29,030 nt of DNA, from IMG/VR virus record IMGVR_UViG_3300046751_000713, positions 1 to 29,030 of that record; one strand, 5' to 3'. The stretch comes from a virus. A model generated the notes under the pieces. The model made no database searches and was not told where the DNA came from. It saw nothing but the letters and a program-made list of their open reading frames with translations. Both the position numbers and the translations under genes were made by a program. This document shows, in pieces, positions 1 to 29,030 of the stretch (positions are counted from its first letter, which is position 1; every line of letters starts with the position of its first letter).

Positions 1-78
1 CGTGTTGATGTGGATCAATTGTCTAGGGTAGAGCCTATATCTATCGAAATCGTAAACCCTGATGGTACTCTACAATAA
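1..78 (+). CDS. C-terminal end of probable terminase small subunit (partial)
   Basis: An open frame runs from the first base of the window to a TAA stop at 76-78 and gives 25 residues ending in IEIVNPDGTLQ. The 5' end is outside the window. It lies directly upstream of the large terminase, where the small subunit (the DNA-recognition component of the packaging motor) normally sits, and a short beta-type tail of this kind is common in small terminases. No diagnostic domain is included, so the product name rests on position. An intrinsic terminator-like hairpin follows at once. Confidence 0.55.
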   Translation, partial: RVDVDQLSRVEPISIEIVNPDGTLQ

Positions 79-84
79 AATTTT

Positions 85-104
85 TACCGCTTCGCGGTAT
101 TTTT
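85..104 (+). terminator. Intrinsic terminator-like hairpin between terS and terL
   Basis: TACCGC (85-90), loop TTC (91-93) and GCGGTA (94-99) form a 6-bp stem, followed by TTTTT (100-104). It sits 7 nt after the upstream stop and abuts the ribosome-binding site of terL. Full termination would cut off the late genes, so partial termination or 3'-end processing is more likely. Confidence 0.6.
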
Positions 105-121
105 GGGAGCTTTTTCCTTGG
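101..121 (+). promoter_or_regulatory. Translation-initiation leader of terL with TTG start
   Basis: The Shine-Dalgarno sequence GGGAG (105-109) is 8 nt from a TTG start at 118. The 21-nt segment matches the leader of the endolysin gene (23920-23940) at 19 of 21 positions. In both copies GGGA could pair with the downstream TTCC and so partly mask the Shine-Dalgarno sequence. An earlier in-frame TTG at 103 overlaps the Shine-Dalgarno sequence itself and is rejected as the start. Confidence 0.5.
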
Positions 122-1356
122 CTAGACTAAACCCCACGAAACCACAGTTTGAGTATATCAACTCTACGGCCAAGTTCCCAGCGTTAGTTGCAGGTTTCGG
201 TGCGGGTAAGACTGAGGCCGCTGTTCAAAGATGCATCATCGGCAAGTTAAGGAATCCCACTACCAACCGAGGATTCTATGAGCCGACCTACGATTTAATC
301 AGAATGATCGCCTGGCCTCGATTTGAAGAGATACTCACAGAATTAAACATCCCCTATAAACTCCACAAGTCACCCCTTAATTACATCGATCTAGGGGCTT
401 ATGGACAAATCATCTTCCGCTCAATGGATGATGTGAATCGAATCATCGGTTATGCCCACGCTGATGCGGATATAGACGAATTAGACACCCTGAAAGAACC
501 GATAGCTGCACAGGCATTCAGGGCTATAGTCGCTCGGAACAGGGAAATCAAACCTAACGGTGAAAAGAACACCATCGGAGTAACCACCACACCTGAAGGC
601 TTTAAGTTTGTCTATAAAACGTGGAAGAAGAATCCACAACCAGGATTTGAGCTGATTCAAGCACCTACGGAGTCTAATCCACACCTTCCAGAGGATTATG
701 TGGACAACTTAAAGGCTATCTATCCTAGTAACCTTCTAAATGCCTATTTGAAGGGTGAGTTCGTTAACTTAACCCAAGGCACTGTTTACAATGGATATAA
801 TCGAGACACTAACCAATCTGAAGAGAAAGTTACACCGTTTGACTTCCTTATGGTGGGGATGGACTTTAACGTAACCAATATGTCCGCTGTGGTATTCGTC
901 TATCGTGAAGGTGTTTATCACGCAGTTGAAGAACTCACGGGGATATATGACACCCCCAATATGATCCATACACTCAAAACTAAATACCCTAACCACAATA
1001 TTTGCATCTACCCTGATGCCTCTGGCGCATCTCGTAAGACGGTGAATGCCAGTATCTCCGATATAACACTCTTGGAGTCGGCAGGATTCGAGTGTCGCGC
1101 CCCTAGAAAGAACCCATTTATCAAAGATAGGGTCATGGCCGCTAATGCAGCCTTTGAATCCCATCAAGTCATGGTAAATTCAGAGAAATGCCCGGAACTA
1201 GCGAGCAGCTTAGAGCAATTAACCTACGATAATAACGGTATGCCTGATAAAACGAGTGGTTTAGACCACTTAATCGATGCCGCAACCTATCCAATTGCCT
1301 TTGAATTACCCATCATTAAACCCATAGCGGCTGTGCCGTTCAAATTTGCGATCTAA
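118..1356 (+). CDS. terL: Terminase large subunit (packaging ATPase and nuclease)
   Basis: This is the motor that translocates phage DNA into the prohead and cuts it. With the TTG start at 118 it is 412 aa, a usual length for this family. Walker A is GFGAGKT (residues 26-32), Walker B with its catalytic glutamate is IDELD (about 119-123), and the coupling motif is TTTP (156-159). The C-terminal RNase H-like nuclease shows MDFN (Asp249), PDASG (Asp300) and the HLIDA aspartate (Asp387) as likely metal ligands. The start was chosen because GGGAG at 105-109 is spaced 8 nt from it. The portal gene follows 2 nt after the stop. The ATPase and nuclease motifs leave little doubt; the packaging type cannot be read from this. 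Confidence 0.95.
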   Translation: MARLNPTKPQFEYINSTAKFPALVAGFGAGKTEAAVQRCIIGKLRNPTTNRGFYEPTYDLIRMIAWPRFEEILTELNIPYKLHKSPLNYIDLGAYGQIIFRSMDDVNRIIGYAHADADIDELDTLKEPIAAQAFRAIVARNREIKPNGEKNTIGVTTTPEGFKFVYKTWKKNPQPGFELIQAPTESNPHLPEDYVDNLKAIYPSNLLNAYLKGEFVNLTQGTVYNGYNRDTNQSEEKVTPFDFLMVGMDFNVTNMSAVVFVYREGVYHAVEELTGIYDTPNMIHTLKTKYPNHNICIYPDASGASRKTVNASISDITLLESAGFECRAPRKNPFIKDRVMAANAAFESHQVMVNSEKCPELASSLEQLTYDNNGMPDKTSGLDHLIDAATYPIAFELPIIKPIAAVPFKFAI

Positions 1357-1358
1357 TT

Positions 1359-2804
1359 ATGACTGTAGAACTCAGAAACCCAGAATACGACAGATTCATC
1401 CAAGAATGGCAGTCCATCCAAGACTGCTGTGACGGCCAACGAGCGATCAAAGAGAAGAATATACGCTATCTCCGACCGATGGAAGGCGTTTCAAGCATCG
1501 ATAATCGGTATCGTAACTACCTGAATCGCGCTGTATTCGTTAATTTTACAGGAAAAACGCGAGAAGGGCTTACCGGGGCGATATTCCGTAACACCCCTGA
1601 CTACGATTTACCCTCACAAACCGAATATTTAGAGAAAAATGCCGATGGCGCTGGAGAATCTCTCATTTCTCTCGCTAAAGACGTTACTGGCGAGGTGATT
1701 GCTAAGGGCCGACACGCTCTTTTAGTCGATTATCCACAGGTTGCTCAAGGTTTAAGCCTAGAAGAGCTAAATGAACTGTCTCCAAAAGCCACAATTAACC
1801 GATATACCTGCGAAAACTTCATTAACTGGCGTGTAGAGGTCATAAATGGACAAAAACTGCTCACATTGGCGGTTTTACAAGAAAAATATGACATGAATGA
1901 CGATGAATTCGAGTATGAAGAAGGTAAACAGTATCGAGTTTTACGTCTTAGAAACGGTGTATACACTCAACAGTTATATCAAGAGCTAGATCCTATAACT
2001 GAAGAGTACATACCCACTAAAGCAAATGGAGAGCCTTTTGAGTTTATACCATTATTTATTATTGGAAGTGAAAATAACGATCCTACTGTGGATATTCCTC
2101 CTCTTGGCGATATTGCTAACATTAACATTGCTCATTACCGTAATTCTGCTGACCTTGAAGAAAATTGTTTTGTTCATGGTCAACTTACCCTTGGTGTTAG
2201 TTCGTCTATGTCTCTGGCACAGTTTCAGGAAGCCAACCCAGAGGGAATAACGGTAGGGTCAATGGCTGGACACTTTTTAGGTGAGTCAGGCGGCTTTTCT
2301 TTCGTGCAAGCGTCTGAAAATCAACTAGCAGACCGCCTAATGGAGCGTAAAGAGGATCAGATGCGCAAACTAGGCGCTAGAATGATCTCTCTAACCGCTA
2401 CAAAGACCGCTACGCAAAGTTTAATTGAAGCTGCTGGCGAAACCTCAATCATGTCTACCATCTCTAAGAACGTTTCTGAGGGCGTTGAGAAGTGTATTGA
2501 ATGGTGCGGAATGTTTATGGGCGCTACCAATATGCCTAAATTTGCCCTCTCTACTAAGTTCTTTGATGAGGTAGCTGATCCACAGATGTTAATGGCCGCC
2601 ATGCAACTCAATGAGGCTGGAATCTTAGCTAAATCGGATATGCAGAACCTTGCACGATCACAGGGCGTGGTAAATGAACTTCGTCTAAATGAGGACATCG
2701 ATGCCGATATTGAGGGAGAAAGTGAGCCAGAAGAGCCTGAAAATCAACAAATTGCACCAATTGAAGAAAATCCTTTGACAGAAGATGAGGATGATGGTAT
2801 ATAA
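1359..2804 (+). CDS. Portal protein, DUF4055-like
   Basis: The portal is the dodecameric ring at the capsid vertex through which DNA enters and leaves. The 481-aa protein resembles the DUF4055 portal group: an N-terminal YLRPMEG region, then NYLNRAVFVNFTGKTREGL and GAIFRNTP (about 48-80), and a helical middle part with a long stem region. The C-terminal 35 residues are strongly acidic. It lies between the large terminase and the scaffold, the standard portal position. The start ATG is 2 nt downstream of the terL stop, which suggests coupled translation. The gene is followed by a convincing intrinsic terminator. The family name is from memory of the motif pattern; the portal role is well supported by order and length. 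Confidence 0.88.
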   Translation: MTVELRNPEYDRFIQEWQSIQDCCDGQRAIKEKNIRYLRPMEGVSSIDNRYRNYLNRAVFVNFTGKTREGLTGAIFRNTPDYDLPSQTEYLEKNADGAGESLISLAKDVTGEVIAKGRHALLVDYPQVAQGLSLEELNELSPKATINRYTCENFINWRVEVINGQKLLTLAVLQEKYDMNDDEFEYEEGKQYRVLRLRNGVYTQQLYQELDPITEEYIPTKANGEPFEFIPLFIIGSENNDPTVDIPPLGDIANINIAHYRNSADLEENCFVHGQLTLGVSSSMSLAQFQEANPEGITVGSMAGHFLGESGGFSFVQASENQLADRLMERKEDQMRKLGARMISLTATKTATQSLIEAAGETSIMSTISKNVSEGVEKCIEWCGMFMGATNMPKFALSTKFFDEVADPQMLMAAMQLNEAGILAKSDMQNLARSQGVVNELRLNEDIDADIEGESEPEEPENQQIAPIEENPLTEDEDDGI

Positions 2805-2811
2805 CTAAATT

Positions 2812-2832
2812 GTCGCAGGGCGACTCTTTTTT
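2812..2832 (+). terminator. Intrinsic terminator after the portal gene
   Basis: GTCGC (2812-2816), loop AGG and GCGAC (2820-2824) form a 5-bp GC-rich stem, followed by TCTTTTTT (2825-2832). It lies between portal and scaffold. It may lower readthrough or protect the portal mRNA end, while scaffold and coat could have their own promoter nearby. Confidence 0.72.
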
Positions 2833-2849
2833 ATAACTAGGGGTTATAG

Positions 2850-3533
2850 ATGAGCATTAAATACTCAGTAAGTGAAGAAGAATTTTCAACATTAGATGAA
2901 TCGCAACAAGGTTTGTACTCACAGGGTGAGTCGGGCTACACATTAAATGTTGAGGGTGTGCCACAAGAAGATGTAAGTGGCTTGAAACAGAAAATTGACA
3001 AACTGTTAGGCGAAAAAAAGACCGCTCAACAAAAAGCAACTGAAGCCGAGGAGAAAGCCAAAGCTGAAACTGCTGAAAAGCTGAGAAAAGCCAACGACTT
3101 TGAGCAACTGTACAACAGTTCTGAAGCGGAACGGCAAAAAGCAGCACAAGAGTTGAATGATCTTAAATCAACCATACAGCGTCAAAAATTAACGACTGAA
3201 GCTAGTAGTCTTGCGGGTCAAATGACTAAAGATACTGCTAGAGCTAAGTTGTTGACTGAACAATTACAGTCTAGGTTAACTGTCGTTGATGGTGAGACTA
3301 GGGTGTTGGATGCAAGCGGTAACCTTACCGTTAGCACCGTGAACGAATTAGCAACTTCAATTAAGGATGAATATCCATTCTTAGTTGACGGGTCTAAAGC
3401 TGCTGGGGGTGGCGCAACTGGTGGAAATAGCAGTGGGGCTGAGGTTTCCAAAATGAAAAGTCGTGCAGATTTTGAAAATATGAACGCAACCAAAAAAATG
3501 GAGTTCATTAAGTCTGGCGGTATTGTTGAATAA
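2850..3533 (+). CDS. Capsid scaffolding protein
   Basis: The 227-aa protein is predicted to guide coat assembly and then leave the prohead. Residues about 40-115 are a long charged Lys/Glu/Ala/Gln-rich coiled coil. It is followed by a more globular part, a Gly/Ser-rich hinge containing AAGGGATGG (about 186-194), and a basic C-terminal helix with KKMEFIKSGGIVE at the end. In P22 and related scaffolds a basic C-terminal helix binds the coat. It sits directly before the coat gene with GGGG at 2839-2842 as ribosome-binding site. No protease motif is visible. The call rests on architecture and position. Confidence 0.75.
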   Translation: MSIKYSVSEEEFSTLDESQQGLYSQGESGYTLNVEGVPQEDVSGLKQKIDKLLGEKKTAQQKATEAEEKAKAETAEKLRKANDFEQLYNSSEAERQKAAQELNDLKSTIQRQKLTTEASSLAGQMTKDTARAKLLTEQLQSRLTVVDGETRVLDASGNLTVSTVNELATSIKDEYPFLVDGSKAAGGGATGGNSSGAEVSKMKSRADFENMNATKKMEFIKSGGIVE

Positions 3534-3551
3534 TCTTTTGGAGATTTAAAA

Positions 3552-4718
3552 ATGGCAGATCAATTAGACATTTCGGCCTTGACGAATGATATTTATGTAT
3601 CAGCAGACATCGTTGGCCGCGAATTAAACGGTTTCATCCCATCCGTCACTATGAATGCTGAGTCATCTCAGGCTTCTAAAGGCGATACTATCAAAGCAGC
3701 TTTCACTCGTGTAGCTTCAGCAGAAAACATTGTTGAGCGTATGGATATGCAGGAAGCTGATAACAGCTTAACTATTGATTCTAAAACCTTAACGCTTGAT
3801 AAAGCTCGAAGAGTTCAAATCCCTCTTGGTGGTGAAGATACTCGTCAACTTCAAAACACTGGTCAATATGCCTCTGTTTATGGCGACTTAATCACTCAAG
3901 CAATGCGTACTCTTGCTAATGAGATCGAAGTTGAGATTGCTACTAATCTTAAACAAGGCGCTCATTTTGCATCTGGTACGGCTGGAACAACTCCTTTTGC
4001 TGTAGGATCTAACGAGTCAGGCGTTGAAGAGTTGCTTGAAGCACGAAGAATCCTTGTTGATGATGGTATGCCAACAAATGATGTTGCTGCTGTTTTAAAC
4101 ACTACTGCTGGTGCTAACTTGCGCTCCAACTTAAAACTGTTAGATCAAAGTTTCTCTAACTCTGGTAGTTTGCGTGAGCAAGGCATCTTAATTCCTATCG
4201 CTGGTATCAACTTGCGTGAGTCGGGCAACATTTCTACTCACACAAAAGGTACTTTAGGAAGTAGTCCTTTAACTGATGTTACTGATGCGGTAGATGCAAC
4301 TTCAATCGCAGTCAACGGTGGTACTGGTACTATCCTTGTTGGTGATGCCGTTCAGTTTGGCGGTGCAGGTAATGTCCATATCGTTGGAACTGGTACAAGT
4401 GATGCATCAGGTGGCACTATTACACTGAATGCAGGCCTTAAAGAAGCAGTTGCTAATGACACCGCTGTAGCAATAGCAGCTAACTACTTGCCAAGCTTTG
4501 TATTCCACAGGAATGCAGTTGAGTTAGCTATGCGAGCGCCAGCTATGCCTTTAGGTGGTGATATGGCTTCTGAGTCAATCACTGTTCAAGACCCACACTC
4601 TGGATTAGTATTCCAAGTATCTACTTATCGTGGCTATCACAAGTCATTGATCGAAGTTACTGCGGTATACGGTGTTAAAGTCTGGAAAGGTGAGTTTGTT
4701 CACACTATCCTCGGCTAG
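3552..4718 (+). CDS. Major capsid protein, P22 coat-like
   Basis: This 388-aa HK97-fold coat protein builds the icosahedral shell. The N-terminus (ALTNDIYVSADIVGRELNGF followed by IPSVT) matches the P22 gp5 coat family pattern, in which a regulatory helix is followed by GFIP. The middle (about 240-315) contains a Gly/Thr/Val-rich stretch (AVNGGTGTILVGDAVQFGG) that fits the inserted I-domain region of that family. The C-terminus (PHSGLVFQVSTYRGYHKS and VYGVKVW) is the usual P-domain end. GGAG at 3540-3543 is the ribosome-binding site. The gene is preceded by the scaffold and followed by a structured intergenic hairpin. Confidence 0.9.
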   Translation: MADQLDISALTNDIYVSADIVGRELNGFIPSVTMNAESSQASKGDTIKAAFTRVASAENIVERMDMQEADNSLTIDSKTLTLDKARRVQIPLGGEDTRQLQNTGQYASVYGDLITQAMRTLANEIEVEIATNLKQGAHFASGTAGTTPFAVGSNESGVEELLEARRILVDDGMPTNDVAAVLNTTAGANLRSNLKLLDQSFSNSGSLREQGILIPIAGINLRESGNISTHTKGTLGSSPLTDVTDAVDATSIAVNGGTGTILVGDAVQFGGAGNVHIVGTGTSDASGGTITLNAGLKEAVANDTAVAIAANYLPSFVFHRNAVELAMRAPAMPLGGDMASESITVQDPHSGLVFQVSTYRGYHKSLIEVTAVYGVKVWKGEFVHTILG

Positions 4719-4722
4719 TATT

Positions 4723-4765
4723 AGTTGAAACTTATAGCCCCTTGGGAAACCTTGGGGCTTCAACT
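4723..4765 (+). terminator. Nested hairpin after the coat gene
   Basis: AGTTGA (4723-4728) pairs with TCAACT (4760-4765), and inside this AGCCCC (4736-4741) pairs with GGGGCT (4754-4759). The inner arm closes with GG-GAAA-CC, a GNRA tetraloop. Only a short T run follows, so termination would be weak. It could instead protect the abundant coat mRNA. Confidence 0.5.
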
Positions 4766-4778
4766 TTGAGGATAAGTT

Positions 4779-5264
4779 ATGCCTACTGCACTAAGTGTTG
4801 AAACTGGATCGCAGAGTACTACTGCGAACTCATATATTACAGTGAGTGAGTATTCTACTTACATCACAGATCGTCATGGCGCGAGAAATGGCCCATCGAA
4901 CGATCAAATTACCTCATATATTCATCAGGCTATGAGTTTTTTTGAGGCTCTTCCTTTTCGTAGTGAAAAAGCATCTGAAGATCAAGCGCTTCAATTCCCT
5001 CGATCTGGTTTGATTATTGATGGATATGGAATCAACTCTGATGAGATACCTAAAGAAGTAAAGACTTCTCTTTATGAGATAGCTTATGCCTATGAGCAGG
5101 GTTATGGTCCTGATGCTCCCATTGAGCGATCTACCCTAAAAGAAAAGGTTGGGCAGATAGAGGTTGAGTACAAATCATCAAGCGCTGACAGAACTTTAAC
5201 GCCAGCAGCTACTAGGGCATTAAGAAAGCTCGTAAAGAACCCTATGCGGATTGTGAGAGCTTAG
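4779..5264 (+). CDS. Head-tail connector (adaptor) protein, DnaT-like fold
   Basis: The 161-aa protein is the first gene after the coat, the position of the adaptor ring that docks on the portal. It starts with an Asn-Ser-Tyr-Ile segment (TTANSYITVSEYSTYI), then a helical bundle with the pattern ALQFPRSGL followed by IPKEVKTSLYEIAYAY, which is typical of the phage proteins annotated DnaT-like ssDNA-binding or head-tail connector. The basic C-terminal segment RALRKLVKN would face the portal or DNA. The DnaT name comes from family annotation and probably does not reflect function here. The next gene starts immediately after its stop. Confidence 0.72.
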   Translation: MPTALSVETGSQSTTANSYITVSEYSTYITDRHGARNGPSNDQITSYIHQAMSFFEALPFRSEKASEDQALQFPRSGLIIDGYGINSDEIPKEVKTSLYEIAYAYEQGYGPDAPIERSTLKEKVGQIEVEYKSSSADRTLTPAATRALRKLVKNPMRIVRA

Positions 5265-5618
5265 ATGGCCTTTGATTACTCCCCCTTAAGCACAACAGCA
5301 AAGAATTTAATTACCAACTTTGGTCAGTCGGTAACTTTTACTCGATTTTCAAGTATTAATTACAACCCGGCATCAGGAATTGCGTCTAGCAGCACATCTA
5401 CTTATTCAGCGCAGATTGTACTCTTTGACCAGATAAAGAATGAAGATGGCGATACAAATATGCAGGTTAAAGAGTTTCCTGCATCGATGCATTCGACCAC
5501 AGTCCCTTTGATAGGTGACACAGCTACAATAAACTCAGAAAAACTGAGAATTGTTGAGATTAACCCAATACAACCAGGATCATCGGTGGTTTATTATGAG
5601 CTTAGACTCAGAGGTTAA
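5265..5618 (+). CDS. Head closure / head-tail joining protein
   Basis: A 117-aa beta-rich protein. It carries the pattern common to head-closure proteins: an N-terminal GQSVTFTRF strand, an unstructured TSTYSAQ segment, a PLIGDTATINSEKLRIVEI strand pair and a final VVYYELRLRG strand. Such proteins plug the head after packaging and give the tail its docking face. The start ATG directly follows the adaptor stop with no spacer, and its 3' end overlaps the next gene by 23 bases. The assignment rests on gene order and secondary-structure pattern. Confidence 0.68.
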   Translation: MAFDYSPLSTTAKNLITNFGQSVTFTRFSSINYNPASGIASSSTSTYSAQIVLFDQIKNEDGDTNMQVKEFPASMHSTTVPLIGDTATINSEKLRIVEINPIQPGSSVVYYELRLRG

Positions 5619-5982
5619 GAAGTTTACAGAGATTTCGCTTGATCAAGCCAATAAGGTTGTCAAGCAGGTAACTAATGATGTTATGACTAGCACTGTAAAA
5701 AAGACACCAGTTGACACTGGGCAGTTAGCTAATAACTGGTTTGCGTCAATAGGATCACCCATGTTTATGGGTAAGCGGCTGCCAGATCAATCAGCCGGGG
5801 ATAGTCTTGATGGTATTGATACAGTAGTTAAGGCATATAAAAAATCAGATTGGGGTCAGAGTCTTTGGCTTACTAATTCTCTTGATTATGCAAATGACAT
5901 TGAAACAGGTAGTAAGAGTGGTAAAGCACCACAAGGTATGATGCGATTATCGATGATGAATGCGGTTGCAAAGTTTAAATGA
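5596..5982 (+). CDS. Tail completion protein, HK97 gp10-like
   Basis: With the ATG at 5596 the product is 128 aa. It has the gp10-like signature: an N-terminal amphipathic helix, then STVKKTPVDTGQLANNWFAS, then a C-terminal segment with DYANDIETGSKSGKAPQGM before a short helix. These proteins complete the neck or tail end during head-tail joining. An upstream in-frame start at 5551 would place 15 more residues inside the previous gene with no ribosome-binding site; GGTGG at 5586-5590 favours 5596. The stop overlaps the start of the next gene in an ATGA arrangement. Confidence 0.75.
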   Translation: MSLDSEVKKFTEISLDQANKVVKQVTNDVMTSTVKKTPVDTGQLANNWFASIGSPMFMGKRLPDQSAGDSLDGIDTVVKAYKKSDWGQSLWLTNSLDYANDIETGSKSGKAPQGMMRLSMMNAVAKFK

Positions 5983-6488
5983 GTGTTGATTACGGTTTAA
6001 TAACAGAAAGCACCGATACAACTGTAGTTGGTGGCGCTACTGATGATAACTCTAAATTTTTCCGCAATATTCGTATTGCGTTAGAAGCTCAGTTCAAAAC
6101 AATGGCTGATGATGCAAGCATAACCACAAGAGTTTTTGAGAATATAGATTTTGATTTTACCTCGCTAGAAAAAAGTAACTTAACCAACGAGTTCGTTAGG
6201 GGAACAATACTGCCAGCCGATACAATTAGTGCAGGTGTCGGTACAACTGGTAGGGATTTGCACCAAGGTATATTTCAGATAGACTATTATAATCGTGTTG
6301 GTATAGGCGCTTATAGCGACAAAATAGATAGCATTGCCAATGCTTTTAAAAAAGGACATAAGCTTGTTGTTAATGATACAACTGTAAATGTCCGTAACGT
6401 ATCACTAGGCGTGGGGCGCAGAGATGGTGCATTTTTCGTTCGTAATATAGATGTATCTTATTTCGCGGTCACAACCGCTAGGAGTTAG
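5979..6488 (+). CDS. Tail terminator protein (DUF4128-like)
   Basis: The 169-aa protein lies between the gp10-like protein and the tail tube, the usual tail-terminator position. From about residue 24 the pattern (FFRNIRIALEAQF with TTRVFENIDF, then a Gly-rich loop and HQGIFQIDYYNRVGIG) fits the alpha/beta fold of tail terminators, which cap the tube once it reaches full length. The ATG overlaps the upstream TGA. The N-terminal 20 residues are acidic and unusual; a later start is possible but no better ribosome-binding site is seen. Confidence 0.7.
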   Translation: MSVDYGLITESTDTTVVGGATDDNSKFFRNIRIALEAQFKTMADDASITTRVFENIDFDFTSLEKSNLTNEFVRGTILPADTISAGVGTTGRDLHQGIFQIDYYNRVGIGAYSDKIDSIANAFKKGHKLVVNDTTVNVRNVSLGVGRRDGAFFVRNIDVSYFAVTTARS

Positions 6489-6490
6489 AA

Positions 6491-7408
6491 ATGACAATTG
6501 CAAGTGGACAGAATCAAATATTAACTTTTGACACTGAAGGAACTTACGGCACAGCCGATACAGGATCAGGTTTTAGTGTTTTTGAACATAAAAGTAACAG
6601 TTTATCTTTAGCGAAAACAACGTATGAAGATGAAAAGCTGCGTGGCGACAGAGAAGTTGAAGGAATGATGCATGGCCAGCACTCTGTTTCAGGTGACATA
6701 GCTTTTGACTTAGGTTACCAGGCTTCACATATTGAATTTATCAAAGCTGCTATGGGCGACTTTACAGGCTCAAGTGATGTATTTAGCATTGGTACAGCTA
6801 GACGCAGCTATACTATAGTTCGTAAATTCACTGATATTACAGTAAAAGATGAACAGGTTTTTAAAGGTATTGAGGTTAACGCTTTCAATATGAATATTAG
6901 TAGTGATGGACTTATTGACTGCTCAGTTGGTCTTATAGGTACTACTATGACTCACGTTGACAATCATGATGAGGGTAGTGTCACAACCGAGACTGTTGCT
7001 AATGCGCCTTACACCTCTCATGAAGCAGTTATTACCGAAGGTGGTGGCGCTCAAACAATTATCACTGATTTATCAATGAGCTTAGACAATGGTATGTCTC
7101 CAGTTTACCGAGTAGGTACTGATATTCCTGTTCGAGGCGGTCAAGGCAAGTGTCGTGTTACAGGGTCTTTAACTGCTCACTTTGACAGTGGGGCTTTATT
7201 AGATAAGTTTGTTGCTGAAACAGCGACATCTTTGAAAATTGTTTTAGGAACTGGCGATACTGATATGTCTTTTGAGATGCCAAATGTAATCTATACTACA
7301 GGTGCTGTTGAAGTTGGTGGAGAGGGTTTACTTTCTGTATCAATGGATTACACTGCTTTAGTATCTACTGACGGAACTTCAGCATTAAAATTTGATACTA
7401 CACCATAA
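6491..7408 (+). CDS. Major tail tube protein
   Basis: This 305-aa beta-rich protein should polymerise into the tail tube. The N-terminus (SGQNQILTFDTEGTYGT) and the following KLRGDREVEGMMHGQHSVSGDIAFDL are characteristic of the phage tube family that recurs next to tail chaperones in siphoviruses. Two repeated beta halves are visible, with INMDISSDGLID-like strands at about 130-150 and a second SLDNGMSPVYRVG segment after residue 195. GGAG precedes the ATG by 5 nt. A GC-rich hairpin follows the gene, which fits a highly expressed structural gene. Confidence 0.85.
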   Translation: MTIASGQNQILTFDTEGTYGTADTGSGFSVFEHKSNSLSLAKTTYEDEKLRGDREVEGMMHGQHSVSGDIAFDLGYQASHIEFIKAAMGDFTGSSDVFSIGTARRSYTIVRKFTDITVKDEQVFKGIEVNAFNMNISSDGLIDCSVGLIGTTMTHVDNHDEGSVTTETVANAPYTSHEAVITEGGGAQTIITDLSMSLDNGMSPVYRVGTDIPVRGGQGKCRVTGSLTAHFDSGALLDKFVAETATSLKIVLGTGDTDMSFEMPNVIYTTGAVEVGGEGLLSVSMDYTALVSTDGTSALKFDTTP

Positions 7409-7420
7409 TTTTTAACCTAA

Positions 7421-7437
7421 GCCCCACTGGGTGGGGC
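7421..7437 (+). terminator. GC-rich hairpin after the tail tube gene
   Basis: GCCCCAC (7421-7427), loop TGG and GTGGGGC (7431-7437) give a perfect 7-bp stem. What follows is ATCATTAATC rather than a T run, so the hairpin is better read as an mRNA end-protecting or partial-termination element. Confidence 0.55.
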
Positions 7438-7459
7438 ATCATTAATCCTTGGGGGATAT

Positions 7460-7831
7460 ATGAAAATTACTGAACTTTACACAACCGATTTACATAACGA
7501 AGGATCAGAAGTACAAATATTAGATCAGAATGGTAACAAGACTAACCTTCATATTAAGGTAGTTGGTATGGATTCAACGGCTTTTAGGAAGCATACCAAA
7601 AGATATCAAAAAGCTTATTTGGAGGCTTTACGATCTAATAAGGAGTTTGACGAAGATTCTTTGAGCATACAAGGTTTAGTTGATTGCACTGTATCTTGGC
7701 GTGGCGTTGATGAGAAGTTCAGTAGTAAGTTATGTGAGAAGCTTTATAGTCAAGCACCTTACATCAAAGATCAAATTGACACCTTTATGGGTGATAGGGC
7801 AAATTTTACGAAAGCCAAACCGAAAAAATAG
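7460..7831 (+). CDS. Tail assembly chaperone, short (G-like) form
   Basis: The 123-aa protein is predicted to bind the tape measure and recruit tube subunits during tail assembly, as lambda gpG does. It sits between the tube and the tape measure. Its opening strands (KITELYTTDLHNEGSEVQI) precede a helical part with GLVDCTVSWRGVDEKFSSK, a pattern common in chaperones of this type. The frame stops at TAG 7829-7831 immediately after a run of six A, which is the site of a predicted -1 frameshift. GGGGG at 7451-7455 is the ribosome-binding site. Confidence 0.8.
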   Translation: MKITELYTTDLHNEGSEVQILDQNGNKTNLHIKVVGMDSTAFRKHTKRYQKAYLEALRSNKEFDEDSLSIQGLVDCTVSWRGVDEKFSSKLCEKLYSQAPYIKDQIDTFMGDRANFTKAKPKK

Positions 7832-8154
7832 TCGAGTTTGGTAAATGGGTTTTTTATGCCAACGGCAGAAACAAAGGTAGTAAAAGCACCAGGCTTGAAC
7901 AATGGAAGGCTGTTGAAAGAATATCTGGAAAGCCTCCGGGAGAGTTAGCTAGTCAACCTTATTTGGATGATTGCTTAATTCAAGTTTGGCATATTTACTC
8001 GATTATTGCACAAGGCGTTGAATCGATTACTTTGCAAGATATTGCTGCTTACTGCGATCTTTATAGAGATGAATTAGACCCTTGGCAGATAGATGCTATT
8101 ATGGGTTTAGACCACGAAAGGCGTAAACAATGGCAGACACAATCGCAAGACTGA
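7460..8154 (+). CDS. Tail assembly chaperone, frameshifted (GT-like) form
   Basis: A -1 shift at G AAA AAA (7822-7828) carries ribosomes past the TAG and into an open frame from 7828 to the TGA at 8152-8154. It adds 108 residues to give about 231 aa. The extension begins IVEFGKWVFYANGRNKGS and contains the segment CLIQVWHIYSIIAQGVESIT and a Trp-rich end (DPWQIDAIMGLD). The extension has no start codon or ribosome-binding site at its beginning, and the first in-frame ATG (7963) would remove its N-terminal third. Long-tailed phages conserve such a shift between tube and tape measure; the T-like part binds the tape measure. The end overlaps the tape measure start by 25 bases. Confidence 0.75.
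7822..7828 (+). other. Slippery heptamer for -1 ribosomal frameshift
   Basis: In the chaperone frame the codons are CCG AAA AAA TAG, so the heptamer G AAA AAA lies directly against the stop codon. Slipping back one base re-pairs both tRNA-Lys mostly correctly and opens the 108-codon extension. No strong downstream stem is visible, and the adjacent stop may itself provide the pause. Confidence 0.72.
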
Positions 8155-10382
8155 TATTTGAGGCTAACACTGCTCAACTTAAAAAAGCTAATGAAGAGCT
8201 TAAAAAGCTTGCCAAAGAGTCTGGTAAAGCCGCTAAGGCTATCAAGGACGAAGGCACTCAGAAGAAAAAGACAAACACAGAAACAAAGAAAGGCACTGAC
8301 GCAACAGGTAAGGACACAAAAGGCAAGAAAGATAATACAAAAGAAACAAAAAAGGCTACTACTGCTAATGAAAAATTAGCTAAGTCTTTTAAGAACGCTG
8401 CGACAGCTACCGCAACACTTCAAGGCCCACTTAACGGTGTTTCAGGCCGACTCTCATTTATAGCAACTGGTTTAGCACGAATTGGCCCACTAGGATTAAT
8501 TGTTAGTGCTGGTTTTGCTGCGCTTGGCTTTGCTATCAAAGGTGCTTTAGATGTATTTTCAGAATTTGAAGCACAGGTATTACAGCTTGAGCAAATGCTT
8601 GAGACAACCGGGCATCGTGTTGGTTTAACTTCCCAAGAGCTACAAGATTTAGCTACTGAAGTAGGTATAGCTACGCTTGCTTCTGCTGGCGACATTAGAC
8701 AAGCAGAGGGAATACTTCTTACTTTTGGCTCTATTGCTGGTGATCAGTTTAAACGTACAACTGTTTTAGCTCAGGATTTAGCTCAAGTTATGGGTGTTAC
8801 TGCCGCAAGTGCAGCTAAAACTTTAGGTAAAGCGATAGAAGATCCTGTCAATAATTTGACTAGCTTGTCTCGCGCAGGTGTTATATTTACTGCAACAGAG
8901 CGAGATATGATTGACGGTATGCTACTTGCTAGCGACAAGATGGCCGCTCAAGATTTTATTATTAAAAAATTAGAAGCATCTCTGGGTGGCGCAGGTGCTG
9001 GTGCTGGTAAGGGTCTAGCCGGGGCTTTTGATGGTCTAGGAGAGCAAGCAGACCTTTTAAGAATTGCATTTATACAAGAGTCAGGATTTGCATCCTTTAT
9101 CGCTGATAGAACAAATGAAGCAACAGCGCTTCTTGCAAAACTCACAGAAAAAGTAAAAACATCGAATATATTTACAGGCGCTATGAGTGATGCGGATCTT
9201 TTAGAGCTTTCAATTAAAAGAGCTGAAGAGCAAATGGATAGCTTGCTAGAAACATATGGCAACGCTGCATTTAGTAATCCAGCATTTACACAGGCAGAGG
9301 AGCAATTTAAAAGACTAAAAGCACAATTACAAGAACTGCAAGATCCACAGCTTTTACAACCACTTTTTGGTGGTCAGTCTGTTGCAGATATGGCTGGGCT
9401 TACTGCACCAGCTACAGAGCAGCCTTTAAGCGGTGTTGCATTATTAACGTCTGGCCAAACGCCAACCCCAGCAGGAACAGGAACAGTTTTAAAACCACAA
9501 CCATCAGCGCCAGCGGCAGAAGAAGCTCCAGTAGCATTTGATAAGCTTCCCAGTATATTAGAAACTAACAATGCAATTATGGCTTCTGAACTGCAAGTTT
9601 TAGAAATGCAAAAGGCAAATGCAGATTCAGAAACATTGCTGTTTGAACAAATTATAGAAAAAAGAACTGAACACGCTACAGCCGTTGCTGCACTTGAGTT
9701 TCAGAGAAAGTTGAGTGAAGTTGAAGCGGATGATATTTACAGGGAAGAAAAGATTGCAAAATTACAAGAAGAACACGCTGTAAAAATGGATATTTTGTCT
9801 GAGCAGAACCAGGCTACAGAGCAAGAGGAATTGAGACATAAAGCTAAACTAGGTGACATTGATGCTAAAGCAGCATTAGCTAAACAAAAATTTGAAAAAT
9901 TAACAGGAGCTGCACAAACCAAACAAATAGTAAGTACTTTAGCTGCAAGAACCGCTGCTATGGCCAATATGAGTAAAGGAATGTTTAGAATAGCTCAAAT
10001 GGCCGCAGTTGCAAATACCGTTGTTAATACAAGATCAGCAATGGAGTTGGCTAGAGCAACTTATGCGTCACCTCTTGGTGAAATAATGGCTGGTGTGGAG
10101 TTAGTTGCTGGTATGGCTAACCTTGCAGCTATTAAGTCGCAAAAATTTGGCGGTGGCGGTTCTGTTTCTGGTGGTGCTGGCGGTGGCGGTGGCGGTGGAG
10201 CGGCGGCAGCGGCTTCCGCACCAGTGCAGCTTACGGCTGATGATGTTATTGCTCCACCACCTCAACCCATCAATGTGACAGTAGACGGATCTATTGACCC
10301 AACTGGGGCAAGACGTATTATAGAAGCTATTAACGAGGCTACAGAAGATGGCTTAGAAATCACAGCACTGGTAGGTACATAA
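8130..10382 (+). CDS. Tape measure protein
   Basis: The 750-aa protein sets tail length and is probably ejected with DNA. Residues 13-90 are an extremely Lys/Thr-rich coiled coil, 108-141 are a hydrophobic alpha-helical segment (RIGPLGLIVSAGFAALGF), and a long helical region follows with Ala/Pro-rich breaks near 435-470. Coiled coil resumes at about 485-600, and a poly-Gly stretch (GGAGGGGGGGAAAAA) precedes a small C-terminal domain. At roughly 0.15 nm per residue this predicts a tail near 110 nm. The ATG lies inside the end of the frameshifted chaperone, as in other siphoviruses. No peptidase or lysozyme motif is visible. Confidence 0.93.
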   Translation: MADTIARLIFEANTAQLKKANEELKKLAKESGKAAKAIKDEGTQKKKTNTETKKGTDATGKDTKGKKDNTKETKKATTANEKLAKSFKNAATATATLQGPLNGVSGRLSFIATGLARIGPLGLIVSAGFAALGFAIKGALDVFSEFEAQVLQLEQMLETTGHRVGLTSQELQDLATEVGIATLASAGDIRQAEGILLTFGSIAGDQFKRTTVLAQDLAQVMGVTAASAAKTLGKAIEDPVNNLTSLSRAGVIFTATERDMIDGMLLASDKMAAQDFIIKKLEASLGGAGAGAGKGLAGAFDGLGEQADLLRIAFIQESGFASFIADRTNEATALLAKLTEKVKTSNIFTGAMSDADLLELSIKRAEEQMDSLLETYGNAAFSNPAFTQAEEQFKRLKAQLQELQDPQLLQPLFGGQSVADMAGLTAPATEQPLSGVALLTSGQTPTPAGTGTVLKPQPSAPAAEEAPVAFDKLPSILETNNAIMASELQVLEMQKANADSETLLFEQIIEKRTEHATAVAALEFQRKLSEVEADDIYREEKIAKLQEEHAVKMDILSEQNQATEQEELRHKAKLGDIDAKAALAKQKFEKLTGAAQTKQIVSTLAARTAAMANMSKGMFRIAQMAAVANTVVNTRSAMELARATYASPLGEIMAGVELVAGMANLAAIKSQKFGGGGSVSGGAGGGGGGGAAAAASAPVQLTADDVIAPPPQPINVTVDGSIDPTGARRIIEAINEATEDGLEITALVGT

Positions 10383-11305
10383 TGAGCGCAATTTTAGCAG
10401 AAAATAAACTTCACCATGAGTATTGGCGAAAAAAATCTGGCACAACAACTATAGCTTATGTTCCATCAACTACAACTGGTTACGCACCGCCCCCATCAGG
10501 GTTTAGTTTTGGTAACGCTATAGATGATAGTGCTGGAACTTCTTTTATGGTTACAGGTTTTTCTGATCAAGTTGATGTAACTATAACTTTTCCTGTTAAT
10601 GTAACCTTTAATGGTTTTGCTGTTTATGGTCATAATTTAACTTCAAATCAAGGTTTAAAAATTACTTACAGTACATCTGATAGTGGGACAGGAAACTTTA
10701 GCGAGTTCAAAGCAACTCCATATACATCTAACACATACAAGCCCTTAAATAACTTCAAAAGACCTTTTGGCGCTTTATTTTCTAGCACAATATCGAATGT
10801 TAGAAGGTTAAGAATAGAAACCATTGGTTGGAGTTCAAAAAGCTTCATCAATATAATTTCTGCTGGTATGTGGGTCACTACAGGAATAGACATTGCAACG
10901 CCTTTTACTCCTCCGTCATTCGCACCACAAAAAACAGACATAAAACAAAACAATTTAGGAAATCCTTTAATAACTGATGTAAGAAAAATCCCAGAAAAAC
11001 TTAATATAAAGTTAAATCAGTTTTCAGAAGATGAATTGTATAGCGCTACTGATGCAGCGCAAACAACTACAATTAACGGCTTTAGCTCTACTTTTGGATT
11101 TATAGATTATATGGGATATTTTTTACCTAGGCATCCATTTTTTTTAATGTGGCATGAAGGTATATCTACAGAGTCTGCTACTTTACAGATTAGAGATCAA
11201 CAAAAAATGTATTTTTGCACCATGGATAGGCAGTTATCACAACCTAAATTTACCACTCCTACGTTAATTAATTGGTCTATTCGTGCTTTGGGGTATATTG
11301 AATGA
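10382..11305 (+). CDS. Distal tail / minor tail protein
   Basis: A 307-aa protein starting at the last base of the tape measure stop. Position directly after the tape measure suggests a distal-tail component linking tube and hub. The N-terminal two thirds are rich in beta strands with a discoidin-like look (FSFGNAIDDSAGTSF, then VNVTFNGFAVYGHNLTS). From about 190 a second beta part ends in WSIRALGYIE. The four-base overlap with the hub gene suggests coupled translation. I do not recognise a named family with certainty. The jelly-roll-like first part could bind carbohydrate. Confidence 0.6.
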   Translation: MSAILAENKLHHEYWRKKSGTTTIAYVPSTTTGYAPPPSGFSFGNAIDDSAGTSFMVTGFSDQVDVTITFPVNVTFNGFAVYGHNLTSNQGLKITYSTSDSGTGNFSEFKATPYTSNTYKPLNNFKRPFGALFSSTISNVRRLRIETIGWSSKSFINIISAGMWVTTGIDIATPFTPPSFAPQKTDIKQNNLGNPLITDVRKIPEKLNIKLNQFSEDELYSATDAAQTTTINGFSSTFGFIDYMGYFLPRHPFFLMWHEGISTESATLQIRDQQKMYFCTMDRQLSQPKFTTPTLINWSIRALGYIE

Positions 11306-14300
11306 CAACCCTTTGGACACCAGAGGTTTTATCTGGTTTTATACAATCTTGGTATGACGGCCAAGATCCGAATGCTAATAATAAGGCTAGTCTGCCAACG
11401 GTTGGTAACCAGTTTCTTACTTGGAGGAATAAAGGCGACCAACAAACCCCGTTTTCCCTTCAAGCTAGCGATTTAGATATTAACTTCGCAAATCAAGCTG
11501 GCGGTACTCAGTATAAAGACCTTTATCAGCCTAGGTTTATGGGCGGCTCGATTACTAAACTTTCTATTGTTCAAGGGGGTGATCAAATGTATTCGCCTTC
11601 TAATTTTGGTACAGAAAAAAAATTAACCGCTGTATCACCTGCAACTGGATCGGCTTGTTATATTAGTTATACGTCATCTGGTGGCGCTGTAACGCTTGTT
11701 AGAGAGCATGACATTGGGCCTTCTTACGGCTATTCAGTAGGCGATATACTTGAAGATGCAAGCGGTGGTCATTCGCAAGGAAGTACAAAGGCAACTTTTA
11801 GAGTTGATGAAGTTGTAGATAGAGGCGGGATTTATTTTAATGAAACTGATTCTACTACAAATTTTTATAAAGCGTCAGGAAGGAGTAATACTGGTTCAGG
11901 TGGAATTGGTACTGAATGCACTCTTTTTATTGCTTGCACCTTGTATGATGATGCCGATGATGAAGAAGCAATGTTTAAGATTTTTGATGTTGATGGTGGA
12001 GGTAAAGATATTACCATCGTTTACGGCCATCAAGCTGGTATGGGGGGTTCTACACAATACAATAGAGGTATTAAGTATAAAAACGCTAGCAATGTTGCTG
12101 TAGTTGACCCTGACGGTTACAGTGGCGATCAGTATATAGAGGGAAGAAACGAGATATTTGCGGTCAGAATGTCTGCAACTACCGCAGGAAAATTTACTTG
12201 GTATAGCAGGCTTGCAACAGTAGGCGCTGATTTAGAAACAATGTCTTTCCCTGCTAGTTCAGGATTATCAATAATGTCAGATGGGGCGACTCCATCTGAT
12301 GTTGCAAGCACAACGTCTAGGGGTGCAGTTTATGAAATTTTAATATTTAATAAAGTGCTTGATACCGAGGAAGTCAATAAATGTGTCGGTTACTTAAACG
12401 CTAAATATAGCCTTAATGCCTTACAAAATACTCACCCATACGCAAATGTTTGGCCTGATACCTCTTATGTTGCTAGTGATCCTATTAATAACGACCCAGC
12501 ACCTGCCCCTCCCGCAACACCTGCACCTGATCCAGTACAGCCAGCAGATCCAGCCGTACCACCAGCTCCACCAGCGCCACCAGCTCCTATTAACAATCCA
12601 GTGCCTGTTCCTCCAGCGGCAGAGCCTACTATAGCCGAGATAACTGGATCATATTATTTTGGTGGAGCGCACAGATTAAACCCAAGACAACCTGTTCAAA
12701 TGGTTAGTTTGTTTTTAGATTTTTGTGATAATGAGTATGGTGTTAATGATGGTATTTCTACTTGCACCGCTGCTGGAGGTACAGGAAATGAATGTTATAA
12801 CACTAAAGCAACCTGTCAAGACACAGCAAACTACAATAGATCATCAGATGGCGTTTTACAGTACAACTTTACTTCTGAAGTTGGCACAACCTTACCGAAT
12901 CAAAAAGCTTATCCCAGTGTTATTTCTGTAAGTACAGCCCCTGTAGAAATCAGACCAACAAAAGGTGTTTCTGTTAGAGCTAACGTAACAATTAAGCTGA
13001 GAGATTTTTACGCTACTGGAGCAGATGTTGATCCATATTTTGAAACAAGAAATTTAATAGCTTTAGAAAATGGCACTTACTTTCAAAAATTAATGCAAAG
13101 AAATCCGCATTATGTCGGAAGGCGTGTTGTAGTTAGTGATGGATATATAGATCACACAGGAGTTGAAAGATTTTTTGGAGGTCAAAGATTTTACATAATA
13201 GATAGCATGATGCTTGATAATGATGTAATGACAATTAAATGTCGAGATCCGCTTTCGCTTGCTGATGAATTAAAATCTAAAGTCCCAGAGCCATCACGCT
13301 TTTCTTTGAACGGAGCATTAAGCAAAACGGGTACACATAATACTGTACCATTGCGTTTTAACGGAATTACCTTAGTAGGATCAGACTCCGCTGACAAACA
13401 GAAAGTAATAGATTATTTTGGCGCTGACAATGCTACTGGTTTTGTTCGTATTGATGAAGAAATAATGGGTTATACAGTTGATGTTAGCGGTAGTAACGCA
13501 GCACTTGATATTACGTCACGATTTCAATGGGGGACAAAGCCGTCAGATGATGATTATGAGGCAGATGATGTTGTACAAAAATGCTTCTTTGCTGGCGCTT
13601 ATGATGGGTCTGGAGCTGCTACTTCTTTCAACGATGTTGCTTATAACCTCCTTGTAAACGAAGCAGGAGTACCTGCAACTGCTATAAATAACTTACCAGG
13701 AGGAGTTTATAGTTGGGCAGATGAAAGAACAAATTGGCTTTTAACATACAGAATCGATGTAATATTAAGTGAGCCTAAAGAAGTTAATAAACAATTATCA
13801 GATATAGGCACGATGATTGGTGTGAATTTATTTTATGAGGATAAATCACAGCAAATAGTTTTAAGAGCTGAAACGCCAGAGCTTGATCAAAATACTATTT
13901 TGACAATAACTGACGAAGAAATTATTGAAGATAGTGTAAAAATAATTAATTCAGAAAAAGAAAGAGTTTCAAGAGTTTATTATTATTACAATATGCGTGA
14001 TCATGTAGAAGATAACGATAAGCCAAAAAATTATAAAAATCTTTATATCGCTATAGATAGTGATAGCGAAACAGCGGATGAGTACGGAAAAGAATCCAAC
14101 AAAGTTGTTTTTGGTTATGGAATAAAATCAACAAGCACAGCAACAAGTGTTTCACAAAGATTGTTGTCAAGATTTAAAGATAGCCCAAAAACTTTATCTT
14201 TTAAAATTGACGCATCAAGACCTGTTTTAAGCACTGGCGACCATTTCTTTTTATCAACAAAGCACTTGGTTGATCAGAACGGTAGTTTAAAAACAAGAGA

Positions 14301-14829
14301 AATGCAGTGTACATCTATAAAGTTTGATAACAAGGGTCAATTTTATTTAATTACTGCTAAAGAATTCAATTTTGGAACAATTAATTTTGCTAAAATTACA
14401 ACCGATGGCGTAGCCGCATTCTCAACAGGTGGTGGCAGTGGAACAACTGAATCTCCATATACTGGCGTTAGAAAGTCTGATTCTTTTTTGAGCGATTTAA
14501 ATCACATTACTTTAGAGGTTGTTAATGGCGGTTCAGGCTGGACTAATGGAGAGACTCTTGCTTTTACACCAGATGAAGCCGCAGTTGGCGCTGCCGCTAA
14601 CACTAGAAATTTAACTGCTACTTATACTCAGTCAGGAGGTGTAATTACTGCTGTTACTGTTACGTCAAATGTTGCTGCTGGAGCTATGCCTAGCAATGTG
14701 CATATAGGGTATGCTGCAACAGAAATTCTTAGTGCCTCTCCTAATTCAAGCTCAGGAGATGATTTAAAGGTTAGATTGACTAAAGGCGCTAGAATGTCAG
14801 GCTCTCAAGAGCCGTATAATATTGTTTAG
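11302..14829 (+). CDS. Tail hub / tip protein with lectin-like N-terminus
   Basis: At 1175 aa this is the largest gene in the window. Residues 1-375 resemble a concanavalin/LamG-like sheet domain (SGFIQSWYDGQDPN, RGAVYEILIFNKVLDTEEV near the end). Residues about 398-443 are a Pro/Ala-rich linker. The hub part follows, with Cys475, Cys488, Cys498 and Cys505 in the pattern DFCDNEYG ... TCTAAG ... ECYNTKATCQD, then RFFGGQRFYIIDSMMLDNDV, a segment typical of tail-tip proteins. A C-terminal beta region with VNGGSGWTNGETLAFTP ends the protein. The hub likely forms the tail end and contacts the host. The four-Cys pattern recalls the Fe-S site of lambda gpL; that comparison is inference. Confidence 0.75.
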   Translation: MTTLWTPEVLSGFIQSWYDGQDPNANNKASLPTVGNQFLTWRNKGDQQTPFSLQASDLDINFANQAGGTQYKDLYQPRFMGGSITKLSIVQGGDQMYSPSNFGTEKKLTAVSPATGSACYISYTSSGGAVTLVREHDIGPSYGYSVGDILEDASGGHSQGSTKATFRVDEVVDRGGIYFNETDSTTNFYKASGRSNTGSGGIGTECTLFIACTLYDDADDEEAMFKIFDVDGGGKDITIVYGHQAGMGGSTQYNRGIKYKNASNVAVVDPDGYSGDQYIEGRNEIFAVRMSATTAGKFTWYSRLATVGADLETMSFPASSGLSIMSDGATPSDVASTTSRGAVYEILIFNKVLDTEEVNKCVGYLNAKYSLNALQNTHPYANVWPDTSYVASDPINNDPAPAPPATPAPDPVQPADPAVPPAPPAPPAPINNPVPVPPAAEPTIAEITGSYYFGGAHRLNPRQPVQMVSLFLDFCDNEYGVNDGISTCTAAGGTGNECYNTKATCQDTANYNRSSDGVLQYNFTSEVGTTLPNQKAYPSVISVSTAPVEIRPTKGVSVRANVTIKLRDFYATGADVDPYFETRNLIALENGTYFQKLMQRNPHYVGRRVVVSDGYIDHTGVERFFGGQRFYIIDSMMLDNDVMTIKCRDPLSLADELKSKVPEPSRFSLNGALSKTGTHNTVPLRFNGITLVGSDSADKQKVIDYFGADNATGFVRIDEEIMGYTVDVSGSNAALDITSRFQWGTKPSDDDYEADDVVQKCFFAGAYDGSGAATSFNDVAYNLLVNEAGVPATAINNLPGGVYSWADERTNWLLTYRIDVILSEPKEVNKQLSDIGTMIGVNLFYEDKSQQIVLRAETPELDQNTILTITDEEIIEDSVKIINSEKERVSRVYYYYNMRDHVEDNDKPKNYKNLYIAIDSDSETADEYGKESNKVVFGYGIKSTSTATSVSQRLLSRFKDSPKTLSFKIDASRPVLSTGDHFFLSTKHLVDQNGSLKTREMQCTSIKFDNKGQFYLITAKEFNFGTINFAKITTDGVAAFSTGGGSGTTESPYTGVRKSDSFLSDLNHITLEVVNGGSGWTNGETLAFTPDEAAVGAAANTRNLTATYTQSGGVITAVTVTSNVAAGAMPSNVHIGYAATEILSASPNSSSGDDLKVRLTKGARMSGSQEPYNIV

Positions 14830-14838
14830 GGTTAAGTA

Positions 14839-15420
14839 ATGTCTTACACTACATTGTATAGAAAGATTAGTGCAACTGAGTTAGAGGTAGGAAAGCCTTT
14901 AACTAGCCAACTAATTAAGGCTATTAGAGATAATCCACTAGCTTATAGAACTGGCGACTCATCGTTAGAAAAAAGAATAAGCTACAAAGCGTTTAGTACA
15001 CAACAGCCTGTTGCTGGTGATGTGATGATTGCTCAAAGTTGTGGTCACGACAATGAAACAGACACAATTGTTGCTATAAAAATACGCAGAGAAGGACAGT
15101 ATAGAGTAAAATATCAATATAGGTCTGGCGCAAGAGCAACGCAAGGCGATGGCAATATTGATGTAACAAGAGTTGAGTTGCAGCTTATGGTTTTAGATGC
15201 GAACGGTGAAATATTTAGTTTAGAAGATAATGTAACAGTATTGGCGGAAAGAAATACTGTCACCAATGTTAATGATATTTATTTATATGAAAACGATATC
15301 ATTTATGTTACACACACAGAAACAGATGGTGCAGCGGAGCTTAGTTTCAATCTTTCGGTAGGTGTAGCAGATACAAATGCTATTTGGGGTGTAGACGCAA
15401 TCCCACATCGAACATTTTAA
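14839..15420 (+). CDS. Fibre-like tail protein, tandem paralogue 1
   Basis: A 193-aa protein, first of three tandem relatives. The shared N-terminal module here reads LYRKISATELEVGKPLTSQL followed by IKAIRDNPLAYRTGDSS, and the shared ending is AIWGVDAIPHRTF. The remainder is beta-rich with LQLMVLDANGE strands and no signal peptide. The position between tail hub and tail fibre and the module layout (short helical head, beta barrel, Trp-Gly-Val-Asp end) suggest a trimeric tip or fibre component. No enzyme motif is visible. This copy is the most diverged of the three at the C-terminus. Confidence 0.6.
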   Translation: MSYTTLYRKISATELEVGKPLTSQLIKAIRDNPLAYRTGDSSLEKRISYKAFSTQQPVAGDVMIAQSCGHDNETDTIVAIKIRREGQYRVKYQYRSGARATQGDGNIDVTRVELQLMVLDANGEIFSLEDNVTVLAERNTVTNVNDIYLYENDIIYVTHTETDGAAELSFNLSVGVADTNAIWGVDAIPHRTF

Positions 15421-15431
15421 TAGAGTAAATT

Positions 15432-16025
15432 ATGCCGACATATAGAGATATTACTGATAATGAAGTTGCTGTTGGATTGCCAGTGACGCAGCAGTTGATA
15501 CAAACTATGCGAGATAACATAGAGGCTATATTTCAAGGAGATGCAACTGCACCCGTGGTTCAATGGCAAGCTTTATCAAGAAGCGGAACGCCAGCGGCTG
15601 GCAGTAATTTAATTTTACAAATTACTACAGAGCTTAACGCTGATGACACATCTATATTTGGTTTTGGCGTTAGAAAAACTGGAACTTATAAAGTCAGGTT
15701 TGAGCAAAGGGTTGCTGATACCCCAGATACTGACTCGGATGATGGTGCTTTACAAGCAAATTCATTTGTTAGCCAGCTTAAAAAAACATCTTCAGGGACA
15801 ACAAGTAATATTGGCACTGCTCTTACTACTTCCGTTAGTGGAGACAATGATGAAGGTAGTAATAGTTTTGGAGAAAAAACACAAGATGTTAGTTTGACCG
15901 CTGGAGACATTGTTTTTTTAGATGTGAATCAAACTGGTGAAGAGGGTGGAAGTATTACTCTTTCTGTAGCAGTAGATGATGCAAGCTCAATGTGGGGTGT
16001 TGATGTGTATGGGATGATTACATAA
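15432..16025 (+). CDS. Fibre-like tail protein, tandem paralogue 2
   Basis: A 197-aa relative of its two neighbours. The N-terminal module is YRDITDNEVAVGLPVTQQL then IQTMRDNIEAIFQGDATAP, and the protein ends SMWGVDVYGMIT. The middle is a set of predicted beta strands with a Ser/Thr/Gly-rich loop at about 118-150. The gene starts 11 nt after the previous stop and ends one base into the next start codon (TAATG). The role is inferred as for paralogue 1: a tail-tip or fibre subunit. Confidence 0.6.
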   Translation: MPTYRDITDNEVAVGLPVTQQLIQTMRDNIEAIFQGDATAPVVQWQALSRSGTPAAGSNLILQITTELNADDTSIFGFGVRKTGTYKVRFEQRVADTPDTDSDDGALQANSFVSQLKKTSSGTTSNIGTALTTSVSGDNDEGSNSFGEKTQDVSLTAGDIVFLDVNQTGEEGGSITLSVAVDDASSMWGVDVYGMIT

Positions 16026-16621
16026 TGACTACCTATAACGCAATAACAGACTCAGAAATTTCTTTAGATGCGCCTGTAAAAAATGAGTTAATGAAGGCAT
16101 TGAAAGATAACCCAAAAGCAATTGCAGAGGGGGATGCGTCTGCGCCAACAACAACTGATGGCGGCAAAACGTCAACTATTAATCATTCTGCTTTATCATT
16201 AGAAACAAATGATTATGGTGACGTTATTATATGGCAAGAAACTGGCTATTGTGTAAATGCTGATTCAAGCATTTGTAGTATTTATATAAGAAATGCTGGA
16301 AAATATAGGTTTACAGCGAATGTTAGAAATGGCTCTACAGAAGCAAGAGATGCCTCAGTAAATAGTAGCGCAAAAGCTACCGTTAGGGTTAGGCAAAATG
16401 ATCATAATAACGGTGATGCCATAACAACTATTAATAGCACTGAACTTGTTAATGGGGCAGTTATGTACCATGTGCATGATTTAGATTTGGCAGCGAATGT
16501 TACTATATTTTTGCGTGTAGAAGAAACTGTAAGTAGAATTCAAGTAAGCGCAACTTTAAGTTGCTCTGTTGTTAATCCTGATGCAATGTATGGAGTTGAT
16601 GTAAGAGGAAATTTGACATAA
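16025..16621 (+). CDS. Fibre-like tail protein, tandem paralogue 3
   Basis: A 198-aa relative: YNAITDSEISLDAPVKNEL, then MKALKDNPKAIAEGDASAP, ending AMYGVDVRGNLT. It matches paralogue 2 most closely at both ends while the central beta region differs, the pattern expected when a receptor-binding or decorating part diversifies between fixed attachment modules. It overlaps both neighbours by one base (TAATG at each side). No catalytic motif is visible. Confidence 0.6.
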   Translation: MTTYNAITDSEISLDAPVKNELMKALKDNPKAIAEGDASAPTTTDGGKTSTINHSALSLETNDYGDVIIWQETGYCVNADSSICSIYIRNAGKYRFTANVRNGSTEARDASVNSSAKATVRVRQNDHNNGDAITTINSTELVNGAVMYHVHDLDLAANVTIFLRVEETVSRIQVSATLSCSVVNPDAMYGVDVRGNLT

Positions 16622-17160
16622 TGGTTGAGCAAATTGATCCTGGTAAAGTTTTTTTGACCTTTAACAGTTGGGATTACTGGAATAAAACTGTTTTAGATTT
16701 ATGTAACGGTGAGGGAAAAGGTAGACCGCACGAAAGGGGGTCAAAAAAAGCTAATATCTTAAAAAATTGCAGAGAGGATAACATAGCTGTTAATGCTAAG
16801 TTTTTTAATGTAAGACGTAACAATGATTTTGCTGTAAAGTTAATTGATTTATCTCAGTGCCTTAGAAAATTGCATCCTGATTGTAATGTGGAGCTTAGAA
16901 ATTATGTTCACTACAGAAGCGGTGACTTCATGGGATGGCATACTAATAAGTATCAAGCTGGACATAGATATTATTTAATATGGGCTGAAGAAGAAGGTAA
17001 ATCTTTTTTTGAGTACGAAAAAGACGGAAAAATTATATCTTTGCCTGACAAAAAAGGTTGGAGTGTAAATAAATTCTTTTGTGGCGATGATGATAAGCTT
17101 TTTCCTCATCAAGTAGTAAGTAACACTAACAGGGTTTGTATAGGATTTAAGCTGAAATAG
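16621..17160 (+). CDS. 2-oxoglutarate/Fe(II) oxygenase-like protein
   Basis: The 179-aa protein has the C-terminal pattern of a double-stranded beta-helix oxygenase: NYVHYRSGDFMGWHTN (His107), RYYLIWAEEEGKSFFEY, a GW segment, then PHQVVSNTNRVCIGF with His163 and Arg171. These could be the metal His pair and the 2-oxoglutarate Arg. The usual HxD/E is HTN here (Asn109), so one metal ligand is changed or lies elsewhere. If active it might hydroxylate a tail protein or a host target; nothing visible fixes the substrate. It is placed between fibre-like genes and the tail fibre. The fold is moderately supported and the activity is uncertain. Confidence 0.5.
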   Translation: MVEQIDPGKVFLTFNSWDYWNKTVLDLCNGEGKGRPHERGSKKANILKNCREDNIAVNAKFFNVRRNNDFAVKLIDLSQCLRKLHPDCNVELRNYVHYRSGDFMGWHTNKYQAGHRYYLIWAEEEGKSFFEYEKDGKIISLPDKKGWSVNKFFCGDDDKLFPHQVVSNTNRVCIGFKLK

Positions 17161-17172
17161 ATTGAGGTAATC

Positions 17173-18381
17173 ATGGCTACAGCAGTTAAGCAAAGACGCG
17201 GTAACACTTCAGAGCATGGCTCATTTACCGGGCTTGAGGCTGAAATTACCGTCAATACAGAAACTAAAACTATTCATGTGCATGATGGCTCTACTGCTGG
17301 CGGTATTCCTTTAGCTAAAGCTAGCGAGCTAGGCGCAACAGTTACTGTAACAGATAATAGTGACGACACAGCTTTTCCAGTTGTGTTCCATAACGAATCA
17401 AGTGCAGGTACATTATTAGATGATACTGGCGAATTTACTTATAATCCAAATGATGGTGTATTAACTGTACCATTCAGATTAGATTTAGGCGGTCAAGGTA
17501 GTAGTAATGGAAGTCAAATAAATTTCAGTGATGGAAGTGATGCAGATTTCTTTAGAATATTAGAACTAAACAGTGATATATACTTTTCTGTTACTGGCAC
17601 TAATGCTGATATGTTATTTAGCACATCTCACTCTAATAGTGTATATAAGTTTGATGTTGGATCTTCTGACACTAAAGTAGAAATAGCACATGACAATACA
17701 ACTCTTTTTCACAATTTAATTGTTGATCAAGGCACTATAGCGTTAAAAGATGCAAGCGACCATGTAACTACCATTCAAGAAAATGCTGGTGGCAACATTA
17801 CTCTTACCTTGCCATCAGCAACAGGCACAATAGCACTAACTTCTGATATAACCGTCACCGCAGACAGCACAACAACTCTCACCAACAAGTCTATTAGCGG
17901 TGGGCAGATAAACTCTGGAACTATACCATCTGCACAAATACCAACTCTTAATCAAGACACCACAGGCAACGCGGCCACAGCTACCATCGCTAAAGGCGCG
18001 GCAGTTATTTATGATGCAAGTAATGACGGAGCTATAGGACACGCGACTGTAGCAGGTTTTGTTGGTAAAACTGTCGTCTATACTAATACAGTTAACGGTG
18101 ACGATTTAACTTTAGGCTTGCCAGATGTAGGAGTTGATATACAAATAGGTGAGCAGATTCATTTGATTAATGCTTCTACAGGTGATGGTGCTACAGCTAA
18201 TATTATTTTACATTTAGATGAGAGCGGGACACAGCAAAAAACAAATACTTGCACAGGCGCAATAGTAGTTGTTAACGATGGGACTTCTGACCCTAAAATA
18301 ACTGCTGGCGGTGTTGCTACTTTAATTGCGACTGCCGATAATACTTATGCATTATTTGGCTCTGGGGTGCAAAACACATGA
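17173..18381 (+). CDS. Tail fibre protein
   Basis: A 402-aa protein. Its N-terminus (KQRRGNTSEHGSFTGLEAEI, then VNTETKTIHVHDGSTAGGIP) is the attachment-type module shared by many phage fibres and by the N-terminal part of the Bordetella phage tropism determinant. The middle is Ser/Thr/Asp/Gly-rich beta repeats, including the fibre-type sequence NITLTLPSATGTIALTSD. A segment QDTTGNAATAT resembles fibre collagen-like or beta-spiral shafts. The C-terminal part (about 275-402) is a compact beta domain ending ADNTYALFGSGVQ that could bind the receptor. No chaperone domain is visible. Its stop overlaps the next start (ATGA). Confidence 0.8.
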   Translation: MATAVKQRRGNTSEHGSFTGLEAEITVNTETKTIHVHDGSTAGGIPLAKASELGATVTVTDNSDDTAFPVVFHNESSAGTLLDDTGEFTYNPNDGVLTVPFRLDLGGQGSSNGSQINFSDGSDADFFRILELNSDIYFSVTGTNADMLFSTSHSNSVYKFDVGSSDTKVEIAHDNTTLFHNLIVDQGTIALKDASDHVTTIQENAGGNITLTLPSATGTIALTSDITVTADSTTTLTNKSISGGQINSGTIPSAQIPTLNQDTTGNAATATIAKGAAVIYDASNDGAIGHATVAGFVGKTVVYTNTVNGDDLTLGLPDVGVDIQIGEQIHLINASTGDGATANIILHLDESGTQQKTNTCTGAIVVVNDGTSDPKITAGGVATLIATADNTYALFGSGVQNT

Positions 18382-18842
18382 TAGGCGCGGTTGCAAGCGC
18401 AGGAGCGCAATTGCATTTATTTGAATTAACCATAGGTAGGCAAGTTATAGGCAGTGGTAAAAGCACTATAACATCATATGGTTATTCAAAAGGCGTTATT
18501 GGCGGTATAAATCCTGCTACTAGAACCTATGGCTCTACTGGTAAAAGTCATGAAATAACTTTTGTGACAAATAGTTTTAGTCAAATACAGATCGGTATTT
18601 TAGCGGCAAGTGACGGAACTAATATTACTAATTCAGATGCAACTTTTAAGACGTGTATAGTCAGTTGGTTGAATAACAGCACTAATGTTTGGTCTAGGAT
18701 TTATTTATACAGAACTAATATGAATTTTGCTTCACTGTTTGGCGTAGATGGCGACCAATTTTCTCATGTGCTTGGAATACAGCCTTTTTCTGATAGTTAT
18801 ACCAACGGCACAAAGTTTTTTGTAGAATTTAGGGCAGATTAA
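18378..18842 (+). CDS. Unknown tail-associated protein
   Basis: A 154-aa protein that I do not recognise. It begins MIGAVASAGAQLHLFELT and is beta-rich with many Gly/Ser/Thr/Asn residues (VIGSGKSTITSYGYSKG, TRTYGSTGKSHEITF), like fibre tips or decoration proteins. It overlaps the fibre stop by four bases and touches the next gene by one, so it is probably translated together with the fibre. It could be the receptor-binding tip or an accessory of the fibre. Confidence 0.5.
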   Translation: MIGAVASAGAQLHLFELTIGRQVIGSGKSTITSYGYSKGVIGGINPATRTYGSTGKSHEITFVTNSFSQIQIGILAASDGTNITNSDATFKTCIVSWLNNSTNVWSRIYLYRTNMNFASLFGVDGDQFSHVLGIQPFSDSYTNGTKFFVEFRAD

Positions 18843-19360
18843 TGTCATATACAGTTAAAAGAATCGCGACAATAGACCCTGTAACTTTTCGCAGAATATT
18901 TAATGATTGTGAGTCTAGGTTGGAAGAAAATTTTGCTGTGTTGCAGGGTAAAAGCTCTGATGAAAAATATAATTATTTATTAGAAGCCGCTCAAGCTTGG
19001 GCAAAGATTGGTATGTGCCTAGAGTGTAGTAAAGATGGTCTGCCAGTGTTTATTAGTTATGGTGAGATAGATGGCACAAATTGGAAAATTATGAATTTTT
19101 TAGCTGGTAGAGATGCGTCTGGCAGTAGAAGTTATTTATATGATTCAGGTTGGCTTGTTGCAATGCGAGACTTTCATCTAACCATGTCATCAGTTTATAC
19201 AACGCAAGAACATATAATGACACCTGATTCTTCAGCTAAAACATTTGTCGATGCAAGAATTGATGTGGCGGATTCTGATAATAGATTTAATCACACAGTA
19301 GAATCAGAGAATACTGTGGCTGATATTTATATTGAAAAAACAATTAAGGACATAAGTTAA
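18842..19360 (+). CDS. Unknown protein in the tail fibre operon
   Basis: A 172-aa mixed alpha/beta protein with no membrane segment. The N-terminal 60 residues are helical (FRRIFNDCESRLEENFAVLQ), followed by strands with GLPVFISYGEIDGTNWKIMN. The layout, a helix pair followed by a mixed sheet, is loosely reminiscent of acyltransferase-like phage proteins, but no cofactor motif is present and I do not assign one. It is linked by one-base overlaps to both neighbours (TAATG). Confidence 0.45.
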   Translation: MSYTVKRIATIDPVTFRRIFNDCESRLEENFAVLQGKSSDEKYNYLLEAAQAWAKIGMCLECSKDGLPVFISYGEIDGTNWKIMNFLAGRDASGSRSYLYDSGWLVAMRDFHLTMSSVYTTQEHIMTPDSSAKTFVDARIDVADSDNRFNHTVESENTVADIYIEKTIKDIS

Positions 19361-19587
19361 TGGCTTTTGGTAATGATGGCGTAAGATATAAAATTGTATT
19401 TGACTACGATGTTCAATTCTTTTCATGGAGTGGACAATGCTTTTATTTTAAAAAAGATGTGCCTGATTATGTGCCTCATTGGGAGATAGGCCAAGCTAAA
19501 CGCAGGGGAGCTAAAGTAATAGAAATGGAAGGTACGCCAGAACAAAAAGTTAATTTATTTTACGGTGGCTTTGATGGGGTGGCGTGA
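19360..19587 (+). CDS. Small unknown protein
   Basis: A 75-aa protein starting at the last base of the previous stop and overlapping the cupin gene by 14 bases. It has aromatic-rich strands (YKIVFDYDVQFFSWSGQCFYF) and a short amphipathic end. No known motif is seen. Its coupling to the genes on both sides supports real translation. Confidence 0.5.
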   Translation: MAFGNDGVRYKIVFDYDVQFFSWSGQCFYFKKDVPDYVPHWEIGQAKRRGAKVIEMEGTPEQKVNLFYGGFDGVA

Positions 19588-20035
19588 TAGTAAGACTAAA
19601 TACTATTTTCCGTTTATAAAGCGGCAGATAAGGTTAGCTAAATGCGGTAAAAAAACAGAGCCAATGTTAAATATTTATTGGTTGTTTAGATACTGTATGC
19701 TAAATAGATTATTTGAAGGGGATAAGACTAATGATTACCACAGTCACCCGAAGCATTTTATTAGCTTTATTGTACTCGGTTCATATACTCAAGACGTTAT
19801 TAAGGCTGATGGCCGTCAGTATACTCAGCGCTGTCGCTGGTTTAATGTGGTTAACGCTAATGATATGCACAATGTTTATGATATTGCCCCTAACACTTGG
19901 ACTGTCATGCTTGTATGGCCTTTTGGCAAAAATAAAGGAATGACGTTACTAAGTGAGCATGGGACATTTTGGTGCAAAGACCCAGTTTTAATGGACAAAG
20001 GAAAAGAATATCACTTGAGGCCAGCAGAATTATGA
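19574..20035 (+). CDS. Cupin-like metal-binding protein
   Basis: With ATG 19574 the protein is 153 aa. Residues about 55-75 (DYHSHPKHFISFIVLGSY) match the first cupin motif of the phage cupin group, with His56 and His58 as likely ligands, and the second half has NDMHNVYDIAPNTWTVMLVWP with His99. The C-terminal segment (TFWCKDP) is typical of these small proteins. Function is unknown: it may act on a sugar or small molecule, or be purely structural. The GTG at 19565 would add three residues; GGTGG at 19564-19568 is spaced better for 19574. It lies beside fibre genes, near the oxygenase-like gene. Confidence 0.6.
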   Translation: MGWRDSKTKYYFPFIKRQIRLAKCGKKTEPMLNIYWLFRYCMLNRLFEGDKTNDYHSHPKHFISFIVLGSYTQDVIKADGRQYTQRCRWFNVVNANDMHNVYDIAPNTWTVMLVWPFGKNKGMTLLSEHGTFWCKDPVLMDKGKEYHLRPAEL

Positions 20036-20211
20036 CCGTTAAAGAATTACTAGCAAGATTAGAAAAGCACGAAGAAATCTGCGCTGTCAGGCTAGAGGCC
20101 ATTGACAAGCGTCTTGATGAGGGGTCTAAAAAGTTTGTTAGGCTAGAGTATTATATCTGGGGGATATATGCGGCTATTTTTGTTAGTGCTTTTGCTGATA
20201 GGCTCATCTAG
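20032..20211 (+). CDS. Small membrane protein, XhlA-like
   Basis: The 59-aa product starts at the ATG overlapping the cupin stop (ATGA). It has an N-terminal charged helix (KELLARLEKHEEICAVRLEA, then IDKRLDEG) followed by one transmembrane segment (YYIWGIYAAIFVSAFADRL). This coil-plus-TM layout resembles the XhlA/holin-associated membrane proteins of phages, which help lysis proteins or sit at the membrane. It is followed within the same frame region by the exported protein gene. The lysis role is only suggested, since the true holin is 3.2 kb away. Confidence 0.5.
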   Translation: MTVKELLARLEKHEEICAVRLEAIDKRLDEGSKKFVRLEYYIWGIYAAIFVSAFADRLI

Positions 20212-20812
20212 TTACGCGCAAGATACGGACAGTGGCAACAGCTCTACTCAATCTGGTGACTTAAATACTAACCAGCAGGGTGCTACAGTTGACAGTAACA
20301 ATGAAACGACCACTAACACCAATCAGTACAACGGAGCTGGTAGTGCTAGTGAGATACCAGTAGCCTCAGCAGTCGCGCCAAGCTTGATGTCGGGTGGTAA
20401 TGATAGCTGCTTAAAGTCTACCAGTGGGGGTGTATCTACCTTACAAATAGGTATAAGCTCTGGCAAGTATGTAGAAGATGAAGACTGTAACAGGCGTAAA
20501 GATGCTCAAATGCTATTTACGCTAAACATGAAGATAGCGGCAATTACCAGAATGTGCCAGCATGATGATAACTGGATGTCTATGTTTGAATCAGGGACAC
20601 CATGTCCCCTTATTGTAGGCGGTAAGGTGGTAGCAGGTAAGAATGCTTACTTAATGATGAAACGAAAACCTACTTTATTTGTCAGGGGATATGAAGACAA
20701 CAAGGAATATTTTGATGTCGCGTTAGGCATCAATGGAGGTACAAACGGTGAACATAAAGAAAATGGCGATGCTAAGTCTGTTTCTGAGCGCTTCCGCACA
20801 ACTGAGTGGTGA
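20168..20812 (+). CDS. Exported protein with signal peptide, unknown function
   Basis: A 214-aa protein. A Sec signal peptide (MRLFLLVLLLIGSSSYAQD) suggests cleavage after SYA and export to the periplasm. A Ser/Thr/Asn/Gln-rich segment follows (about 21-65), then a compact domain with Cys80, Cys107, Cys129 and Cys146 containing AQMLFTLNMKIAAITRMCQH and ESGTPCPLIVGGK. The motif set resembles a family of unknown proteins that I recall from marine phages; I cannot name it. The start has GGGGG at 20159-20163 and overlaps the upstream gene by 44 bases. The paired exported gene downstream suggests that the two products act together outside the cytoplasm. Confidence 0.6.
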   Translation: MRLFLLVLLLIGSSSYAQDTDSGNSSTQSGDLNTNQQGATVDSNNETTTNTNQYNGAGSASEIPVASAVAPSLMSGGNDSCLKSTSGGVSTLQIGISSGKYVEDEDCNRRKDAQMLFTLNMKIAAITRMCQHDDNWMSMFESGTPCPLIVGGKVVAGKNAYLMMKRKPTLFVRGYEDNKEYFDVALGINGGTNGEHKENGDAKSVSERFRTTEW

Positions 20813-21821
20813 TACTGGTGTCTACTATCCTCAAGCTGTTACTTTCGGCAGTCTTATTGATCCTAATATTAACCCTTTACGGCCAATTGGTGATTTTGTA
20901 GAGATACAAGAGTTAGTCAATACCGCTAATTACATCAATACACAGGTCAGTGACGCGCAAGCAAGTGTCGTTGAAATGTCTCTAGGTGTACCAGGATCTG
21001 CTGATTCAGTGGATGGATTAGTTGTCCCGGTAGCAGGTAGAACAGACAGCCACAAAATAGATCTTCTTGAGGTCGCGTACTATAATCAATCTATCTTAGA
21101 TACAGCGAATGCTAATTATTATTCGGCTGAACATTTACTGGTGGATAGTTATGAAGAGAATATGGATCAAATGGAAGCGGCTATTGAGATGTTTTCAGGA
21201 GCAGCAACTGAGATTTCAAAGGCAGAAGCAATATATACAGAGGCTGTTAATGCTCAAACTGACGATGAGCGTATCCAACTACAGAATTATATTCGTGCGA
21301 ACGATGTACAAATTGACCAATCAACAGTCCAAACATTCAATCAATCACTTGATATTATTGAGGATAAAGCACAAGCGGCTACAGCGAGCTTATGGGCAAG
21401 CCAAGATAGCTCAACCCTTGCAATGATTAATTACGATGGTATTGCTACATTATCCAACATGACTAACTCTACGGTCGCGTATGATGCGTGGTCAGACCAA
21501 ATGACGATTACATGGGATAATGCTACTGATACTGTCCTACAAGGTGTGTTTTTTAACAACGCAGACAATATAGGGTGGACACAAGCCACTACAGAGGTCT
21601 ATGACGGCTTTTATGGTGATACCCCTCCTGTTAGCATCAATGAAATGTACAGCGCCTACAGCTATGGTTCAGGTGAAACAGTGGCATCTATGGGGTCAGG
21701 TTATCAAATAAATGCTAAACTCTATGATCCCGTACAATTAATGGAAGATGTTATTGATGTTACTAACGAAAACCCAACCACTAATTACAACAATCAGAAC
21801 GGTAACTTAGGTGGTTTATAA
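20748..21821 (+). CDS. Exported, Asn/Ala-rich unknown protein
   Basis: The 357-aa protein is read from GTG 20748, because GGAGGT (20735-20740) is 7 nt upstream and the resulting start gives a good signal peptide (MNIKKMAMLSLFLSASAQLS). An ATG at 20733 would add five residues but overlaps that ribosome-binding site. The mature part is predicted mostly helical (about 110-220, VDSYEENMDQMEAAIEMFSG) with Ala/Gln/Asp-rich repeats, then beta segments around TMTITWDNATDTV and an Asn-rich tail (NNQNGNLGGL). It overlaps the preceding exported gene by 65 bases in a different frame. The function is unknown; it may be a structural or host-envelope component. Confidence 0.55.
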   Translation: MNIKKMAMLSLFLSASAQLSGDTGVYYPQAVTFGSLIDPNINPLRPIGDFVEIQELVNTANYINTQVSDAQASVVEMSLGVPGSADSVDGLVVPVAGRTDSHKIDLLEVAYYNQSILDTANANYYSAEHLLVDSYEENMDQMEAAIEMFSGAATEISKAEAIYTEAVNAQTDDERIQLQNYIRANDVQIDQSTVQTFNQSLDIIEDKAQAATASLWASQDSSTLAMINYDGIATLSNMTNSTVAYDAWSDQMTITWDNATDTVLQGVFFNNADNIGWTQATTEVYDGFYGDTPPVSINEMYSAYSYGSGETVASMGSGYQINAKLYDPVQLMEDVIDVTNENPTTNYNNQNGNLGGL

Positions 21822-22318
21822 TGGGTATTGAAGATATAGAATTAGACGTAGGTGGCACTAAATTTAAAGGTATTTACATTGCTATCCTTATGTCTTTTGC
21901 CACTACGATAGGCGGTGGTATATGGGCGGCAAGTGAATTTGTGTCAAGAATTGATAATATTGAGTCAAATCTTGAGCAAACTGCTGAATCTATACCCAAT
22001 ATAGAGCCAATTGAGCTAGAATTAGCTAGTATTAGGACTAAAATAGAGGATAATGATTTAGGGCATTTGCAAGGCAAGCTCGCTGAACTTGACACGCTAC
22101 TCCTTAGTATAAAAGAGCGACAAGCTGAAGTCTTGTCAAATGCCTCAGAATCTACAGCTAAAGTCAATGCAATGGAAAAGGATTGGATTGAAGTTAGAAA
22201 TGAGTACAAGGCTATGGCTGATGCGATTAAGCAGTTTGAAGCTCAAGTAAATAAATTCAAAGCAGAGGTTGATGATCTGTGGAAAGGTTTAGATGCGGCA
22301 AGTTCACCATTGGGGTAG
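21821..22318 (+). CDS. Membrane-anchored coiled-coil protein
   Basis: A 165-aa protein. The N-terminal 16 residues are short and acidic; residues 17-40 are a transmembrane segment (GIYIAILMSFATTIGGGIWA). From residue 41 to 160 it is a nearly continuous coiled coil (SRIDNIESNLEQTAESI ... VNKFKAEVDDLWKGL). It starts at the last base of the previous stop. The topology suggests an anchored rod, like the inner-membrane part of a spanin or a membrane-tethered phage factor. No lipobox or second TM is visible, and a spanin partner is not seen, so the role is open. Confidence 0.55.
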   Translation: MGIEDIELDVGGTKFKGIYIAILMSFATTIGGGIWAASEFVSRIDNIESNLEQTAESIPNIEPIELELASIRTKIEDNDLGHLQGKLAELDTLLLSIKERQAEVLSNASESTAKVNAMEKDWIEVRNEYKAMADAIKQFEAQVNKFKAEVDDLWKGLDAASSPLG

Positions 22319-22321
22319 ATT

Positions 22322-22495
22322 ATGGAAAGTTTTATTGATGAAATAAGAGATGTAATAGCTAAATATAAAGCTATAGCATCTGCTAGAATCACAGCATTAA
22401 AGAGCGCCATACAGGTTGCTTGGGCTAATTTTATTAAAAAACCTGCACCTAAAGCAGCGCCTAAAGCTAAGAAAAAGGCTAAGAAAAGTGGCTAA
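22322..22495 (+). CDS. Micro-gene 1 of basic cluster (57 aa)
   Basis: ATG 22322 gives 57 residues: an amphipathic helix (MESFIDEIRDVIAKYKAI) followed by a Lys/Ala/Pro tail (KKPAPKAAPKAKKKAKKSG) like the tails of histone H1-like proteins. The first codon follows 3 nt after the previous stop. The GTG start of the next gene lies within its last codons, so the two overlap by 8 bases. The basic tail suggests nucleic-acid contact; this is inference only. Confidence 0.55.
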   Translation: MESFIDEIRDVIAKYKAIASARITALKSAIQVAWANFIKKPAPKAAPKAKKKAKKSG

Positions 22496-22772
22496 AGATC
22501 CTAGATTAAAACGTGCTGGTGTAGAGGGTTTTAATAAACCTAAAAGAACACCAGGTCATCCTAAAAAGTCTCACGTTGTTGTTGCTAAGGTGGGTGACAA
22601 GGTAAAGACTATTCGTTTTGGTGAGCAGGGTGCTAAGACCGCAGGTAAGCCAAAAGCAGGTGAATCTGACGCAGTAAAAGCCAAAAGAAAGTCCTTTAAG
22701 GCGCGTCATGCAAAGAATATAGCCAAGGGTAAGATGTCTGCTGCTTACTGGGCTGACAAGGTGAAGTGGTAA
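22488..22772 (+). CDS. Micro-gene 2 of basic cluster, DUF6321-like
   Basis: The GTG at 22488 gives 94 residues opening MAKDPRLKRAGVEGFNKPKR, with HPKKSHVVVAKVGDKVKTIRF, GEQGAKTAGKPKAGES, KSFKARHAKNIAKGK and an AAYWADKVKW ending. I recognise this as the pattern of a small protein widespread in marine phages (DUF6321 from memory), of unknown function. Extremely rich in Lys. Upstream in-frame TTG 22416 lies inside the previous gene and gives a different N-terminus; I prefer the GTG because the following residues match the family start. Confidence 0.65.
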   Translation: MAKDPRLKRAGVEGFNKPKRTPGHPKKSHVVVAKVGDKVKTIRFGEQGAKTAGKPKAGESDAVKAKRKSFKARHAKNIAKGKMSAAYWADKVKW

Positions 22773-22993
22773 TGGCTAAGTTTAGAAAGGTGGCTAAAGA
22801 TAAGAAAACAGGCGTTGCTAAAAAGTATCTATCTGGCGCTAAAAACAAATCTAAAAAGGCCGCTGAAATTAAAAAAACTGCCGCAGCTTACAAACGTGGT
22901 GAATTTATTGACGTAAAAGCAGTACAGAAATCGAGGGTTGCACAAGATGGCCGCAAAAAAACCACCAAGAAAACCCCTAAGCGCAAGCGTTAA
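22772..22993 (+). CDS. Micro-gene 3 of basic cluster
   Basis: The ATG at 22772 shares one base with the upstream TAA stop (TAATG). It gives 73 residues with the pattern MAKFRKVAKDKKTGVAKKYL, SGAKNKSKKAAEIKKTAA and a Lys/Arg-rich end (KKTTKKTPKRKR). A very basic, low-complexity protein of a type common in marine phage genomes. The GTG at 22766 is an alternative but lies inside the previous gene. Function is unknown. Confidence 0.6.
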   Translation: MAKFRKVAKDKKTGVAKKYLSGAKNKSKKAAEIKKTAAAYKRGEFIDVKAVQKSRVAQDGRKKTTKKTPKRKR

Positions 22994-23216
22994 GGCGACT
23001 TTAAAGAAAAAAGCAGAGGGCAGTAAGTTTACTGCTGGTCAGCTTGAAAAGGTATATCGCAGGGGTCAAGGCGCTTATTTAAGTGGTGGCTCTCGTAATG
23101 TTCCTATGGCTGCATGGGCTATGGGCCGGGTTAATAGTTTTGTTTCAGGTAAAGGCGGTGCTAGAAAGGCTGATGCAGATATAGCTAAGAAAAAACCAAC
23201 CAAGAGGAAAAAGTAA
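22947..23216 (+). CDS. Micro-gene 4 of basic cluster, DUF5824-like
   Basis: The ATG at 22947 overlaps the previous gene in another frame by 47 bases. The 89-residue product has the pattern LKKKAEGSKFTAGQLEKVYR, RGQGAYLSGGSRNVPMAAW and AMGRVNSFVSGKGGARKADA, followed by a Lys-rich end. This looks like the DUF5824 family (recalled from memory), found in phage genomes next to other basic small proteins. The conserved Trp/Ala/Met/Arg/Val core suggests a small folded part rather than a pure tail. Confidence 0.62.
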   Translation: MAAKKPPRKPLSASVKATLKKKAEGSKFTAGQLEKVYRRGQGAYLSGGSRNVPMAAWAMGRVNSFVSGKGGARKADADIAKKKPTKRKK

Positions 23217-23311
23217 TGCCACAAGGTAAAGGTACATACGGATCAAAAATGGGTCGCCCACCAATGAAAAAGGGCAAAAAAAAGCCAGTCAAAAAAGGTA
23301 AAAAGAAATGA
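23216..23311 (+). CDS. Micro-gene 5 of basic cluster (31 aa)
   Basis: An ATG overlapping the previous TAA by one base gives 31 residues: MPQGKGTYGSKMGRPPMKKG followed by Lys/Pro/Val repeats. The opening Gly-Lys-Gly-Thr-Tyr-Gly-Ser-Lys with Gly-Arg-Pro-Pro recalls tiny proteins of marine phages; a minor-groove (AT-hook-like) GRP core is also present. Its stop overlaps the next ATG (ATGA). Short, but its coupling and composition favour translation. Confidence 0.5.
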   Translation: MPQGKGTYGSKMGRPPMKKGKKKPVKKGKKK

Positions 23312-23433
23312 ATGATGAAGTAAAAACTCCATCTAAAAAAGAACCTGTGAAAAAAAAGGAAGCTGCAAAGCCAAAAGCAGAACCTGTCAAAGCTGTGAGA
23401 GTGCCTTCACTTAGGCGTTTTGTAAGAAAATAG
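23308..23433 (+). CDS. Micro-gene 6 of basic cluster (41 aa)
   Basis: ATG 23308 overlaps the previous stop. The 41 residues are Lys/Pro/Glu-rich (TPSKKEPVKKKEAAKPKAEP) with an Arg-rich end (SLRRFVRK). It lies 9 nt before the holin start. There is no recognisable family. It continues the run of coupled micro-genes. Confidence 0.45.
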   Translation: MNDEVKTPSKKEPVKKKEAAKPKAEPVKAVRVPSLRRFVRK

Positions 23434-23442
23434 GAGTCAAAA

Positions 23443-23916
23443 ATGAACTTTGGTGCATTAAAAGGCATTATTGGTGCTGTTGCCCCTACTCTGGGTACTG
23501 CTTTAGCTGGTCCTCTAGGGGGAACTGCGGCACAAGCAATTTCAGCGGTACTAGGTTGCAAAAACGATGCCAAATCTATTTCTACTGCGATGCAGACAGC
23601 ATCTCCAGAGCAATTACTTGAAATAAAAAAGGCAGAATTAGAATTTGAAGCTAAACTTGCAGAGATGGAAGTTGATATTTTTGCTTTGGAGACTGCTGAT
23701 GTTCAGGATGCTAGGAAAGCTCACAAGGGAGATTGGACACCAAGAGTATTTGGATTGGTTAGTCTTTTTGGCTTCATTGGGTATATCTTTCTCGTTACTG
23801 TTCAGCCCCCTGACGCTAACAGCGATACTATTGTTTCTCTTGTCTTGGGGTATCTCGGTGGACTTGTTTCAGGCATAAGTGCCTTTTACTTTGGTGCGAG
23901 TCACGCTAAAGACTAA
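23443..23916 (+). CDS. Holin, 3-TM (gene-transfer-agent type)
   Basis: The 157-aa protein should make the inner-membrane lesions that let the endolysin reach the wall. The N-terminus has a Gly/Ala-rich hydrophobic helix (GALKGIIGAVAPTLGTALAG), a central acidic amphipathic helix (SPEQLLEIKKAELEFEAKLA), the conserved-looking RKAHKGDWTPRVFGL junction, and two C-terminal hydrophobic helices (LVSLFGFIGYIFLVTV and IVSLVLGYLGGLVSGISAFY). This matches the layout of the 3-TM holin family linked to gene transfer agents. The gene lies just before the endolysin, so both form the lysis pair. GGAG at 23432-23435 is a plausible ribosome-binding site. Confidence 0.8.
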   Translation: MNFGALKGIIGAVAPTLGTALAGPLGGTAAQAISAVLGCKNDAKSISTAMQTASPEQLLEIKKAELEFEAKLAEMEVDIFALETADVQDARKAHKGDWTPRVFGLVSLFGFIGYIFLVTVQPPDANSDTIVSLVLGYLGGLVSGISAFYFGASHAKD

Positions 23917-23919
23917 AAA

Positions 23920-23940
23920 TTTTGGGAGGTATTTCCTTGG
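23920..23940 (+). promoter_or_regulatory. Translation-initiation leader of endolysin with TTG start
   Basis: GGGAGG (23924-23929) is 7 nt from TTG 23937. The 21-nt leader equals that of terL (101-121) except at two positions. GGGA (23924-23927) could pair with TTCC (23933-23936), masking part of the Shine-Dalgarno sequence. An upstream TTG at 23922 overlaps that sequence and is rejected. Confidence 0.5.
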
Positions 23941-24347
23941 TTAACCTAGAACGGCTGACAGATCAGCTTATTATCGATGAAGGCTTAGAATTGAAAATGT
24001 ACCATTGCAGCATGGGGCATCCCACGATTGGAGTGGGTCGAAATCTTTCTGTCGGAATCACTGATGAAGAGGCTAGATACCTCTTAAAGAACGATATAGC
24101 CAGAGTAGCAGGTGAATGTATGGCTGAGTTCCCTTGGTTCTCTGACCTCACTGAGAAGCGCAGAGAGGCCATTATAAACCTGGTCTTTAATATGGGCCTG
24201 TCTAAGTTTAAGCAGTTCAAAAAGACTATTTCCTATATTGAGCAGGGTTTATTTGAATTAGCTGGCACTGAATTACTTGATTCTAACTACGCCCGGCAGG
24301 TAGGTAATCGCAGCATCAGGGTTGCCAATATGCTCGCTGATGGTTAA
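23937..24347 (+). CDS. Endolysin, T4-lysozyme-like muramidase (GH24)
   Basis: With TTG 23937 the enzyme is 136 aa. It cleaves the glycan strand of peptidoglycan in the periplasm. The N-terminus shows the catalytic triad of the family as Glu-8aa-Cys-5aa-Thr: DEG (Glu14), then Cys23, then the Thr of HPTIGVGRNL (Thr29). A Cys in place of the usual Asp is a known variant of the lambdoid R-type enzymes. The central AIINLVFNMGLSKFKQF motif is also typical. There is no signal peptide or signal-arrest segment, so it depends on the adjacent holin for export. At 136 residues it is shorter than T4 lysozyme (164). The 3' end overlaps the convergent gene. Confidence 0.88.
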   Translation: MVNLERLTDQLIIDEGLELKMYHCSMGHPTIGVGRNLSVGITDEEARYLLKNDIARVAGECMAEFPWFSDLTEKRREAIINLVFNMGLSKFKQFKKTISYIEQGLFELAGTELLDSNYARQVGNRSIRVANMLADG

Positions 24348-24613
24348 GTAAATAGGTCCAAGTCCCATTTTCTGGTCTTGAGCCTATACGCTGGCGCGTC
24401 TTTATTTCTTGATATATACCAAGTGTTACCTCTTTTTGTGCTGCCATTACCTGATGCAACATAAATAACACCTCGATGATCAAGCCTCTTTAACGCCCGG
24501 CTAACGGTGTTTCTGTCTAACATTGAGTTACGCACCAAGCTTGTTGTCCCTTGGCCGTCACGCTCTTTGAGACAGCTTAATAAAGCATTCTCAACATCTT
24601 CATTTGTAAGCAT
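24344..24613 (-). CDS. Winged-helix DNA-binding regulator
   Basis: Read from ATG 24613 the protein has 89 residues: MLTNEDVENALLSCLKER, then LVRNSMLDRNTVSRALKRLD and a wing-like HRGVIYVASGN. The helix-turn-helix core RNTVSRALKRL and the beta hairpin following it fit a winged helix as in MarR-like proteins. It is the last gene of the minus-strand operon and could regulate early or late genes. A 15-residue longer start at 24658 lacks a ribosome-binding site, whereas GGGA (minus strand) 7 nt before 24613 supports the shorter start. Its stop overlaps the endolysin stop on the other strand by two bases. Confidence 0.55.
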   Translation of the reverse strand: MLTNEDVENALLSCLKERDGQGTTSLVRNSMLDRNTVSRALKRLDHRGVIYVASGNGSTKRGNTWYISRNKDAPAYRLKTRKWDLDLFT

Positions 24614-24761
24614 ATCGATCCCAAAATTCTTTACTTGAAGTATAACCAACCATTTCAAGCTCTCCCTCAGTCAGCTTCTCTAGCTGTAATAGCTCAAGTT
24701 CTGCCGGGGTTGCAGGCAAATGATCGATAATTTTTACTGGTTCACTGTCCCATTGACTCAT
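24600..24761 (-). CDS. Small unknown protein (53 aa)
   Basis: ATG 24761 gives 53 residues: MSQWDSEPVKIIDHLPATPA, then ELELLQLEKLTEGELEMVGY, ending in KEFWDRYAYK. Its 5' end overlaps the NinB-like gene by 20 bases and its 3' end overlaps the winged-helix gene start by 14 bases. AAGAG on the minus strand is spaced 8 nt from the start. No known family; the acidic helix with Leu repeats could be a protein-binding module. Confidence 0.5.
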   Translation of the reverse strand: MSQWDSEPVKIIDHLPATPAELELLQLEKLTEGELEMVGYTSSKEFWDRYAYK

Positions 24762-25206
24762 CTTTTAATCTCTTAAACTCGCCAGAGCTTTCTAAAATTA
24801 AACCCTTGGCTGCACAATAATCCTGCATGAATTCCATAAACATATAGCACTCGCCCTTATCGTATTCAGATATTGATTCTAATATATGGGCCGATATGCC
24901 TGTCTCTACGTTAGTTACTTTTTTAGTCAGAAAGTCCCAGCCATACTCTTTGTATGCTCTTTGCTTTAAAGTGACCTTCATGTTTGTTTGTTCTGAGTCT
25001 GATAATTCTTTGATTGATTTCTTATAATGATATGCAGCGTATTCCCTTACCCAGATATGCAACAAGGCCTTCTGGGGCAGGGAAGACTGCGTATACTTCT
25101 TCATAGTAATCTTTACAGGTTCTTTTAACTTCAAGATTTCTTCAAGTTGGTGCAAGAAATCTTGCACTGTACCTTCGTTGATTGGATTGACTATGAATTC
25201 TTTCAA
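24742..25206 (-). CDS. NinB-like recombination protein
   Basis: The 154-aa protein starts at TTG 25206 (AGGGTG upstream). It has the layout of the lambda NinB/Orf family: an N-terminal region with VKITMKKYTQSSLPQKALLH, a central helical part, and a C-terminal LESISEYDKGECYMFMEFMQ segment with a Tyr/Glu/Trp-type helix before a Lys-rich end. NinB mediates loading of recombinases at SSB-coated DNA. The neighbours SSB-like and ERF support a recombination module. The match is to pattern, not sequence, so confidence is moderate. Confidence 0.5.
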   Translation of the reverse strand: MKEFIVNPINEGTVQDFLHQLEEILKLKEPVKITMKKYTQSSLPQKALLHIWVREYAAYHYKKSIKELSDSEQTNMKVTLKQRAYKEYGWDFLTKKVTNVETGISAHILESISEYDKGECYMFMEFMQDYCAAKGLILESSGEFKRLKDESMGQ

Positions 25207-25215
25207 TTGAACACC

Positions 25216-25689
25216 CTAAATTTTAAAATGTCTTCTAACATAAGCTTTCATCTTTGCTCTTTCAGCTTTTAAGATAGTGTACTTACTTTTGATATGCGAC
25301 AACGAAACCGTCATAGCATTATGTTCCTGTATCAGCTCCCTTTGATTGGCTAGCATCAAGTCTTTGGCTTTTACTCCAACCTCCGCATTGTGCTTACCCT
25401 GAAGACTCATTAGCTCAAAATCTAACTCTCTATCTTTATCCAACAGGATATCACACAAAATATCCACCATTGTTGCAAGTGTAGATAGTGACTGTATTGT
25501 CGCTATGATGTTGTATTCACCATTTTTGCCTGATCTTTGAGCCAGGTGATGATTCCTTTTACTGCCCTTAAATAGAAAGTAAGATCCAACACAATTGTCT
25601 GGATCTTTTACTCGGCACTTAAACTTGCTATTAAACTTATAGCTATTTAAGTGACTTATCTTTTTCTCGCACTCAGCTAGAATACCCAT
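25216..25689 (-). CDS. Unknown protein in the recombination operon
   Basis: A 157-aa protein I do not recognise. A strong ribosome-binding site (AAGGAGGGGTC before ATG on the minus strand) overlaps the end of the upstream SSB-like gene. The N-terminal 60 residues are basic (NSKFKCRVKDPDNCVGSYF) with Cys, and a helical second half contains LSTLATMVDILCDILLDKD and a strongly basic end (KAERAKMKAYVRRHFKI). It is probably a cytoplasmic nucleic-acid associated factor, but no motif proves this. Confidence 0.45.
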   Translation of the reverse strand: MGILAECEKKISHLNSYKFNSKFKCRVKDPDNCVGSYFLFKGSKRNHHLAQRSGKNGEYNIIATIQSLSTLATMVDILCDILLDKDRELDFELMSLQGKHNAEVGVKAKDLMLANQRELIQEHNAMTVSLSHIKSKYTILKAERAKMKAYVRRHFKI

Positions 25690-25698
25690 GACCCCTCC

Positions 25699-25974
25699 TT
25701 AAAACGGTATATCATCTTCAGGTAAAGGATCAACGTGCTTGTTAAGGTATGGCTTGTCTAGAGACTCTTTAATCTCTGCCGCCTTACTTTCCTTCTTCCT
25801 GACGTTTAATTTCATATAAGGTACGCCAGCTTTTGATTTACGAACTGCTGCACCAATCCAATATTCGACACCTTCAATATCAATCGTGCCTTTATAATCA
25901 TCGTGCCAATCTTCAGCCTTTTGTCCCTGCTCTTTAAACAAAACGCCTTTATTGGTGTTGTCATACTGTTCCAT
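25699..25974 (-). CDS. SSB-like single-stranded DNA-binding protein
   Basis: From ATG 25974 the protein is 91 aa. The opening QYDNTNKGVLFKE, a short OB-fold-like middle (YKGTIDIEGVEYWIGAAVRK, MKLNVRKKES) and the acidic end PLPEDDIPF resemble small ssDNA-binding proteins of phages, whose DDIPF-type tail docks partner proteins. An open frame extends upstream to 26073 but adds a Cys/His/Lys-rich leader with no ribosome-binding site; GAGG (minus strand) before 25974 fixes the start. It sits with NinB-like and ERF-like genes, which fits recombination or replication. Confidence 0.65.
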   Translation of the reverse strand: MEQYDNTNKGVLFKEQGQKAEDWHDDYKGTIDIEGVEYWIGAAVRKSKAGVPYMKLNVRKKESKAAEIKESLDKPYLNKHVDPLPEDDIPF

Positions 25975-26032
25975 ACTTTTTTTCCTCTTTTTAAGACCCT
26001 TATGCCAAACTGGGTCGTGGTTTAAATGACCT

Positions 26033-26224
26033 TTAAGATACTGCACGTTGCATATCCTCAAAAATTTGCTCAACAGTCTGTATCACTTCAACTTTATTAC
26101 CGCGTATATCGGTAAGGACCGTTAAGTTTTCATTTCTGTGCATATGAACAATCAAATCCATATTGATATGAATATCTTCAATAAAATAATCGTCCATAGG
26201 GTGAAAATCTAAGCTAATCCACAT
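26033..26224 (-). CDS. FlbD-like small protein
   Basis: From ATG 26224 the 63-residue protein has the pattern DIHINMDLIVHMHRNENLTV, LTDIRGNKVEVIQTVEQIFE, as in FlbD-type proteins (a two-strand plus helix fold that begins with a hydrophobic strand and ends with a conserved Val-Glu-x-Ile-type helix). FlbD is known from flagellar operons, where its role is poorly defined; here the function cannot be assigned. GGAG (minus strand) is spaced for 26224 rather than the ATG at 26236. Confidence 0.45.
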   Translation of the reverse strand: MWISLDFHPMDDYFIEDIHINMDLIVHMHRNENLTVLTDIRGNKVEVIQTVEQIFEDMQRAVS

Positions 26225-26234
26225 AATAATCTCC

Positions 26235-26274
26235 AAAAAAATTAGGTGCTGGTTGTTAGGCTTAACTGACCAGC
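26235..26274 (-). terminator. Hairpin followed by T run upstream of the FlbD-like gene
   Basis: On the minus strand GCTGGT, CA, GTTA, loop AGCC, TAAC, A, ACCAGC (26274-26248) forms a hairpin with a small internal loop, followed by CACCTAA and a run of seven T (26241-26235). The gap between stem and T run weakens it as a terminator. It could attenuate transcription from the HTH gene into the SSB/NinB part of the operon. Confidence 0.4.
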
Positions 26275-26297
26275 GGCAGCGTAAAGGGAGGCGATGC

Positions 26298-26519
26298 CTA
26301 ACTATCGTTATCTAAATACCAATCTGCCACCCGGCACTTCTCATTCCATCGGTTCTTAACCGTCTTCATTTCAGTTACTATTGGAATCCCTTCATTTCTC
26401 AACTCAGTAATCCTGGCCGTAACATTCATGATTCCAAGATCAATGTAAGCTTTTTTTCTATCAAGTCTTTTACCACTTTCAAGATATTCCATGATTCTTT
26501 CACATTGCTTATTACTCAT
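26298..26519 (-). CDS. Helix-turn-helix protein, HTH_39-like
   Basis: The 73-aa protein reads SNKQCERIMEYLESGKRLDR then KKAYIDLGIMNVTARITELR and NEGIPIVTEMKTVKNRWNEK. The spacing of YLESGK, the ALNLxG-like YIDLGI and the ITELRNEGIPI segment matches the HTH_39 (helix-turn-helix domain 55) family found in phages. It is likely a DNA-binding regulator. AAAGGGG (minus strand) precedes its ATG by about 7 nt. It follows the methyltransferase stop by 11 bases. Confidence 0.7.
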   Translation of the reverse strand: MSNKQCERIMEYLESGKRLDRKKAYIDLGIMNVTARITELRNEGIPIVTEMKTVKNRWNEKCRVADWYLDNDS

Positions 26520-26530
26520 AACAAACCCCT

Positions 26531-27904
26531 TTAGTTAGTTAATCGATTGCTTAAAGTTTTCCATGCTACTGCTGCTGTTGCTGGTACTACTCCATTTCCC
26601 AGAAGTCTAAGTCTGTCCACCCTGTGGGTAAACCCATCAGTTGCTCCACCCACGCACTGTTCAGTTTTCCATATGACTCTTGGTTCTTCCCATTCGTACT
26701 GGAAACTTCCTGCCCCGGCTGGCCAGGCCTGTCTTTTTTCATCGGCTCTCGATCCACTTCCTTGCCATGTACTTGTGGATGATTCGCTAACCCCAGTTGG
26801 CCGTAGTTCGGTCTGTTGCTGACCTTCTGAGCTTGCGCTACATCGGGTGTCGGCCAATTCTTTTGATTTAACTCCGCTATCTGTCGAGGCAACTGGTCGT
26901 TTCTTTTCTTCCCGTCTTTTCTGGTTTTCGCCACTTTCGTCACTGAATCCTTCCAATCTCTCGCATTTGGCGTAGCCCAAGACTGTTGTTTGGCTACCTG
27001 AGTTTCCAGATTGGGGTGTTTCGCTTTGGCAGTATTCTCGGTTATGTTTGCGGTCATTGCCGAGCAAGTTCGTGGCGTAGCCCATTTCTGGCTTCGCTCT
27101 TGATTCTTCACCTGCTCCGTCAGGCATCCCTCGACATACTTCCGACCGATGCTCTCCCTGTATTGCTTGCGCTTCTCCATCCCTTCTGGGGTTCTGTCGA
27201 TGTCCACTGTCGATGGTGTCAACCATTTCTTCTCTTCCGAGGTTTCCACAGCATCCCTGAGCTTCGCCCCAAAGAATTGATTGCTGGTCTTCCTGATCGA
27301 CTTGAATCCCTGATCCGTTATCACTGTGTCTATCCTGCCCCCCTCCGCATCGGAAGTCCTTGCAGTCGGCCATGATAAAGACTCTTTTTCTTCGATGAGG
27401 TGCGCCACATTCTTCCGCGCTGAATATAGACCACGTTGCTCGGTAACCTCGGCTTTCCAATGTTCTAAGGACATAGAGCAATACTGGGGTGTTGTCATGC
27501 ATTTTTGCTGAGATGATTCCTTCGACATTTTCAAAGAAGACTCTTCCTGGTCTGCACTCATCGATAATTCTAAGGATGTCTGGAAATAAGTGTCTTGGGT
27601 CTTTGTCGGCTTTTCGACTTCCTGCGGCTGAGAATGGCTGACAAGGAAACCCGGCTGTGAGTAAATCCACGCATCCCTTGTAGGGTCTGGCATCCAGTGT
27701 TTTGAGATTTGTCCACACAGGGCAAGATACCATTTGTCCCTTTTGCATTTTCTTAAGTGCGACTGCAACGGGATAGGCTTCGATCTCACTAATAAGGATG
27801 TTTCTAATAGGTTGTCCTGTTGACTCGATTCCAAGCTCGACACCGCCATATCCATAGCAGAGGCTGATGGTTCTAAGGGGATTAATGTTTTCGGCAATAT
27901 CCAC
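26531..27904 (-). CDS. DNA cytosine-5 methyltransferase (frame A)
   Basis: The 457-aa enzyme adds a methyl group to C5 of cytosine in DNA using S-adenosylmethionine. From GTG 27904: motif I-type ISLCYGYGGVELGIES (13-28), catalytic PCQ loop GFPCQPFSAAG (85-95, Cys88), ENVEG (125-129), HRRKRVFI (170-177) and a C-terminal motif X GNGVVPATAA (436-445). The region 180-420 (target recognition) is hydrophilic, poor in hydrophobic core residues, and contains five short repeats such as MADC, MVDT, MGYAT, LGYAKC and LADTRC. It likely protects phage DNA against host restriction. It shares one SD with a second frame starting at 27906. The gene starts within the ERF stop (TAATGTG). Confidence 0.88.
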   Translation of the reverse strand: MDIAENINPLRTISLCYGYGGVELGIESTGQPIRNILISEIEAYPVAVALKKMQKGQMVSCPVWTNLKTLDARPYKGCVDLLTAGFPCQPFSAAGSRKADKDPRHLFPDILRIIDECRPGRVFFENVEGIISAKMHDNTPVLLYVLRTLESRGYRATWSIFSAEECGAPHRRKRVFIMADCKDFRCGGGQDRHSDNGSGIQVDQEDQQSILWGEAQGCCGNLGREEMVDTIDSGHRQNPRRDGEAQAIQGEHRSEVCRGMPDGAGEESRAKPEMGYATNLLGNDRKHNREYCQSETPQSGNSGSQTTVLGYAKCERLEGFSDESGENQKRREEKKRPVASTDSGVKSKELADTRCSASSEGQQQTELRPTGVSESSTSTWQGSGSRADEKRQAWPAGAGSFQYEWEEPRVIWKTEQCVGGATDGFTHRVDRLRLLGNGVVPATAAVAWKTLSNRLTN

Positions 27905-27906
27905 AT
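26587..27906 (-). CDS. Overlapping open frame B in the methyltransferase gene
   Basis: The frame +1 relative to the methyltransferase is open from ATG 27906 to a TAG at 26589-26587, 439 codons. Its first 170 residues look unstructured and may be non-functional, but after 179 it carries five WxTP modules (W179, W228, W275, W310, W351) such as WPTARTSDAEGG and WATPNARDWKDS, and it ends NSAWVEQLMGLPTGWTDL (416-433). I recall this WxTP ... WVEWLMGFPxGWT pattern from database proteins linked to phage methyltransferases. It may be a separately translated protein, a C-terminal extension reached by frameshift from frame A, or a shadow. It is listed because the motif content exceeds chance. Confidence 0.45.
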   Translation of the reverse strand: MWILPKTLIPLEPSASAMDMAVSSLESSQQDNLLETSLLVRSKPIPLQSHLRKCKRDKWYLALCGQISKHWMPDPTRDAWIYSQPGFLVSHSQPQEVEKPTKTQDTYFQTSLELSMSADQEESSLKMSKESSQQKCMTTPQYCSMSLEHWKAEVTEQRGLYSARKNVAHLIEEKESLSWPTARTSDAEGGRIDTVITDQGFKSIRKTSNQFFGAKLRDAVETSEEKKWLTPSTVDIDRTPEGMEKRKQYRESIGRKYVEGCLTEQVKNQERSQKWATPRTCSAMTANITENTAKAKHPNLETQVAKQQSWATPNARDWKDSVTKVAKTRKDGKKRNDQLPRQIAELNQKNWPTPDVAQAQKVSNRPNYGQLGLANHPQVHGKEVDREPMKKDRPGQPGQEVSSTNGKNQESYGKLNSAWVEQLMGLPTGWTDLDFWEME

Positions 27907-28541
27907 TACGCCCCCTTCAAAAGCTTTCGCTCTTCAGTTGTAAATGGAGCAGTAGATACTTTTGTTGGCGCTTTCCACATAGCCCTCTGATCATCTTCAC
28001 TAATCTCACCAAATGCTTCCTTAGCTAACAGTACGTTCTCAGGGGTTGGGTCAGCTAAATAACTTACAACCGCATCAACTGATGGCTTGTTTCTAAATAC
28101 TGCCTCAGCGCATAGCTCGGCCTCTGACGGCTCAACTGGCTTTCCCCGCATCATCGCTGCCTCTGCGTCCGAATCTGCAACTGGAAGCCCCAGGACGCTG
28201 GATAATCCATACCGCCGCGCATACGAGAGGCAAGCGCCCGCTGCCTGTGGGTCTGACTTAACCATTGGCATAGTAAACTCATTACTTACCCACTCACCGC
28301 TTTTATGCATCAACACTGTTTCAACACCGATACCGTTACCGCCAGTACTGGTAATTGGAAACTGGACATAGCTAAGGCCGTTGGCGCATAGTGGGTCTTT
28401 GACTGCCTTAATGACAGATGTCAGGTCGGCATAAGATGACTTAAAGAAAGGGTTTGTGCTGTCTTTAACAGCGCCACCCATTTGTTGTTGCGCTAGATTT
28501 AGAGCTAACGCAAGGTTAGCAATACTTTCTGATTTATTCAT
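27906..28541 (-). CDS. erf: ERF-family ssDNA-annealing recombinase
   Basis: The 211-aa protein promotes annealing of complementary single strands in recombination-dependent replication or repair. Residues 25-120 show the ERF pattern: STNPFFKSSYADLTSVIKAV, LCANGLSYVQ, VLMHKSGEWVSNEF, SDPQAAGACLSYARRYGLSS and LGLPVADSDAEAA. The C-terminal 70 residues are a less conserved helical tail ending FTTEERKLLKGA. GGAGG on the minus strand is spaced about 9 nt from ATG 28541. The stop overlaps the ATG/GTG starts of the methyltransferase gene. Confidence 0.9.
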   Translation of the reverse strand: MNKSESIANLALALNLAQQQMGGAVKDSTNPFFKSSYADLTSVIKAVKDPLCANGLSYVQFPITSTGGNGIGVETVLMHKSGEWVSNEFTMPMVKSDPQAAGACLSYARRYGLSSVLGLPVADSDAEAAMMRGKPVEPSEAELCAEAVFRNKPSVDAVVSYLADPTPENVLLAKEAFGEISEDDQRAMWKAPTKVSTAPFTTEERKLLKGA

Positions 28542-28665
28542 TTTCTTCTTCCTCCACTTCAGGCAAGCATTCTTCGCAGACCCAAATTAAATTTTTAGTT
28601 GCAGTACAAGGCGACCAATCGTCATCCTTAAATTCATCACAGTTTTCACAAGTATAGATAGCCAT
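28534..28665 (-). CDS. Small zinc-ribbon-like protein (43 aa)
   Basis: ATG 28665 gives 43 residues with CENC at 6-9, Cys20 and CEEC at 31-34, i.e. a CxxC ... CxxC pair that may bind zinc, and a very acidic end (PEVEEEENE). It overlaps the ERF start by 8 bases and the upstream stop by one base (TAATG), supporting coupled translation. A possible DNA/RNA- or protein-binding ribbon; too short to assign. Confidence 0.5.
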   Translation of the reverse strand: MAIYTCENCDEFKDDDWSPCTATKNLIWVCEECLPEVEEEENE

Positions 28666-28823
28666 TAATAATCACTCGTTTCTGTTTCAATGACTTCTAC
28701 TGTTTTTTCTGGATCGTTGACTCTAAACCATTCACCAATCCTTACGGCATCTAGCATGGTGTAGTAGCCTTTTTCTTCACCATTTACATATACTACATAA
28801 AGTTCGCCCATTGAATTGCTCAT
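28665..28823 (-). CDS. Small unknown protein (52 aa)
   Basis: ATG 28823 gives 52 residues: MSNSMGELYVVYVNGEEKGY, then YTMLDAVRIGEWFRVNDPEK and an acidic end. It is compact, with beta strands around YVVYVNG and a short helix. GGAGG lies about 7 nt upstream on the minus strand. Its stop overlaps the zinc-ribbon start by one base. No known family. Confidence 0.5.
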   Translation of the reverse strand: MSNSMGELYVVYVNGEEKGYYTMLDAVRIGEWFRVNDPEKTVEVIETETSDY

Positions 28824-28825
28824 TA

Positions 28826-29030
28826 CTAATCCTCCAGTGGAAACGGTAGTTCGTCTGACGAATCAGATTTATGTTTAGCCATAACAAGATCAAAAAAAAC
28901 AGCAAAAGCATTTTCCAAATCCTGTCGAGTTGCTTTAAATCCTTTTTCTGCCAGAACTTCGCCCCACATAGCTGTAGAAACGGATAAAGCCTCATGGTCT
29001 AAATGCTCACGATATGACTGCTGAGAGTGC
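28826..29030 (-). CDS. Unknown protein, 5' end outside window (partial)
   Basis: The minus-strand frame is open from the window edge to the TAG at 28828-28826. The 67 visible residues include HEALSVSTAMWGEVLAEKGF and ATRQDLENAFAVFFDLVMAK before an acidic end (SDSSDELPFPLED). It looks like a helical early-region protein. It precedes the 52-aa gene by two bases, so it probably belongs to the same operon. Without the N-terminus no family can be named. Confidence 0.6.
   Translation of the reverse strand, partial: HSQQSYREHLDHEALSVSTAMWGEVLAEKGFKATRQDLENAFAVFFDLVMAKHKSDSSDELPFPLED

Follow-up and report, generated by a model that had tools for sequence, protein, structure and literature searches.

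A phage C5-cytosine methyltransferase gene with a second, overlapping reading frame that probably encodes the other half of a split enzyme

The stretch of DNA analysed here (the window) is a viral record of 29,030 bases, and two long reading frames lie over one another on its minus strand. Frame A encodes the predicted catalytic chain of a C5-cytosine methyltransferase, referred to as alpha, and frame B a second predicted protein, beta (Table 1). The 439-codon frame noticed in the original prediction for this locus is exact in its position, strand, ATG start and +1 relation to the methyltransferase. Beta starts 2 bases ahead of the alpha start, and all that remains of it lies inside alpha. Directly upstream, at 27906-28541 (-), is a gene for an ERF-superfamily single-strand annealing protein (PF04404, E=5.7e-22), and directly downstream of the methyltransferase, at 26298-26519 (-), is one for a small winged helix-turn-helix protein (PF14090, E=1.3e-12). 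A DNA similarity search of plasmids gave no match.

Table 1. Features of the two overlapping frames, in coordinates of the window
Feature	Coordinates	Strand	Remarks
alpha (frame A), C5-cytosine methyltransferase catalytic chain	26531..27904	(-)	457 aa, GTG start
beta (frame B)	26587..27906	(-)	439 aa, ATG start; +1 frame relative to alpha
ATGTG double start, beta ATG overlapping alpha GTG	27902..27906	(-)	from sequence
Shine-Dalgarno-like AAGGGGG	27911..27917	(-)	4 nt ahead of beta ATG
alpha motif I, ISLCYGYGGVELG	27830..27868	(-)	by homology to M.HhaI
alpha motif IV, GFPCQPFS, catalytic Cys	27629..27652	(-)	P87, C88, Q89 and S92 invariant in 16 frame-A sequences
alpha motif VI, ENVEG	27518..27532	(-)	E125 invariant in 16 frame-A sequences
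alpha motif VIII, GAPHRRKR	27383..27406	(-)	A168, H170, R172 and R174 invariant in 16 frame-A sequences
alpha motif X, RLRLLGNGVVP	26582..26614	(-)	in frame A
beta module 1, WPTARTSD...	27226..27372	(-)	77% identical to L030 module; L030 alpha core 54%
beta module 2, WLTPSTVD...	27085..27225	(-)	79% identical to phage C75C1 module; core 49%
beta module 3, WATPRTCS...	26980..27084	(-)	72% identical to L041 module; core 51%
beta module 4, WATPNARDWK...	26857..26979	(-)	exchanged cassette in close relatives
beta module 5, WPTPDVAQ...	26665..26856	(-)	97% identical in L014, L015 and L016
beta motif IX-like element, LNSAWVEQLMGLPTGWTDL	26608..26664	(-)	L415, N416, W419, L423 and M424 invariant in 58 sequences

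Frame A matches phrog_363 (E=3e-49) and, over residues 11-187 only, PF00145 (E=1.3e-35). Motifs I, IV, VI, VIII and X, which the original prediction had listed for the methyltransferase frame, are all present. No recognisable motif IX was found in frame A, where the PF00145 and M.HhaI matches stop near residue 187; on the M.HhaI side the match is confined to residues 9-174. The C-terminus of frame A, which holds motif X, matches positions 286-318 of phrog_1008 weakly. As judged by its motifs, frame A is a C5-cytosine methyltransferase chain, its methylation activity being predicted; the motif IX-like element and the probable target-recognition region are not on this chain but in frame B.

Frame B matches positions 126-281 of phrog_1008 (E=4.7e-21), so that phage relatives of its WxTP sequence, mentioned when the frame was first noticed, do exist. 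The phrog_1008 entry is labelled DNA methyltransferase and is matched by both frame B and the C-terminus of frame A; it describes no nested frame. Frame B had no match in Pfam (E up to 1) or NCBIfam, nor, as a single protein compared by sequence, among solved structures at E up to 1, and the frame-B profile gave matches to solved structures at chance level only. The predicted structure of beta alone is of low confidence (mean pLDDT 58.2, pTM 0.26), and nothing that corresponds to its N-terminal 180 residues is known from one-chain enzymes. The modules start at residues 179, 228, 275, 310 and 351; the spacings of 49, 47, 35 and 41 residues given earlier are correct on re-check. Of the five WxTP modules described at that time, four are strict WxTP, and module 1 reads WPTA instead. 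The frame ends in VEQLMGLPTGWTDL, as had been read.

With the frame A protein held fixed, 20,000 permutations of its synonymous codons were made. The permuted genes were open in +1 over a longest stretch of 155 codons in the mean and 385 at the maximum, compared with 438 observed (P < 5e-5), and the longest open stretch in the +2 frame of the window is 60 codons. A frame-B profile was then made from other loci, gathered with a frame-B alignment led by an Acinetobacter phage. This profile scores 74.5 bits on frame B of the window and -2.3 on the +2 frame, compared with 22.0 ± 8.6 bits (maximum 45.8) on 300 codon-permuted versions. For 323 loci in which frame A covers frame B, permuted genes are expected to hold 1,805 stops in the overlap and none is observed, a zero that is partly by construction, as the open frame itself defined the overlap. 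At only 12 of the 323 loci is frame B open in more than 5% of the permuted genes.

Both frames are under purifying selection across 153 homologous pairs. These pairs of overlaps are disjoint; changes were classed by their effect in each frame, stop-making changes were excluded, and phantom +1 frames in 130 flanking-gene pairs served as the control. Some contigs in the sample were retrieved by more than one search, and the homologues, one set excepted, were found via frame B, a fused actinophage relative or the frame A of the window. For frame B, dNN/dNS is 0.24 (95% CI 0.21-0.27), compared with 0.79 (0.63-1.01) in the phantom frames, and dSN/dSS is 0.45 (0.40-0.53), compared with 1.18 (1.01-1.43); for frame A, dNN/dSN is 0.15 in the 153 pairs. 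The window's own clade gives 0.365 with wide limits (0.20-0.97), being represented by five pairs only, two of them near duplicates. The first 45% of frame B has a dNN/dNS of 0.43 and a dSN/dSS of 0.49, and the regional values are 0.20 for the modules and 0.17 for the last 120 nt. Frame A has a dNS/dSS of 0.68 in the module region, not far from the value for a phantom frame of matching orientation (0.86), which suggests that it is carried along there largely as a passenger obliged to remain open. For the ratio of third to first codon position rates in frame A we obtained 4.40 in control genes, 1.48 in the overlap and 0.55 in the modules, and from this last value frame B dominates in the modules.

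The original prediction had proposed overprinting or a dual-frame methyltransferase, and these results support it. Homologues do not carry stops throughout frame B, which lies in +1 in 73 of the 79 loci sampled with frame A as the query, and frame A does not evolve free of constraint from frame B, as the dNN/dNS of 0.24 against 0.79 indicates. Within the limits of what sequence can show, dual coding is established.

The arrangement recurs in hundreds of viral loci, and the second protein is mostly unannotated. We collected 345 loci, which lie on viral contigs or in the genomes of bacteria from many phyla, the latter presumably being prophages. Both parts could be scored in 343, with frame B in +1 in 340 and in the core's own frame in three (L018, L019 and L251), and there was no +2 pairing among the 343; at the other two of the 345 loci no methyltransferase core was detected beside frame B. 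One of the 340, L346, is mis-paired and actually holds two tandem nested methyltransferase pairs; it was the sole apparent case of a stand-alone frame B, which was rejected on that ground. The tandem pairs (L346:1866-3770) belong to two different subtypes and lie on one Pseudodesulfovibrio contig. The remainder of the 79 frame-A-query loci consists of three contig fragments, two loci that are open in +1 without a scored frame-B C-terminus, and one with the frame-B motif in frame A. Two different frame-B queries matched 116 and 221 phage records. The second gene is annotated in some phages, namely K1H, Diva, Firecracker, ArV1 and PhiXhv-5. In Erythrobacter phage ZS04 (L106:1635-2072), a hypothetical protein is annotated antisense across the methyltransferase region, and because of the frame overlap this annotation is probably wrong.

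At the 5' end, the first base of the beta ATG is also the last base of the ERF stop codon (TAATG). The ATGTG start is found in 36 loci, 30 of which have a Shine-Dalgarno-like 4-mer, and in a second start class (88 loci) beta begins 4 nt after alpha. No other alpha start lies ahead of the core in the window. This layout suggests that one ribosome-binding site is common to alpha and beta.

The end of frame B carries the pattern LN...W...LMG.P, which is invariant across 58 sequences and motif IX-like; canonical phage enzymes have LTPRECWRLQGFPDWAF at the corresponding place. In actinophage relatives such as Rita and L350 the core is followed, after motif VIII and in one frame, by LPTP modules, EWMMGWPAGW and motif X. 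Comparison of the frame-B profile with that of the fused C-terminus gave a probability of 96.7% (E=3.8e-10) over the modules and motif IX. The motif IX region of the fused form is colinear with M.HhaI 273-308, with a score that is not significant alone, and the predicted model of the fused protein resembles M.HhaI over residues 2-384 (Z 22), with pLDDT below 50 in the module region. At nine loci alpha does not extend beyond motif VIII, and motif X is located in beta. The same parts are thus met in three layouts: as one chain, or as two chains with motif X on either alpha or beta. Since relatives rearrange and fuse these parts, alpha and beta appear to be functionally tied. The absence of motif IX from frame A and its apparent supply by frame B, the fused relatives and the ATGTG start overlap all go beyond the original prediction.

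Traces of the second frame are seen in the fused actinophage genes themselves. In L350 (2197-2562), and also in L351-L365, the N-terminal half of beta and one or a few modules are still open in +1, although the methyltransferase frame has taken over the remainder of beta. A different in-frame join is found at L251:1973-2773, where the core, apparently through a deletion, runs on into the C-terminal portion of frame B and motif X is missing; the gene is possibly decayed.

The modules behave as exchangeable cassettes. Module 4 of the window is 100% identical in L015, although the catalytic cores are only 49% identical. The overlaps of the window and L012 are 90-100% identical, except for module 4, with about 52% nucleotide identity. 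We found 5,353 module pairs with at least 60% identity, and 2,410 of them join different ordinal positions. Beta proteins have zero to seven recognised modules with a median length of 38 residues, as counted with a simple pattern that includes some false starts; single-linkage clustering put most modules in one family, and we claim no count of module types. From its position, variability and exchange, the module array most likely forms the target-recognition region, and the modules would then read DNA sequence.

We consider it probable, at roughly 80%, that this one stretch of phage DNA encodes a split, dual-coded C5-cytosine methyltransferase in two frames of the same strand. Alpha would provide AdoMet binding and catalysis (motifs I-VIII) together with motif X, and beta would provide the module array of W-x-T-P type, motif IX and an N-terminal part lying over the catalytic core in the other frame. 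The same ribosome-binding site would start beta at the ATG and alpha at the overlapping GTG, and alpha and beta together would form a single enzyme. Under this scheme, read from the sequence, beta would be translated and would bind alpha, and the phage would protect or mark its own DNA with the enzyme. A bolder version can be imagined, in which beta serves as a recognition subunit that can be programmed: each WxTP module would specify one target, arrays of one to seven modules would be reshuffled between phages as cassettes readable in both frames, several sequences would be methylated at once by one enzyme, and subunit dosage would be set by ATGTG. We regard this version as possible, though less likely than not.

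Several other explanations of frame B were weighed. Frame B could be a shadow of frame A, open by composition and owing its conservation entirely to frame A. Permuted genes do retain part of the frame-B profile score (a mean of 22 of the 74.5 bits), which means that the frame A protein fixes some frame-B residues; but the permutation, profile, codon-position and selection tests reject a shadow in several independent ways, and canonical phage enzymes with motif IX in frame A carry 13 and 19 stops in their +1 frames. Barring alignment artefacts in the selection tests, we regard a shadow frame as extremely improbable. Just as improbable is an out-of-frame homing endonuclease inserted in the methylase gene, the arrangement described for the ShiLan element (PMC11855218). 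In both cases a phage methylase gene hides a further frame, and the frame-A matches include phage ShiLan. However, frame B covers the whole gene and is not an insertion, its C-terminal part is homologous to the methyltransferase C-terminus, and, having no Pfam match at E up to 1, it shows no detectable HNH domain, so an HNH homing endonuclease in the hidden frame is disfavoured.

Programmed frameshifting from frame A into frame B would yield one chain, with motifs I-VIII from A and the modules and motif IX from B. One-chain relatives do exist, and where alpha is short, one +1 shift past motif VIII would be enough to produce a whole enzyme as a single chain. Most loci, the window included, nevertheless have motif X back in frame A, so that a single shift would lose it; the N-terminal 45% of frame B, which the shift would skip, is under selection (0.43 and 0.49, against 0.79 and 1.18 in the phantom frames), and a Shine-Dalgarno-like site precedes the conserved ATG with which frame B itself begins. 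This makes frameshifting unlikely, and we judge it equally unlikely that frame B encodes a separate protein of different function, acting for instance against restriction or in the control of the methyltransferase. The long N-terminal part of beta, of unassigned function, and the lack of Pfam or NCBIfam matches would suit a separate protein, but frame B is found essentially only alongside a methyltransferase core, relatives have its modules and motif IX joined to that core in one frame, and motif X moves between the two frames.

M.EcoHK31I has a small chain of about 176 residues that is encoded inside the large one in another frame, and the small chain of the window is likewise nested in the large gene. 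In this two-polypeptide enzyme (YGGCCR), motifs I-VIII and X are on the large chain and motif IX is on the small one, and the target-recognition domain is predicted to lie in the large chain (PMC3404938). The large chain of the window similarly holds motifs I-VIII and X without IX. Unlike M.EcoHK31I, the window has its probable recognition region in beta, as suggested by position, codon periodicity and exchange, and its beta has 439 residues with five modules. Likened by its description, M.EcoHK31I appears to be the closest described enzyme, and the window gene would be a variant of it rather than a shown member. M.AquI, also made of two polypeptides, has motifs I-VIII on the catalytic chain and the variable region with motifs IX-X on the second chain (PMC3404938). 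Its layout is like that of the nine loci with motif X in frame B; the window differs from it in having motif X in alpha and a beta that is almost wholly nested in alpha. A core with an overlapping +1 gene is annotated in Escherichia phage K1H (ORF29/ORF28) and Paenibacillus phage Diva (g49/'g49 internal gene'), and also, with partial overlap only, in Firecracker (gp6/gp5) and Arthrobacter phage ArV1 (067a/067b). The annotations in these four phages name no subunit role. The multispecific phage C5 methyltransferases of SPR and phi3T carry tandem recognition domains in one chain and in frame. They resemble beta in having tandem exchangeable units of similar length in the variable region, a likeness in layout rather than a shown homology. 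No description of the overlap in phage methyltransferases was found in the open-licence literature, which is weak evidence, as older and subscription papers are mostly outside it. What is new relative to M.EcoHK31I is that beta is modular, that the two chains have a shared double start and that the arrangement is spread so widely across phages.

To our knowledge, long same-strand overlaps with demonstrable selection on both frames are rarely documented in bacteria and phages; the present one is repeated at hundreds of viral loci, where usually only one of the two proteins has been annotated. If the split enzyme is real, many phage methyltransferases recorded as single proteins stand in the databases without their recognition half, which would mislead both specificity prediction and expression attempts. 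The module array raises the question of how a phage can alter its methylation specificity by exchanging cassettes where two frames are coded at once, and the double start that of how a single ribosome-binding site sets the ratio of two subunits.

Elsewhere in the window, among the structural genes, a 179-residue protein is encoded at 16621-17160 (+). It has no Pfam match; by eye, it could be a 2-oxoglutarate/iron oxygenase.
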